Notes under the pieces: generated by a model
Databases searched by the model: none
Told to the model about the DNA's origin: nothing
Seen by the model: the letters and a program-made list of their open reading frames with translations, nothing else
Shown here: in pieces, positions 1-64,000 of the stretch
How positions within the stretch are numbered: position 1 is the stretch's first letter
How the letters are laid out: the number at the start of each line of letters is the position of its first letter
Program-made: the position numbers and the translations under genes
NCBI GenBank assembly: GCA_963575645.1
Contig: OY754467.1
Span: 36,949,108-37,013,107 of the forward strand
Direction: 5' to 3'
DNA: 64,000 nt
Source of the DNA: Xanthostigma xanthostigma
Taxonomy: Eukaryota > Arthropoda > Insecta > Raphidioptera > Raphidiidae

Positions 1-115
1 TTATACATAAACTAACTGTTACCCGCGACTTTGTCCGCGTGGATTTTATGTTTGTATTTGAATGTATACTATTTGCAGTCAGAAATTTTAAGCTAACATT
101 TCAGAGATAAAGACG
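1..115 (+). repeat. Partial repeat of the 'CTGTTACCCGCGACTTCGTCCGCG' type, copy 1
   Basis: The segment begins with ACTAACTGTTACCCGCG and the following CGTGGATTTTATGTTTG is repeated at 1768-1890 with modest divergence. This head is common at the ends of dispersed insect retroelements. The copy is cut by the window edge or truncated, so its class cannot be set. No coding sequence is visible. Confidence 0.55.
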
Positions 116-289
116 TCCAAATGTGGCAACGGTGTTTAAACACACTTCAAATGGCCACAGAACCAAAAGTTGAACTTATTTTTTTATTTGGAGTGTCATT
201 TCCTGTTAGTATAAGCCGTGTGGATCTAAAAAGCGAGTTATTGGAAAATGTCGAAAATCGACTAAAAACAAGATTTTTCACATAGATAA

Positions 290-1433
290 ACCTTGGTTTT
301 TTTGTAATGTTTTTTTAAACTTTGGATGATCTCTCGGATCCGATTCAAATTCGGTAGGCTTATGGAAATCAACACGCTGGATTCAATTTGCGCACCCGAA
401 ATAGGGCCACCTGAAGTGCGTTTCTGGAAAGTCTGGAATACGCATCGGATGCGTTGTCCGTCAGTAAGTCGGTGTTAAAGTAGATTAGTCTCCAAGGGAA
501 ATAATTTTAAAAAAATCCTTTCTTAGTGCTCACTTACGCCATATAAGTTGAGTGCAAAATTGCTTTTAGACCCATCGGTTTAGGCTGTGTGTTGTACGGT
601 CAATCAATGTTAGAGTAAAAACCAACTAGATTAGCCCCCTTAGGGGATGAATTTTCAAAAATCATTTTTTACTACACCACCCACTCATGTACCAAATTTC
701 ATTACGCTAGACCTACCGGCTTAGGCAGTGCAACTGTTTGGGGACTTTTTTTTATTTATGGAAAAAAAAGTGTGCTTCGACCAATTAAGAAAAAGTGCAA
801 AAATTTCGATAAAACGTAAATATCAGAAATTTGCTATCCGGCAGCCAGAAACAGTTAGAGGTATTTATAACGAATAAAGCAAGACGTCAGACTATTATAT
901 TCTATTATCTAATAAATTATATTTTTAAAATTTTAACCCCTTCCACAGTCAGGGACGGACTAATCCACTTTGGCCTTTTTGAAATCTGAAAAAAAGTTGA
1001 AAAAAAATACCGAAATTAAAATATTTCTTTTTTTTGAGTGTATACAAAGAATTCCAAATTATTGGAAAAATTAGTTTTTAGTAAAAAAACATAAGAACTC
1101 ATTTTCTTTAGTTTTTAGAATAACCATATAAAAAGCAACACATTTTTATTTATTTGTTTATTATACACAGTTGTCCAACAGAAAAGTAAGCTACCTTGCT
1201 TACAAAATATCTGTTCAAAATACCTGATACTTTTGTGTTTACCTATAATTTATATTGACTGACGAATGTTTAAAGATTTTATATTGTCGAATGCTACGTA
1301 TACATTTTTGTTTATTTGTTTATTATAGAAAAGTAAATCTTGTTTCTGTTCAAAATAGACAGTTTGACCAGGTCCTTCTAAAAACCCGGCCCTACACATT
1401 TGTCTCATTTGTCTATACAGTAATCCAACCCTG
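290..1433. repeat. Left arm of a large inverted duplication
   Basis: Sequence from about 425 to 1433 is matched in reverse complement by 3786-4870, and weaker similarity joins 290-425 with 5455-5620. Matching blocks include the ATACGCATCGGATGCG segment near 440, the CCCCTTAGGGGATGAATTTT segment near 637 and the AATAAATTATATTTTTAAAA segment near 910. The arm ends inward with a hAT-like MITE copy (950-1433). About 2.3 kb separates the arms. This is either a segmental inverted duplication or the long inverted termini of a large element. Confidence 0.7.
950..1433. mobile_element. hAT-like MITE, family A, copy 1
   Basis: The ends are CAGGGACGGACTAATCC and, inverted, CAGGGTTGGATTA. Flanks TCCACAGT and CTCACAGT agree at 6 of 8 positions, as expected for an old 8-bp hAT target duplication. 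A second copy lies inverted at 3786-4367. No transposase coding is seen, so it is non-autonomous. Superfamily is inferred from the CAGGG terminus and the 8-bp flank only. Confidence 0.55.
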
Positions 1434-1592
1434 CTCACAGTATTACAATATAATTATTACACAATGGTTTTAAAATTCGTCCTTGACAAAATACAAACAA
1501 GCAGGTATAATAGGAATTATTTTAGTTAAATTAATTAAATTAGTACTCGACATTACGCAATCTTTAAAAATTCGTCAGTCAATAATTAATTA

Positions 1593-1723
1593 GGCCTAGT
1601 TTATATGAGAGGCGTTCAACGCGCGTTGGCCCAACGCGCGTTTACAGTTCTATACAACTGTATAGAAACTGTAAACGCGCGTTGGGCCAACGCGCGTTGA
1701 ACGCCTCTCATATAAACTAGGCC
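1593..1723. mobile_element. Perfectly palindromic MITE, PIF/Harbinger-like, copy 1
   Basis: The 131 bp read the same on both strands, from GGCCTAGTTTATATGAGAGG to its complement, with the core CAACGCGCGTTGG on each arm and a smaller palindrome in the centre. TTA flanks both sides (1590-1592 and 1724-1726). A 3-bp TTA/TAA duplication fits PIF/Harbinger. A divergent copy of the surrounding sequence at 1228-1298, inverted, lacks the insertion and serves as an empty site. A shorter relative lies at 9816-9890. Confidence 0.75.
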
Positions 1724-1767
1724 TTAACATAAACACAAAAGTATTAGTCGCACAGCTAAATTATAAT

Positions 1768-1890
1768 TTTATACATAAACTAGCTGTTACCTGGGACTTC
1801 GTCCGCGTTGAATTTATGTTTATAAGCTTGGTATGTTTGTATGTATACCTACTATTTGCAGTTAGAGCTTTAAAACTTAACATTTCCGTT
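1768..1890 (+). repeat. Partial repeat of the 'CTGTTACCCGCGACTTCGTCCGCG' type, copy 2
   Basis: Starts ACTAGCTGTTACCTGGGACTT and tracks the 1-115 copy through the CTATTTGCAGTTAGA block. Both copies are in the same orientation, so they are dispersed direct copies and not part of the inverted duplication around them. Confidence 0.55.
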
Positions 1891-2799
1891 TGGATATATT
1901 TTTGTTTTGTTTTGCAGAAATTTCCTAAACACCTGTCAATAATCTCAAGAGTGAAGCACAATTTTTTTCTCTATAAAAAAGTGCTCTATTAAGATCAAGG
2001 GGCCCCATTATTCTAATATGCCCAGTGCTTTCAATAGGTTAAAGACAGCCCTGCACATGATGTTGTTTAAATACAATCGGAGAAGGTCTCTTATCGTTAG
2101 TTCAGAGTTTTAACTAAGTATATTAACCCCCTTAGGAGATGAATTTTGAAAAATCCTTTTTAGTGTAGTATAATATAGGAAGAAATGATTTTTTGCTTGA
2201 AGGTCTCACATAAATAAAAACATGTTCCATACATAATTATGTTTTGACAAAAAAGGAAAATCTCACAGAAACTTTTCAAATTCGGTGTGCTTTTTGAAAT
2301 TCACACGTCAATTTCATCATGATACACCGGTTTGAAGCTTTTTCTTGAAAGGTCATCCGATAATCTTACCCTTGGCCCTTGCTCATTAAGAGCTCACCAT
2401 GCATTACTTGTATTTTCCATATGGCACACCCATTATTGGCGTCGACCGAACGGCCGTACCTAAGAGTTACTGAAGGGTGTATTTAATCTAGTGCAGATGT
2501 TGGATTGATGATAATATTGCATTTAAGATTACAATTATTATTTTAAGGGATTTAAGGAAAGAAACTTAAAGTTCACATAATAAAGACACTATTCCCACGT
2601 TAACATTTACGTTATATTGGCAGGATTTAGCTCTGTGTTCCATTTTTTTTTTTTATTTCATGTCATAAGCAGTGACGAATATCAACGTTTAATAAAGAAT
2701 CAAAAATAACTGTTTCCTTTTGCTAATAGAAACCTCTTTGCTTTTCTTGAATCGACATCAGGTGACTACGATTTGGTGTTGCAACTTTCACATCGCATG
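1891..2799. other. Interval with no recognised gene
   Basis: AT-rich sequence. Between 2100 and 2160 it holds a divergent copy of the 'CCCCCTTAGGAGATGAATTTT' unit also seen near 637 and 4640. A (T)n run lies at about 2644-2656. No open frame of note and no RNA gene are visible. Confidence 0.5.
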
Positions 2800-3299
2800 C
2801 AGTGCCGGATTAACCAATAAGCAAAGTAAGCAACTGCTTAGGGCATCACGTTTCAGGGGGCACCAAAAATCACAATTTAGAAATAGAAAAGTACCTTATC
2901 AGACTGTGTCAACATTTTTTTTTCTTTTTGTCATGTTCTCAAAAATTTAATCTACTGATAGACTTTACATAAACTTTACAAGTATAGAAGTTAAAAATAA
3001 ATAATAGTTTATTTTTGAAAATGAAAACAAAAACATTTTTTTACCTTTCAAGTTTTGTAACTATTTTCAATTAACTGTATAAAAATACCTAAGAACCGAT
3101 TTTATAGTCAAATTTTCAATGAGAGTATTTATTGTAAAATTCAATTTTTTTCCTAAAATTGTATGCTTTTTAACTTTTTTCTGTCATTTTTTTAACATGA
3201 CAGAGACGCGTAATATTAGAATTTTGTAAACTGCTGTTAGGAAAGAGGGCCAATAGGCAATAAATGCTTAGGGCATCAAGGAGTCTTAATCCGGCACTG
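2800..3299. mobile_element. hAT-like MITE with exact 8-bp TSD
   Basis: The termini CAGTGCCGGATTAA and TTAATCCGGCACTG are inverted repeats, and ATCGCATG is duplicated exactly at 2792-2799 and 3300-3307. An 8-bp duplication with CAG...CTG ends is diagnostic of the hAT superfamily. The subterminal segments 'CTTAGGGCATCA' also recur near both ends. The 500 bp are AT-rich and non-coding. Confidence 0.85.
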
Positions 3300-3785
3300 A
3301 TCGCATGCGTCAAGATAATGTCGCCTACCTTTTTAAAAATAACTTTTTGTTGCTTTATATTTTATTGTTCGTTATCAACAGTCAACACACTCAGATCATT
3401 TCCAAATAACACATACACATTCGGATCCACCATGGTGGTGATCTAAGATGGATCCACCAAATTCGTAGTCGGATGATCAGATGATCTCACTCAAATGAGT
3501 GACCACTGTTTTTCGTACTTAGTGTGTGTTCGTTGAATCGTGTAAAAATATACGAAAAAATATGGTTTTTGATCGTAAAAAGGCTTATTTCATCATTATT
3601 TGAAAAATTGTTATTCAGCCTCCAGAAGCGTTAAGGAGGTATCGATGCTTTAGAAATCATTTTATTTCATAGTCTACATTCGGCTGTAGAAGTATCAGGC
3701 AATCATGAGTCCAAATATCTATATTCTGCATTCAGCTTTAGATTATGTAATTCTCTAAAGATATTTATTATTGCATTACTGTAGG

Positions 3786-4367
3786 CAGGGCCGGATTATC
3801 GCATAGACAAATGAAATGCCTTGGGCCCGGTTTTTAGAAGGACCCGGTCAAACTGTCTATTTTGAAAAGATTTGCAAATAAGGGACTTTATTTTTCTGTT
3901 GAATAACTCTTTATAATAAACAAAATTATATTGCTTTTTATATGGTTATTCTCAAATCTAAAAGAAAATGTGACCTTAATGAAACTAATTCTTCGGGTAA
4001 TTTATAATTCTCTTATACACTCAAAAAAATAAATATTTGAATTTACTTTTTCTTGCGGGAAAGAGAAGAAAATGTCTAAAGTGCCAAAAATCTAAAGAAA
4101 ATGAGTTTTTATAAACATAAGAACTCATTTTCTTTAGATTTTAGAATAACCATATAAAAAGCAACACATTTTTATTTATTTGTTTATTATTAAACAAAGT
4201 TGTCCAACAGAAAAGTAAGCTATCTTGTTTACAAATCTGTTCAAAATACCTGATAATTTGGAATTCTTTTTATAGGTACACTCAAAAAAAAAAGAAATAT
4301 TTGAATTTATTTCTTTTCCAACTTTTTTCAGATTTCAAAAAGGCCAAAGTAGATTAGTCCGTCCCTG
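3786..4367. mobile_element. hAT-like MITE, family A, copy 2
   Basis: Ends CAGGGCCGGATTATCG and GATTAGTCCGTCCCTG. Flanks ACTGTAGG and ACTGTGGA agree at 6 of 8. It is longer than copy 1 and has its own internal inverted stretches (the AAAGAAAATGAGTTTTTATAA hairpin near 4092-4132). Non-coding. Confidence 0.55.
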
Positions 4368-4870
4368 ACTGTGGAAGGGGTTAAAATTTTAAAAATATAA
4401 TTTATTAGATAATAGTCTGACGTCGTGCTTTATTCGCTATAAATACCTCTTAACTGTTTCTGGGTGCCGGATAGCAAATTTCTGATATTTACGTTTTATC
4501 AATAATATTGCTGCACTTTTGCACTTTTTCTTAATAAAAAAAGTCCCCTAAAGCTTTTAGATCTAGCGCAATGAAATTTGGTACATGAGTTCCTTATATA
4601 ACGTGGGTGGTGTAGTAAAAAATGATTTTTGAAAATCCATCCCCTCTAAGGGGGTTAATCTAGTTGGTTAAAACTCTAATATTGATTGACCGTACAGCCT
4701 AAGCCGGTGAGTCTAAAAGCATTCAATTTTGCACACAACTCTCTTATATGGCGTAAGTGAGCACTAAGAAAGTATTTTTGAAAACTCATTCCCTTGGGGG
4801 ATAATCTATTTTAGCACTGACTTACTGACGGACAACGTATCCGATGCGTATTCCAGACTTTCCAATCAAA
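3786..4870. repeat. Right arm of the large inverted duplication
   Basis: Reverse complement of about 425-1433 with divergence. It opens with the second hAT-like MITE A copy (3786-4367) and continues through the TAATTTATTAGATAATA block to ACGTATCCGATGCGTATTCC near 4836. The outer part contains three head-to-tail divergent units, described separately. Confidence 0.7.
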
Positions 4871-5010
4871 ACTCTAACACTGGACTGACGTACAACGTAC
4901 AGCCTAGACCGGTGGATCTAGAAGCTTGAAATTTTGCACAGGTCTTCCTTATATTATAACGTAGGTGTGTACTGAGAAAGTATTTTTGAAAATTCATCCC
5001 TAAAAAAACA
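4550..5010. repeat. Tandem array of about 170-bp divergent units
   Basis: Three units share the order 'CCTAAGCCGGTGAGTCTA', a run reading like 'TTGAAATTTTGCACA', 'AAAGTATTTTTGAAAA' and 'TCCCCTAAGGGGGTTAATCTA'. They begin near 4550, 4695 and 4900. The left arm (about 450-720) carries the complementary units. Similar arrays are often 3' parts of old retroelements, but no coding link is visible here. Confidence 0.5.
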
Positions 5011-5723
5011 TTTATGGTGTTTTATAGTAGTACTGCAATACGGCGGAGCAGAAGGAGGCTGCACTACTGTTGACGCTTTCGTGTTTCATGTCGCGGGTAG
5101 CGGCTAGTTAGAGATAACATTTTTTTTACCTAGTAACTTCTTTTCGTTAACGACCCAAGTTTTCGAGCGTCTATAATCTATTTACTTTTATATCGTTGAT
5201 TTGCAATATACATATTGTGTTATTAATTATTCATCCATTTATGTATTTATTATTGCTGCAGACTTCTACAGACGTCAATAATACAAGTTGTCGAGCGTGT
5301 GTAATCTACAGTTTATCTCAATGCGATTCTGTGAGCATTCGAAGAGTATTTGAAAATCAAATAACATTTAAACGTCTCTATCTCCAAAACTGTAAATGAT
5401 ACGAGTCTGAGGATTTTGCATTCAGTGTGTCGTTTCAGAACTACTGATTTTGAAATGATCCGACACGTATTCCAGGCTTCCAGAAAAGAGTTTCAAGCAG
5501 GTTCCATCTTCGAAACGGTAAGTTATACAGCGTAACGAATGGACTTGGTGACTTCAGCGTGTCATTTTTTTTATAAGCCTATCGAATTTGAGTCGGACCT
5601 GAGAGATTTTCCAAAATTGCCCAAAAAAGTGGACAAAGAGAGTGGCAATAAGACAGGTAGAAAACCGTTTGGTTGCTATATTTTGATTTAGTAAGTCAGA
5701 TAAATTCTTACAATTTGTCATTT
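4871..5723. other. Interval with no recognised gene
   Basis: Contains a stretch (5455-5620) that is the diverged inverted match of 290-460 and is also related to segments near 9010-9150 and 10000-10150 ('GACACGCTGAATTTAACGA'). This suggests an old dispersed repeat. The small reading frame at 5196-5399 has no recognisable domain. Confidence 0.45.
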
Positions 5724-6075
5724 TAGGAGTAAGGCATCAGAGACACGAAGAGGTATTTATCGTTTATATTTGAAAAATAATTTCTACGGATAAATTCTTA
5801 AAAATTGATATATTAGGAGTAGGACACCATAGACATGAAGAGGTATTTTTACTTGTTAAATTTGAAAAATACAAAGTGTTGTTACGAACATCAAATTTCT
5901 TAAAATTTGTAATTTTAGGACTAGGGCACCATAGTCTCGAAGAGGTATTTATACTCGTTTACTTTGAAAAATATTTTGTTGGTTTACAGACTAAATACTT
6001 AAAATTTGACGTTTTAAGAGTAAGGAACCATAGACACGAAGAGGAATTAATACTGTTTACAATTGAGAAAAAATT
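5724..6075 (+). repeat. Minisatellite, four units of about 89-102 bp
   Basis: Units start near 5724, 5813, 5915 and 6014, each with 'TTAGGAGTAGGGCACCATAG', then 'ACACGAAGAGGTATTTATAC', then 'TTTGAAAAATA' and 'AAATTCTTAAAATTTG'. Unit lengths differ through small indels. An open frame across units 3-4 is a by-product of the repeat, not a gene. Confidence 0.75.
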
Positions 6076-6329
6076 GTTTTAGTTGATATTTGTTTATTTT
6101 TTCACAATACTTTTACATTGAAATAAAAATTTTGTTTATTATTTATTTATTTACAATCAAAATCTTTGATTAACGTCTAAGTAGAACTCTTCAAATAAAT
6201 AAAATTTTTAGCCAATTTTTTCAGACTTTTCAATAAATAAAATTTTTCCGACTATAGGTATTATATTGACAAAAATTATATTTTTTTTATAATTTATATA
6301 CAAAATGTCTGGATATTACAATATTATTA

Positions 6330-6720
6330 AAGGTTTACTTCGCATACTTCCAGTCATTAATAAATTTCGGCATAGTATTTTGGGGGAACTTGGCCTCTGT
6401 AAAAAAAATATTAATTTTACAAAAAAAGTGTATCCGTATTATGACAGGTCTGGGCTCTAGGGAGAGCTGCCATCAACATTTTATAGAATTTGGAATTCTA
6501 TATAGATTAGAATGTGCAGTCTTTGTTCACAATAACATCAATCTATTTGACAACTTACTATAATCACAAATATACCTACCACCCGTCATAAAGAAAAGTT
6601 AAAACCTAAGGCCTTTTCACTTACAGTTGTGCAAAAAGGGCTTAGAATAATGCCATGATACGGATATACAATAAAACACCTGAAGAAATAAAAAACTTTC
6701 TTAAAAAAAATTTAGTTTCA
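6330..6720 (+). pseudogene. Non-LTR retrotransposon reverse transcriptase, C-terminal remnant
   Basis: From about 6336 the frame reads YFAYFQSLINFGIVFWGN, then ILILQKKCIRIM and GSRESCHQHFIEFGIL. This is the conserved region after the RT palm in jockey/CR1-group LINEs (a 'YGIxxWGN ... LQKrxxRIi ... SRxSC ... fGIL' pattern). A stop occurs at 6561-6563. Coding similarity then resumes in other frames: THRHKEKLKPKAF-like sequence to about 6650, then a frame with IRIYNKTPEEIKNFL, the usual 'YNKLP..ik' tail. The fragment is about 120 residues with at least two frame breaks and no catalytic FADD box. It is dead, and it was duplicated in tandem afterwards. Confidence 0.8.
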
Positions 6721-6948
6721 TAATCCAGCATTCAAATTACTTAGTTTAAAATGATTTTTAAAATGTTAAAACCTAGAAAAGTTAAAACCTAAGTCCTTTT
6801 CACTTACAGTTGTGCAAAAAGGGCTTAGAATCATGCCATGATACGGATATACAATAAAACACCTGAAGAAATAAAAAACTTCCTTAAAAAAATTTAGTTT
6901 CATAATCCAGCATTCAAATTACTTAGTTTAAAATGATTTTTAAAATGT
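6597..6948 (+). repeat. Tandem duplication, 183-bp offset, of the LINE remnant
   Basis: 6597-6779 is repeated at 6780-6948 with few changes (AAAACCTAAGGCC against AAAACCTAAGTCC). Both copies include the 'YNKTPEEIKNF' coding remnant. The duplication is much younger than the decay of the LINE, since the copies share the same frame breaks. Confidence 0.85.
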
Positions 6949-6990
6949 TATTATTATTATTATTGTTGTTATTATTATTATTATTATATA
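6945..6990. repeat. (TTA)n microsatellite
   Basis: Run of TTA/TTG triplets that ends the second copy of the duplication and passes into TATAATATAAATAA. Confidence 0.9.
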
Positions 6991-7315
6991 ATATAAATAA
7001 TATAAAAAAGAAAAAAATATAAAATAATATTTTTTTTAAATGTAGGCGTATCAACTTGACGTATGAAGTTCCAACAATGGGAGTCGTACAGTCACTGGAT
7101 GTAGGATTCAAATACGATCAAAGCATCTGTAATAAAAAAGAAAACGTTATTTTTCATGATTATGCACAAAATTCGCATTCATATAGGTTTAAATATTTTA
7201 TAAATAGGAAACGCTTGACAACTAAGGTCATTAGGTTTTAATCGAAATGTAATTGGCGTAGGCAAGAGCCGGATATTGGACATTTTTGGTTGACCAGCCC
7301 TCCTATTAAACCAAT

Positions 7316-7814
7316 AGGTCATATGCATGATTTTTTTTATATTTTTAATAGATTATTTAGTCAACCATAATACGGAAAAAATTGATAATCATTTAAAAAT
7401 GTAATATTATCATAAGAAAAAAAATATTAAATTTCACATTCAAAAATAGACAGTTTAAACAATCGGCCATGTTCGCGGGCTTATGTGACGTCATGATATA
7501 CGATGCATGCCAACCTTGATGTCAAATTGTCAATGTTCTAAATGAAGTTTTATTGTTGTTTTCTCTAAATACTGACATAATCTTACTGTGAGACGACACA
7601 GTCGTCATGAAAACTGTTGTTGATATATTATACTCTGACGTCACGATGCGTTTTGAAAATTCGAAAATAGCGCTTATTTTCTACATTTCTTTTTTATTAT
7701 TTGTATTTTTTTCAGTGATTAGATTAATAAAATAACCATTACGTTATGATCAAGAACTAAAATATATTTCGAAATAAAAATTTTAACCAATTTGGAGTTT
7801 TATGCATATGACCT
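7316..7814. mobile_element. MITE family M, copy 1
   Basis: The ends are AGGTCATATGCATGA and TTATGCATATGACCT, flanked by AT on each side (7314-7315, 7815-7816). A 498-bp sister with the same ends and AT flanks lies at 51275-51772. The two agree closely over the interior, including GACGTCA and TGACGTCAC motifs. No coding capacity. The superfamily is not clear: a 2-bp AT flank is close to, but not, the TA of Tc1/mariner. Confidence 0.8.
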
Positions 7815-7968
7815 ATTGCGCCGATTACAATTACAGTTTTCTGTTTCAAATTTTGAAATTTCTTAAATTTTAGTTTTAAATAAAACAAAGTTATAAAAGA
7901 TATTGAAAAACGAAATTTATAAAATCCAATAGAAAATGAAATTGCATATATGTATTATGATTAAGTCA

Positions 7969-8041
7969 CCGAGCAGTGTAGCGTAGTGGTGAGAGCACTA
8001 AATTCGCATTCGGGAGGTACTGGGCTCGAATCCCGGACATT
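7969..8041 (+). repeat. tRNA-derived SINE head
   Basis: Contains a Pol III box A-like TAGCGTAGTGGTGAGAGC and a box B-like GGGCTCGAATCCC at tRNA spacing. It matches the head of the SINE at 59709, but the SINE body is missing after the head. A 5' fragment, unlikely to be a working tRNA. Confidence 0.6.
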
Positions 8042-8322
8042 AAACGCACTATTATTATTAATTAATATATTATGATTAAGTTAATGCCGCTATCGGTATA
8101 TACTTACATAGATAAAGATCTTTGACAAGAGTTGAACAGACGGTTTCAAAATTGTTGGCGTTCATCGACTTCTTTTTAGATGACATATACATATTCAGCG
8201 TTGAATCTGCAACAATCAAATGTTTATATGAGATAACCGTGTTTGATACATTTCAATACTGTCAGGGTAAAAAAAAAATTCAAATGAACATATTATCCAG
8301 GTCATAGGACACAAAGAAGAGT

Positions 8323-8890
8323 CAGGCCCGGATCTAGGATGGGGGCAAACCGGGGCACCCGCCCAAGGTGTCAGTTTCAGGGAGCGCCAAAATTATAATA
8401 TAATATCGTTGAAAACCACACCCAATCTGTCCTTTTTCCGATTTACTCAATCTGCTTGTTTTCTGACGGTTTCCCGTTCACGAAAAATGCAATCCATTAT
8501 AATATATTTGTGAGTTTTTTTAAGTAATTTATTAACGCTGGAGAGAAGGGACGCCATTATCATTGGCGTAGCAAGAGGGGGGGCAGGTGGGCCTGGCCCA
8601 CCTCAGAATATTAATTGTTCACGTAAAAATAACAAGAAAAATCTACAATATTCTACATATTTTATTTAATTTATTTCTACATATGTACTTTCTTTGCCGT
8701 GAAATTTCTCTAGACACTCGTGTTGATCGATTTCGCTTCTATGAACAGTTTTCAAATTAGGTGAAAGTGGCAGCTGGTAATGGTAGGTAGAGTAGAAAAT
8801 TTGGTCCCCCCCTAGGATAAAATCGTTGCTACGCCTATGGCCATCATCAAGTTTCTGCCCCGGTTCGAAAAAATCGTAGATCCGGGACTG
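8323..8890. mobile_element. hAT-like element, outer of a nested pair
   Basis: Termini CAGGCCCGGATCTA and TAGATCCGGGACTG are inverted, with paired GGGGCA/TGCCCC just inside. Flanks AGAAGAGT and AGAAGTTA share only the first five bases, so the TSD is old or eroded. It is interrupted by a second element at 8561-8839. Confidence 0.6.
8561..8839. mobile_element. hAT-like MITE nested in 8323-8890
   Basis: Termini CATTGGCGTAGCAA and TTGCTACGCCTATG are near-perfect inverted repeats. Flanking GCCATTAT (8553-8560) and GCCATCAT (8840-8847) match at 7 of 8, a hAT-style target duplication. The interior has no recognisable domain. Confidence 0.65.
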
Positions 8891-9119
8891 AGAAGTTACT
8901 AGTACTATTAATAAATATAAGTACAAAACTGTATAAAAAACAACTTTTATTAAGTTGAAATGAAGAAAATGACAAATAAAATCATTTTATTATTGTTAAC
9001 CTGGCCAAATTTTCGATATTATGACACGCTGAATTCAACGAACCCATCCGTTGCGCTGTATCGCTCACCGTTTCGAATGTAGGCCTGTTCCAACATTTTT
9101 TCTGGAAACTCTGGAATAC

Positions 9120-9815
9120 GTATCGGAAACTTTCCAAATCCAGTATAAATGACATTCTAAACTCAGTCAATAAGTATACACTCGTAGATCTGTACTTATT
9201 ATCGTTGCAAAGATAAGTTACAAATAGGTAATAGATTTTTTATTATTTAATAATCATGATCACTCAATTGTATATATAGAAAAGAAACGAAACGGTTGAT
9301 TTATGAGTCAAATTTTTTTTATTGTAGGAAGACTACGTTTCGACACCTGTTTTGGTGTCTTCCTCAGGTCTTTAATTTTTTATTATACCATCCTTGAAAT
9401 TTGAACGTGAACGGGTTTCATAAGCTCAACAAAACAATTTACACCAGCGACGATAGACGGAATTCTTTAAAAGCTATTAGTTCAGGCTTTTCTGCGCGTC
9501 AGTCGGTTCTCAGAGACATGTCCTGAATGCAATACACTGTACATTATACAATTATTATATAATTTTACAAAGTACATATTTTATTAGGAATTGTCGAAAA
9601 CGACAGCAGCACAGAGAAGTTCGAATTAAGGGCAAAATTTGAAGTACTTCCTGGATTCTTTTTAAATTTGGTACACTGATCGAAAAATACATTCTAAATG
9701 CAATGTGCACCCAGAGATAGTCGGTCAAAACATTCTTTGGATTTTTTTAATCTTTTAAAAGGACATTGATAGTAAACTTGAACATGTTTTTGGAGTTAAT
9801 TTTCTACCAGCCTAA
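9120..9815. other. Interval with old repeat fragments
   Basis: Holds a stretch (9000-9150) related to 10000-10150 and 290-460. At 9325-9366, on the minus strand, there is a short structured motif (CTGAGGA, a stem ACACC/GGTGT, then GAAACGT) like those at 28545-28600 and 35430-35470. No gene is recognised. Confidence 0.4.
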
Positions 9816-9890
9816 GGCCTAGCACACATGAAGAGCGTTCAACGCGCGTTGGCCCAACGCGCGTTGAACGCTCTTCATGTGTGCTAGGCC
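9816..9890. mobile_element. Perfectly palindromic MITE, PIF/Harbinger-like, copy 2
   Basis: The 75 bp form an exact palindrome around one unpaired centre base. They start GGCCTAGCACACATGAAG and share the core GCGTTCAACGCGCGTTGG with the 1593-1723 element. TAA flanks both sides (9813-9815, 9891-9893). The outer arms differ from copy 1 while the core is the same. Confidence 0.75.
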
Positions 9891-10193
9891 TAAGAGTTAA
9901 GACTATCAAAGCCGATGGGAAAAGAAAAAAATCTTTTTGAATTTGGGCGAAATCGAATTTTTTTTCGTTGTGCCTTAGTGTTTTTGGATAACTTTAGAAA
10001 ATCACTCGTATCCCTTTCAAATTCGATATGCTTCAATTGAGAATGACACGCTGAATTTAACGAGCCCACCCGTTGCGTTGGAAGATGGTGGCGTTCTAAG
10101 TTTTTCTGAAAATCTGGAAAATGTGTCGGGTATTTTTCAAGTTCGGTACACTAACAGAAACCACATTCTAAATCAAATGACCATACCCGGAGG

Positions 10194-10683
10194 TAGGGTT
10201 ACCAGATTGGCGGGACTTGGCTGGATTGTCCACCAATTTTACACGTTGTCCAGTGTCCCGGTTTTAGGCAAAACGTCCAGCTAAAAATAAAAAACATGCA
10301 CCGCCAGAGCTAATAATACGATTAAACTTTGAAGAAAACTGTAGGTACTAATTTTAAGTCTTTTCTAAATACAGACAAAGGTTCTGAAATGATAAAGGCG
10401 GCTAAGGTAAATATACTAAATATATGTGGCAAAAAAGTGACTTGAAAGGTACCACTGATTGTTAGATTAAGTTACCTCTGTTTTTGTACCAATTTCAGCT
10501 GTTCAGCTCAATAGTTCATATTTTCGTTTTTCTTATATAACAATAATACCTATAAGTAAGTACATATTACTTAATTATATGTCGTGTTTCGGTTGATTAA
10601 TGCACATTTTTATTTTGCCCAGCCTAAAATCCTTTGGTCAGAATATTGTCCAGAAATTTTGATTTCTCAATCTGGCAATCCTA
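10194..10683. mobile_element. hAT-like MITE ('GGTTACCAGAT' ends)
   Basis: Termini TAGGGTTACCAGATTGG and CAATCTGGCAATCCTA. Flanks CCCGGAGG (10186-10193) and CCCGAAGG (10684-10691) match at 7 of 8. The ends resemble those of the elements at 20847 and 31154 (a 'GTTGCCAG' type), so the three may be distant relatives. Non-coding. Confidence 0.7.
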
Positions 10684-10691
10684 CCCGAAGG

Positions 10692-11685
10692 TCTGTATTA
10701 TTACTTATCAGAGTCAACAAAAAAAAAAAAAAAAAAATAGAAACTTGAAACATCTTTAATAGGTCATAGACATGAACTTGTGTTAGTTTTCGGATTCAAC
10801 ATGTCATTTTCTATTAGTTTAAAGCTCTCTAGGCCGTTCGGGAACAAAAAACTAACTTTTGAATTTTGTAGAAAATCGACATTTTTCCCATAGGTAGTGA
10901 GTGTTTTTTGGACAAAATTCTAAAACCTCTCCGATCCTCTTCAAATTCGACATGTTTATCGTTAGATATAGAGTACTGCAACCGACCCCTTGGAGTCCGG
11001 AACTTTTTTAAAAAGGAGTACCTTTAAATCCGACAAAATTACATACTCTAAATTCTAAAACGCACAAACAACCTCTCAGGCTAAGCGCATATACCTGCTC
11101 CGTTCCGTCGTGGGTAATAAAAGCATGCATTGACGAAGATTTCCCGCAATAAATTTGCTTTATACCTACATGTCGGATTATAAGGAGTGCCGAATTAGAC
11201 AGGGGTCGTATTACCGCGGGTTTGTATTATAACTACAAATCAATGATTTGGTGTAGTTCCAGTGTTGAAAAACTTGAACCATAAAGTTCACAAAAATTCC
11301 GCCAGCTATCGTTAGTATACATTGTGCGAATGAGGCTTGGTGAGCTTTACAGCGAGCTTTGTTCGTTCGTCGTTCCGAAACTTGACGACCAGGTGATTCG
11401 TTTCTTACTGGCGACGTTATACGGAATTTCAGTAAAGCTTATAGTACAAGCGTTTTAGCACTGTGTGTTATAAAATCCAAAAACTTGATAACTCAGTACC
11501 AATAAATTTATTTTAATATACTTTTCTGAATCAAATATTTGATATTCGATATTTATTCATTAAAAATTGCCGCTTTTTACAAGCTTCTATTAAACTTTCA
11601 CATGCTTGTCAGTCAGTCAGTTTGGGTAAAATCTAAAAAAAAATAGATTAAGCTGTAACGCTGTATCATAATTTATCCATTAATG
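10692..11685. other. Interval with no recognised gene
   Basis: AT-rich with a poly(A) run at about 10720-10737. Short phrases such as 'CTCTCCGATCCTCTTCAAATTCGACATG' near 10926 echo the 290-460 repeat. I see no exon structure or RNA gene. Confidence 0.4.
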
Positions 11686-12208
11686 CAGAGTTCCCCAAAA
11701 TTTTTTGTCTCGTAGACCACTTGCCATGTTTTTCGGTTTTAAGTAGACCCCCTGCTTATCTGATATTAATTTTTTGCAAATTCATTGATTTCAAATGTAT
11801 TTTTGACAACCGGTATAGTGCTACTCACTTTGAACGATTAAATTTATAACGGTAGTGAAATGTTTTGTTTTATACATTTATTAATTAGATTCAAGTTAAA
11901 CGAATCAAATTAAAATTTACGTTCTGTTACATAAAATAACTAAGCAAAAAATAAATGCTTTTAGTGTGAGGGATGAACCTGATGCTTTAATATAATAAAT
12001 CAACATTTGGCATCAATTTAGTTAGATTTAATCTTAAATCTCTTCGGTTAACGATGTCCAGTTTGTTTCTTTTTTTGTTAGGAGATTCACTATCGTTGAC
12101 CCCCATTTTCATTTCATGGACCCCTAATTTTTTTTCCCGCCGACATGGACCCCTTGCAAGTTGTCGTCGACTCATGGGGGTCGATATAGACCACTTTGGT
12201 AATCACTG
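11686..12208. mobile_element. hAT-like MITE family H, copy 1
   Basis: Opens CAGAGTTCCCCAAAA and closes CTTTGGTAATCACTG. Flanks CATTAATG (11678-11685) and CATTAATA (12209-12216) match at 7 of 8. Copy 2 at 14611-15126 is highly similar along its length. Both carry 'GTAGACCACTTGCCATG' at the left and 'ATAGACCACTTTGG' at the right. The short reading frames inside on both strands are repeated in both copies and are not genes. Confidence 0.8.
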
Positions 12209-12384
12209 CATTAATAAAAAGAGATTATGGGGGTAGGTAATTGACATCAATGCTCCTGTACCTACCTCTATTATGTTATTGATCCTAACCGATAAACAAT
12301 TAAATTAAAATTTCTACAAAAATGTAGAACTATAGGTATAGGTACCTTATTCGGCCATTTTGTCTTTTTACATTATTTGTGACT

Positions 12385-12757
12385 AGCTGTTACCCGCGGC
12401 GTCGCACGCGATTGAGACGAAACATGGATGCATTCCCATTATTTGGAATAGTTACTCCTTTCTCGACGTAGACCTACTAATAAATTGATGACATTCAAAT
12501 GATCAACGTCCTGACAAACCTTGAAACTGACACCCATATTGATTTTAAGACTATTTACCTCTTTTCACCCTCGAAAGGGTTGTTTTTGAAAAAGCATGAA
12601 ACACGTGTTTATTTATTTGTTGACAGGAGTAATCCTGCGCATTTTCGAATTGATACATCTATATTTTATGATTTTTCCTTGCAAGTTTTGAATCCCCGTT
12701 ACACCCTTTTAGGGGTTGAATCTGTTCTTAACGGATGTCTGCCTCATAATAATTATC
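12385..12757 (+). repeat. Dispersed repeat R, copy 1 (5' part)
   Basis: Starts CTAGCTGTTACCCGCGGCG and continues through 'GAGACGAAACATGGATGCA', 'GATCAACGTCCTGACAAACC' and 'CCCCGTTACACCC'. It matches 18124-18600 and 26538-27541. It is broken near 12757 by inverted-repeat elements. A likely 3' end ('GAGCTGTGCGTTGATAGATC', then AGTC repeats) follows at 13967-14022. Probably a non-autonomous retroelement. Confidence 0.65.
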
Positions 12758-13158
12758 ATATGTGAATTTTCCTACGGTATAGTGCGTATTACTAAATTTA
12801 ATATTTTACAAGTGCGTAGCCACTGTTCGCTACATTGTTAAGAAACACCCATTGTTACATCGCTATATTAGAAAAATTTATTTCTCAAACAATGTCACCA
12901 TCGGGATACGAACCCCGAATCTTTCCACTATCGCGGCGGACTGAGCTACATTACTCCACAGTGACACAGCAAGATCAATTCATCATTCTAATAGGTATAT
13001 AGCAATTTGTAACTGTTTATTTCACATCATGCGAGAGCTAATTTTTATCTTAGGTAACGCTAGATATGAACCTTCACAGAAGTGAGAGTTATAGGTGAAT
13101 CAAAGAGTAAGTTATTAAATTTAGTAATACGCACTATAACGTAGGAAAATTCACATAT
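12758..13158. mobile_element. TIR element with 'ATATGTGAATTTTCC' ends
   Basis: ATATGTGAATTTTCCTACG and the following TAGTGCGTATTACTAAATTTA at the left are repeated inverted at 13116-13158, giving TIRs of about 40 bp. It interrupts repeat R. Its interior carries the left arm of a larger inverted repeat with a tRNA-like sequence. The exact target duplication cannot be set because the flanking R sequence is similar to the element end. Confidence 0.55.
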
Positions 13159-13564
13159 CAAATTAGGAGCTGTTTCATCCATAAGAAACATAAGTTTCAA
13201 CAATAAATGTCTTATTACAAACAGAAAAATGTCTGTTGACTTAGGACTAATAATAAAAGAAACAATTTCATCTTTGATTCACCTAAACTCTCACTTCTGT
13301 GAAGGTTCATATCTAGCGTTACCTGAGATAAAAATTAGCTCTCGCATGATGTGAAATAAACAGTTACAAATTGCTATATATTAGAATGATGAATTGATCT
13401 TGCTGTGTCACTGTGGAGTAATGAAACTCAGTCCGCTGCGATAGTGGAAAGATTCGGGGTTCGTATCCCGATGGTGACATTATTTGAGAAATAAATTTTT
13501 CTAATATAGCGATGTAACAATGGGTGTGTCTTAACAATGTAGCGAACAGTGGCTACACTTGTAA
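12806..13564. repeat. Inverted repeat with two opposed tRNA-like sequences
   Basis: Left arm 12806-13106 and right arm 13271-13564 are reverse complements along about 295 bp with few changes. The spacer is about 165 bp. Each arm has a 74-nt tRNA-like segment (12893-12966 minus; 13406-13479 plus) with acceptor-like ends TGTCACT and GGTGACA, an anticodon-like stem TCCGC/GTGGA and a T-arm GGGTTCGTATCCC. The arm boundaries cross the end of the 12758-13158 TIR element, so the arrangement is composite. Confidence 0.7.
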
Positions 13565-13603
13565 GTTATAAAAAAGACGGGTTGCACTCCGGGAGTGCCG
13601 GCA

Positions 13604-13950
13604 GAAGTGAAAACTTGAATATTAACGTCTTACTTTTTTGCATTTAGAAGCATTGTTTATTTATTGGCAACACTTGTAAATAAAATGGTTTGTATCATAG
13701 ATTGCATTTTTATGTACGCTACTTCAACGCTAGATGTCTAACGTTGTATAAAAAATAAAATGGTTTTTATCATAGATTGCATTTTTATGTACGATATTTC
13801 AACGCTAGATGTCTAACGTTGTATAAAAAGTATCTGGCAATTACTATCACTTAGAGAGTCTCACCCAGTTCTTACTTTTCCTGACGCGAGTTTAACATTT
13901 TTTACCCATTACAAAAAAGTGTACAACGCCGCTAAAGAAGTTTTCACTTC
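13604..13950. mobile_element. Putative MITE with 'GAAGTGAAAACTT' TIRs
   Basis: GAAGTGAAAACTT at 13604 is matched by AAGTTTTCACTTC ending at 13950. Inside is a 75-bp tandem duplication (13681-13755, 13756-13829; 'TAAAATGGTTTGTATCATAG'). No target duplication is clear, so this is tentative. Confidence 0.4.
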
Positions 13951-13966
13951 AATAATTATCCGTCCA

Positions 13967-14022
13967 GTATGGTTGAGCTGTGCGTTGATAGATCAGTCAG
14001 TCAGTCTGTCACGAATTTATTA
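13967..14022 (+). repeat. Repeat R, 3' end fragment
   Basis: GGTTGAGCTGTGCGTTGATAG followed by ATCAGTCAGTCAGTC is the tail seen at 18549-18590 in a complete copy. It is probably the displaced 3' end of the R copy that starts at 12385. Confidence 0.55.
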
Positions 14023-14610
14023 ATAAAAACTTGCATTATTGTTGTCTGTACTGCAAGTAATTTGTAAAATGTCGAAGCTGGAGAATAAACCTTAATGCTC
14101 CGCTGCTGATAAATGAAATGATACAATGTAGATTATCCAGTCTAGTGCTATATTATGCTCTTCTTTAGTATTAAAGTCCTACATGGCAAGTGAAGATAAA
14201 CCATCTCTCATTCTTATACATATTTTCATTTCATTCATTCTTTTCATAAAAACGTCATCATTTTGCGACACGATTTCATATTTTTGTCGCCTCTCAGTTT
14301 TTACGTCATAGTTAGAGTTAATGCGAAGGATCGGTTTAACTTATACAGTATGATCATAAATAAACACCATCAAAAACTGAAACTCCTTTAAAAAAAGCAA
14401 CTGAAACGCAGAAAATAATAAAGTATTGTTAATATAATAACTTTTTATGTGCCTGTGTACCTTTCACTAAATTGGTGCCGACTTCAAAACTGTATTTTTT
14501 TTTAATTAAAAAAAAAGATTCTATTTTTTTGAAGTTTTTGTATTTTTACTTTTTAATTAATTTGCACTACGTAGTTTGCATGTTGTCAAAACTACCAAAA
14601 ATTACTAAAT
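14023..14610. other. Interval with no recognised gene
   Basis: AT-rich single-copy-looking sequence. The open frame beginning at 14472 is long only because of a poly(T)-rich stretch and runs into the hAT-like element at 14611. No domain is recognisable. Confidence 0.45.
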
Positions 14611-15126
14611 CAGAGGTTCTCAAACTTGTTTGTCTCGTAGACCACTTGCCATGTTTTTCGGTTTTGGGTAGACCCCCTGCTTATCTGATATTGATTTTTT
14701 GCAAATTCATTAATTTCAAATGTATTTTTGACAACCGGTATAGCGCTACTCACTTTGACCGATTTAAATTTATATATTATAACGGTAGTGAAATGTTTAG
14801 TTTTATATACATTTATTAATGAGATTCAAATTAAACGAATCAACTTAAAATTTACTTTCTGTTACATAAAATAACTAAGCAAAAAATAAATGCTTTTAGT
14901 GCGAGGGATGAACCTGATGCTTTAATAATAAATTTTCAACATTTGGCATCAATTTAGTTAGATTTAATCTTAAATCTCTTCGGTTAACGATGTTCAGTTT
15001 GTTTCTTTTTTTGTTAGGAGATTCATTTTCGTTGACCCCCATTTTCATTTCATGGACCCCTAATTTTTTTCCCGCTGACATGGACCCTTTGCAAGTTGTC
15101 GATATAGACCACTTTGGGAATCACTG
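14611..15126. mobile_element. hAT-like MITE family H, copy 2
   Basis: Ends CAGAGGTTCTCAAACTTG and CTTTGGGAATCACTG, a classic hAT 'CAGNGGTTCTCAAA' terminus. The flanks TACTAAAT and TTTCAAAT are only partly alike. Nearly co-linear with 11686-12208. The left end here is closer to the hAT consensus than in copy 1. Confidence 0.75.
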
Positions 15127-15601
15127 TTTCAAATGGACATACTATTCTAACGCGTGTAATTGAAGTCAGCGTAGTTAAATATCAAATATAAATATTTCAT
15201 TGTGCTTGGAGCTTATCTGAGATGTAGGCAAGCTAAACAAAACAAAGATATACTATGTGGGCGGATCGAAATATCGAGTCAAGTGTTGACCGCAGTCACG
15301 GATTCGCGCAAAGCTGGTAAAAGTGTACATTTTGATTATGCATTACTAAGTATAATTTACCTATTTTCATGATGTGATTTATTTTTCTTGTGCGGATATT
15401 AATTATTTTAATTTTATGATGTTAACTTTACTAAATATATTTTAAAAGTAATTAAAAATCCTATGCTATATTTTCCAAAATTCTGTAAATGTTAAATTCA
15501 GCTTTTCACTGTATATACCTCAATCACATCCTGAATAAGCCCAACTCCCTAAAAATTATTTTGCGTTTCAAAAATATAAAATTAAGGTCCGAAGGGGTTA
15601 A
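15127..15601. other. Interval with no recognised gene
   Basis: Low-complexity AT-rich sequence between the hAT-like MITE and the Helitron-like element. No repeat partner found in the window. Confidence 0.4.
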
Positions 15602-16346
15602 TCTATACTAATATATAAAGCTGATGAGTTTGTTTGTTTGTTTTGTTCAACGCGCTAATCTTAGGAACTACTGGTTCGAATTGAAAAAAACATTTTTTTG
15701 TTGGATAGTTCAATTATCGAGGAAGGCTATAGACTATATAATATCACGCTACGACCAATAGGAGCGGAGTATCAATGAAAAATGTTGCAAAATGTATCTC
15801 AAAAAATAGCTTCTATTCAGATGAGATGCCGTAACCACATATATCAATATTAGGTCGTACATTCACAAGTCCGGCTGGGTCAGTCGGTAGAGCATGCGAC
15901 TGTTAATAATAGGGTCGTGGATTCGAGCCCCACGATGGGCGAATATATTTTTAATTTGTTTTAATTTCTACATTGCTTTCTGGTAAGGCTTACAGTTAAA
16001 TTTATTTTAATTTTATTTACGACTAATTAAAATTAAATAAATCTAGCTCATTTGAAAACTGTTGTAACTATAGGTACTTATATAAAAATAATTTTCCTAC
16101 AGTGTTTTCAATTAATTATTTATTATATTTTATTAATTACAGTAATTATTGTTTGAAAAGAAATTTATTACTTAAAAAAAGTATAAATACTGCTTTTTAT
16201 CGACAAAAACTTTTGAACGGTAACTCTGATCATCATGAAATTTGAACACAACATTCATCTCAGTAAACTAAGATGAACGTGCGTACTCATGTCCCTCCCT
16301 ACCATTCGTTCTTTTGCACACGGGTGAAACCGGGCAAGAGCGCTAG
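15602..16346 (+). mobile_element. Helitron-like non-autonomous element, copy A (tRNA-Lys-like insert)
   Basis: It follows an A and starts TCTATACTAATATATAAAG. It ends CGCTAG before a T, which matches the Helitron rule of TC...CTRR inserted between A and T. A short stem next to the end, CGG-GTGAAA-CCG, corresponds to the better 5-bp hairpin in copy C. The 745 bp contain the tRNA-like segment 15869-15941. It shares all blocks with copies B and C ('GAACGGTAACTCTGATCATC', 'GTAAACTAAGATGAA'). No Rep/helicase coding. Confidence 0.8.
15869..15941 (+). repeat. tRNA-Lys-like segment inside Helitron-like copy A
   Basis: These 73 nt follow the general animal tRNA-Lys(CTT) layout: acceptor GTCCGGC / ATGGGCG, D-arm GGTCAGTCGGTAGAGC, T-arm ATTCGAGCCC. 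The anticodon position reads GTT in a loop TGTTAAT, and the anticodon stem is broken (GCGAC against ATAG). It is probably a captured or derived pseudo-tRNA and not a working gene. Confidence 0.7.
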
Positions 16347-16925
16347 TGTATTATAAACACAACAGTATCAATTTATCGTAACGTATTTAACACATGGCGG
16401 AAAGTTTTAGGCCCGGCCCACAAGTCAAGCGGATACTACATTTACTTTGTGATCACGCTGTATTTAAGGACAATGTTTATATTCGACAACCCCGAAGATT
16501 GGTGTTGGAATTCGTTCTGTTAGCGATGCAAAGTGGGGCGGGGGAGGCGATCCGAGAGACGTGACAACGGGTGGTCTTTGCACTCACTGCCGCCGCTCCC
16601 GGGGGCTCTGGGACAACATGAGGCATTGTCTTGTCTCTGTTGCGTTCATTTACTGTGCATGTCTTCTTCATCATTCGCAGTGAGCACTTTGCCTCATTTT
16701 AATAATAATATGTTGTTCACAGCTCATAGACCGCAGTTATGAGTGACGTCGGTCCCGTGTAAGGTTTCTTTACGCTTTCAAGAGCCCTCGTTGAATCTAA
16801 AATATTATGACTTATGTTTATCATAAAACGAATTTTAAAGCTGTCGCGGCTCGTGGGTTCCAAGTTTATTGAATTGCTAGAAAAAGATTTTTTCTTATTC
16901 TCAAGGGTATAGACTATAGATAGGA
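16347..16925. other. GC-richer interval with no recognised gene
   Basis: 16480-16700 is clearly richer in G+C than its surroundings and ends with a pyrimidine run and CATTCGCAG near 16680, which could pass for a splice acceptor. Open frames exist on both strands here, but neither has a recognisable motif. A host exon or a captured gene fragment cannot be excluded. Confidence 0.3.
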
Positions 16926-17765
16926 CCCCGCACAAACCTTATAGGATTTGGTTCTCGGTTAAATGGTTTTATTTTATAGTTTAAAGGTTACTGAGAAAAA
17001 GTGTCCATGGGGGCATAGCCTAAAAATCAATAGATTTTTAACTTCAAATATGTTTAAGCAAGCGAGATTTCAGATGTATGGATATCTATTGAATTCACAA
17101 TTTATTAGTGTCCGACCGAAATTTCGGTTTCGGTCAAAAAACTGGTTTCGGCTTAGTTTCTGTTTCGGCTGCCCATCCGGCCGAAACCGAAACTACATTC
17201 GGAAGGTTTCGCGCTGAAATGCGATGCAGCTGCGAGCGACGAAGTGTCGTTTATGCCTGCACGCTCCGCGTTTTTTTTTCGCTTGAAAGAAAACTTTTTT
17301 ATTTTGATACTTTCGACTGAAGTAGGTACTTATTATTTGCATTAAAAATATTTATTTGGTTGTTGTATTTGATAGAGTTCTATTCAGACGTTAATCAAAG
17401 ATTTGAATATGTGATTAATTTAAAAAAAGGCTGATTATGATAATGTTTACTTTATTTTCCCCACGAAAACATGAAGTTTCGGTTTCGGCCGAAACTGAGA
17501 CTGAGGCTGAAATCAGGTTTCGGTTTCGGCCGTAAAAACTAGTTTCGGTCGGACACTATTCACAATCTTAAAAAAAACCAAAGCTCTATAAATATGTTCT
17601 CGAGTGCGCTGAATCCGAATATGACATTATTTTATGCAGGGTGACATCTTCCAACGTTACCTAGTTTTTGACTATTTTTCTATTTCTAAAAAAAGCACAA
17701 AAGTTGAACATGGAACATCTTTGTGAATTCAATGGGTATCCCTATATCTAGATCTTAGTTCTCTT
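16926..17765. mobile_element. Fold-back element F, copy 1, interrupted
   Basis: Starts GCACAAACCTTATAGGATTTG and matches 34893-35075 through 'GGTTTTATTTTATAGTTTAAA' and 'AAGTGTCCATGGGGGCATAG'. The right side ('CAATGGGTATCCCTATATCTA' near 17730) begins the inverted arm seen complete at 35213-35396, but the arm stops early. A MITE is inserted at 17106-17558. Confidence 0.6.
17106..17558. mobile_element. MITE with 'TAGTGTCCGACCGAAA' ends, inserted in F copy 1
   Basis: TAGTGTCCGACCGAAA at the left is inverted at the right end (TTTCGGTCGGACACTA). Subterminal regions carry repeated TTTCGGTTTCGGCC motifs, as in many hAT elements. TTCACAAT stands directly at the right (17559-17566) and at 17094-17101 on the left, with four extra bases TTAT between it and the left terminus. 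The F sequence at 35060-35090 gives the empty site. Confidence 0.7.
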
Positions 17766-18123
17766 ACGAAGCACCTAACTGAAATGGATTTACTATACAG
17801 GTTTTCCGGCAAATGAGATTGTAGCGTTTATACATTCATTAATAATCGTTCAACGTCAGATCTCGCTAGACGGCAGCACAGAATTTTTGTATAGTTCATA
17901 TCGTATGCTATACGCTGCTTACATTATACAAAATCTTTATAAGGGAGGAAAGTTAATTCCTTCACTTTAAAGAAGACACTTTCTCGAAAAAAAACTTTTA
18001 ATTAAAAATAACTAATGCCCTACTCTCTAGTTCTTATGAGTAATATTACATGTTATGAATTTGAGATTAAGGACGGCTGCACCACGAGAAGGCAAACATA
18101 ACTCTTACGTGATACTGTGTATT

Positions 18124-18703
18124 AGCCGATACCCGCGTCTTCGCACGCGATTGAGACGAAACACGGATGAATTCCCATTGTTTGGCATAGTTACTCCTTT
18201 CTCGAAGTAGACCCCCATAATAAATTTCAAAATTGTTAACATTCTCGCGATCAACGCCCTGACAAACCTTGAAAATGGCACCAATGTTGATTTTTAGACT
18301 ATTTGCTTCTTTTCACCCTCTGAAGGGGTTGTTTTTAAAAATGCATGAAAAACGTGTTTATTTATTTGTTGACTGGAGTAATCCTGCGAATTTTTGATAT
18401 GATGAATCTATCTTATATGGTATCTCCATGCAAATTTTAAACCCCCGTTACACCCTTTTAGAAGTAGAATTTTCAAAAATTCGTTCTTAGCGGATGCCTA
18501 CGTCATAATAACTATCTGTGTGCCAAATTTCAGCCCAATTGGTCAAGTGGTTTGAGCTGTGCTTTGATAGATCAGTCAGTCAGTCACGGTTTCCTTTTAT
18601 ATATTTAGATAAAACAATGTCACTCCGTCGCGTCAGTCAATCAGTCAGTCAGTCAGTCAGTCAGTCAGTCAGTCAGTCACGGTTTTCTTTTATATATTTA
18701 GAT
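18124..18703 (+). repeat. Dispersed repeat R, copy 2 (most complete)
   Basis: Runs from TTAGCCGATACCCGCGTC through 'GACGAAACACGGATGAATTCC', 'CAAATTTCAGCCCAATTGG' and 'TGATAGATCAGTCAGTCAG' to CTTTTATATATTTAGAT. The tail is partly duplicated: a second (AGTC)n array (about 18633-18680) is followed by a second copy of the terminal CACGGTTTTCTTTTATATA. No coding. Probably a non-autonomous retroelement with an AGTC microsatellite near its 3' end. Confidence 0.7.
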
Positions 18704-19552
18704 TAGTGTCGTGGTTAAACTTCGCCCGCAGTGTTTGTAAATATGAAAATTTTTGTTAATCTAATAAATCAAGCATATTTTACATACTTAGTATATCCCA
18801 AGGTTAATAGAGCAAATGTTGCCTCGGCCCGGTCGATAATAGTTGGTGATTACGTCATCCGGTGGATCTATCAACTTATTGAATTATTGAACTCTTCAAT
18901 GGCAGTATCAATATTCTGTCTTGATTTCTTTTACGCTTGTTAAATACTGCCATTTGACGTCACCCACCACTACTATCCAACGGAACGTGGCAACTTGTGT
19001 TCTACTAACCTAGATATATACCGATTAATTTTTTCACCTCTGTAAATTCTTAAGCTACGCCACTGTTGTGGTACAACTTTGATTGTAAACTGAATATTTA
19101 ACGAGATTCGAGTGTTAATTGGAGGTTAAACTACCTGTAACTAATTTTCGATTAAAAAGCCGGCCCGAACCGATATTTTATAAAAAGTAAATTACTTTGC
19201 TTTTTATAATTTCAATTCGTTTATTTTTATCCTTTCAACTTTCTTCTCTTCGGGTTTTTTTTTATTCTATTGGTTCATCTTCATTATACAGTGGCAGTAA
19301 TGTTCCCCAAGTGTGCCAATTTCCATGCATCTAACATAATGGCTTATTATAAGCATTATAGATGCCCAATACAGCCTGATTCCAGGTCCGGACTGACAAC
19401 CGTTTTGTTATCGGACTGAAAAAAACTTAAATACTTACAAAAAGCGTATTCAGCAGAAGGCAATATCGCACCCGTTTTAAGTACAAAAGCGTGTTATCGT
19501 CAGTCGTCTTTGCGCCGTGTTCATTTTGAATTTGAGGCGCTCAATTTATTGA
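18704..19552. other. Interval with no recognised gene
   Basis: AT-rich. Contains an imperfect inverted pair ('GTGATTACGTCATCCGGTGGA' near 18844 and 'GACGTCACCCACCAC' near 18956) that may be another small TIR element. No gene model is supported. Confidence 0.35.
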
Positions 19553-19849
19553 GATGTAGAGTTGCACATGAGGCCGATTTTGCCAATAGATTTGACTGCT
19601 AGTTTTCCAGCGTTGGTTTTCTTGACGGCTTCTTTTCAAGCTTGTTTTGTAGATGGGTTTGGTGCGAGCGCAGTGACTGAACTACATTCTATACAGCAAC
19701 TAAACACACCATGACCAGAGAGCAGAACGTGTGAGCAAATGCAGATACCATGACGCCATGTTGGTTTGTGGGCGTGTGTCCGTGTAGCACACGTGACAAG
19801 AAACTGGTTTCTGATTAATTTTTGCTCAAAACAAACAAGAAAATAGTTA
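19553..19849. mobile_element. Element G, truncated copy
   Basis: 'GATTTTGCCAATAGATTTGAC', 'TTCCAGCGTTGGTTTTCTTGA' and 'GTAGATGGGTTTGGTGCG' align with the left part of the complete G copy that starts at 19854. The terminal GGCCGCTGCACAC is degraded to GTTGCACATGAGGCC. Two G copies therefore lie side by side. Confidence 0.55.
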
Positions 19850-19853
19850 TTAA

Positions 19854-20281
19854 GGCCGCTGCACACCAGACTGGTTTTGCCGCTAGATTCCTTGCTAGAT
19901 TTAACTACTAGCTTTCAAGCGTTGGTTTTCGTGATGGATTTTACGTATTCGTTTCACACGATGTGTGTATTCAAGCTTGCTTTGTAGGTACGTACAGTGC
20001 GCGCGGTAACAAAAGTGGACGTTTATTGTATCTAAACAGAACACACACTAAGTAGTCCAGTGTTTGTTTGTGGGCGTTTGTTAAAGTCACCCACGTGACA
20101 AGATACTCTTTCCTGATTGGTTCTTGGTCAGAGCAAGCAGAGAACCTAGCCTCTGTTCTAATCTTGTGAGCTCGCAGGCGAGTCCGCAGTGACGTCATTT
20201 CCAGCCTCGTAGCCAGCCTGCCGGCCAGCAGAAGTCCAAGCCGAGTTTCTAGCAGTATTTCCTGCCTCGTGTGCAGCGGCC
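19854..20281. mobile_element. Element G, complete copy, TTAA-flanked
   Basis: Ends GGCCGCTGCACACCAGACTG and CCTCGTGTGCAGCGGCC form TIRs of about 20 bp, and TTAA stands at both sides (19850-19853, 20282-20285). TTAA targets suggest piggyBac-type integration, but the TIR lacks the piggyBac CCCT start. The small open frames on the minus strand inside it are repeat-derived. Related copies lie at 30736-32412, 28425-28472 and 19553-19849. Confidence 0.7.
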
Positions 20282-20285
20282 TTAA

Positions 20286-20846
20286 TATTGAAATCCATCT
20301 TGTAACCTCGCACGTGAGCTTCGTAATTGTTTGACGGCAATACTGCCTCCTAGTGAACACGCAACCGGAAATACGCATCTCGGAAGAGGTATGTCATTTT
20401 TTTCCTTTGAAAAAACCCTCGATAATCCGGTCGTAATATAGACCCAACGGTGATTTTTTTGTTTCTCGGTTGTGTACTTTGTTGAATAATATTTTCGTGG
20501 AAAGAAAATTCTTGATTTCAAAAAACTTTATTGTTTAATAAATTAGGAATACAGAACAGCGGCCTCCGGGCTTCAACACTTCACCTCTTCAGCTAACGTC
20601 TCTTCACTCCTGTTCCCTGGGTTCATCTTCATCTCTGTTTTAGGTTTAATTAATATTATATTTTATAAACGTAATGTGTAGACTCATATTATTAATTACG
20701 TTTGAAATTAAAAGCGCACCTTTTATGTATATAGTTAATTAGCAATTATAATAGCGTTCAGGTCAACGCCAAATACACACGCTGCTAGAAACTTTGATAA
20801 AATATGAGTGACAAAAAATGACTGAATTTTAATTGACTACTAGACA
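20286..20846. other. Interval with no recognised gene
   Basis: No repeat partner or domain found. Contains open frames below 80 codons only. Confidence 0.4.
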
Positions 20847-21394
20847 CAGCGTTGCCAGTTTTTTTTTTTGCCAAGTCGGGATTTTGGAACTTTGAGTGAA
20901 AACAGCAGGATTTTTCGTCGAAAGCGGGACATAGCAAAAAAACGTATATAAGAAAGTTTTCAAATACCTATTTTCTTTTTATTTGAATTAAAATTACGTT
21001 TACGTGACAATAGAGAGGTAGCAAAAATAGCTATAGAAAATTTTAATAAAAATATAATATTTTAAATCAGATTTACCCTATCGTTAAATAGTTGAGTCTT
21101 ATTCGTCTTCAGAATAAAAAAAAAAAACAAATCAAAATCAAAAAAGTTTTATTCATTAGAAAAATATGGCGTTTCGAACAATAGTCTGTGGAGTGAGTGT
21201 TACAAATTGCAACTTACAATAGTTAATAAGAGAATAATTATTTATAAGAATTACTTATTCATGATATTTCTGTGAAGATTTAACTTCTTTTAAAGTTATC
21301 CCCGAGTTATCCCTGAAAAGCGGGACTGAGTCTGTCCCGCGCGGGATTTAAAAATCGGGACGTCCCGCCAAAATCGGGACGTCTGGCAACGCTG
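20847..21394. mobile_element. hAT-like MITE with exact TSD ACTAGACA
   Basis: Termini CAGCGTTGCCAG and CTGGCAACGCTG. ACTAGACA is duplicated exactly at 20839-20846 and 21395-21402. Subterminal GGGAC / GTCCCGC motifs occur on both sides. A 'CAAATCAAAATCAAAA' stretch near 21128 resembles common LINE 3' tails and may be a nested fragment. Length is 548 bp, the same as the relative at 31154. Confidence 0.85.
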
Positions 21395-21402
21395 ACTAGA
21401 CA

Positions 21403-22233
21403 GTACATATTATAAAAAATGTAAGTTGAAAACTTCTCAGAAACAAGCCTTTATTAAAATAAACTAAAACGAATAAATCAAATTATTTTTTATCATTGTT
21501 GAACTGGCCTGAATGCTTTTCATGAGAAATTTAAATTTTGAATTTTTGCAAGCTTTTAGGTAAAGTCAACAATGATAATATAAGGATTTTTATTTGTTTG
21601 ACTGTTTGTTATTTTTTTCGTATTCGTACATTCTATTTTAATTAATTTTTTTGGTATCGTACATTCTATTAATTTAATTTCGTTTTAGTCATCTACTCTA
21701 TATGCAAAATTGGAAAGTAATAAATTAAGCGGAAGTGGTTCAAAATTCGACTTGTATGATTTAATTCCAACTAATATAGACTGCATGACTGACAAACATG
21801 TAAAGTTAAATAAAAGCTTGTAAATAAACCCTACTTATTATTTCTTGCAGTGGCATTATATACCTAAACTAATTACATTGTGACTGCTTTTTATGAAAAA
21901 TAAAAACCACGAAATCTGTAAGCAGGAGAACCAGCTCGAGCCTATAGCGGTGGACCGATATCTGTCGCATGAACCGACACGGCGTCAGCTACTGGGTAAC
22001 GCACGTTCATGGCTCACATGTGTGAAGTTAAACAACTTTGGTAACTATGGTGAAAACAGGTGGAAAAAACTAAAGTTTTCTCAGGTACTGATAACAGCGC
22101 CATCTTCCGTGCGCCAGAAAACGGTCCATATCGAAACACAGCAAGCAAAGTCTCCTGTTTAAAGACTTCGTAATAAAAACTTAAAAAAATGAACCTCCTT
22201 CTAAAAAGTGTATAATAATAAAGTTTTGAAGAC
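21403..22233. other. Interval with no recognised gene
   Basis: A frame of 89 codons at 21893-22162 has ordinary composition but no recognisable motif. An overlapping frame on the other strand makes coding doubtful. Confidence 0.35.
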
Positions 22234-22364
22234 GACGCCAATTTTAAACTACAACTTTCTGTGCCTATGCGATTTGTTTCATTTATTTTATGTATAGAAT
22301 AAATGAAACAAATCACATAGGCACATGTGCCTTTGTGATTTGTTTCATTTATTAAATTGGCGTC
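22234..22364. mobile_element. Short hairpin MITE-like element
   Basis: GACGCCAATTTTAA (22234) is inverted at TTAAATTGGCGTC (22364). The interior is a strong hairpin (GTGCCTATGCGATTTGTTTC, 22261, against its complement ending 22324), followed by a third direct copy GTGCCTTTGTGATTTGTTTC at 22328. It may be a three-arm cruciform remnant. Confidence 0.5.
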
Positions 22365-22628
22365 AACCTCAAAAATTCACCATTTAACTCTACTTAATGA
22401 CCTTTTTTCAAGGAGGATTTGTTTTTATTTTTTTCTTATTTTTTACTTTTTACTGGCTTTGTAATACATAGTTTACACGCTATTAACCGCCATCTTGCGT
22501 CATTATTATTAAACTAGACAGAAAATTACTTAAACGATTTAAGTAAAGCTAATGTGAGACCACTCTGAAGGTATTCCTAAATAAATAAAAAAATAATAAT
22601 CAAAATCGGTTCACAAACACCGAAGATA

Positions 22629-23535
22629 ATGGGTGTTTTTTTTAGAGGTATACAAGTTTAAAATGAAATAAAACACGTAAAAATAAGGTTGCTGGCCACG
22701 TTGTTGGCTTTGTTTAAAATATAATTTTATGCCATTAATGTTTAAATATGATTTCGGGCATATGGACGCCACGGCTGGCTTGAATGAAGCGCAATCGGGA
22801 AGTCCAATTTTCGATCACTTTATCGAGCATCTGGGGCCGTATATCGCCAATAGCGCGGCGAATGTTGACTTCCAAGTGATCCAACGTCTGTGGTTTATCG
22901 GCGTAGACTAGTGACTTCACGTATTCCCAAAGAAAGTAATCCATAGGTGTGAGATCAAAATTTTGCGTTGAAAAAGAGGATCAAGCTGAATATTGTTTTC
23001 GGCCCATTCACCGAACGTACGGCGCGCATAATGGTCACGCGGATTTAACTCTTGCACAAGCTGGATATTGTAAGCTCGTAAACCAAGATCTTTTCGCAAA
23101 ATCTTCCACAACGTGGATGGGCACAGTCCCAATTGCTGTGCACGACGGCGTATCGACTCATTCGGGTCCTCCTCAACACTACGCACCACAGCAGCAATGG
23201 CATCTTCTGTGCGCACTGCATGGCGTCTTTGTGGATGCGTATTATCAACTAGAGTATGCGTAGTTCGAAAACGATCCATGGTTTTCCGAATAACTTGCTC
23301 GGATGGACGATTATGTCGACCGTAAAATGGACGTAGCGCACGGTTAGTTTGGCAAACTGAACCATAATTTTCAAAATAAATTTGCACAATTTGCAAGCGT
23401 TGTACTGATGTAAGTCTATTCATGGTTAAATGGCAAAACATACTGACCACAAATCATCTGTCAACTGTCAAATTAACTGTCACTTGAAACGGTGTTGCCA
23501 ATTTCAAAACCAAACCTCCAAAAAAAAACACCCTT
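22629..23535 (-). mobile_element. Internally deleted mariner-like transposon
   Basis: TA flanks both ends (22627-22628, 23536-23537). The TIRs read ATGGGTGTTTTTTTT and AAGGGTGTTTTTTTT. At 907 bp the element is shorter than an intact relative (about 1.3 kb) because the transposase core is missing. The right TIR is followed by the 5' UTR and the gene on the minus strand. A Helitron-like copy starts 20 bp after its right end. Confidence 0.85.
22735..23423 (-). pseudogene. Mariner-family transposase with central deletion
   Basis: Translation starts MNRLTSVQRLQIVQIYFEN (the Met at 23423 is preferred over one nine codons upstream). The first about 65 residues form the first helix-turn-helix, and ESIRRRAQQLGLCPSTLWKI (about residues 90-110) forms the second. 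After RTFGEWAENNIQ the catalytic core is lost. The frame then runs 30 codons to a stop at 22917. In a shifted frame the C-terminus resumes at about 22965 with DLTPMDYFLWEYVKS, containing the last catalytic Asp region, and ends VHMPEIIFKH. The first two catalytic Asp residues are absent, so no active enzyme can be made. It resembles a transposase family widespread in insects. Confidence 0.85.
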
Positions 23536-23555
23536 TATAAGGTAATATATGTATA

Positions 23556-24163
23556 TCTATTCTAATTTATATAAAGCTGAAGAGTTTGTTTGTTTGAACG
23601 CGCTAATCTCAGGAACTACTAGTTTAAATTGAAAAATTTTTTTTTTTGTTAGATAGCCCATTTATCGAGGAAGGCTATAGGCTATATAATATTACGCTAC
23701 TACCATTAGGAGCGGAGCTTTAATGAAAAATGTTGCAAAATGTACCTATCTCAAAAATAAGCTTAATTCATGTGAAATGCACTAACTAGATATACTCATA
23801 TTAGAGTTGTGAGAACACAACCTCAGGTGGCTCAATCGGTAGAGCATGCGACTGTCAATATCAGGGTCGTCGGTTCGAGCCCCACGTTGGGCGAATATAT
23901 TTTTATTTTTTACATTGCTTTCTTCTAAGGCTTACATTTAAATTTATTTTAATTGTATTTAATTATAATTTAAAAAAAATTATTACTTGAAAAAAGTTTA
24001 AATACTGCTTTTTATCGACAAAAACTTTTGAACGGTAACTCCGATCTTCATGAAATTTGGACACAACATTCATCTCGGTAAACTAAGATGAATGTGTGTA
24101 CTCATGTTCCTCCCTTCCCCATTCGTTCTTTTACACCTGGGTGAAACCGGACGAGACCGCTAG
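23556..24163 (+). mobile_element. Helitron-like non-autonomous element, copy B (tRNA-Lys-like insert)
   Basis: Preceded by A, starts TCTATTCTAATTTATATAAAG, ends ACCGCTAG before T. 608 bp. Co-linear with copies A and C, including the tRNA-like segment at 23821-23893 and the 3' block 'GTGAAACCGGACGAGACCG'. A LINE 3' fragment follows almost at once. Confidence 0.8.
23821..23893 (+). repeat. tRNA-Lys-like segment inside Helitron-like copy B
   Basis: 73 nt with D-arm GGCTCAATCGGTAGAGC, T-arm GGTTCGAGCCCCACG and 3' end TTGGGCG, as in tRNA-Lys(CTT). The anticodon position reads GTC. The 5' acceptor strand (CCTCAGG) no longer pairs with the 3' strand (TTGGGCG). Confidence 0.7.
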
Positions 24164-24171
24164 TAACAAAT

Positions 24172-24415
24172 AAAATTTTAAATGTTTATAACAAATTACC
24201 CCCTAGACTGAAAGAGCTACCAATAAAAAAGTTCAAGCAAGAACTCAAAATTTACTTAAAAATAAATAGTTATTATTCTATGAACGTTTATTTTAGTCAG
24301 CCATATTGATATTATTTTTTATTTTATTATATTCTCTTGGAAATTGTTAATGTTGACCCATTCTACACTGTACTCACTACTCAGTATGATGGAATAAAGA
24401 TATATTATTATAGGT
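24172..24415 (+). pseudogene. LINE 3' end: last 45 codons and 3' UTR
   Basis: The frame 24172-24309 reads VYNKLPPRLKELPIKKFKQ, then LKIYLKINSYYSM and a stop. This is the usual C-terminus of jockey/CR1-group reverse transcriptase proteins ('YNKLP..ik.l....Fk..lk.yL'). A short 3' UTR follows and ends near GATGGAATAAAGATATATTA. It is severely 5'-truncated and lies 8 bp after Helitron-like copy B. Confidence 0.7.
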
Positions 24416-25098
24416 ATAAAAAAAACTTTTTCGCTGAAGTCAATTAAAAACGACTAAACCGATTTAAAAAAAATACATGAGACCAATTCATAAATATTCT
24501 GAAAAAAATGGCATTGAAATTTTCGATTTACCCCTCGAAAAGTTATAGCTGATCATACAAAAAAAATATACACCTGTCCTTTTTTAAGTCGGTTAAATAA
24601 ATGCTTAAAAAAACAGCACGTTTAAAAATGATAAAATTTAAAGTGGCGCCATTATAAATCTCGTCAGTGAAAATACAAAAACTTCTTAAATTAACGCTTT
24701 CTTTGATTTGAATGAAAAAATTCTAGAAATTCCAGAAATATATTTAGCTACACTACACTCACTGGGATATCACCATCTTCCAGAGATGTGTTTATGTATT
24801 ATTTGACAATATTCTAAGTCGTAATATGCATTTATAGTATGTAAATAACCACTCCAGGCTTCTCAAATGTACAGGACACGCCGTGACGCAATATATACTA
24901 TACATATATGTAGGATGAATGTAGGTTTGTTAAACTCACTACTAGCGGCCTCGTATTAAAGACCGCCAAGACTGCTTATAAACAGAATATTGTATTACCT
25001 GTATACATAATATTGAACAGCTGGGGTAAACTGCCCTGTCCGGCTTTGGTCGGGTGCAAATCGCTATTTAACTTTCTGCTCATCATCCTTTTGTCATA
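24416..25098. other. Interval with no recognised gene
   Basis: Near 24430-24600 are phrases ('AAAACGACTAAACCGATTTAAAAAAAATACATGA') typical of decayed retroelement 3' sequence. No coding domain is visible. Confidence 0.4.
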
Positions 25099-25445
25099 AT
25101 AAGTACTGGATTCGAATTCCGGGGGAAACAGATGTGGGTAGAAGTTTTTCTACTGGCATAATGCTGAGATTTTCCATACTTTTCTTTAATAACTCCAGAT
25201 ATCGAAATAGTTCCTTGGCAAAGCCATGCCCGATTGCTGCCAAAGTTATCCTAATTTCCTATAAACCCTCTTTGAATCAAACTGTCGTAGTTGTCGAACG
25301 TCTATAATCTGTAATAAATAAATATTAATTAATTAATAAAAACACTGATGAAATTTGAACATGTAGAAGAATAAATGGGAATAAAATACCGAAAACGTGG
25401 CAAACTCAATAGTAATTGTGCGAGTGGCGTCTAATAAAATCGTCA
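25099..25445 (+). repeat. tRNA-derived SINE, degraded copy
   Basis: Starts in the T-arm (TGGATTCGAATTCCGGGG) and follows the body of the SINE at 59709: 'AACTCCAGATATCGAAATAG', 'TTCCTTGGCAAAGCCATG', 'CCGATTGCTGCCAAAG', and a 3' block ending GTGCGAGTGGCGTCT. The head before box B is lost. Confidence 0.55.
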
Positions 25446-25459
25446 AAGTATATTTTCAT

Positions 25460-26105
25460 CGGAGTTACACCTGCACGCAAAATTTCAACTCAATCGGATA
25501 ACCGAAAACGCGTCAAAATTTACTTGGAAGATTTGTAGCAGACAGACGACAAATGAAGACAAAAGCTTTCAAGTAAAAACAATTGCGAATTTCATTCGCC
25601 ATATTCATACCACCATCTTGAATTTCTAAATTTTGATAAAAAATTGAGAACCTTGGAAACTCCTTGTTAACGATTTTGAGTTCAATTTGTACATAAATAA
25701 TGATAAAATTCGTTTGTCATATTGAAGCCACCATCTTGAATTTTTAATACATAAAACCGTTAAAGCTTATTGTCATCGAGACTACACCCGTATGCAAAAT
25801 TTCAATATAATCGGATACCTGAAAGTGCGTCAAAATCGAGCTGCAAGATTTGTAACAAACAGACAAAGCAAGTTAAATTAAAACTTCTTGTGTGGCAGAA
25901 AGATAAGAGCTAACTTTGAAGCCGCCATCTTGATTTTTTAATACATAAAACCATTAAAGTCTACTGTCATCGGGACTACACGCGTATGCAAAATTTCAAT
26001 ACAATCGGATACCTGAAAGTGCCTCAAAATCGAGCTGCAAGATTTGTAACAAACAGACAAAGCGAGTTAAATTAAAACTTATTGTCTGGTAGAAGGACAA
26101 GAGCA
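25460..26105 (+). repeat. Tandem array of about 190-bp units
   Basis: Two close units begin at GCCACCATCTTGAATTTTT (about 25726) and GCCGCCATCTTGATTTTTT (about 25921). Each continues 'AATACATAAAACCRTTAAAG', 'GCAAAATTTCAATAYAATCGG' and 'GAGCTGCAAGATTTGTAACA'. Two more diverged units lie upstream (25450-25720). The phrase 'CAAAATTTCAACTCAATCGG' is typical of arthropod retroelement 3' regions. Confidence 0.7.
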
Positions 26106-26537
26106 AAATTATTGGAAGCCTAACATAATATTTAACTGCTCTGAACAATATTGAAAACAAAATCAATCGTATTTTCCGCTGCCTTGATCTACGAGGTTGC
26201 GTTTTTTTTGTAGCGAAACAATAGTGAACGTAGTTATTTTATTTTTTTACAAGTGAAATCTGATTTGGAACAGCGAAGAAAACAGAAAACGGAGGGACAC
26301 GCTTGTATTTGTGAACACACAAGACGTGTTTTCTGTTAGAGAACGCATAAGAGACAGATAAACGAACATTCATACCTCAGGCAAAACATCAAACTTTGCA
26401 TACCGTAACCCGTGACGTGTTTTTCTCTCTTTCTTACGGACAGACTGTCTCACTTACTCAATGTTGAAACACTACCATTGGCCGCAACGGAACTATGTTC
26501 TGGTATATTTATGCATCGCTGAGACATATATAACTAA
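26106..26537. other. Interval with no recognised gene
   Basis: No repeat partner seen. Ordinary AT-rich sequence. Confidence 0.35.
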
Positions 26538-26764
26538 TAGCCGTTACCTGCGGCTTCGCTCGCGATTCAGACGAAGCACGCATGCATTCCCATTATTTGG
26601 CATAGTTACTCGATGTAGACCTAATGCCCTAAGAAATTTTAAAATTGATGACAATAACGTGATCAACGTCCCGACAAACCTTGAAAATTACAATTTTTAG
26701 ACTATTTACCTATTTTCACCCTCTGAAGGAATTGTTTTTAGAAAAAGCACGAAATACGTGTTTA

Positions 26765-27377
26765 TCTATACTAATATATAAAGCTGAAGAGTTTGTTTGT
26801 TTGTTTGAACGCGCTAATCTCAGGAACTACTGGTTCAAATTGAATAATTTTTTTTTTGTTGGATAGCCCATTTACCGAGGAAGGCTATAGGCTATATAAT
26901 ATTACGCTACGACCATTAGGAGCGGAGCTTTAATGAAAAATGTTGCAAAAAATATCTCAAATATAAGCTTCTATTCATGTGAAATGCACTAACTAGATAT
27001 ACTCATATTAGTGATGAAAGAACACAACCTCAGATAGATCAATTGGTAGCGCATACGACTGTCAATATCAGGGTCGTGGGTTCGAGCCCCACGTTGGGTG
27101 AATATATCTTTACTTATTTTTTTTATTTTTTACATTGCTTTCTTCTAAGGCTTACATTTAAATTTATTTTAATTTTATTTAATTCATTTAAAAAAAATAT
27201 TAGTTAAAAAAAGTTTAAATACTGCTCTTTATCGACAAAAACTTTTGAACGGTAACTCCGATCATCATGAAATTTGGACACATTCATCTCGGTAAACTAA
27301 GATGAATGTGTGTACTCATGTCCCTTCCTTCCCCATTCATTCTTTTGCACCCGGGTGAAACCGGGCGGGACCGCTAG
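26765..27377 (+). mobile_element. Helitron-like non-autonomous element, copy C, nested in R
   Basis: A precedes TCTATACTAATATATAAAG, and CTAG (27374-27377) is followed by T. The 3' hairpin is perfect here (CCCGG-GTGAAA-CCGGG) and ends 11 bp before CTAG, as in canonical Helitrons. 613 bp, no target duplication, no coding. The tRNA-like segment is 27028-27100. Confidence 0.85.
27028..27100 (+). repeat. tRNA-Lys-like segment inside Helitron-like copy C
   Basis: 73 nt ending GGTTCGAGCCCCACGTTGGGTG, with anticodon position GTC in CTGTCAATA. The D-arm has changed (GATCAATTGGTAGCGC). The T-arm is intact. Confidence 0.7.
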
Positions 27378-27541
27378 TTTATTATATGTTGAGAGTAGTA
27401 ATCCTGGGCATTTTCGAGTTGATAAGTCTTATATGATTTTTCCATGCAAATTTTGAACCCCCGTTACACTTTTTCAGGGGTGGAATTTTCAAAAATTCGT
27501 TCTTAGCGCATGCCTACGTCATAATAACTATCTGTGTGCCT

Positions 27542-28424
27542 TAGAACATGTCGGTTTCACACTGATTGTGTAAATAGACCCTTGGCCAATGTGTATATGG
27601 GTTTGTGAGTAGAAAAGGAGAAGTCCTATCTCCTCTCTATAACCCTAGATCTTAACATTATCTCTTTGCTTCGCGCACAAAAATGTATTTCCATATTTTA
27701 GAAAGGTAAAACTGTCTGTCAGTTTTATTATATGGTATTTCGTATAACAGCACGGTGTATAACGATCTGAAACCAAGTCTTCAAAAATATCACACTCGAC
27801 TTCTAAGGTTTCTAGCGACTATCACTGACAAGAAGGAATACCAAATTCCAGATAATTGGGCGACGGGACCACTCCAACTTCAAAAATATTGACATTTGAT
27901 ATAGTATAATAAAGAAAATAAAATTTCTGATATCGCGTGAGGTGACGCGGGTAATGGCTAGTATTCAATATGATATTTGCTATTCGTTGCCACGGTTACA
28001 TACATAATACATTCCACGTCATTTAAAAACTAATCAAAGCATGCTTAACTAGTTTATTTCTGACAGATCTACAAAACAAAAGAACAACTGATTTTTTTTA
28101 TTTTCAATATATTTCCAAAACTATAAAGTTTAGGAAATTTTTTTTAACGAAACTTTCTTGAAAAAATAAATAGAATAATAAGCCGTTGTGAAAAGTATAC
28201 CATTATTATATAAAAAATACCGTTTTAGCATATATCTCTTCTGCGGATTTGCCGATTTCCCTCTAAAAACAATAGGGCTCTTCATATTTGCATACCAAAC
28301 ATCCTCCCAAAATTTGGTTTCAATCCGTTCATCCGTTTGACTTGTATCGTGCTCACAGACAAACAGAGTAACAAACTTACAGACCAACGGATTAATAGAC
28401 TAACCCAGCGCCACTGCACGCTTG
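27542..28424. other. Interval with no recognised gene
   Basis: Contains a hydrophobic minus-strand frame (28130-28387) without recognisable motif and phrases such as 'ATCCGTTCATCCGTTTGACT' that are common in old retroelement tails. No gene supported. Confidence 0.35.
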
Positions 28425-28472
28425 AAATCTAGCAGCCATATATAACTACAAAACCAGCCTCGTGTACAGTGG
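28425..28472. mobile_element. Element G, right-end fragment
   Basis: 'CTAGCAGCC', then AACCAGCCTCGTGTACAGTGG, matches the right terminus of G at 20260-20281 and 32380-32412. No left end is found nearby. Confidence 0.5.
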
Positions 28473-28544
28473 AGACGTCCGGAACTACTTAAGTGTGCAA
28501 TGAAAGTTTAGCATTTCGGTACGCGGCCCAAAGAAGATTAATAT

Positions 28545-28600
28545 TTTTAGATCAGTTCTGAAGAAGATCCAAATCCGGATCGAAACGTTAATGTATTAAT
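28545..28600 (+). other. Structured 'CTGAAGA ... GAAACGT' motif
   Basis: CTGAAGA is followed by the stem GATCC/GGATC, then GAAACGTTAATGTA. This order imitates a hammerhead ribozyme core and is like motifs in the terminal repeats of Penelope-like elements. A closing stem I cannot be formed, so it is at best a relic. A similar motif lies inverted at 9325-9366, and a looser one at 35430-35470. Confidence 0.3.
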
Positions 28601-29130
28601 TTATATATTTTTTGTTAATATATTGTCTGAAAAATTGGTCGATAATAATTTTATTTATTGAACAAGTAATTTTTGTTCCAGTTTTGTCCATTTTGAGAAG
28701 CAATGCAATCTTGCCTGTAACAGATATGCGATCAGAGTTCCTTGGCCGACTTATAAGAAACGTCTGCGACGACGGTATTCTGAAACTTTATATAAATTAT
28801 TGTTCTTTGTGTTTTTCAGTTAGATTGTGACATTCTATTCAAATTCAGTAAATTGAAATATATTCATTGTTTTTCTATACATAACGTCTATCATTCTTCT
28901 TTTGAAGTGGAGGCTCAAAAAGAAATGAATGTCCTACATAACCAAACACAACTATGCAGAATGAATGTTTGACAAATGAAAATTGTGAACTAGCAGATGT
29001 TGAAAAGAGGAAAAAAAAGAGAGCAACGGCTCGTGGACACAAGACGAGAGCTAAGTTCCTTACAACTTTTATATTAATGTTTTAAATTTGTAGACAAAGA
29101 AAAAACAACATTACTAATTATATAAAAAAT

Positions 29131-29571
29131 AGTATATTACACCACAAAGGCTGAAAGTGTTATATTCTTGTCCTGAGTGCCACGATGCCTGAGACGAAGC
29201 CGCGCGGTGCAAGGTATAAAACTTTTGGCCAGTGTGGTGTATACTATTTTTCTCTATACCTCGGTTGCAAGTACGCTTATTAAATACATTAATTAATTAC
29301 TTATTAATTACATAAAAACACAGATAAATTCCAAGAAAGCAGTTTTGAGGTTATACGTAAAAACACGAATGATATCTGGTCGCGACTATTAGCTAAAATG
29401 TAATAGGGTTGCTATGGAAACGACATCTAAACAACAGTTGTTATGTTGTTTTTTCTTTACTGCCGCCCGAACGTACGTACTTCCCACATAAGTGTATGTA
29501 ATCCCACCAGATCGTAAATGTTAGACTTTCTGCCGAAAGTATGTGCTTTCGATCGAAGTATAAAGAAAAAT
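29131..29571 (+). mobile_element. Hairpin-cored element E, copy 1
   Basis: Starts TAGTATATTACACCACAAAG and ends TTTCGATCGAAGTATAAAG. Shared blocks with the other E copies: 'CAGTGTGGTGTATACTATT', 'ACGCTTATTAAATACATTAA', 'TATTAGCTAAAATGTAATAGG' and 'ACGTACGTACTTCCC'. The central GC-rich hairpin is degraded here (GCCACGATGCCTGAGACGAAG). About 440 bp, non-coding. Confidence 0.75.
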
Positions 29572-29690
29572 ATTTAATAGTACAACTGGATCACCGACGT
29601 AACCTTGGTTGCTCGTTCTATCGCTAGTTTTTACATTTTTTTACCTATTTTGTTTTTAAATTAGCCATTATATAGACAGTGTTACATTAA

Positions 29691-29718
29691 AGTGGTGGAA
29701 GAACGTGTCTTCCACCAC
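29691..29718. repeat. Short perfect hairpin
   Basis: GTGGTGGAAG and CTTCCACCAC pair across a 7-nt loop. A further CTTCCACCA follows 14 bp later. Purpose unknown. Confidence 0.6.
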
Positions 29719-29972
29719 TAGCACCGGGACTTCCACCAGGCGTTCTTTTTACGATTTTTGTTTTAATTCGAGTCGAGAATGCAAATGATCGTTTCTCGTC
29801 GAAACGAGACGAAACGAACACGTTAGTCAGCGCAGTCTATTTATTTTATTACGACAATAGTTGAAGCTTTTACCATTTTTAGGCCACCGGGCATTTGCTC
29901 GCTTGCCCTTATAGACCTGAATAAAATACCAGTAAACATTATTTTAATGAAAGGAATTTCCATTTAGAAATA

Positions 29973-30175
29973 CAGTAAGTCTCACTAATCCGGTACTTCA
30001 TAAGTCTGGTACGTCCAATAATCCGGCACCCTCCGCTCACGCCTCCCTCACCCCTCTCTACTGTTATCTTTTTAGAAATGCTTTATTTTATTTACATATT
30101 ATGATTTTTTCTATACAATCCAATAATCCGGAACTTCCTAGTTTTTAATAGTGCTGGATTAGTGAGACTCTACTG
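29973..30175. mobile_element. pogo/Tigger-like MITE
   Basis: CAGTAAGTCTCACTAATCCGG and its inverted partner ending GAGACTCTACTG are the TIR type of the pogo/Tigger branch of Tc1/mariner. TA flanks both ends (29971-29972, 30176-30177). Further CCGGAAC / AATCCGGCAC motifs lie inside. The 203 bp have no coding capacity. Confidence 0.85.
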
Positions 30176-30177
30176 TA

Positions 30178-30735
30178 TTATAAAATAGAAATCTGAAGGA
30201 ACAATGCTTAATTTCCGATACGATTTTCAGTTTTAAGTCTAGACCTTAAGATGTCATTTGCTTTTAACAAAATCTCTATTTAGTTGAAAACAATTAATGT
30301 TAAAGTTTCTGCTTTCTCTGGAAATTATTTACAATCTTCAAGAATGACTAGAAAACGTTACAGCTGTATAGACGTACCGATAGATGACAGTGGTTGTTAA
30401 AATCCGCCGTAAGTAACAACTGCGAATCATGTCTTAGCGTGAGACGATCGTCCGTCTGATGACAAACAGTCGCGAGTCGGTGTACGGAGAACAATTGAAA
30501 ACGAAATAACCGATGGGACGATGCGCGTTTGTTCAGAAACTTTACCGACTCTTGCCGATGTTTATCTGTGGTGCAGTTAGCTGCACGCGTGACCCGAATA
30601 ACAATTCTCTAGTTTAAAGCTTTAAGCGTCGACGTATTGATATTGTGGAATTGTCCGGCCATTCATGTACTTTTCTTTCTCTTTTTGTCTCGCATCACGT
30701 CCCATAACGAACGAGTGAGACGACTACTGCATAAA
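30178..30735. other. Interval with no recognised gene
   Basis: Mixed-composition sequence, richer in CpG between 30420 and 30560. No reading frame of note. Confidence 0.35.
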
Positions 30736-31033
30736 GGCCGCTGCACACGAGTCTAGTTTTGCCGCTAAAAACACTGTTGTGAGTTGGGCTAGCTGCTGTG
30801 CGGGCTACGAAGTTGGAAATGACGTCACTGCGGGATCGCCTGCGAGGTCACAAGATCGATTTCAAAATTAGAACCGGAGACTATTTTTTCTTGCTTGTTT
30901 GTTTGATTGTTTTGAGCAAGCAACAGTAGGTATCTGTAACGTGGGCGATATGGACAAGCGCCCGCAAATACTGTGCCATAGTGTGTGTTCTGTTCAGAGA
31001 CAATAAACGTCGATTTTTGTTAACATTTTATCA

Positions 31034-32267
31034 GGGCTCTTGTTAACGAGCGTTTTAGTCAACAGGTAACGGGCCGACGCGAAACGGTTACCTTTGTACA
31101 CGATCCGCTAATATAGCGTGAGCGCGTCCGTTGAAGTGCAAGTACGTTATGTCCAGGGTTGCCAGATGCTATTTTATGATTTTCCCCAAACTGATTTTTA
31201 TTTTTCCCCAAAATGATACGTTTTAAAAAAAAACCCCAATCGCTTAGTTAAAGAAAAAAAACCGAATATAAAATTAAAATGACTTTTATTCGTTTAAGTT
31301 TCACAAAAAATATTAAGTACTTCTTCAGTCTCATTTTCTTCTGTTTGTTGATAAACATTTTCGGAATTAAATAAATTTAGCATTTTTTCGGTTGGTTCAA
31401 ACTTTATGCACCCGCCGCGGTTTTCTAAGACACTTCTTACTCTCATAATAGAACAGACAGAGAGTCATAGACTAGCTAGACTTTTTTTTAATGGCTCTGG
31501 ATTCTTGCATATTTGCCAGGATTTAAGTTAATTGAAAAGGACGTACGTTTCATTTCATCGTTTTGTTTTTTAGAAGTGCTAGCCCCAAAAAAGCCCCATA
31601 GTGTATTTATTATCCCCAAACATTTCCCCAAAGATACTATTTCCCCTAGAGTCAATTTTTTCCCCAGAATTGCGAAAAAAACCCCCAATCTGGTAACGCT
31701 GGTTATGTCGAGTGCAAAGAAAACGCTTATTCTAGCCTACTACTTATACAAAAAACAGCAGCTACGAAAAAAAAGGAGGAAACTATGGGTTCATCCTATT
31801 TTATTAGAAAGAGTCGAGTCTTATGGAGTATTCCATACTCTTCATTTAGCACACCTACAAATATTTTTCCATGCCGCAAAATTTGCTGGTTTATTTTTGT
31901 AATTATCTAACGTCTTGTCTCATAACACTGGCCTATTATGAACAAGGCCAATTAATAAATCCATACATATCAATATCCCTTTTCTCCATAATTAAGCACA
32001 AGGTAGGTAGGTATAAAGTATAAAAACGTGCCCGCACATCCGTCGTCATCAATTGACTTCTATGAAATAACGTGGTCCACTACATCGGACCGACCGTCGC
32101 AGAGCCGAGGGAGGGGGGGGCGTCGTGCGTGTATCCGTTGAGTTTCGTTGCAATGTTACATGCCCGTCGCGTTAACAAACACCTATACTAACCTATTGAA
32201 TACTGCGCGTCGGACCGTCGCCCGTCACAAAAATCGGGCCGTTATCCGTTGTCGTTAACAAAAGGCC
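31034..32267. mobile_element. TIR element nested in G
   Basis: GGGCTCTTGTTAACGA at the left and CGTTAACAAAAGGCC at the right form short inverted ends, each followed inward by a GGCC/CGGGCC-rich block (AACGGGCCGACGCG; CGGGCCGTTATCCG). The target duplication is at most TCA. A hAT-like MITE is inserted inside at 31154-31701. Between 31720 and 32100 there is no recognisable coding. Confidence 0.5.
31154..31701. mobile_element. hAT-like MITE with exact TSD GTTATGTC
   Basis: Termini CAGGGTTGCCAGAT and ATCTGGTAACGCTG; GTTATGTC at 31146-31153 and 31702-31709. Both subterminal regions carry many TTTCCCCAAA motifs, and the same motif in reverse makes short open frames on both strands (31488-31902) that are not genes. 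The innermost of three nested elements. It has the same length as the hAT-like MITE at 20847. Confidence 0.85.
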
Positions 32268-32412
32268 TCACAGCACGCGCACCAAACCCATCTACAATGC
32301 AAACTTCAATACATGCATCTTGTGAAACTAACACATAAAAGCCATCACATAAACCAGCGTTTGAAAACTAGCAAGGGATCTAGCAGCAAAAGCAGCCTCG
32401 TGTACAGCGGCC

Positions 32413-32801
32413 TTAAGGTCGTATATTGTCCTAAAACCATTGTAGAGAAGGCGGATTCGTTTCAAAAATTATTCGTATTCAATTTTTTTGCAGAATCGTG
32501 TTCAGGTTGGAACACTCATCATAAAAATTCATGATGCCAGCCAGAACCCTGTTGTGGTGGTGTTTGAATCGATACTATTTAAACAATTTCTCTCGACACA
32601 AAGTTCGCTCTAGTGAGGAAAAGTAGGTATCCTTTATTTACTTTTTTTTGTGTACCTCAATTTGTGCAATAAAAGATTTATGAATGAATAAATAAATAAT
32701 TGAGTAACATTGATTTTTTTACGCCAGAAAATTTTTTTTCTATTCAAGTCGAAAGTGCTTTAATTTGTCCATTTCAAACTCCTTGGTACAGTGGCGGTTC
32801 C
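32413..32801. other. Interval with no recognised gene
   Basis: No repeat partner found. Ends at the fold-back beginning at 32802. Confidence 0.35.
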
Positions 32802-33749
32802 TCTATGAGCGCTGCGGAGCTTCAGGACAACTAAAATCTTACGCATTTCGTAATTTTAAAACCCTTGTTTAACATCTTATTCTAAATAACAAATAACATT
32901 TTTTATCAATTTTCAAGAAAATTTATGAAAACGTCAATTGATTGAATACTTTTTTGTAATAATTTGCTTGTAAAATTAGTCGAAAATTTTATTTATAGTA
33001 TTTTATTATACTGCGGGTGTGTCAATTATTTCGAATACTGCATAGTGAATTAAAAAACAAAGAAAAAAAACACGTGTCCAATATTTTTAAAAGATCTATT
33101 CAGCGACACTCAACTTGATCCCCCGCCACCTTCCTGGGGACGGGGGTAACTTTGGAATTTTAAAAGGGTAACTCCAATTTTTATTACAGATTTGTATTCT
33201 ACGTTGAAAAATAAGACACTTTTGTCAGAAACATTTTTTCGTTTCTGAGTAGATGGCGCTGTAAATGACGGTGCGCGCGCGCAAGTGTAGACGTTAAACG
33301 CGTCCGTTGTCTGAACAGAATGACGTCATGTTGGTTTGTTGGCGTTAGTTCATGTCGCCTACCTGACAAGATACTATTTTTTCTTCATTTACAGCGCCAT
33401 CTACCCAGAATTCGAAAAAATGTTTCAGGCAATATTGTCTAATTTTTTAACGTAGAATATACAAATCTGTATATAACAAAAATTGGGGTACCTATTTAAA
33501 ATTACAAAGTTACCCCCGCCCCCAAAGTAATAAAATATAAAAAAATACAATACCTAAATAAAATTTTCAACTAATTTTATAAGCAATTTATTAAAAAAAA
33601 TAGTCAATCAATTGACGTTTTAATAAATTGTCTTGAAAATTGATCAAAAATATTATTTGTTATTTAATAGAATAAGAAGTTAAGCAAAGGTGTTAAAATT
33701 ACGAAATGCGTAAGCTTTTAGTTGTCCTGAAGCTCCGCAGCGTTCATAG
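32802..33749. mobile_element. Composite fold-back element
   Basis: Outer arms 32802-33014 and 33533-33749 are inverted repeats ('GAGCGCTGCGGAGCTTCAGG' against its complement). Inner arms 33137-33268 and 33396-33530 also pair, from GGGGGTAACTTTG to AGATGGCGCTGTAAATGA. The centre includes a piece similar to element G ('GACGTCATGTTGGTTTGTTGG'). This is either one fold-back or two elements nested exactly in register. Confidence 0.65.
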
Positions 33750-33930
33750 ATTTTATTATAGGTATTTCTCAAAACCAAAAATTAAAATTTAGTGATTTTA
33801 ATAATTTTTTGTGTGTAAGTAAATTTAAAACATTAATAAGGAATGCGTAAGGAGCTTAGCTTCCACCGTGTATCCACAAATCGACGTACCTGTTTTCTAT
33901 TCTCTTAAAAGGACTCGAGGTAGGGGAAAA

Positions 33931-34302
33931 GGGGGGCATAGTGGGGTACCCCAATAGTTTTTATTATCAATCATCATAAACTTCTGATTTAAAACTAAAG
34001 AAACACAAGTGCATACAAATCAACATTACTAATTAAATGTAGGTACTCTGCTACAAAACGAAATATTAACCACCACAATACATAAACAGGCGCTGTTTAG
34101 TTTCGCGTGTCTTTTTAACGAAAACACTGATTTCGAGACTTTTGATTATATACCATAAACGGCTGTCGAAATGCCGTGGATTGCTCTAGTCATGAAGATC
34201 ACGCGCCGACTGACGACCAATCAAAGCAAACCATTTGACACTTTACTTGGAGTTTCATTCGAGCCGCATAGGCGATTTCCCGCTATGCCCCGCTTCCCCC
34301 CC
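33931..34302. mobile_element. MITE with 'GGGGCATAGTGGGG' ends, copy 1
   Basis: GGGGGGCATAGTGGGG at the left and CCCGCTATGCCCCGC at the right are inverted. A relative at 60705-61633 lies in the opposite orientation and is interrupted by another MITE. This copy keeps the uninterrupted target (CATTACTAATTAAATGTAGG near 34024). Confidence 0.75.
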
Positions 34303-34320
34303 ATTCCCTCTCTTACAATA

Positions 34321-34389
34321 ATCAAAAATTAGGGTATGTGTAGTGCTCTCCAATTATTGGAGAGCACTACACATACCCTAATTTTTGAT
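34321..34389. repeat. Perfect 69-bp palindrome
   Basis: Reads ATCAAAAATTAGGGTATGTG and on to its exact complement around a single central T (34355). No target duplication is evident. It may be the collapsed form of a TIR element. Confidence 0.8.
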
Positions 34390-34890
34390 ATTCAGTGTAT
34401 CGAATAGGCGACAGTGCGACGCTGTGCCTTGCTTTTACTTTCAAACCGCCATGTATTATGAGTTAGGCTTTAATAATTCCAGTTAGATTAATAATGAATA
34501 TAATTGTTACAATAATATTGTATTATCATGAAAGCGACAATCAAACCGTTATAAAATCATTGTTGACTCTCGTGCTCTCTGTATTAAGGGAATTGCAAAG
34601 CCAATGCGTCGCGTTTCTCCATTGTTTGATTGTGAAAGGAAAGGGAGAATAAAACAATTGAAACACAGTGACAAAACCCGGCAACTTTGAATTGATTTTC
34701 TTCTTTTTACTGTATCCAGTCTAGCGAGTGAGAATGCAGTGCTTATACAAGTGTAAGTTAATTTTAAAAGAATTTTTGTGTTTACTGTGCTACGACAGAC
34801 GTGCAAAAAGGATAATAATATATTATAGTTATGTACTCCGTAGTTCAGTGGCTCTCAATAAACGTCTGTTGATAAACTTTTATAAAAGAT
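34390..34890. other. Interval with no recognised gene
   Basis: Short open frames on both strands near 34549-34806 overlap each other. A GTAAGT occurs after ATACAAGT near 34752, resembling a splice donor, but there is no wider exon support. Confidence 0.3.
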
Positions 34891-35396
34891 TCCGCACAGA
34901 CCTTATGGGATTTGGTTCTCGGTTAAATTGATCGAAAATGGTTTTATTTTATAGTTTAAAGGTTACTAAGAAAAAGTGTCTATGGGCGCATAGCCCAAAA
35001 ACCAATAAATTTTTAGCTACTTACAGATATGTTTAGCGAGATTTTAGATATAGGGATATCCCTTGAATTAACAATCAAAATCCTAAGCTTTAGAAACATG
35101 TTTTCGAATGCGTTGATTCCGAATATGACATTATTATTTTATACAGGGTGACACCTTCCAACATTACCTAGTTTTCCACTACACAAAAGTTGAACATGGA
35201 ACATGTTTATTGTTTGTTAATTCAATGGTTATCTCTATATCTAAAATCTTACTAAACATATCTGTAGCTAAAAACCTCTTGGCTTTTAGACTATGCGCCC
35301 ATGAATACTTTTTCTTAGTGACCACTGTAAAATAAAACCATTTTCGATCAATATAACCGAGAACCAAATCCCATAAGGTTTGTGCGGTGTTCTTGA
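34891..35396. mobile_element. Fold-back element F, copy 2 (complete)
   Basis: Arms 34893-35075 and 35213-35393 are inverted repeats starting CCGCACAGACCTTATGGGA and ending TCCCATAAGGTTTGTGCGG. The spacer includes 'GAATATGACATTATTATTTTA', shared with copy 1. Non-coding. Confidence 0.75.
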
Positions 35397-35404
35397 AACA
35401 TACT

Positions 35405-35480
35405 GACCAAATCTTCTTTGTTTCCGGGCTTGTAGGTATTTCTACCTGACGTTTCGTCAATAACTGCGGTAGACATTATC
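35405..35480 (-). other. Penelope-like terminal motif
   Basis: On the minus strand: 'ACCGCAGTTATTGACGAAAC', then GTCAGGTAGAAATACC. 'TTATTGACGAAACGTCAGG' is a motif I associate with terminal regions of Penelope-like elements. Only a fragment, with no coding nearby. Confidence 0.3.
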
Positions 35481-35588
35481 AAAGACGATGTGGTAGCGGG
35501 AGAAGTGTCCTTCTGAGCTGCTCACAGTAATGGACTAATGATGAAGTTTTAGGATATTAGGATAAGGTTACACGATATATAATTTTTA

Positions 35589-35749
35589 ACTTCCCGCTTT
35601 AAAAAAAAAAAAAAATTTTTTTTTTCAAAAATCGGGAAGTTATTGGTTTCACCCCGATTTTCGAAAATCGAGTTTTCGCCAGATCTCGACGTTTTGAGAT
35701 CCTAGGAAGCTATTAAAACTATTTTGGCGATGATGTCCGTAGGGCTGTA

Positions 35750-35795
<46 letters not shown>

Positions 35796-36667
35796 AACTT
35801 TTTATATCTTTTGAACGGAGTGTCCGACTGAAACGCGGTTTGCGGCATCTGTCGTGATCTTGGTGAACTTAGACTTCCTGAAAATTTGAAACGATTCGGC
35901 CCAAAAAATTTTGAGAAATCTTAAAAAAACAAGTTTCAAAAATTTTTTAAAATTTGTTTTTGTAAAATATTTTCTAAACTACTAAACCGAATAATTCCAA
36001 AATCTAATCAGCTCTTCTCCTTAACAAACTGCGTCGATTTCCGCAAACCGCATCAAAATCGGTTCATTTGTTCACGAGATACCGTGAACGAAAAAATCGT
36101 AAAAAAGTGTTTTTTTAAAATGATTCTTAAAATTGTTATCAGATCGATTTTTTTGTAATAAATTACTTTCTTAGGCTAAAAAAACTGCGTCGATCACCGC
36201 AAACCAGATCAAAATTGGTTCATTTGTTCATGAGATAACGTGAACGAAAAATTAGGAGAAAAGTAATTTTTTATAATTACTCGTAAAATTGTTATCAAAT
36301 CGATTTTTCTGTAATAATTTACTTTCTTAGGTTAAAAAAACTGCGTCGATCGACGCAAACCGCATCAAAATCGGCTCATTTGTTCACGAGATATCGTGAA
36401 CTAAAAATTTGTAAAAAAGTGTTTTTTTAAAATTGCTCGTAAAATTCCTATGAGATCGATTTTTCTGTAATAAATTACTTTTTTAGGATAAAAAATTGAG
36501 TCGACTGCCGCAAATCGCATCAAAATCGGTTCATTTGTTCATGAGATATAGTGAACGAAAATTTCGTAACAAAGTGTTTTTTTTGAGCTCGAAGAGCTAA
36601 AAAATAAACTTCTTGCTATATTTTATATATTTTTGAGCGTTTTGAACTCGAAAATAGCGGGAAGTTA
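35589..36667. mobile_element. TIR element with GT microsatellite and about 160-bp tandem units
   Basis: AACTTCCCGC at the left and GCGGGAAGTT at the right are inverted, and a second CGGGAAGTTA at 35634 makes a short hairpin with the left end. A (GT)n run lies at about 35754-35782. Four units follow, starting near 36025, 36180, 36337 and 36495, each with 'CTGCGTCGATCRCCGCAAACC', 'CATCAAAATCGGTTCATTTG' and 'ACGAGATACCGTGAACGAAAA'. No coding. Confidence 0.7.
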
Positions 36668-36822
36668 CAAGGATGGCCTGCAGGGTCAAACTTCTTTTCA
36701 AATTTTTTATTATATAAAACATAAAAACTTCCCAAGTGAAAACTTGGCACCTTCTTAGATCTGACTGATTGAACTTGGCCCTTCTTTAATATTTATGTTT
36801 TAGCCAGAATAGTAATTTACTA

Positions 36823-37164
36823 GTATAATACGCGCCACGGATCTAAAAGGTTCGGAAGTTAGTCACAAACAGCGTCGCAAAGGCACATTTTAGAGCCGTT
36901 GATACTCTCACCACCTCACAGGTACCTGCACGGAACGTGCGCTCGTCGGTGATTGACCGTGATCGCTCGTTGCTTTTGTCACTTGTCGCTTTCCTTCTTA
37001 AAGTACAGTCGAGTACGCTATTGTCAAGTTGTTATTGCTATTTTAGTATTTTTGAGTTGCGAGTTTGGAGTTTTTCAACAGACTGTACAAGGGCAAGCCC
37101 GCATTCGCATCTTACTTCCGAACCTTTTAGATTCGTGGGCCGTGGGGCGTGGCGCGTATTATAC
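36823..37164. mobile_element. MITE with 'GTATAATACGCGCCAC' TIRs
   Basis: GTATAATACGCGCCACGG and the following ATCTAAAAGGTTCGGAAGTTAG are inverted at 37113-37164. The right arm has about 12 extra bases (CCCCACGGCCCA on the complement). The reading frames at 36937-37251 lie inside or across this element and are not independent genes. Confidence 0.65.
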
Positions 37165-37425
37165 GAAACTCTTTGTGCAGAAAAGGAGTTAGCACTTTGC
37201 CAATCTCTTCTTATGAATCTTGCATCGCATTATAATCATCCTATATATTAATACGCTAAGGTTAAAGATGTTTGCTTCCCTTTTTAGAAAAAACCTCACA
37301 ATTTCTCCACATAAATTAGGTATATATCATTTTACAGATAATTGCTTGCTCTACTGACATTGACAACTAAAAAATTTATTATTGCTTTTGTTTTTGTAAA
37401 TTATTAATTAAAATACAGCAACGCT

Positions 37426-37700
37426 GAACAACGTCTGCCATCTGACGGTTTTAATTTTGAAACAACGTCAATACTTCGATCTGTCATTTGACCTTCATAT
37501 TGTAATACAACAGACACAATACTGCATACTGCCATCTGACGGTTTTAATTTTGAAACAGCGAGCAACGCTGAACAACGTCACAGCAATGCTGCATGATGC
37601 CATCATCGGCTTAGCTCAACGCTTTTGCTACTTGCGCCTCTATATGACAATTTTAGTAAAATATTTCTTCGATCTGTCATCTGAGCTTCATATTGTAATA
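37426..37700 (+). repeat. Local duplications, 'AACGCTGAACAACGTC' block
   Basis: 'GCAACGCTGAACAACGTC' (37419, 37563), 'CTGCCATCTGACGGTTTTAA' (37435, 37529) and 'CTTCATATTGTAATACAACA' (37493, 37687) each occur twice in shuffled order, pointing to two overlapping duplications. Confidence 0.65.
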
Positions 37701-37751
37701 CAACAAAAAGAAGAACGTTATAAGCAGTGTGCAAAATTAGAAACGAATTGA

Positions 37752-38423
37752 ATACCTGCAATCATATTTAAAAAAAATAATTTTGTAAAGTGATAATTAT
37801 TATACTTATTTAGTGCGAATAATTCGCACAGGTCACACTAGTAAAACTTTAATTCATTTGAAATAAAACAAAATATGTATCGTATAAAAGCAATTTCCTA
37901 AAGTTCAATACGTCATAGTTTCAAAATCGCTAAAGTTGAATGTAGGAAAATTACTTTTCCGTAGACTGGAAAAATTGTCATGATAATGTTACAGTTGTAC
38001 TTTGTTCGAAAACACAAGGAAAGCCGTTTCACTGAAATTCAATTAGATATTGTTTTCTTGTGTTTCAATCTTCCTTATATTTATTTTGAGACAGACGATT
38101 CAGACGTCATGACAACTTATTAAACGTAAATATATTACAGTAATGATGAGAACTTCAAGCACAAGAGCTCCAATTAAAATTCACTGTTAAATTTAATTAA
38201 TCTGTGATTAAATTGAGTTATCTTTATTATTAAGTAGTTTATTAAAACGTGTCACCTTTTTAAAACCCGGAAAAAAGGTACACGAAATAAATTGTTTTTA
38301 CACGCTTTATATTAGTTTCACTTGTATGTATGTAAGTATGTATGTTTGTTTGTAAACTCGTTTGGACTACAGCAAGTGGTTTAATACAGTAGTATAATAT
38401 GCTAGCAATGTAACTACAGTGTT
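37752..38423. other. Interval with no recognised gene
   Basis: AT-rich. (GTAT)n-like stretch at about 38323-38347. No repeat partner or coding domain seen. Confidence 0.4.
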
Positions 38424-38506
38424 TAGCCGTCTAAAGCACGGGTCTTCGCTGACGTCAACTCTCGGAATCACGGGTCGTGGGTTTTAATCCCGTCCACGCC
38501 GAAAAA
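38424..38506 (+). repeat. tRNA-like sequence, probable SINE head
   Basis: GTTTAGCCGTCTAAAGCACGG then GGTCGTGGGTTTTAATCCCG have box A- and box B-like features with a matching 3' end CCACGCCG. The T-arm has TTTTAA where TTCRA is expected. It is followed directly by poly(A). Likely a pseudo-tRNA/SINE head. Confidence 0.4.
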
Positions 38507-38604
38507 AAAAATTGTTTTTTCCGGCAAATTTTTGACAATAAATCGAACTAAAAAGTGGAAAATAAATATAGTTTAAAAAAAAAACTAAAAAACACGCTTT
38601 ATGT

Positions 38605-38812
38605 CGAACTAAAAAGTAAAAAATATTTTTTTAAAAATAAGCTTAAAACAATAATGAATAAAAATACTAGTATTATTGTGAAAAAAGCGTGGGGCGCTCG
38701 ATGTACGAAAATGTGGAACAAAGCGCCCCACACTTGTTTCACAATAATACTAGTATTTTTTATTCATTATTGTTTTAAGCTTATTTTAAAAAAATATTTT
38801 TTACTTTTTATT
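38605..38812. mobile_element. Fold-back hairpin with GC-rich centre
   Basis: Arms of about 85 bp (AATAAGCTTAAAACAATAATG, 38635, and its complement near 38765) meet around a GC-rich block GTGGGGCGC / GCGCCCCAC. The loop is about 30 bp. It sits just after the tRNA-like sequence and poly(A). Confidence 0.65.
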
Positions 38813-39177
38813 TTAATTTTGTTTTGGAACAAAGAGTTCAGTGATTTTTAAGGTTGTCATGTGCTTACTCGCTAGGTGTTTAGGACTCGACTGATCTATT
38901 AAAGGGTTAGGGGTAGACAGAATTTATTACATTTTCTTGTAGAACGATGTTTCGAAAATATTCCTTGAAAACAGTCAGTTGGATGAATAGTTACCGAGAT
39001 AACTATTACATGGCCCAGGAATAGATGAGTCGGTATAGGTAAGACGAAAACTTGAAACGCGTTTTTTCTCGAACCTGCATTTTCGAAGTCGGTGACTACT
39101 ATAATTATTCAAGAACCACTCGATGGATTTGAATAAAATTTTTACGGCTTATTGACAGCATAAAAAATAAGTTAAAA

Positions 39178-39437
39178 AACTAAAACCCGACTACTGAAAA
39201 ATATGATACAAGAAAGTATTCTCATCTGATGATAGCCGTGGTCATATGCCACCTGTCCTAACAAAACATTACATTTTGACAGTAGTAAGCGATCATAAGT
39301 TCTATAGGCCAAAGTACATCACGCTATGCATCTAGAGGGGCCTCATATCTAGTATGAGATGGCATACGACCACGGCTATCCTCAGATGAGAATGTTTTCT
39401 TGTTTCATACTTTTCACTAGTCGGGTTTTAGTTTTTA
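39178..39437. mobile_element. Fold-back element, arms about 80 bp
   Basis: 'AAAACCCGACTACTGAAAAATATG', 'GAAAGTATTCTCATCTGATGA' and 'TAGCCGTGGTCATATGCCA' on the left are inverted at 39366-39437. The right end is extended by a tandem duplication. Confidence 0.65.
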
Positions 39438-39669
39438 AACTTATTATTTATTTAAATTAAATTTTTTGAACTTATATTTCATTTGTTTTCAACTTGCTCA
39501 CCCCTGGGACCAAAATTAAAAAATAAATGTAGCCTTTTCATACTTTTCAGTAGTTGGGTTTTAGTTTTAGAACTTTTTTTTATTTAAATTATTTTTTTTT
39601 GAACCTTTTTTTTTATTTGTGTTCAATTTGCTCATCCCTGGGACCGAAATTCAAAAATAAATGTAGCCT
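39405..39669 (+). repeat. Tandem duplication, about 132 bp
   Basis: 'CATACTTTTCACTAGTCGGG' to 'AAATAAATGTAGCCTT' (39405-39536) is repeated at 39537-39669 with about 10-15% change. It duplicates the end of the fold-back at 39178-39437. Confidence 0.75.
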
Positions 39670-39850
39670 ATGTTACCCGGGCTATACTAAGAAATCGATT
39701 GACACCTTATTTATCAAAATCGGATGAATAGTTTAGGCGCTACGGTGGAACATCCGTAAACACAAACATGCATAGACCTAAACTCATAAGTCATAACGCT
39801 TCCTTTTTAGACCAGTCATTCTATTTTGAACGTAATGTTAATTTTTTGTA

Positions 39851-41775
39851 ACCGTTATACAGCAAACCAAAATATGTAAAAAATCGGAAATTTTCCGTAG
39901 AATTCAATGCTGTATTTTTAAAACAACTGACAGTGATGGGTCTTACCGAAAATTGGGGCCAAAGTTGGTCAAAAACTGTTTTTTGCGTTTTTAAAAAAAA
40001 ATATTGTTTGGATTGAGAAAAGTTTAATACAAAAGTTATAGAAATAATTATTACGGATCGATCTGGCTTGGTCCGATGTTAAAAAATTCGAAAATGGAGT
40101 GGCAATTATTAAAAAACCGTTAAAAATCGCTGTTTTTTGAAACGCTTGTATCTCTTTGGAAAAAAATAATCTTTAAGCGATACTTGGTGAAAGTGTAGCC
40201 CTTTGCAATCCAAACAAAAGCAATTTTTAAAATTTGAAAAATAATGAAAAGTTTTTGCAAAAAACGATTTTTTCGAAAAAAAAGCATTTTTTTAAAATGC
40301 CAATAACTCATAAACCCGTAAGTTTTTATAAACGTTTTGGGGCTTAAAATTTTCTTTAATAGTTTCCGTAATGTTTGTAATTACTGCGCGCCTTTTTAAT
40401 TGATCGGTAATGTGCGAAAAATCGGTCGAAAAATCGGTATTTTTTTTTCAATAAAAACAAAAAATTAAATACCTTCAAAAATTGAAATTTTCTACAATCG
40501 TCATTATTGCCATTTAATAGCTGGTATTTTTCTGTGAATTAAAAAAAAAAATCAACCCTCCGACTTTCTGGAGCCGAAATATTTTTTTTTTTTAATTCCT
40601 GCGGCGCCATTTTACAATATTAAGGGCTGAAATTTACATGAGTTACAGTTTAATACTTACAGATTAAATAAAAAATTACCAGATCCAAATCGGTCATCAC
40701 TGAGCACTGCAAAGTTAGTAACATGAGCTGATCAGCACCGTGGCATGAGAACATTAGCACTATAGGTGGAGTGGATGAAAACAAACTCCCACTGACTTTC
40801 TCTTAATCATAATGCTTGTGTTTTTATCAGTTTTTCGTTTTTCTCATCCACTCCACCTATAGTGCTAATGTTCTCATGCCACGGTGCTGATCAGCTCATG
40901 TAACCAATTTTGCAGTGCTCAGTGATGACCGATTTGGATCTGGTAATTTTTTATTTAATCTGTAAGTATTAAACTGTAACTCATGTAAATTTCAGCCCTT
41001 AATATTGTAAAATGGCGCCGCAGGAATTAAAAAAAAAAAATATTTCGGCTCCAGAAAGTCGGAGGGTTGATTTTTTTTTTTTTTAATTCACAGAAAAATA
41101 CCAGCTATTAAATGCCAATAATGACGATTGTAGAAAATTTCAATTTTTGAAGGTATTTAATTTTTTGTTTTTATTGAAAAAAAAAATACCGATTTTTCGA
41201 CCCATTTTTCGCACATTACCGATCAATTAAAAAGGCGTGCAGTAATTACAAACATTACGGAAACTATTAAAGAAAATTTTAAGCCCCAAAACGTTTATAA
41301 AAACTTGCGGGTTTATGAGTTATTGGCATTTTAAAAAAATGCTTTTTTTTCGAAAAAATCGTTTTTTGCAAAAACTTTTCATTATTTTTCAAATTTTAAA
41401 AAACGCTTTTGTTTGGATTGCAAAGGGCTACACTTTCACTAAGTATCGCTTAAAGATTATTTTTTTCCAAAGAGATACAAGCGTTTCAAAAAACAGCGAT
41501 TTTTAACGGTTTTTTTATAATTGCCACTCCATTTTCGAATTTTTTAACATCGGACCAAGCCATATCAATCCGTAATAATTATTTCTATAACTTTTGTATT
41601 AAACTTTTCTCAATCCAAAGAATATTTTTTTTTAAAAACGCAAAAAACAGTTTTTGACCAACTTTGGCCCCAATTTTCGGTAAGACCCATCACTGTCAGT
41701 TGTTTTAAAAATACAGCATTGAATTCTACGGAAAATTTCCGATTTTTTACATATTTTGGTTTGCTGTATAACGGT
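39851..41775. repeat. Giant palindrome, two arms of about 935 bp
   Basis: Left arm 39851-40782 and right arm 40838-41775 are near-identical reverse complements around a 55-bp spacer. They start ACCGTTATACAGCAAACC and end with its complement. Weak matching extends to about 39811 and 41806 (TAGACCAGTCATT / AATGACCGGTCTA). Only a handful of differences is visible, such as CAATTTTTAAAA against the corresponding AAAACGC stretch near 41400. Mirrored 63-codon frames in the two arms (40120-40311 minus, 41315-41506 plus) are lysine/phenylalanine-rich low-complexity translations without a domain. No target duplication is evident. Confidence 0.85.
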
Positions 41776-41806
41776 AAACAGCTGAAACATTTAAAATGAC
41801 CGGTCT

Positions 41807-42277
41807 ATTTGGCTTCGCCGCCGTCGGGTAAAAAACTAGGACTTGATCAAAAGAATTTTTTTTGTTGAAAACTTTTTGTTAACAATAAATTCTAGTTTTT
41901 TTCCTTGGAAATTCGGGTTTAAGCTTCTAAAAGCCGCCATTTTGTTAATTAAAAAAACTGTTTTAATACCAAGTAGCGACATCTGATAGAATTTGCTCAA
42001 AGCTATTAGATCAGACGCCGAGCCGCCAACGAAATACATTTTGCAGAATTATATCTATCGCATCCGGATAAAACCGGGCCGGGCCGGTAGTTATTAATAT
42101 AAATTACGATTTAGACAGACGATCAACTATTTCTTTGCCTTAATGCTTCTTGATTGCAAGTTGCAAGATATAATGAATGTAACAATAAATATCAAACGAT
42201 TATCAAAGAACAGTGTTGGCACTTAATGGCTCGTTTGATTGTAGACATTCGTAGACGAGTGAGTAGTTGTAATAACT
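41807..42277. other. Interval with no recognised gene
   Basis: Includes 'GCATCCGGATAAAACCGGGCC' then GGGCCGGTAGTTATT near 42060-42095, resembling the GC-rich 3' end of a Helitron-like element, but no matching 5' end is found. Confidence 0.35.
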
Positions 42278-43156
42278 ATACCTAGTAGTGATGTGTCGCC
42301 CCTGAGCGAGTCGTTCACAATGAACGACTCCTTTCTCGAAGCGGAGCGAGTCGCTCTTTTTTTTGTGAATGACTCACTCTGAGCGCCATTGCTCTGTGCT
42401 GAGCTGTTCTGTACTTTTACATTCGCACATTTACAGAGCTCACACAGCACAGACCACAGAGGCACTAGTGAATTTTGCACGTATACGGAGTTATCTTTGC
42501 TGAGTCATTTAATGTTGAATGACACACTGTAAGTGTAATAGTACTAAGCTTAACAGTGACTTAAACCATTCACATTGACGTCGTTAACAAAGATATAATA
42601 TTGTAACAATAAACATTATTATTGTTAAGCTTTTATTATACTTTATACTTTATCCGAAATGCAAATAATATATTAAGATCAGAATCATATTAAAATGAGT
42701 TCAGAGCTGATTATGTATTGTGCTGTGCAATGCTACGTGACTCCTGAGTAGTGATGTGCCGGATCGTTAAAAATGTATATCCGCGGATACGGATCTGAAT
42801 ACGGATATTTGGTTTGAAGATCCGCGGATACGGATCTTAAGTTTCTTAGAGTACGCGGCGGTAGGTATATATTGCACATCGACCTTTGAAAAGAGACTAT
42901 CGGTTATGGGAAAAAGTTATTGACCTCTTTAAGAGTTAACTCTCATAACAGATTGTCTCTTTCCAAAGATCGATGTGCAATATCTCATTATAAAGATAGT
43001 TTTTTAGTACCTTTGGGTTATGTACTATTGGTATGGTACTCACTACGATAAATGTTTGCAATATAAAGGTGCCAAATACGATTTTAAAAAATAAAAAATA
43101 ATCTGAATGGAATTTAACAGTTTTTCATTATTACCTAATCACCTATATATATAAAA

Positions 43157-45382
43157 GGGAAAACACTGCTTGAATATTCCACCAAATTTCAATACAGCAT
43201 TTGGTCTCCTAATAGCCCTACATGCTATACCTCAAAAACCAGACCTAGTGTTATTGATTTAGCGATATCCAAAAATATCAGTACAATAGAAAAACTATAT
43301 ACCTTGCCATTGCTAAACTCTGACCACAACCCAATAATATTAAATATTGATGCAAAACTTATAATTAGTAAACCAAAGAAAATTTTTGATTACAAAAATG
43401 CCAACTGGGATAAATATCGTAAAATCCTAGATAACTCTCTCCATCTAAATTTCAAAATAAAAAATACAAAAGAGTTGAATACTCACGTAAAATATTTCAC
43501 AGACTCATTATTAACAGCAGCAAACGAGGCTATTCCAAAAACGGTTAATAGTTGCAATAACACACCCGCTATACCGCAATACTTAAAAACATTAATTAAA
43601 ATCAAAAACAAAGTCAGGAAAAAATACCAAAAATACAGAACACGGTCACTAAAACTATTACTACATAAACTAAATAACATAATCACTAGTAAACTTTATC
43701 ACCACAGGAACTGTTACTGGAATGAAAAACTAAATAAACTAAATTCCAAAGATGGATCCTTATGGAAATTTACTAAAATTTTTAAAATGCAAAAACATAC
43801 AATACCTCCATTAATCAATACTGACGGTACCTACAGTTTTAATGACTACGATAAAGCAAATCTAATTGCTGAAAGTTTTGAAAAAATACATCGAACTACA
43901 GTTGATTTGAGTTCTACTTACTTTACAAATTTTGTAATCAAAGAAATAAAAAAATATATAAACCCACAAATAACTAAACATGTTGATGCAAAATTAACGT
44001 CTCCAGCTGAAATAGTTTCCATTATTAAAAAATTAAGACCAAAAAAGACCCCAGGCTTCGATGAAATTCAAACTGTTCTTCTTAAAAACATGTCTCGTAA
44101 AGCTATAGTATACCTGACCAAGTTAATAAATGAAATGCTACTTACCGGATACTTTCCAAAAATCTGGAAACAGGCAAAAGTTTTACCTTTGCCTAAACCC
44201 GGTTTAAATCCGGAAATCGCGGTCAATTATAGACCAATTAGTTTATTGAGTGCTGTATCAAAAATAGCTGAAAAAATAATTGCTAAAAGAGTAATGACAC
44301 ATTTAGATGCTAATAAAATACTAATTGAAGAACAGTTTGGTTTTCGTCAAAACCGTTCATGCGTCACATTATTGGCCAAAACAGTAGACAAAATTACGGA
44401 ATCTTTTAACTGCAAAAAACATACAGGTATGCTGTTACTAGATATACAAAAAGCATTTGATACAGTCTGGCACAATGGCTTGATATTTAAACTACTAAAG
44501 TACAATGTTCCAAAATATCTGATATATTTAATAAAATCATACCTCACGGAAAGAAGCTTTAACGTCACCATTGGTGATACCAAATCAATAGATAAACACA
44601 TCTCAGCTGGAGTACCACAAGGATCCATACTAGGCCCACTCTTATTTATCATCTTTATAAACGACATTCCAAAAACTGCGCATACTGAAATTAGCTTATT
44701 TGCCGACGATACAGCTGTGATAACTGAATCCTATCGCACAGACACAATAGCCAACAGGCTTAGTAAAGCAGGAGATAAAATTCTTAAATTCTACAATAAG
44801 TGGAAAATAAAACCGAACGTATCAAAAACAGAAGCTATTTTATTCACAAAACGTCGTCCGAACATAACAAAAAAAGTTTGCTTAAAAAATACACTCATCA
44901 ACTGGTCAAATCATGTAAAATACTTAGGGGTTCATTTGGATAAAAAATTAAATTTTACGCATCATATAAACAAATCCTGTGACAAAGCCTTAGGGGTTAT
45001 GTCAAACTTATTCCCTCTACTTAACAAAAAATCAAAATTATCAATTAAAAATAAGTTAATTATATACAAATCAATTATTAGGTCCATAATTCTATATGCT
45101 TCTCCAGTATGGAGCCTCACTTGCAAAACTAATCTAAAAAAGCTTCAGATAGTTCAAAACAAAAGTTTAAGAATTATTGGAAACTACCCCCGGTATACCC
45201 GAATATCTCAATTACACTCAGATATTAACATAGAACTAATTTTAAACCATATTCGGAAACAAGCAAACAAATTTTTCACCAACAGAATAAATCAAAACAA
45301 ATTCAAAATAGGTAATTATAAGATAACTGATACATATTATAAGCATAAAAGGATAAAAAGCATCTTAAAACCAGATTCATGA
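43157..45382 (+). CDS. LINE ORF2 (partial): endonuclease C-terminus and reverse transcriptase
   Basis: The frame is open for 741 codons from the truncation point to TGA at 45380-45382. It has no native start; a TTG at 43304 is internal. Residues 1-60 are the end of an APE-type endonuclease: SPTCYTSKTRPSVIDLAIS and the catalytic SDHNP (43319-43333). The reverse transcriptase follows, with KKTPGFDEI, NYRPISLLSAVSKIAEK and QFGFRQNRSC, then the first catalytic Asp in LLDIQKAFD (44441), GVPQGSILGPLLF (about 44609-44646), the FADD box (44699-44710), and KTEAILF / YLGVHLD. The C-terminal part (LYASPVWSLTCKTN, LQIVQNKSLRIIG) is typical of jockey, with no RNase H domain. The absence of any stop or frameshift over 2.2 kb implies a recent insertion. 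The protein lacks a complete endonuclease and the whole of ORF1, so this copy is not autonomous. Confidence 0.92.
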   Translation, partial: GKTLLEYSTKFQYSIWSPNSPTCYTSKTRPSVIDLAISKNISTIEKLYTLPLLNSDHNPIILNIDAKLIISKPKKIFDYKNANWDKYRKILDNSLHLNFKIKNTKELNTHVKYFTDSLLTAANEAIPKTVNSCNNTPAIPQYLKTLIKIKNKVRKKYQKYRTRSLKLLLHKLNNIITSKLYHHRNCYWNEKLNKLNSKDGSLWKFTKIFKMQKHTIPPLINTDGTYSFNDYDKANLIAESFEKIHRTTVDLSSTYFTNFVIKEIKKYINPQITKHVDAKLTSPAEIVSIIKKLRPKKTPGFDEIQTVLLKNMSRKAIVYLTKLINEMLLTGYFPKIWKQAKVLPLPKPGLNPEIAVNYRPISLLSAVSKIAEKIIAKRVMTHLDANKILIEEQFGFRQNRSCVTLLAKTVDKITESFNCKKHTGMLLLDIQKAFDTVWHNGLIFKLLKYNVPKYLIYLIKSYLTERSFNVTIGDTKSIDKHISAGVPQGSILGPLLFIIFINDIPKTAHTEISLFADDTAVITESYRTDTIANRLSKAGDKILKFYNKWKIKPNVSKTEAILFTKRRPNITKKVCLKNTLINWSNHVKYLGVHLDKKLNFTHHINKSCDKALGVMSNLFPLLNKKSKLSIKNKLIIYKSIIRSIILYASPVWSLTCKTNLKKLQIVQNKSLRIIGNYPRYTRISQLHSDINIELILNHIRKQANKFFTNRINQNKFKIGNYKITDTYYKHKRIKSILKPDS

Positions 45383-45599
45383 AATAGCTAATTATATTCA
45401 ATATTATCTAGCGTAGGGTTTTTTTTAACTTTTCCCTATATACAAAAAAAATAAAAATGGTAACACATAAGACTACTAATAAACAACATTTATGTTAGCA
45501 TTAAGCTTATTCCACTGGGTAATTAATAAGGAACCAGAATATAAAAATATGTAAAATTGTAACTTACTTTTATAATATGACAATAAAATCTTATCTTAT
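43157..45599 (+). mobile_element. 5'-truncated jockey-clade LINE with 13-bp TSD
   Basis: TATATATATAAAA is duplicated at 43144-43156 and 45600-45612. The intact MITE Z copies show the uninterrupted site (CACCTA..TATATATAAA.TTTCATCTA). The element starts inside the endonuclease domain, so about the first half of a full-length copy is lost. The 3' end is AATAAAATCTTATCTTAT with no poly(A) run. Target-primed reverse transcription into a TA-rich site is the natural reading. Confidence 0.9.
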
Positions 45600-45856
45600 T
45601 ATATATATAAAATTTCATCTATGAATTGAAAATTAATAAGGTAAAAGATCCGCCAAAAACTAACGGATACGGATCTTTCTTATCCCTCGGATACGGATAT
45701 CCGGCACATCGCTACTCCTGAGCATGCATGATGACAGTTCACACCTCTGCAGTCTGCACTCTTGTGTAGTGCGTACTGAGCGACTCTTTTTAGTGAGCGG
45801 AGCGCACGGAGCTAGCTCCCAATAAAGAGTCATGTGGACACATCACTAATACCTAG

Positions 45857-47088
45857 TACCAAGTAGTACCTTTACCTAGTAGTACAATATCGATCACCAA
45901 TCGTTAGTTATAGAGCTTTGTACGGAGATAGCGTGCATAAATGTAGGTAGCAAGGCTATGTTTAGTTTCTCTATTATTTGTACGTTTGTAGTAAATGCAT
46001 TTGAACAAATCTTCTGAAGGTAGAGCAACGATCCGTTCAACATTTTGTTTATCGTTATCTATGACCTTCACGAGCAACAATACACCCTGTGTTACATAAT
46101 ATTTGCTTATCAACAATTTAATTTTCTTGTGTCTTGCACATTTTTCGAGTAGGACTTTATTTTTATGTGTAAACATTTTTTGTACTATCTATACTAATAT
46201 TATTTGGTTATTGGCGTGGCTAATTATGCATATAGGCGTAGAAGCCAAAAAGCAATATGTATATTAAAAAAAATACTAATATTTGTATTATAAAGAGGTA
46301 AAGTTTGTAAGCTTGGATGTAGGAAGTAATCTCCGAAACTACTCATCCGATTACAAAAATGTTTTCTCCAATATTTAGAATAAACCTTCAGAATGGACGT
46401 AGGCTATATATTATCGCGTTAAAATAAAAGCGCTTTTCGTGGAGACCAATTTTGCAACGTAAGTCGACGAAAAAACGATTACAGGCATGTAAAGTGATCC
46501 ATTACGCACTAGTGCGGTAAAGTAAAAAAACTGAAGTGAATGCAACTATTTTATAGGAGCTACGTGCAGTGAATTTCACATATGACGCAATATATACATA
46601 AGTTTTGTTAATATGGTAACTATGGAAAACTAACTATACAAAAAACCGTTCCACATAAAATGCATATACATCTGTCTTGCACGCCCGGTTTATAATTAAT
46701 TATTGATGCCATCATCATAATATTTAACTTTCGTTTGTCTTCTTCGACCATAATGTATAACTATAAATATGCCCCACGATTTTATTTAAGTTTATTCAAA
46801 GCTACCTATAGTGACTCATAAATATTTTCTCGTTTTAGTACTACATCATCGTTTGGACAGTAAAACCGTTTAACTGAAAAAGCTTTTTTACATAGGTATT
46901 TCATTTTTAATAAAACTTTCAGTAATGCGCTTTCCACTTTTTTTGCTATTTAAATATTAACATAATATCGATTAAAAAGTTTTATGCATTTTCTCCATTA
47001 TATCTCCGTGAATATTTAACGTACATATTTTTATTTATATTATCTAACTGTACCTACATAACATTGAAATAAATATATATTTTTCATA
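45857..47088. other. Interval with no recognised gene
   Basis: A minus-strand frame (45904-46176) has no recognised domain. 46597-46700 is a partial copy of the fold-back at 48400-48575 ('CGTTCCACATAAAATGCATA', 'CACGCCCGGTTTATAATTAA'). The rest is AT-rich. Confidence 0.4.
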
Positions 47089-47500
47089 CCTCGATCGAAA
47101 GCGCATACTTTCGGCATCAATTGTAAGGCAGAAAGTCTAATGTGGGAAGTTCGTACGTTCGGGCGGTAGTAAATCAAAAACACCCAATCAACTGTTGTTT
47201 AGATGTCGTTTCCATAGCAACCCTGTTACATTTTAGCTAATAGTCACGAACAGCTGCCATTCGTGTTTTTACGTATAACCTCAAAGCTTATCTGTGTTTT
47301 TATGTAATTAATAAGTAATTAATGTATTTAATAAACGTGCTTACGACCAAGGTATGAAGAAAAATAGTATACACCATACTTACCGAAAATTATATACTTA
47401 CCTTGCCCTTCGCGCCATGATGCCTGAGGCGAAGCCGAAGGCATCATGTCGTGCAGGGCAAGAATATCACACTTTAGGCCCTTGTGGTGTAATATACTAT
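47089..47500 (-). mobile_element. Hairpin-cored element E, copy 2
   Basis: Inverted relative to the other copies; ends TTCATACCTCGATCGAAAG and TGGTGTAATATACTATTAT. The central hairpin is best preserved here: CTTGCCCTTCGCGCCATGATG pairs with CATCATGTCGTGCAGGGCAAG around GCGAAGCC (about 47400-47462). Non-coding. Confidence 0.75.
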
Positions 47501-47942
47501 TATTATTATCTTTTTATATGTATTTATTGAATAGAACTATAGATGTTAATGTGTTTGTGATACTGTTTCCTAATAAGAAATAGTCATATATTAATTATTC
47601 TTTACATTGCCTCATCAATACACAATTTCTATTCTAACAAACACTTGTACATATTTTAATGTTTCCTTTCGTAGGTCAACGTTGTTCATCTTTGTGGATA
47701 GGTACACCAGTGTAGTAGACATTACCTGTGTCTGTAACAGTGCTTCGTGCAAATTTAATCGACAAACGTCAGTCAGTGTGCGAGTGCTTCGTGCCGGCCG
47801 AATCTACCGACGACGTAAAGAACGACTGAAATATACAGCCAGACGTATACAATAAAGGTGCGTCCACACCGCACACGGCACACTAAAATCACCAAGGAGT
47901 TGCTGTATACACTATACAGTATAAATTTCATTTAAGACACAA

Positions 47943-48365
47943 TAGTATGTTACACCACAAAGACCGAAAGTTTGATAATCTTGCACTGAGTGCTAGAATA
48001 TCAAACTTTCGGCCAGTGTAGTGTTATATTATACCTCGGTCGTAGGTACGCTTATTAAATACACTAAATTAATTAATTACTAATATTAATTACATAAAAA
48101 CAGACAAATTCCAAGCAACCAGCTTTGAGGCTATACGTAAAAACACGAATGACAGCTGTTCGCGACTATTAGCTAAAATGTAATAGGGTTGCTATAAAAA
48201 CGATATCTAAACAACAGTTGATATGTGATTTTTTTCTTTACTGCCACCCGAACGTACGTACTTCCCGCATCAGTGCGTGTAATCCCACCAATGCGTAAAT
48301 GTAAAACTTTCGGCCTTACAATTGATGCCGAAAGTATGTACTTTCGATCGAGGTTTGAAGAAAAC
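47943..48365 (+). mobile_element. Hairpin-cored element E, copy 3
   Basis: Starts AGTATGTTACACCACAAAG. It has a reduced hairpin (TTTGATAATCTTGCACTGAG to ATATCAAACTTTCGGCC) in place of the GC-rich one, and ends ACTTTCGATCGAGGTTTGAAG. It supplies the uninterrupted 'CTTACAATTGATGCCGAAAG' site used to read the M insertion in copy 4. Flanking phrases (TTTCATTTAAGACACAATAG near 47928, and GCGTCTTAAATGAAATTCA near 48589) are inverted, so a further TIR unit may surround it. Confidence 0.7.
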
Positions 48366-48399
48366 ATACATATATAATGTATATATATGTATGTATAGA

Positions 48400-48575
48400 C
48401 ACGCGTTTTGCTGATATGATAGTTATGGAAATCATTAATGCATTACAAAAAATCGTTCCACTTAAAATGCATACGAACCTTCCTTGGGCGCCCGGTCTAT
48501 GTTGCGATTAATGTGGAGCGATTTTTGTAATGTATTAATGATTGCCGTTGCTAGCATACCAGCAAAACTTATGTA
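48400..48575. mobile_element. Small fold-back MITE
   Basis: Arms 48403-48462 and 48512-48572 pair: TTTTGCTGATATGATAGTTA, then ATCATTAATGCATTACAAAA, with complement ending CATACCAGCAAAAC. The centre carries GCATACGAACCTTCC and GGGCGCCCGG. A partial copy lies at 46597-46700. Confidence 0.65.
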
Positions 48576-48600
48576 TATATTGCGTCTTAAATGAAATTCA

Positions 48601-49211
48601 TACTGTAAGTAACTGTTAAAGTATGCTGTATAAAGAAAAGTTAGTTAAAGAATAAATATACACTATACTCCTTGCTCTTTTTGTTGCATATTTCGACGAT
48701 CACCCAAAAATCCGACCGATGGCATTAGTGTAAGCGTCAAAAAAAATTTCACAAAATAATAATGTTTTATCCTAGCCCAATTGCACACAAAACTTCCACT
48801 AACTTAAATGTCTTACAACAATATACTTACTTCACAAAAGGTTAAGAAACAACACATAAATAAGTTCACAATGGCAAACTGTAGATATAATACTCCACGT
48901 TTATAGGTTATGTATTATGATCTATGGGCGGCCATTATTCTTTTATCAGGCGAATAAATATTTATACCGTCGAAGTAAGACAGAATAGATTTACACCTGC
49001 AGTAAACATAATCATCTTTGGTGAATTGAATTATTGCTATTTATTCGGAGGAACAGCTACCTAAAGAACAAATGAACCGAATAAACAACCAGTTAAGTTT
49101 GGTGAACATGGCGCATGAAATTTGGATCACTGTTTTTATAAGGTAACTTTAAACTCCCTGAAATACATCAGTTCTGTAACGTAACTAGTCTCAGAGCGTG
49201 ACCGAAATGGA
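48601..49211. other. Interval with no recognised gene
   Basis: No repeat partner or coding domain seen. It ends shortly before the TIR element at 49212. Confidence 0.4.
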
Positions 49212-49849
49212 ATGTAAACGCGTAAGGTACACATAGGGAAATTAGCATTGGGAAAAAATACTTGGATCAGAGTTAGCCATGACTGCATTAATTGTTATTT
49301 CTATTGAATTATCGTGGTAATCTTGAGGATTCCTATTTTATTTTGATTTATTTTCATTTTTCTTGGCTTTTTTATTCATAAAAAGCTCTTATAAATCATT
49401 ATTTTATTTTTTTTGTACAAAAATAAAACAAAAAAAAATTGGTTGTCTGTAAAGTCGGTTTACGGTAATAGTTTTACGTGATAACGTATTCCGCTCGAAT
49501 ATCATATTTAATAATACATTACTGCGCTCTCGCTTGCACGCACAGGGTCAGGCGGAACGCTACACTTTTTCGTGCGTAAATCAGTGACCCAATGTCTTTA
49601 GGTTCAACACGAATAGGCGGAGATATTTGATCTCGCACCACATTTAAGTATTTTTGGGAATTTAATGTCCCATTAATAAAAAAGTCCGATTATGTTGTAA
49701 TCATTTGAATATTTTCTTCGGTAGTGTATACACATTCATTTTGCAAAAAAATATTATGTCAAATTTAAAAACAAGATTTCAAGGCTCACTCTGATCCAGT
49801 CATTTTTTCCCAATGTTAATTTCCCTATGTGCACCTTACGTGTTTACAT
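49212..49849. mobile_element. Transposon remnant with about 60-bp TIRs
   Basis: ATGTAAACGCGTAAGGTACAC and the following CATAGGGAAATTAGCATTGGG are inverted at 49790-49849. A minus-strand coding remnant inside suggests a Tc1/mariner-type transposase. No target duplication could be fixed. Confidence 0.6.
49519..49689 (-). pseudogene. Possible Tc1/mariner-type transposase fragment
   Basis: The minus strand from 49689 reads SDFFINGTLNSQKYLNVVRD, then QISPPIRVEPKDIGSL, to a stop at 49519-49521 (56 codons). 'F-NGTLNSQKYLN-L---I-P' is like the segment between the second and third catalytic Asp in Tc1/mariner-group transposases. The match is short and the neighbouring catalytic motifs are not readable, so the assignment is tentative. 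Confidence 0.4.
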
Positions 49850-50845
49850 ACTGTATAAACTACCATTATGTACTGTTTTGTAATCTTGCTGACATGGACA
49901 TGTCAATAGCAGAGTTATTAAATGCGTCGGCGCTATTATCTTAAGATCGACCGAGGTGTACACGTGGACTAATGCACCACATAGAAATGCCGTGTCGGTG
50001 GTAGAATCAAGTCGGTTCGGTTAATGTCATTTCGACAGAAACAGAGCACATAATATACAATTCCTACATATAATATTATAGACCAAGATTCCAGACCCGC
50101 CAGACCTACGTCATTTCAGTGCTGCTAAGATTTTATCAGAAAATGTACAATATTTAGTTAAAAACGTAAATCAATTTGCTAGCTTGAAAGCGGGGGCTTT
50201 TTAGAGATAACATGCAATACTATTATAGCCATGTCATGAAATGTAGGTTGTTTATTAAAGTGAAACTTTTATTCTATCGTCCCGAATTTTTCTGATCGTC
50301 TGTTGCATGTCGCATTACAGGCGGCCGCGGAGTAGGGGTAAAGTGAAAGGCGTTCGGAGCAGGCACTCGGTAGAGCAGCCAAGACCAATATGCCGGCGCC
50401 CATGGTTAGCATCAGCTGACCGTGTAGTATGTATAACACATAGTCAGTCTGTCATGCGGGCAAGTGCTGTACAGTGTTTACATGTTTTTATTCGTGTATT
50501 CATGTGAATATTGTCGTTTATAATTAATCATGATGGATAATTGTCTACAATCCAACGCCTTTAATCCAATAAAAGTTTCACCTGCGTCGTGGTTTCTTAA
50601 AACCACACAACTGTTTTTTTGTTTCCATGGAGTTTTTTCTCTTACACTCATGTGTGTGTGTGTGTGTAAACAAATGAAAAACCTAAATTTCATGAAGCTG
50701 TCAAAAAAGTCATCAATTCTCTCACTCGCTCGTCAGTAGGTAGGTACGTGTTTCATGTACCTTTACAGCCTGTTATCTCTAAAAGGCCCTCGCTTTCAAG
50801 TTTGCAAATTGACATAAGTTTTTAACTGACTTAATTTGCTGATAT

Positions 50846-51825
50846 AGTATATTACACCACAAGGGCCAAAAGTGCGATATTTTTGCCCTGCGCGCCATGA
50901 TGCCTAAGGTGAAGCCGAGGGCATTATGAAGCGCAGGGCAAGGTTATCACACCTTCGGCCAGTGTGGTATATACTATTTTTCTTCATACCTCGGTCGTAA
51001 GCATGCTTATTAAATACATTAATTAATTAATTACGTATTAATTACAGAAAAACACAGATAAATTCCAAGAAAGCTTTGAATTTATACGTAAATACACAAA
51101 TGACAGCTGTTCGCGATTATTAGCTAAAATGTAATAGGATTACTATGGAAACGACATCTAAACATCGCAGTTGATTGTTTTTTTTTGCTTTACGACCGCC
51201 CCAATGTACGAACTTTCCGCATTTGGGCTTGTAATCCCACCAAGGAGTAAATGTTAGACTTTCTGCCTTACAATAGGTCATATGCATGTATTTTTTTATA
51301 TTTTTAATAAATTATTTAGTCAACCATAATACGAAAAAAAATTGATAATCATTTAAAAATGTAATATTATCATAAGAAAAAAAAATATTAAATTTCACAT
51401 TCAAAAATAGACAGTTTAAACAATCGGCCATGTTGGCGGGCTTATGTGACGTCACGATATATGATGCATGTCAACTTTGATGTCAAATTGTCAATGTTCT
51501 AAATGAAGTTTATTTGTTGTTTTCTCTAAATACTGACGTAATCTTACTGTGAGACGACCCAGTCGCCATGGAAACTGTTATTGATATATACTCTGACGTC
51601 ACGCTGCGTTTTGAAAATTCGAAAATAGCGCGTATTTTCTACGTTTCTATTTTATTATTTGTATTTTTTTCAGCGAGTAGATTAATAAAATAACCATTAC
51701 GATATGATCAGCAACTAAAATATATTTCAAAATAAAAATTTAAACTAATTTGGAGTCTCATGCATATGACCTATTGGTGCCAAAAGTAGTTACTTTCGAT
51801 CGAGGTATGAAGAAAATGAAATTAC
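50846..51825 (+). mobile_element. Hairpin-cored element E, copy 4, nested in K and itself interrupted
   Basis: Starts TAGTATATTACACCACAAGG, with a well-kept hairpin GCCCTGCGCGCCATGATGCC to GCATTATGAAGCGCAGGGC. It is split at CCTTACAAT / ATTGGTGCC by a family M MITE, and ends TTTCGATCGAGGTATGAAG. Confidence 0.8.
51275..51772. mobile_element. MITE family M, copy 2, nested in E copy 4
   Basis: AGGTCATATGCATG... to ...CATGCATATGACCT, flanked by AT. E copies 2 and 3 read CTTACAATTGATGCC where this copy is interrupted, so the empty site shows that a single AT was duplicated. Very similar to 7316-7814. Confidence 0.85.
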
Positions 51826-51854
51826 GTAGGTCTGGCGGCTCTGGGATCTTGGTC

Positions 51855-52234
51855 TAGTTGTATATAGTGTGCACAAACACATAGAGAGCAGGTACGTACG
51901 TAGGTACGTACGTGGAATGACAATGGGATTATGTGAAAGCTCAAACAAAGCTTATAATAGAGTCTAGCTGTAATTCTTCGTACTCTCTGACTGTACATGT
52001 CTCTCTGTATGTTGACGACGACAATTGCTTTTACCCCGGATAATTGTCTATAGCGGATGCATCAGCGGGATTGACAGAATAAAGTCTGCGTATTTATAAA
52101 GCTTACGGTTGAAAAAAGCTTTTAATATAATGTCAGTGCTGTGTAGACTGTCGCTCAGAAATGATTGTTAGTTTTGTATCTCTTGCAGTCTGTACGTTTG
52201 TCGATACACTTTAAAGTAATCAGAATAACATAAA
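51855..52234. other. Interval with no recognised gene
   Basis: A short ACGTACGTAGGT repeat lies at about 51892-51913. No coding domain. Confidence 0.4.
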
Positions 52235-52797
52235 AAGATCCCAGACCCGCCAGACCTACGTCATTTCAGTACTGCTGAGATTTTATCAGTAAATGTACTT
52301 AAAATATTTAGTTAATAACGTATGCCAATTTGTTAGCTTGAAAGCGGAGGCCTTTTAGAGATAACTGGTTCTAAAGGTACATAAAACACGTGCTTACCTA
52401 CGTACGCAATGGTATTATGCATGCATATGAGGTAGAGTGAGAGCATTAGATGAATTTTTTGTATGACAGCTTCATGAAATTTAGGTTTTTTATTTGTTTA
52501 CACACACATACAGAAGTAGTCCATGAGTTTAAAAGAGAAAAACTCCACAGAAACACTCAACGTACATTTCATGAAGCTGTAAAAAAATCATCTAATGCTC
52601 TCACTCGCACTCATATGCATGCATAATACCATTGCGTACGTAGGTAAGCACGTGCTTTATGTACCTTTAGAAGCAGTTATCTCTAAAAGGGCCCTGCTTT
52701 CAAGTTAGCAAATTGGCATACGTTTTTATATTTATATTGATAAAATCTTAGTAGTATTGAAATGATGCAGGACTGGCGGGTCTGAGATCTTGGTCTA
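52235..52797. mobile_element. Fold-back element K, copy 2 (uninterrupted)
   Basis: Arms of about 250 bp, from CCCAGACCCGCCAGACCTACG to its complement near 52770. They include 'TCTAAAGGTACATAAAACACG', 'TACGTACGCAATGGTATTATG' and 'GCATGCATATGAG' in both. The centre is short, with a CACACACATAC run. Non-coding. Confidence 0.8.
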
Positions 52798-53105
52798 TAA
52801 TTTTATATTTGCATATGTATGCTTCTTTTAAAAGCTTAAGGTCGTATGACCTTTGAAAAGCGCAACGAAAAGCTTTGTTCTAATTATAGATGTTTTAAAT
52901 TGTAAATGTAGCGTTTAACATTTTAATTTCAACGTGTCTTTTTCTATACTTTTTTGTCGTCGTAAATTCTCAATGTTCTAGGACTCAGTATAAAAACTAA
53001 AAAGATTATTGGTGATACATTAAAGCTTTTTCATGGAATCGTTTATTCAAATTTCACTACAATGAATTTTGATTAGAGCAGTTTTCAGAATAAAATCGCA
53101 AAAAA
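52798..53105. other. Interval with no recognised gene
   Basis: AT-rich sequence without repeat partner. Confidence 0.35.
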
Positions 53106-53970
53106 TAGTATATTGTGCGACTAGTGAGAGAAGGAGAAGATTCCATGAGCGTGAAATTTGTCGCACGAGCGTAGCGAGTGCGGTAACACGTGAGTGGAAT
53201 ATTCTCCTTCGATCAATAGTCGCACATAATACTTTATTTAACTAGCACGAGTAATAATATGTAATCGGGGCCCTGATAAAAGAGGGAGAAGTAATAAATC
53301 ACTTCATTGATTGACGTACCCACCGCCCTCGATGCACACAAGATGGCCCTGACTTTCGCTGAATTGCGATGCTGTTTTCATATATACAAATCGCTACCGC
53401 GTTCCTATTGGTCCAGAAACTGTGCAGTAATAAATATTACCGTACAGTTTCGGCTCATTATTCGCACTTACGCGTCAACATGAAGTAATTTATTATTTCT
53501 CCCGAATTTAGCAGGGCCCCGAAATTATATACTACTCACGCGTGTTGAATAATAGTATTTTGTGTGACTAGTGAGAGAAGAAGATTCCATGAGCGTGAAA
53601 TTTGCCGCACGAGCGTAGCGAGTGCGGTAACACGTGAGTGGAATATTCTCCTTCGATCAATAGTCGCACATAATACTTTATTCAACTAGCACGAGTAATA
53701 ACATGTGTTCGGGGCCCTGATAAAAGAGGGAGAAATTACTTCATGTTGACGCGTAGAGTACGAATAATGAGCCGAAACTGTACGCTAATATATTACTGCA
53801 TAGTTTCTGGACCAATAGAAACGCGGCAAAAGTTTCTGAACCAATAGGAACGCAGCAATTTATTATTATTCGCACTCTAAGTGTCAACATGAAGTAACTT
53901 ATTATTTTTCCCGAATTTAGCAGGGCCCCGAAATTATATATTACTCACGCGTGTTGAATAATAATATTTA
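53106..53970 (+). repeat. Tandem duplication of a 420-446 bp element
   Basis: Unit 1 (53106-53551) and unit 2 (53552-53970) both run from 'ATAGTATWTTGTGYGACTAG' through 'GCACGAGCGTAGCGAGTGCGG', 'CTCCTTCGATCAATAGTCGC' and 'CGGGGCCCTGATAAAAGAGGG' to 'TTACTCACGCGTGTTGAATAA'. Each unit is itself partly palindromic: GGGGCCCTGATAAA is inverted at TTTAGCAGGGCCCCG. The start ATAGTATATT is like that of family E. Confidence 0.8.
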
Positions 53971-54195
53971 TGCCATGGATATCTATATTATCTTTAACTA
54001 TTTTACCATTCCAACACCATAAGTGGGGGTTGGTATTAATTTAGGTCAAAATACAAAATATATAGGTGCAGATGGGCCCACAGGGATTTTGGGAATTTTC
54101 CCAGTAGGTAGTTGTGTTCACGGTAGACAAAATTACGTCTACGATGGACACAGTTGTGTCTACGATGGATATACAGTTATGTCCACGGTGTACAC

Positions 54196-54527
54196 CAGGG
54201 GTCTGCAACCTTTTGAGACAGATGAGCCAAAAGTTACAATTTACAAAATTTTCCAGTTTTTAAACATTTTCGTTTCAGTATTATAGTATTTGCTTATATA
54301 AGTATAATATATATATCCGAGGACGACACGTCACGACAGGGGCGGTGCGGGTGAGACGCGAGTGGAAATGGCTGAGAGATAGACATGGTACTCAATCATG
54401 GATCGATTGGACAATTTTTAAGGGTTTATATAATAAAATAATTTTTTTTGCGTATGGAACTGGAGAGCCGCAACTTTACATCAAAAGAGCCGCATGCAGC
54501 TCGCGAGCCGCAGATTGCCGACCCCTG
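54196..54527. mobile_element. hAT (Charlie-like) MITE with exact TSD GTGTACAC
   Basis: CAGGGGTCTGCAACC and GATTGCCGACCCCTG are the inverted termini common in Charlie-type hAT MITEs. GTGTACAC is duplicated at 54188-54195 and 54528-54535. Subterminal GAGCCGC motifs repeat before the right end. A reading frame at 54023-54286 crosses the left boundary and is not a gene. Confidence 0.9.
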
Positions 54528-54535
54528 GTGTACAC

Positions 54536-55913
54536 AGTTATGTTACCGGGCCGGAATAGTTGAGCCCATCCGCCACTGAGGAAATATCGTACGAAAATTC
54601 TCATCTATAGGTATATTTAAAACACAAGCCCTATTTCTCTAGCCAATCCGCCAACAATTTGTTACTCAACCGATTGACTCATTTTTTTTTTGAACTGAAG
54701 TTCACAGATCTGTATCACTATTTTTGGTGAAATTTCTTTAAAAGGGACGATTTCAAGCGATAATAGTAAAAAATACGAGGAGGCAGCGGGGTGAAGAGGA
54801 ACGCAAACAGAGAAAATCCATCGATGTTCACGATACATGAGTGTGAGAGAAATGCAAATATATGCGTATGTCTGAGATTATGCAAACAGTTTGACAAATC
54901 GACTTTGACAATTGAAGTGTATATTTAAATTTAGCGCGAATATTCAAAATATAGACAATTAAAATCTTATTTTATTTTCCAAATAATTTAAGAAAGTGTA
55001 AGTTTATGTTAATTTAATGCCAAAATAGAGTTTTTAAATATTACATAGACTGTGCCAATGTAATTGTGACAGCTCTTGCGGGGTAACCATGACAACGATA
55101 CATAGATCTCACATACATTTTCTTTAAATTTATAATCAATTAAATATATAGACAACTTGATGGATCAAGCTAAATCAAAAGAAAAATAATTATAAATGGA
55201 AACTAATGCAAGAGGAATAAAATTATTTTCGTAGGTCTGTGTCAAAATATCGATTTTTTAAAACAATGTCAAGATACGTGCTAAAATTTTTGCACGGGTA
55301 CACTAGTAGAATTTATATTTCAATATCCAATCTGCTTTAACAATTGCATCAAAGACATGTCCCTGAAATATCGTCTTTATTATAACCGGTGGAAAGATTC
55401 ACATATTTAAAAATGGCGCGCTCTGATGCAATGCTTTCCCGACCTACTTGATAGGATTAACGTGTTTTCAGTCTTTCGGTGTGTGTATTTCAGTGGCGGA
55501 GTGTCAGAACGAATTGAATTATTCAGTAAATTAAATATTTACGTAAGTACATCATAATATGTTTTCTCTTGCTGTATTTCGGACAAAAAAATTAGATTAC
55601 GTGAATGTAAAAATGAACATTTTTATAAATATTTTGAGAAATCGCTTCCCTGAGGAAATGTAAAAAAAAAACAATAATAAAATTATATGGCTCGATGATA
55701 CACATCGTTAAGATTATAGGTGTGTTTAAGTTTTGTCAAAGGGTTATCAAAACACAGTTTTAAAATGGCTCAAAATTTACTTCTTTAAGCTACAATATGT
55801 CAGTTATCATTTAGTTCTATAAAATGAATAGAGATAGCAGACGTAGTTTTCATAATCAATCCAAATGACTACATTTAGCTGTCAAATATATATTTATATT
55901 ATTATTATACAGG
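54536..55913. other. Interval with no recognised gene
   Basis: AT-rich, without clear repeats in this window. Open frames are shorter than 80 codons. This is one of the longest stretches that looks single copy. Confidence 0.4.
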
Positions 55914-58438
55914 TGAGTCAGACCACCCGTACCGGTCATTTTTTTCGAAAACGGTTAGTCGTAGAGAGTTGTGTAAAAAATCTGTATTATAAAAACCTTA
56001 ATGAAGAATCGAATGGTGATATTTTTTCTCCACCGGAAAGGTCGGTTTCCCTACTAGTTTGCTCCAGAATGTTCAGAACCCCGGAATTTTAAATGGCACG
56101 ATAGGTCGAAAGTGGTATTGTTGAAGAGATCTTTAAAAAATATAAGCAAGTTGTGTAGGGCATTTTTTTGTTGTTGCTGCCACCTCTGTTAATCAATATT
56201 CGTTTGAAATTATTAAATTAATTAAAAGTAGGCATTTAAAATCTAGTTACTTAATTAAACAATGTCATAAAATATGTTGTAACCTCAACTTGAGGAGGCC
56301 GCGGCTAGCTTAGTTCAGGCGGCGCGAGGGGCGTGGGCGAAACCAAGTAAGAGAAGAGAATAACCCTTGATGGGAAAAAGCCCAGAAGGGGCTGTAAAAA
56401 TCCAACCACCGACCACTTACACAAATTAAAATAGCGAATGTTTAACTTAAAATTAACACGTAGTATACGACGACACAAATAACAATTAATACAGTGTTGT
56501 CACGTGACGATGATAAGTAAATTAGTGTGGGCCCCACCGACCGAGGTGAAAGGGCGCCAGGACACAAGGGCCACACTAGGGAAATGTCTAGGGAGTCCAC
56601 TCCTAAACCGTCGTATCACGCGGACAACACGGAACTAGAACTAAGCCCCAAAACCGTTCCACAACCTGTAACAATAAAACAGACAACACAACCAACGATC
56701 CACTCACTGGAGAATGGATCGGCACCAATAACAACCAAAAAACAATTTAAAAAACAAACGCCAACAAATTCAGCCCAATTGGGCGAGCCCAAAACAATTT
56801 CTCAATAATTAAATTGACAACTAAATGTAATTGAATTGCATTTTAAACATCCACAAATAGCGGTTAATTAAACACGACGCAACAGCACTGAGCCAATTCA
56901 GTACAAAACTTTTGTTTACAATAATCGAAGCTCGTAAATTATCTACAGGGTCGAACTCCAAATATTTATAAATTAAACTACAACAATTACGTACAATTTT
57001 AAACTTAACAGTTCCTTCAACAAAACTGGTCCAATTATATGGGACGCTAATCGCCGCAACTATCACAACGGTGAGACGGAGTGTCCGCACCAACCTTAGG
57101 CCCCCAATTCTAACACAAATGGGCTCGCATTAATCATAAAAACATCCATAAACATTTATTTGATTAGCTGGCATCGACGTAAAATAATTGCATTCGGCGT
57201 GACAGCTACGTGGCGGCGTAGTTAACGACAAACTCACAATTTCTGAACAAAGATAAACTCCAGAAATTCCAGGAATGAATCCTGATCTACAACAACTACA
57301 CCAAACTCTAATCCTAAGCGACAGAAAATCAACACTAATATCCAGAGTGCCAACAGGCCTGTTAGTTCACGGTTGATTCTATTTGCAATAATAGTGACAA
57401 CAATCAAAGATGGAAATTAACCTAAAATTTGGAACCGCTCTGCGCGGAACCAAATTTTCTGTGTTAAAAAGGGTTCACGGAGGAATGCTCTAACTCGCCA
57501 ACGAAACTAGAACCTTACAACCACTAAAACCTAGCCACAAAACGCCTACGAAGATTCGCCAAAAACCAGTCATCAGAATGCAATATTAAATCCACACAAA
57601 ATCTGTCTCTAAACAATGAGATGTTCACGCCTCGATCGCACGCCAGCTAATGGCATTCGTAGACCCGTTCAATCAGGACCAAGTATAGGCATGCGACGTT
57701 CCTTTTCTAGCGCACTGCAAAGCGCGATAATTTCGCTCTCTCGCACAACTGCCAAATCTCGTGTGAAACTTTCACGACATAGCTATGCGAACCAGACAGA
57801 GTGTTGTTCTCTTTTCAACTCGCGGCCTGCCCACCTTTCTCGCTCCCTCTCATTATAACGTTTTCTGTACACTTTTTATCTCCAAATATTATTTACTATA
57901 CAAAATTAATAATAACAAAAGGGCTTAAGATTGTAAAACGTTACAATGTTTAAACTGTCTTCCATATACTTCTAAACACTGCTGAGCTCTTCTAGATATG
58001 CTATGAGTACCTCTACGTATTTTCCGCCAAAAAAAAAAACAATTGCAATTATTGAAATCTTATAATGTGACATTGTTTAATTAGCTAACTAGATTTTAAA
58101 TGCTAACTTTTAAAATTAAGTTCGTTAGTACGACATTTCAATTTAATAATTTCAAACGAATATTACTTAACAGGGGTGGCAGTAACAAAATAAAATATCT
58201 TACTAAACTTGCTTATTTTTTAAAGATCTTTACAATACCACTTTCGACCTATCGTGCTATTTAAAATTCCGGGGTTCTGAACATTCTGGAGCAAACTAAT
58301 AGAGAAGCCGACCTTTCCGGGGGAAAAATATCACCATTCAATTCTTCATTAAGGCTTTTATAATACAAATTTTTTACACAACTCTCTACGACTAACCGCG
58401 TTCTCGAAAAAAACGACCGGTACGGGTGGTCTGACTCA
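55914..58438. mobile_element. Large inverted-repeat element with 1.8-kb cargo
   Basis: Left arm 55914-56270 and right arm 58061-58438 are inverted repeats: TGAGTCAGACCACCCGTACC, 'GTCGTAGAGAGTTGTGTAAA', 'CCGGGGTTCTGAACATTC' on the complement, and 'TTTAAAATCTAGTTA'. The cargo (56271-58060) has a different texture: CA-rich on the plus strand, GC-richer, few poly(A/T) runs. It contains a 74-codon frame. No transposase, integrase or reverse transcriptase is recognised. The cargo's first bases TGTTGTAACC and last TTACA vaguely recall an LTR element, but no terminal direct repeat is found. Confidence 0.7.
56584..56808 (+). CDS. Hypothetical 74-residue protein in the inverted-repeat element
   Basis: The frame is open from before 56527, so the ATG at 56584 is the first Met but not a proven start. 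The product is rich in Thr, Pro, Gln and Lys (it begins MSRESTPKPSYHADNTELEL and ends LGEPKTISQ), low in hydrophobics, and has no membrane segment or recognisable domain. It would be a disordered basic-to-neutral peptide. Its setting between long inverted repeats could make it a first exon or the start of a broken gag-like protein. I do not recognise it, and it may not be translated. Confidence 0.25.
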   Translation: MSRESTPKPSYHADNTELELSPKTVPQPVTIKQTTQPTIHSLENGSAPITTKKQFKKQTPTNSAQLGEPKTISQ

Positions 58439-58442
58439 TACT

Positions 58443-58829
58443 GGTAATTTCTCGTATTCCTCTGAGGAGAAGAAACTATGACAAATTTGGAATGGTTTAA
58501 CCTCTATCACTTGGGGGTCGGAAATGCATCATTTTCGAGAAAATCTACTTTGGTTGTCTTTTTACAAAAATCCGAATTTTGGGAGAAACAATTAAAAAAA
58601 AAGTATTCTCACTTTTTGGCCTGAATTTTTCCATGATCTGATAGCTTACTGACTGGCCAACCTTCCCAAAGCTAAAAACCACGAAATTTAGTGTTAGATT
58701 TTTAATGGCCTGTGTTAAAACTTACAATAGATAAAAAAATAAAATAAAAATTCTTCACAGAAGTGATAGAAGTTAATTATTCCAAATTAGTCATAGTTTC
58801 TTCTCCCGAAAGAAATACGAGTAATTACC
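58443..58829. mobile_element. MITE with 'GGTAATTTCTCGTATT' ends
   Basis: GGTAATTTCTCGTATTCCTC and the following AGAAACTATGACAAATTTGGA are inverted at 58765-58829. It begins 4 bp after the right arm of the 55914-58438 element. No clear target duplication. Confidence 0.65.
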
Positions 58830-59708
58830 GGCCCCCTATATATTTTTAGAAGAAACCTTATACCCTTCAAATATTGTCTTTGTTATTCGATATTGAATAT
58901 TCTTGTATATTTTGAAAGAAATGAATTTAATTAATTTAATAACCTTTTTTGCTTGTTAGAAAATACAAACAAAAAATTAACATGAAAAATGTAGATGGTT
59001 ATTAACCGGTTTTTTGCAAAATACTGTCTAAACGTACAAAATATGAATATTAAAAAAGTCGCTTCTTGGAAATATGTTTCAACTCTAGAAAATTAAATTT
59101 TAGTTTTATTGAATCCAGTTCCAATTCTACCTGTCCCGGGATAAAGATTAATATTGTCACTGCTTTTTATATTAAAACTAAATAAATAAAACAGAATAAA
59201 ATTCGAGTTAACAAAACAAGGTTTAAATACGTCTGATGACAACAACAAGAGTTAATTTTAAATTCAGAAATAGAACGTTCATAAAACGTCGTCCCATTAA
59301 AGTGTCGCGCTAATTGCACGGTTTCACTCACAATCAAACACGCCATTAGATATGTTTTACATCAAAAATATGTGTTTCAGCACATGCAACCGAAGTGAAA
59401 CTTCTTATGCATGAATAATATAAACTTTTGCGATTGATTTTAATTTTATTTTTAGTTTCCATTCTTTTGAACAGTTGATAATAAAAAAAAGCATCGTTTC
59501 TATTGCGATCTCATGACTCTCTATGTCACTAATTTGTGTCATTAACAGAGATGATATTTATATTGCGTATCATGTTTTTCGTTTCATTAATTTACTCTCC
59601 AAAATCGGCGAGGTGGCGTATAAGAAGTTTCACTTCAAAACCCACGTTTGATTTTTGAGTTCCCAATGAAGCATTAAACTAAAATTAAGTAACTCAAATC
59701 ACAACAAA
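58830..59708. other. Interval with no recognised gene
   Basis: AT-rich sequence with no repeat partner or coding domain visible. Confidence 0.4.
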
Positions 59709-60112
59709 AACTGAGCGGTGTAGCGTAGTGGTGAGAGCACTAGACTCGCATTCGGGAGGTACCGGGTTCGAATCCCTGCGGGGGCGGATATGACTGGAAC
59801 TTTTTCCTGCTGCTTCTCGCCAAGAAACAGTAATTCCTGTACCGGCCATCTTGAGGTCTTCCATGGTTTCCCTCAATAATTCTGATAAATATCGAGATGG
59901 TTCCTTATTCAAGGTCATGACCGATTACCTGTCAAACTCCTAAGCTCAAAATTTGCCTACCTTATCCTAATGTCCCAAAATTCCTTCATTCACCCATTGC
60001 TATTAATGAGTTGAAGTTTAAAAATGTAGTAACTAACGGGAAGTGTGATATATGGAAAATAGTAATGGTGCGAACGGCGTCTGTTATGACATAAAGTCGA
60101 GAAACGAACGTT
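59709..60112 (+). mobile_element. tRNA-derived SINE
   Basis: Pol III boxes: TAGCGTAGTGGTGAGAGC (box A) and GGGTTCGAATCCC (box B), 73 nt in total to GGGGGC. The body follows with 'CCTCAATAATTCTGATAAAT', 'ATCGAGATGGTTCCTTATTC', 'CATGACCGATTACCTG', and a 3' block near 'AATGGTGCGAACGGCGTCTG'. Related copies: head only at 7969, body only at 25099. The minus-strand frame at 59694-59918 is the SINE read backwards. Confidence 0.75.
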
Positions 60113-60704
60113 ATTATTAAATTACAGCAAAAAAAATCCGATGTGATTTTTCGTTTTAGATTTAGTTTTCGGAGGACAACGGGCGCCTCAGTTTAGCAAC
60201 AGAACACACGGACACCGAACGGCTTGCATAATTTATCGTCACTCATATCAGAGTAACGTTCATCTCGGTAGCCCTTGCCCCCGCTTTCCCCCCCACCACC
60301 ATACCTCAGCTGCCACTGCCAGCGAATATTCCAACACTGTCAGCTTGCTTTCTTTATACGCCACTTAATCCTATTTCTTTTCTTATTCTTAGCTTTTTCC
60401 AGCCCTGATGCCACCGTCGCCGCCGCCGCACGACGAAAATCCTTTTAACATGCTTTCCGTGTATTTTAACACTCTTTTTTCGCCGGTTTTTGGTACTTTG
60501 TATTCTCGAAGTCTGATAAGCCTTATATACTCTAATAAATATACAGTATGTTTCAATAAAACGCACATATCTAAAAGAATCAATTATTACTTCCCAAAAC
60601 CACAGTTCCGAAAATCGAAATCGAAAATTTTATAAAAAATTTATGTTTCAAGGTCACTACACTGTTGACAGCATTTCGAAAAGATGTGTGTGTGTGTGGG
60701 GTGA
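60113..60704. other. Interval with a GC-richer core, no recognised gene
   Basis: 60270-60430 is rich in C (CCCCCGCTTTCCCCCCCACC; CCACCGTCGCCGCCGCCGC). Short overlapping frames occur on both strands. One plus-strand frame from 60408 starts with a Pro run after TTTTTCCAGCC, but no domain supports it. Confidence 0.35.
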
Positions 60705-61633
60705 GGGAGGCATAGTGGGGTAGCGGGGAATTCCTGATGTGACTTGAATGAAACGCCGTGCAAAATGTCAAATGGCTCGCTTTGATTAGTAGTCAGTCTG
60801 CGCGTAACCTTCATGAACGATCCACGGCATTTCGACAGCCGTTTATGCCATTTAAACAAAAGTCTCGAAATCAGTGTTTTCGTTCAAAAAACAGGCGAAA
60901 TTAAACAGCATTTGTTTTTCTAAGCCGTTTAAGTATTGTGGTGGTTAATATTTCGTTTTGTAGCAGTGTACATTTAATTTAGTGATGTGCCGGATATCCG
61001 TATCCGTATCCGCGGATATCCGAGGGAGAAGAAAGTTCCGTATCCGTATCCGTTAGTTTTTGGCGGATCTTTTACCTTATTAATTTTAAATTCATAGATG
61101 AAATTTTATATATACCTATAGGTGATTAGGTAATTATGAAAAACTGTTAAATTCCATTCAGATTATTTTTTATTTTTTAAAATCGTATTTGGCACTTTTA
61201 TTTATTGTAGTGAGTACCATACCAATAGTACATAACTCAAAGGTACTAAAAAACTATCTTTATAATGAGATATTGCACATCGATCTTTGGAAAGAGACGA
61301 TCTGTTATGAGAGTTAACTCTTAAAGAGGTCAATAACTTTTTCCCATAACTGATAGTCTCTTTCCAAAGGTCGATGTGCAATATTTACCGCCGCGTACTC
61401 TAAGAAAGTTAAGATCCGTATCCGTATCCGCGGATCTTGAAACCAAATATCCGTATTCAGTTCCGTATCCGCGGATATACATTTTTAATGATCCGGCACA
61501 TCACTATTAATTAGTATAACGTTGATTTGTTTATTCTTTTGTTTCTTTGGTTTTAAAAGAGAAGTTTATGATGATTGATAATAAAAACTATTAGGGTATC
61601 TCATTTTACCCCCATATACGGGGCATAGCGGGG
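60705..61633. mobile_element. MITE with 'GGGGCATAGTGGGG' ends, copy 2, interrupted
   Basis: GAGGCATAGTGGGGTAGCGG at the left and GGGGCATAGCGGGG at the right. Inverted relative to 33931-34302, sharing 'CACGGCATTTCGACAGCCG', 'CTCGAAATCAGTGTTTTCG' and 'TATTTCGTTTTGTAGCAG'. MITE Z copy 2 is inserted at 60980-61506. Confidence 0.75.
60980..61506. mobile_element. hAT-like MITE Z, copy 2
   Basis: Ends TAGTGATGTGCCGGATATCC and GATCCGGCACATCACTA, oriented opposite to copies 1 and 3. The internal hairpin is at 61273-61381. The host MITE at 34024 reads TTAATTAG once. Here the right flank is TTAATTAG and the left is TTAATT, so the 8-bp duplication has lost two bases on the left. Confidence 0.85.
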
Positions 61634-62078
61634 CAAATGCCATTTTTCATTTATGCGTATTCACATATTACTTATCGTAGATTTCTTATCGTTATCGAGA
61701 AAAATATTTCTATAGTCGTTCACAATGCGTCAAACCATGGCATTGAGTTAAACTTTGTTGTTTAATCATAATATTTTATCTGGTAGGTATACACCGTATA
61801 CCTATGCTTAAGTGCTAAGGCCCTTGACACATTAGGATAATGGGGCTCTTATGACCTTGACAGAGCACTATTTAGTTAGAATAGACAAAGAAAGTTGATA
61901 AGCAAGGTTCTAGATTTATTTTTATTTCTTTACAGTTACATTAAATGAATAGATAATATAATAATATAATCCACAAAAGTAACTCTTTTAGCATTCACAG
62001 GTTAATGCTTAACAATCTATGTTGATTGAAGAGGTACTCTTCTAGATATGATATGGGAAAAATCGTTAATCACTTATT
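61634..62078. other. Interval with no recognised gene
   Basis: AT-rich, no repeat partner seen. Confidence 0.4.
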
Positions 62079-62195
62079 GGTAAATGATAGTGGGAAAGTG
62101 GACAGGTACACAAATCAAACACCTTATTTAGCTGTGTATAACGTTTCGCTGGTGTTTGATTTGTGTACTTGTCCACTTTCCCGCTATCATTTACC
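62079..62195. mobile_element. Hairpin, 45-bp arms
   Basis: GGTAAATGATAGTGGGAAAG and onward to CAAATCAAACACC (62079-62123) pair with 62151-62195 with two mismatches. The loop is 27 bp. It may be a collapsed MITE. Confidence 0.7.
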
Positions 62196-63146
62196 AAAAT
62201 CATTATAATGGACGTGAAACCAGAAAAAAATGTTAATCACTTATTCAAAATATATGTTTTTGAGCATATCACATTCTATGTACTTCAGCGACAAACTGGT
62301 TAATCTCTCCTGAAGAATTGTACTTAACTTGTATTTTTATATATTTAAATTTACCTAAACATGCTGAAATCGGAAAGCTTGATTTTCTGGCAAGAGTAGA
62401 GTAGCTTCGCGCATGCAAAAGCTAATAAGCAAGTAGATATTGTAGTCAGTCATTATCGTTTGATTTTTTCGAAATAATTATGTTTTCTTGTAAAAAGTAT
62501 CGGTTATTGTTTGGTGATCTGGCAGGAACTAAGGGACTACAGTCTATCGCGGGGCTCTGGGCACGTGCCCAGAGTTCCCAGTGGGCAAGAGGGGCCTGTG
62601 GTTAGTATACCACTCGACGCATGTTTCTACAAAAATCAACGACATAAATGTAACAAAACTGTTCTAGTTCGTGGTGAAAAATATTTATTTCCAATGGTGA
62701 AATGTTACCAAAACAGTTAAACACACAAACGAAAGTACTTCTCTATAACGTAACAGAATCAAAACAAGAATTCTTACTAAGAAAATAAAAGAGTAAGTAA
62801 TAATGAATACAAAGTCACTATTTATGTACAACACATAAACACACCAAAGTTTATTTAGCACACTTATTTATTAACTATATACACGAGATTATTTATGTTA
62901 AACTATTTATTTCGCGCACTGTTCATTTATCTAGTTATCTCAGCAGTTACCTCAGTACTGTTCACGATACTGACTGTTAATTTATGTCACAACTATTTAT
63001 CGATTGTTAACTCGATGAAACACAATGTATGACTGCCTTTCCACTGAGCTATTCCGTGGTTTATATATGCGCTGGATCGTTTTTTCCTTTCTTGCATTCA
63101 TTGTTGTCTGGAATTTGGCACCAAAGTCCTTTTTATCTACGTATAT
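62196..63146. other. Interval with no recognised gene
   Basis: A plus-strand frame at 62511-62720 has no recognisable domain. Around 62870-63000 the sequence 'TTATTTATTAACTATATAC' and similar phrases recur at short spacing. Confidence 0.4.
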
Positions 63147-63275
63147 CGTTAGAGCAACAATCCGATTGTTGTTGCCACACAACAATCTAAGTATCATTGT
63201 TAGAACAACAAACCGATTGTTGTTCCATAACAATCTGTGTGTCATTGTTAGAATGACAAGCCGATTGTTGTCTCA
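63147..63275 (+). repeat. Minisatellite, three units of about 45-54 bp
   Basis: Units read like 'GTTAGAACAACAAACCGATT', 'GTTGTTCCATAACAATCT' and 'GTGTCATT'. Each holds a self-complementary AACAAxCCGATTGTTGTT. Open frames across it on both strands follow from the repeat. Confidence 0.75.
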
Positions 63276-63463
63276 CAAAATCCTTTGTCGTCGCAACGGG
63301 GAGCGTGTAACATAAATATAATGAATTTTATGCGTGACTTTTTATCCGCATTGTATTTCTACGTTTAATTAAATGGCACAGTGCATATGCCAGCAAACAT
63401 ACTATTTCATCGACACTGTTCTGAACTGTATCCGTTTTTATTATTATATCATTTGGTTTCAAC

Positions 63464-63900
63464 TGGTGATGTGCCGGATCGTTAAAAATGTATATCCGCG
63501 AATACGGATCTGAATACGGATTTTTGGTTTCAAGATCCGCGGATACGGATACGGATCTTAACTTTCTTAGAGTACGCGGCGGTAAATATTGCACATCGAC
63601 CTTTGGAAAGAGACTATCTGTTATGGGAAAAAGTTATTGACCTCTTTAAGAGTTAACTCTCATAACAGATTGTCTCTTTCCAAAGATCGATGTGCAATAT
63701 CTCATTATAAAGATAGTTGATTTAGTACCTTTGAGTTATGTACTATTAATATGGTACTCACTACGATAACTGTATGCAATATAAAGGTGCCAAATACGAT
63801 TTAAAAAAATAATCTGAATGAAATTTAACAGGTTTTCATTATTACCTAATCACCTATTAATATATATAAACTTTCATCTATGATATCCCGAACATCACTA
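63464..63900. mobile_element. hAT-like MITE Z, copy 3 (right-end deletion)
   Basis: Starts TGGTGATGTGCCGGATCG, ends CCCGAACATCACTA; GTTTCAAC is duplicated exactly at 63456-63463 and 63901-63908. The hairpin is at 63589-63697. About 90 bp of the right subterminal CGGATACGGAT region, present in copies 1 and 2, is missing after TTTCATCTATGA. Confidence 0.9.
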
Positions 63901-64000
63901 GTTTCAACCAACGCAAGTATCCCTGTTTGACTGTCGGTAGTGAAACACTGTACATGTTCGAAGACAGGCGTACAATATAAAAAGAATTTAATATTGATTG

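Follow-up and report, generated by a model that had tools for sequence, protein, structure and literature searches.

A non-autonomous Helitron family of Xanthostigma xanthostigma carries a tRNA-Lys-derived block that looks like passive cargo

The closest known systems are two lepidopteran groups of non-autonomous Helitrons, Lep1 (PMC4038834) and those of the silkworm (PMC3789558), which have a 5' TC, a 3' CTRR-type end and a 3' hairpin, insert between A and T, occur as many short copies and hold acquired sequence inside the element or at its 3' end. The family described here resembles them in ends, hairpin, A/T insertion, abundance of short copies and possession of acquired sequence. However, the word tRNA is absent from both texts, whereas the present family carries a tRNA-Lys block; the silkworm captures were sought by BLASTX and hence comprise protein-coding fragments only (PMC3789558). 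In Arabidopsis, a tRNA-Cys cluster overlaps annotated Helitrons and tRNA genes have been proposed as cargo, a feature shared with our family, but there none of three Helitron finders placed a reliable element across those genes, and the copies are local and in tandem (PMC10701932). The present copies, in contrast, have clear ends and are dispersed by the thousand. A Heliconius repeat likewise spreads tRNA-derived sequence within a repeat having a Helitron-like part, although its cargo is a named SINE, Metulj (data not shown in PMC4016481), whereas the present cargo is a near-canonical tRNA-Lys with flanks, whose start is not at the end of the insert. Helenus LTR elements also carry tRNA-derived, promoter-like sequence in another class of mobile element, and their boxes A and B are reported as conserved (PMC10886601); in the present blocks we found no conservation beyond that of the flanks. 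Among the listings and passages covered in the open-licence literature, none describes an insect Helitron that bears such a block.

The window, a stretch of 64,000 nt from X. xanthostigma (GCA_963575645.1, contig OY754467.1, positions 36,949,108 to 37,013,107 of the forward strand), holds three copies of the family, here W1, W2 and W3, with the following features (window coordinates):

15602..16346, + strand: Helitron copy W1, older long type, 745 nt (ends and alignment; among the matches listed, 40 relatives of full or nearly full length)
15807..16200, + strand: insert of W1 relative to the short form, approximate (short-copy comparison; left edge uncertain by several bases)
15869..15941, + strand: tRNA-Lys-derived block of W1, with GTT at the anticodon position and changes in box A as well as box B (Rfam 22.2 bits)
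16314..16346, + strand: 3' terminus of W1, with the hairpin region and CTAG (sequence reading)
23556..24163, + strand: Helitron copy W2, 608 nt (ends and alignment)
23758..24015, + strand: insert of W2 (short-copy comparison; edges approximate)
23821..23893, + strand: tRNA-Lys-derived block of W2, anticodon position GTC, both box consensuses matched (Rfam 23.4 bits)
26765..27377, + strand: Helitron copy W3, young type, 613 nt (ends and alignment)
26962..27231, + strand: insert of W3 (short-copy comparison; edges approximate)
27028..27100, + strand: tRNA-Lys-derived block of W3, anticodon position GTC, box A changed and box B matching (not reported by Rfam)

The first-pass annotation had assigned these copies to Helitrons from their ends, and all three bear this out: TC at 15602, 23556 and 26765 is preceded by A (3/3), CTAG ending at 16346, 24163 and 27377 is followed by T (3/3), and each has a 3' hairpin around GTGAAA. 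W2 and W3 are 89% identical in the alignment of the window copies, and W1 aligns to them at 79–82% over approximately its first 440 nt and at 86–88% over its last part. For the first 256 nt of W3, the 40 matches that were scored are 97–100% identical.

Across the genome, the 5' core of the family is present at 13,175 places, and block-bearing copies number roughly 4,500. The sample comprises the first 100 copies listed on one contig by exact match to a 23-nt core, a choice that favours young copies of both classes: 54 bear the block, 39 have a short form of approximately 340 nt with the same ends but no insert, and 7 fit neither class. Among the 93 block-bearing or short copies, a 5' end was recognisable in 81, of which 71 start with TC (preceded by A in 61/71), and a 3' end in 89, of which 69 finish with CTAG (followed by T in 68/69), counts made with end finders tuned to this family; the 3' hairpin pattern was present in 75/89. 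The Helitron label, which had been made to depend on TC/CTRR ends in most copies, stands, with TC and CTRR ends, A/T insertion, a 3' hairpin and no target-site duplication. An equal 4-mer lies on both sides of 5/49 copies, above the approximately 0.3 expected from base composition, an excess that may reflect a preference for TA-rich sites in A|T insertion. Three exact family patterns had no match in viral_contigs or in phages, and the canonical tRNA-Lys(CTT) sequence was not found in viral or phage records.

The blocks of W1–W3 share one position in the alignment, as had been claimed for a tRNA-Lys(CTT)-like sequence, and the anticodon positions read exactly GTT, GTC and GTC. In the window itself the blocks fall outside the tRNA models: in a low-threshold Rfam search, RF00005 scored W2 at 23.4 bits (E 0.38) and W1 at 22.2 bits (E 0.84), both below the gathering score of 29, with no match reported for W3; at the gathering threshold Rfam gave no match within the window, and ARAGORN found no tRNA there. 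By BLAST, the blocks are 73–77% identical to tRNA-Lys(TTT) genes of the genome over 56–68 nt, 69–75% identical to an odd tRNA-Lys(TTT) gene (L060) and 79–81% identical over 62–64 nt to L066, which is itself a Helitron copy. The tRNA-Lys(CTT) label fits the blocks because relatives within the family keep CTT. Near-canonical tRNA-Lys copies occur at 21 places in the genome; in all eight that were read, the copy passes the tRNA model (Rfam 47–58 bits), seven lying within Helitron sequence and one in a rearranged fragment. A tRNA-Lys origin of the block is supported. A chance resemblance was rejected, given that the block recurs at one place (54/100 sampled copies) and that CTT-bearing relatives exist. 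ARAGORN calls tRNA-Lys in each of the eight better copies, and annotation of such genomes hence needs Helitron masking.

In every subfamily read, the sequences on either side of the block are homologous, on which ground we rejected separate captures per subfamily. The earlier view that capture came before spread, drawn from the shared position, agrees with these flanks, and a single uptake of the tRNA block before the family spread appears well supported. Taken as a whole, the history that we consider probable begins with a non-autonomous Helitron family of approximately 340 nt that would have gained, once, an insert of roughly 390–400 nt holding a tRNA-Lys(CTT) gene, presumably donated by the host, together with flanking DNA. 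The enlarged element would then have been mobilised in trans by Helitron machinery, with RepHel probably supplied in trans, and the block-bearing element would have split into several subfamilies, while the tRNA block seems to decay like the rest of the element as passive cargo. Observed within this history are the Helitron ends, the one shared insert position, the empty short form, the several subfamilies and the neutral-like change in the boxes. Helitron_like_N occurs at 89 places in the genome, including 34 within open frames that are 1,498–1,620 aa long. With a very numerous and clear tRNA gene as Helitron cargo, and an empty short form that persists, uptake and the fate of the cargo can be studied in one family.

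No donor locus for the insert was found. One candidate, L173, was rejected as it carries a Helitron 3' half and end, and a second, L170, is not supported as donor: it is a mosaic, preceded upstream by a different repeat, and its tRNA has two changes. The insert may instead have been a mobile element itself, tRNA-related and SINE-like or other, that landed in a short Helitron, after which the composite spread as a Helitron; we regard this as somewhat unlikely, and it concerns only the origin of the insert and is compatible with the single uptake set out above. It would account for the CGACAAA on both sides of the insert in subfamily B (left copy exact in 6/11, right copy in 9/11, no readable right side in 2/11), a motif that occurs once in the short form, and a nested element has a precedent in the Heliconius repeat, of which there are 21,461 copies and in which a Metulj SINE is combined with a Helitron-like part (PMC4016481). 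The repeated CGACAAA was found in subfamily B only; the left CGACAAA is absent from the other subfamilies, and it could therefore stem from exchange with a short copy. In L170 the right part of the insert extends as far as its right edge, and the 907 nt read contain no 3' half of a Helitron, but this locus is the mosaic noted above, and 140 nt further down it has a 45-nt stretch otherwise found only in L066, L067, L126 and L156. The tRNA part also starts about 58 nt inside the insert, unlike the usual tRNA SINE, in which it forms the 5' end, and the near-canonical tRNA with a T run after it resembles a tRNA gene with its own flanks. The mobile unit as such is not a tRNA-derived SINE, given that the Helitron ends lie outside and the tRNA is internal.

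A tree built from the ends only (89/104 rows usable, 80 of which belong to the 93 block-bearing or short copies of the sample) bears on which form is older. A neighbour at under 3% was found for 21/44 block-bearing copies versus 0/36 short copies, mean pairwise divergence is 0.112 for short and 0.076 for block-bearing copies, and branch length is 0.052 and 0.020, respectively. The opposite polarity, in which the block-bearing element is ancestral and the short form arose by deletion of the insert, is in our judgement unlikely: although the shared-ends tree is weakly resolved and some block-bearing copies do not stand apart from short copies, the short copies are more diverse with longer branches, the young long copies are nested together, and the doubled CGACAAA looks like the scar of an insertion. 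Recent amplification is confined to the block-bearing copies of the sample, and the block marks the most recently amplified branch of the family. However, this amplification is a single lineage, and the block may hence have hitchhiked. Block-free copies of the same age had been named as evidence for passive baggage; block-free copies do exist (39/100) but are older in the sample, the opposite of what that refutation called for.

Recent amplification confined to block-bearing copies would also result if the block gave a benefit. It would then serve as a functional Pol III promoter, or as a site for TFIIIC (box B), would aid movement or accessibility of the element and would be kept by selection. 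To evaluate this, trees were built from the flanks only and changes on internal branches (source lineages) were counted separately from terminal ones, with 49 of the 54 block-bearing sampled copies (five with large gaps were dropped) plus W1–W3, L066 and L067. In a first pass with six half-splits, box B had an internal/terminal ratio of 0.12 versus 0.38 in the flanks. After cross-validation with windows it no longer stands out: box B lies at the 28th percentile of flank windows (0.14 versus 0.34 in the flanks; Fisher p 0.23) and box A at the 67th, with no reduction (0.47 versus 0.36). Box B changes less than the rest of the block in source lineages (3/21 versus 51/83, nominal p 0.018), and its few internal changes keep the consensus (G57/A57, C60/T60); a second run with 90 rows gave 4/27 for box B versus 313/1112 for the flank (p 0.28), and the lower ratio of flank G/C columns (0.29) than of A/T columns (0.41) weakens the hint. 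Among the 49 full blocks, the consensus is matched by box B in 35, by box A in 34 and by both in 23, and TTTT follows within 30 nt in all 49. Even so, W1 and W3 fail the box A consensus, W1 also fails that of box B, and in the young W3 group box A is altered, with C11 replaced by A in 36 descendants. Selection on boxes A and B was not supported, as box B is unremarkable among the cross-validated flank windows; neither box is reduced beyond the flank windows in source lineages, in a comparison of limited power. Retention of the Pol III promoter, proposed in the first-pass annotation, was not supported, and the boxes change like the surrounding Helitron sequence in the source lineages of the sampled copies. 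We consider the promoter reading quite doubtful. Were the block active, a DNA transposon would have acquired a Pol III promoter. Judged from sequence, the block looks like passive cargo.

It is highly improbable that some of the Helitron-borne tRNA-Lys(CTT) copies are live, that is, Pol III-transcribed and perhaps charged, such that the Helitron would have disseminated a host tRNA gene or even taken its place. In the assembly, no sequence came within one change of the canonical tRNA-Lys(CTT), although a host gene of different form may exist. Of two patterns for the CTT arm, the one with a T-A outer pair has a single match in the assembly and the one with a C-G outer pair has none.

Inspection of the ends in the sequence bears out the three Helitron-like elements described in the first-pass annotation, each holding a tRNA-Lys-like segment (the block):

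15602–16346: Helitron-like copy W1, block at 15869–15941
23556–24163: Helitron-like copy W2, block at 23821–23893
26765–27377: Helitron-like copy W3, block at 27028–27100

In pairwise alignment, W2 and W3 are 89% identical, and W1 shares 79–82% identity with them over its first part and 86–88% over its last; W1 is longer because approximately 125 nt 3′ of the block are absent from W2 and W3. ARAGORN finds zero tRNAs in the whole window, and the Rfam search scores the blocks of W2 and W1 at 23.4 and 22.2 bits, both short of the family cut-off (29); the block of W3 is not among its hits. The window also contains:

22259–22326: long near-perfect hairpin, probably a small inverted-repeat element, with weak, sub-threshold scores of 34.8 and 28.2 bits for two unrelated miRNA families
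22917–23453 (−): 178-codon ORF encoding a DUF4817 helix-turn-helix domain; W2 starts ~100 nt away
25722–26104: tandem array, 194-nt unit
36026–36583: tandem array, 156-nt unit
43139–45382 (+): LINE-like 747-codon ORF that encodes a reverse transcriptase domain and weakly matches an endonuclease

Across the 623-Mb assembly (28 contigs), searching for the family's 5′ core gives 13,175 hits (≤1 mismatch), and for the reversed core, used as a control, 0; the block T-arm plus 3′ flank matches 4,493 places (≤2 mismatches) and the junction of a block-free short form 5,253 (≤1 mismatch), all three being pattern counts and not whole elements. Among the first 100 listed places of the exact 5′ core, 54 copies carry the block, 39 are short forms with both ends the same as in the long form (306–364 nt in 35 measurable copies) and 7 are neither; hence, the block is confined to part of the family. 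Uptake of host DNA by Helitrons (PMC3789558) and tRNA-derived sequence within other mobile elements (PMC10886601, PMC4016481) are already known from the passages concerned, and in Arabidopsis a tRNA gene has been proposed as Helitron cargo, in the relevant text without a reliable Helitron call (PMC10701932). In contrast to the Arabidopsis case as described there, the present family has clear Helitron ends and a very high copy number.

Of the 49 copies in the sample whose block is nearly complete, 30 read GTC at the anticodon position, 13 CTT and 6 other triplets; CTT is retained in subfamily B (11/54), in loci L126 and L156, and in L066 and L067, which came from a separate search. What we take to be the canonical tRNA-Lys(CTT) matches 21 genome places with ≤3 mismatches, 4 of them at two, and none with ≤1, compared with 14 loci for tRNA-Lys(TTT) by ARAGORN. 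In all 8 of the 21 places that were read, ARAGORN calls a tRNA-Lys (7 CTT, 1 TTT) and Rfam gives 47–58 bits, and 6 have Helitron sequence on both sides; L173 lacks the 5′ part and retains the 3′ half of the Helitron with its terminus, and a ninth place lies within a full-length match from the genome search with W1. Given that these near-canonical copies are called by ARAGORN and sit mostly in Helitron sequence, the block of the family ancestor would, judged by sequence, have differed little from a genuine tRNA-Lys(CTT). The genome search with the canonical sequence did not identify the host's own tRNA-Lys(CTT) gene, nor did a looser CTT arm pattern among the minority of its 262 matches that were read. 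A second tRNA-like repeat, perhaps a SINE, lies around base 1501 of L061–L065 (RF00005, 39–45 bits over ~60 nt; no ARAGORN call), with similar sequence across the five loci.

At the insert site the short form reads GTCCGTCCGACAAAAAC. Subfamily B has GTCCGTCCGACAAA, the insert (block plus flanking DNA) and then ...TTTTTAACGACAAAAAC, and this repetition of CGACAAA suggests that the insert entered a short form. The left CGACAAA is exact in 6/11 subfamily B copies and absent from other subfamilies, so it possibly arose by exchange with a short copy. Some 58 nt of the insert precede the tRNA and AATATATTTTT follows it, the arrangement expected if a tRNA gene came together with its native flanks. 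The insert may be filler DNA at a break, as favoured for another insect Helitron (PMC6544945), or a nested element. In locus L170 the insert is present from 30 nt 5′ of the tRNA as far as the insert's right edge; a different repeat lies upstream, and the 907 nt read contain no Helitron end. A 45-nt stretch 140 nt further down is otherwise found only in L066, L067, L126 and L156, CTT-keeping copies in which a different stretch, partly present in L170, replaces the usual sequence after the insert. L170 hints at an original segment longer than in most copies.

Matched against consensuses that we assume for the internal Pol III promoter, 34/49 blocks have box A, 35/49 box B and 23/49 both; W2 matches both, W3 box B only and W1 neither. 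TTTT follows within 30 nt in 49/49 blocks, which means little in DNA so AT-rich. Changes were counted on internal (source lineages) and terminal (single copies) branches of trees built from flanks only, giving 286 and 845 for flanks, 8 and 19 for box A, 3 and 21 for box B, and 51 and 83 for the rest of the block. As means of five cross-validations against flank windows of equal size, the internal/terminal ratios of box A (0.47), box B (0.17) and the whole block (0.50) fall at the 67th, 28th and 74th percentiles. No constraint on either box or the block is detectable against these windows, and retention of the Pol III promoter by selection is not supported. A box B deficit relative to the rest of the block (nominal p 0.018) and an acceptor-stem excess of internal changes (26 internal, 27 terminal; p 0.0003 against pooled flanks, in a region picked post hoc, the 5′ side reaching only the 93rd percentile by windows) are hints.

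Over the shared ends, the median terminal branch is 0.020 for block-bearing copies (n = 44) versus 0.052 for short ones (n = 36), and 21/44 versus 0/36 have a neighbour at <3%. In the sample, the copies that transposed recently are block-bearing; with a single lineage, this pattern cannot be told from hitchhiking, and in the young W3 group both box A and the acceptor stem are changed. Helitron_like_N matches 89 genome places (for example, C16:25398, 49277 and 74286), 34 of them within ORFs of 1,498–1,620 aa. Many have identical scores, and the set appears to reflect recent amplification of autonomous Helitrons, whose ORFs could be the putative machinery acting in trans for the family.
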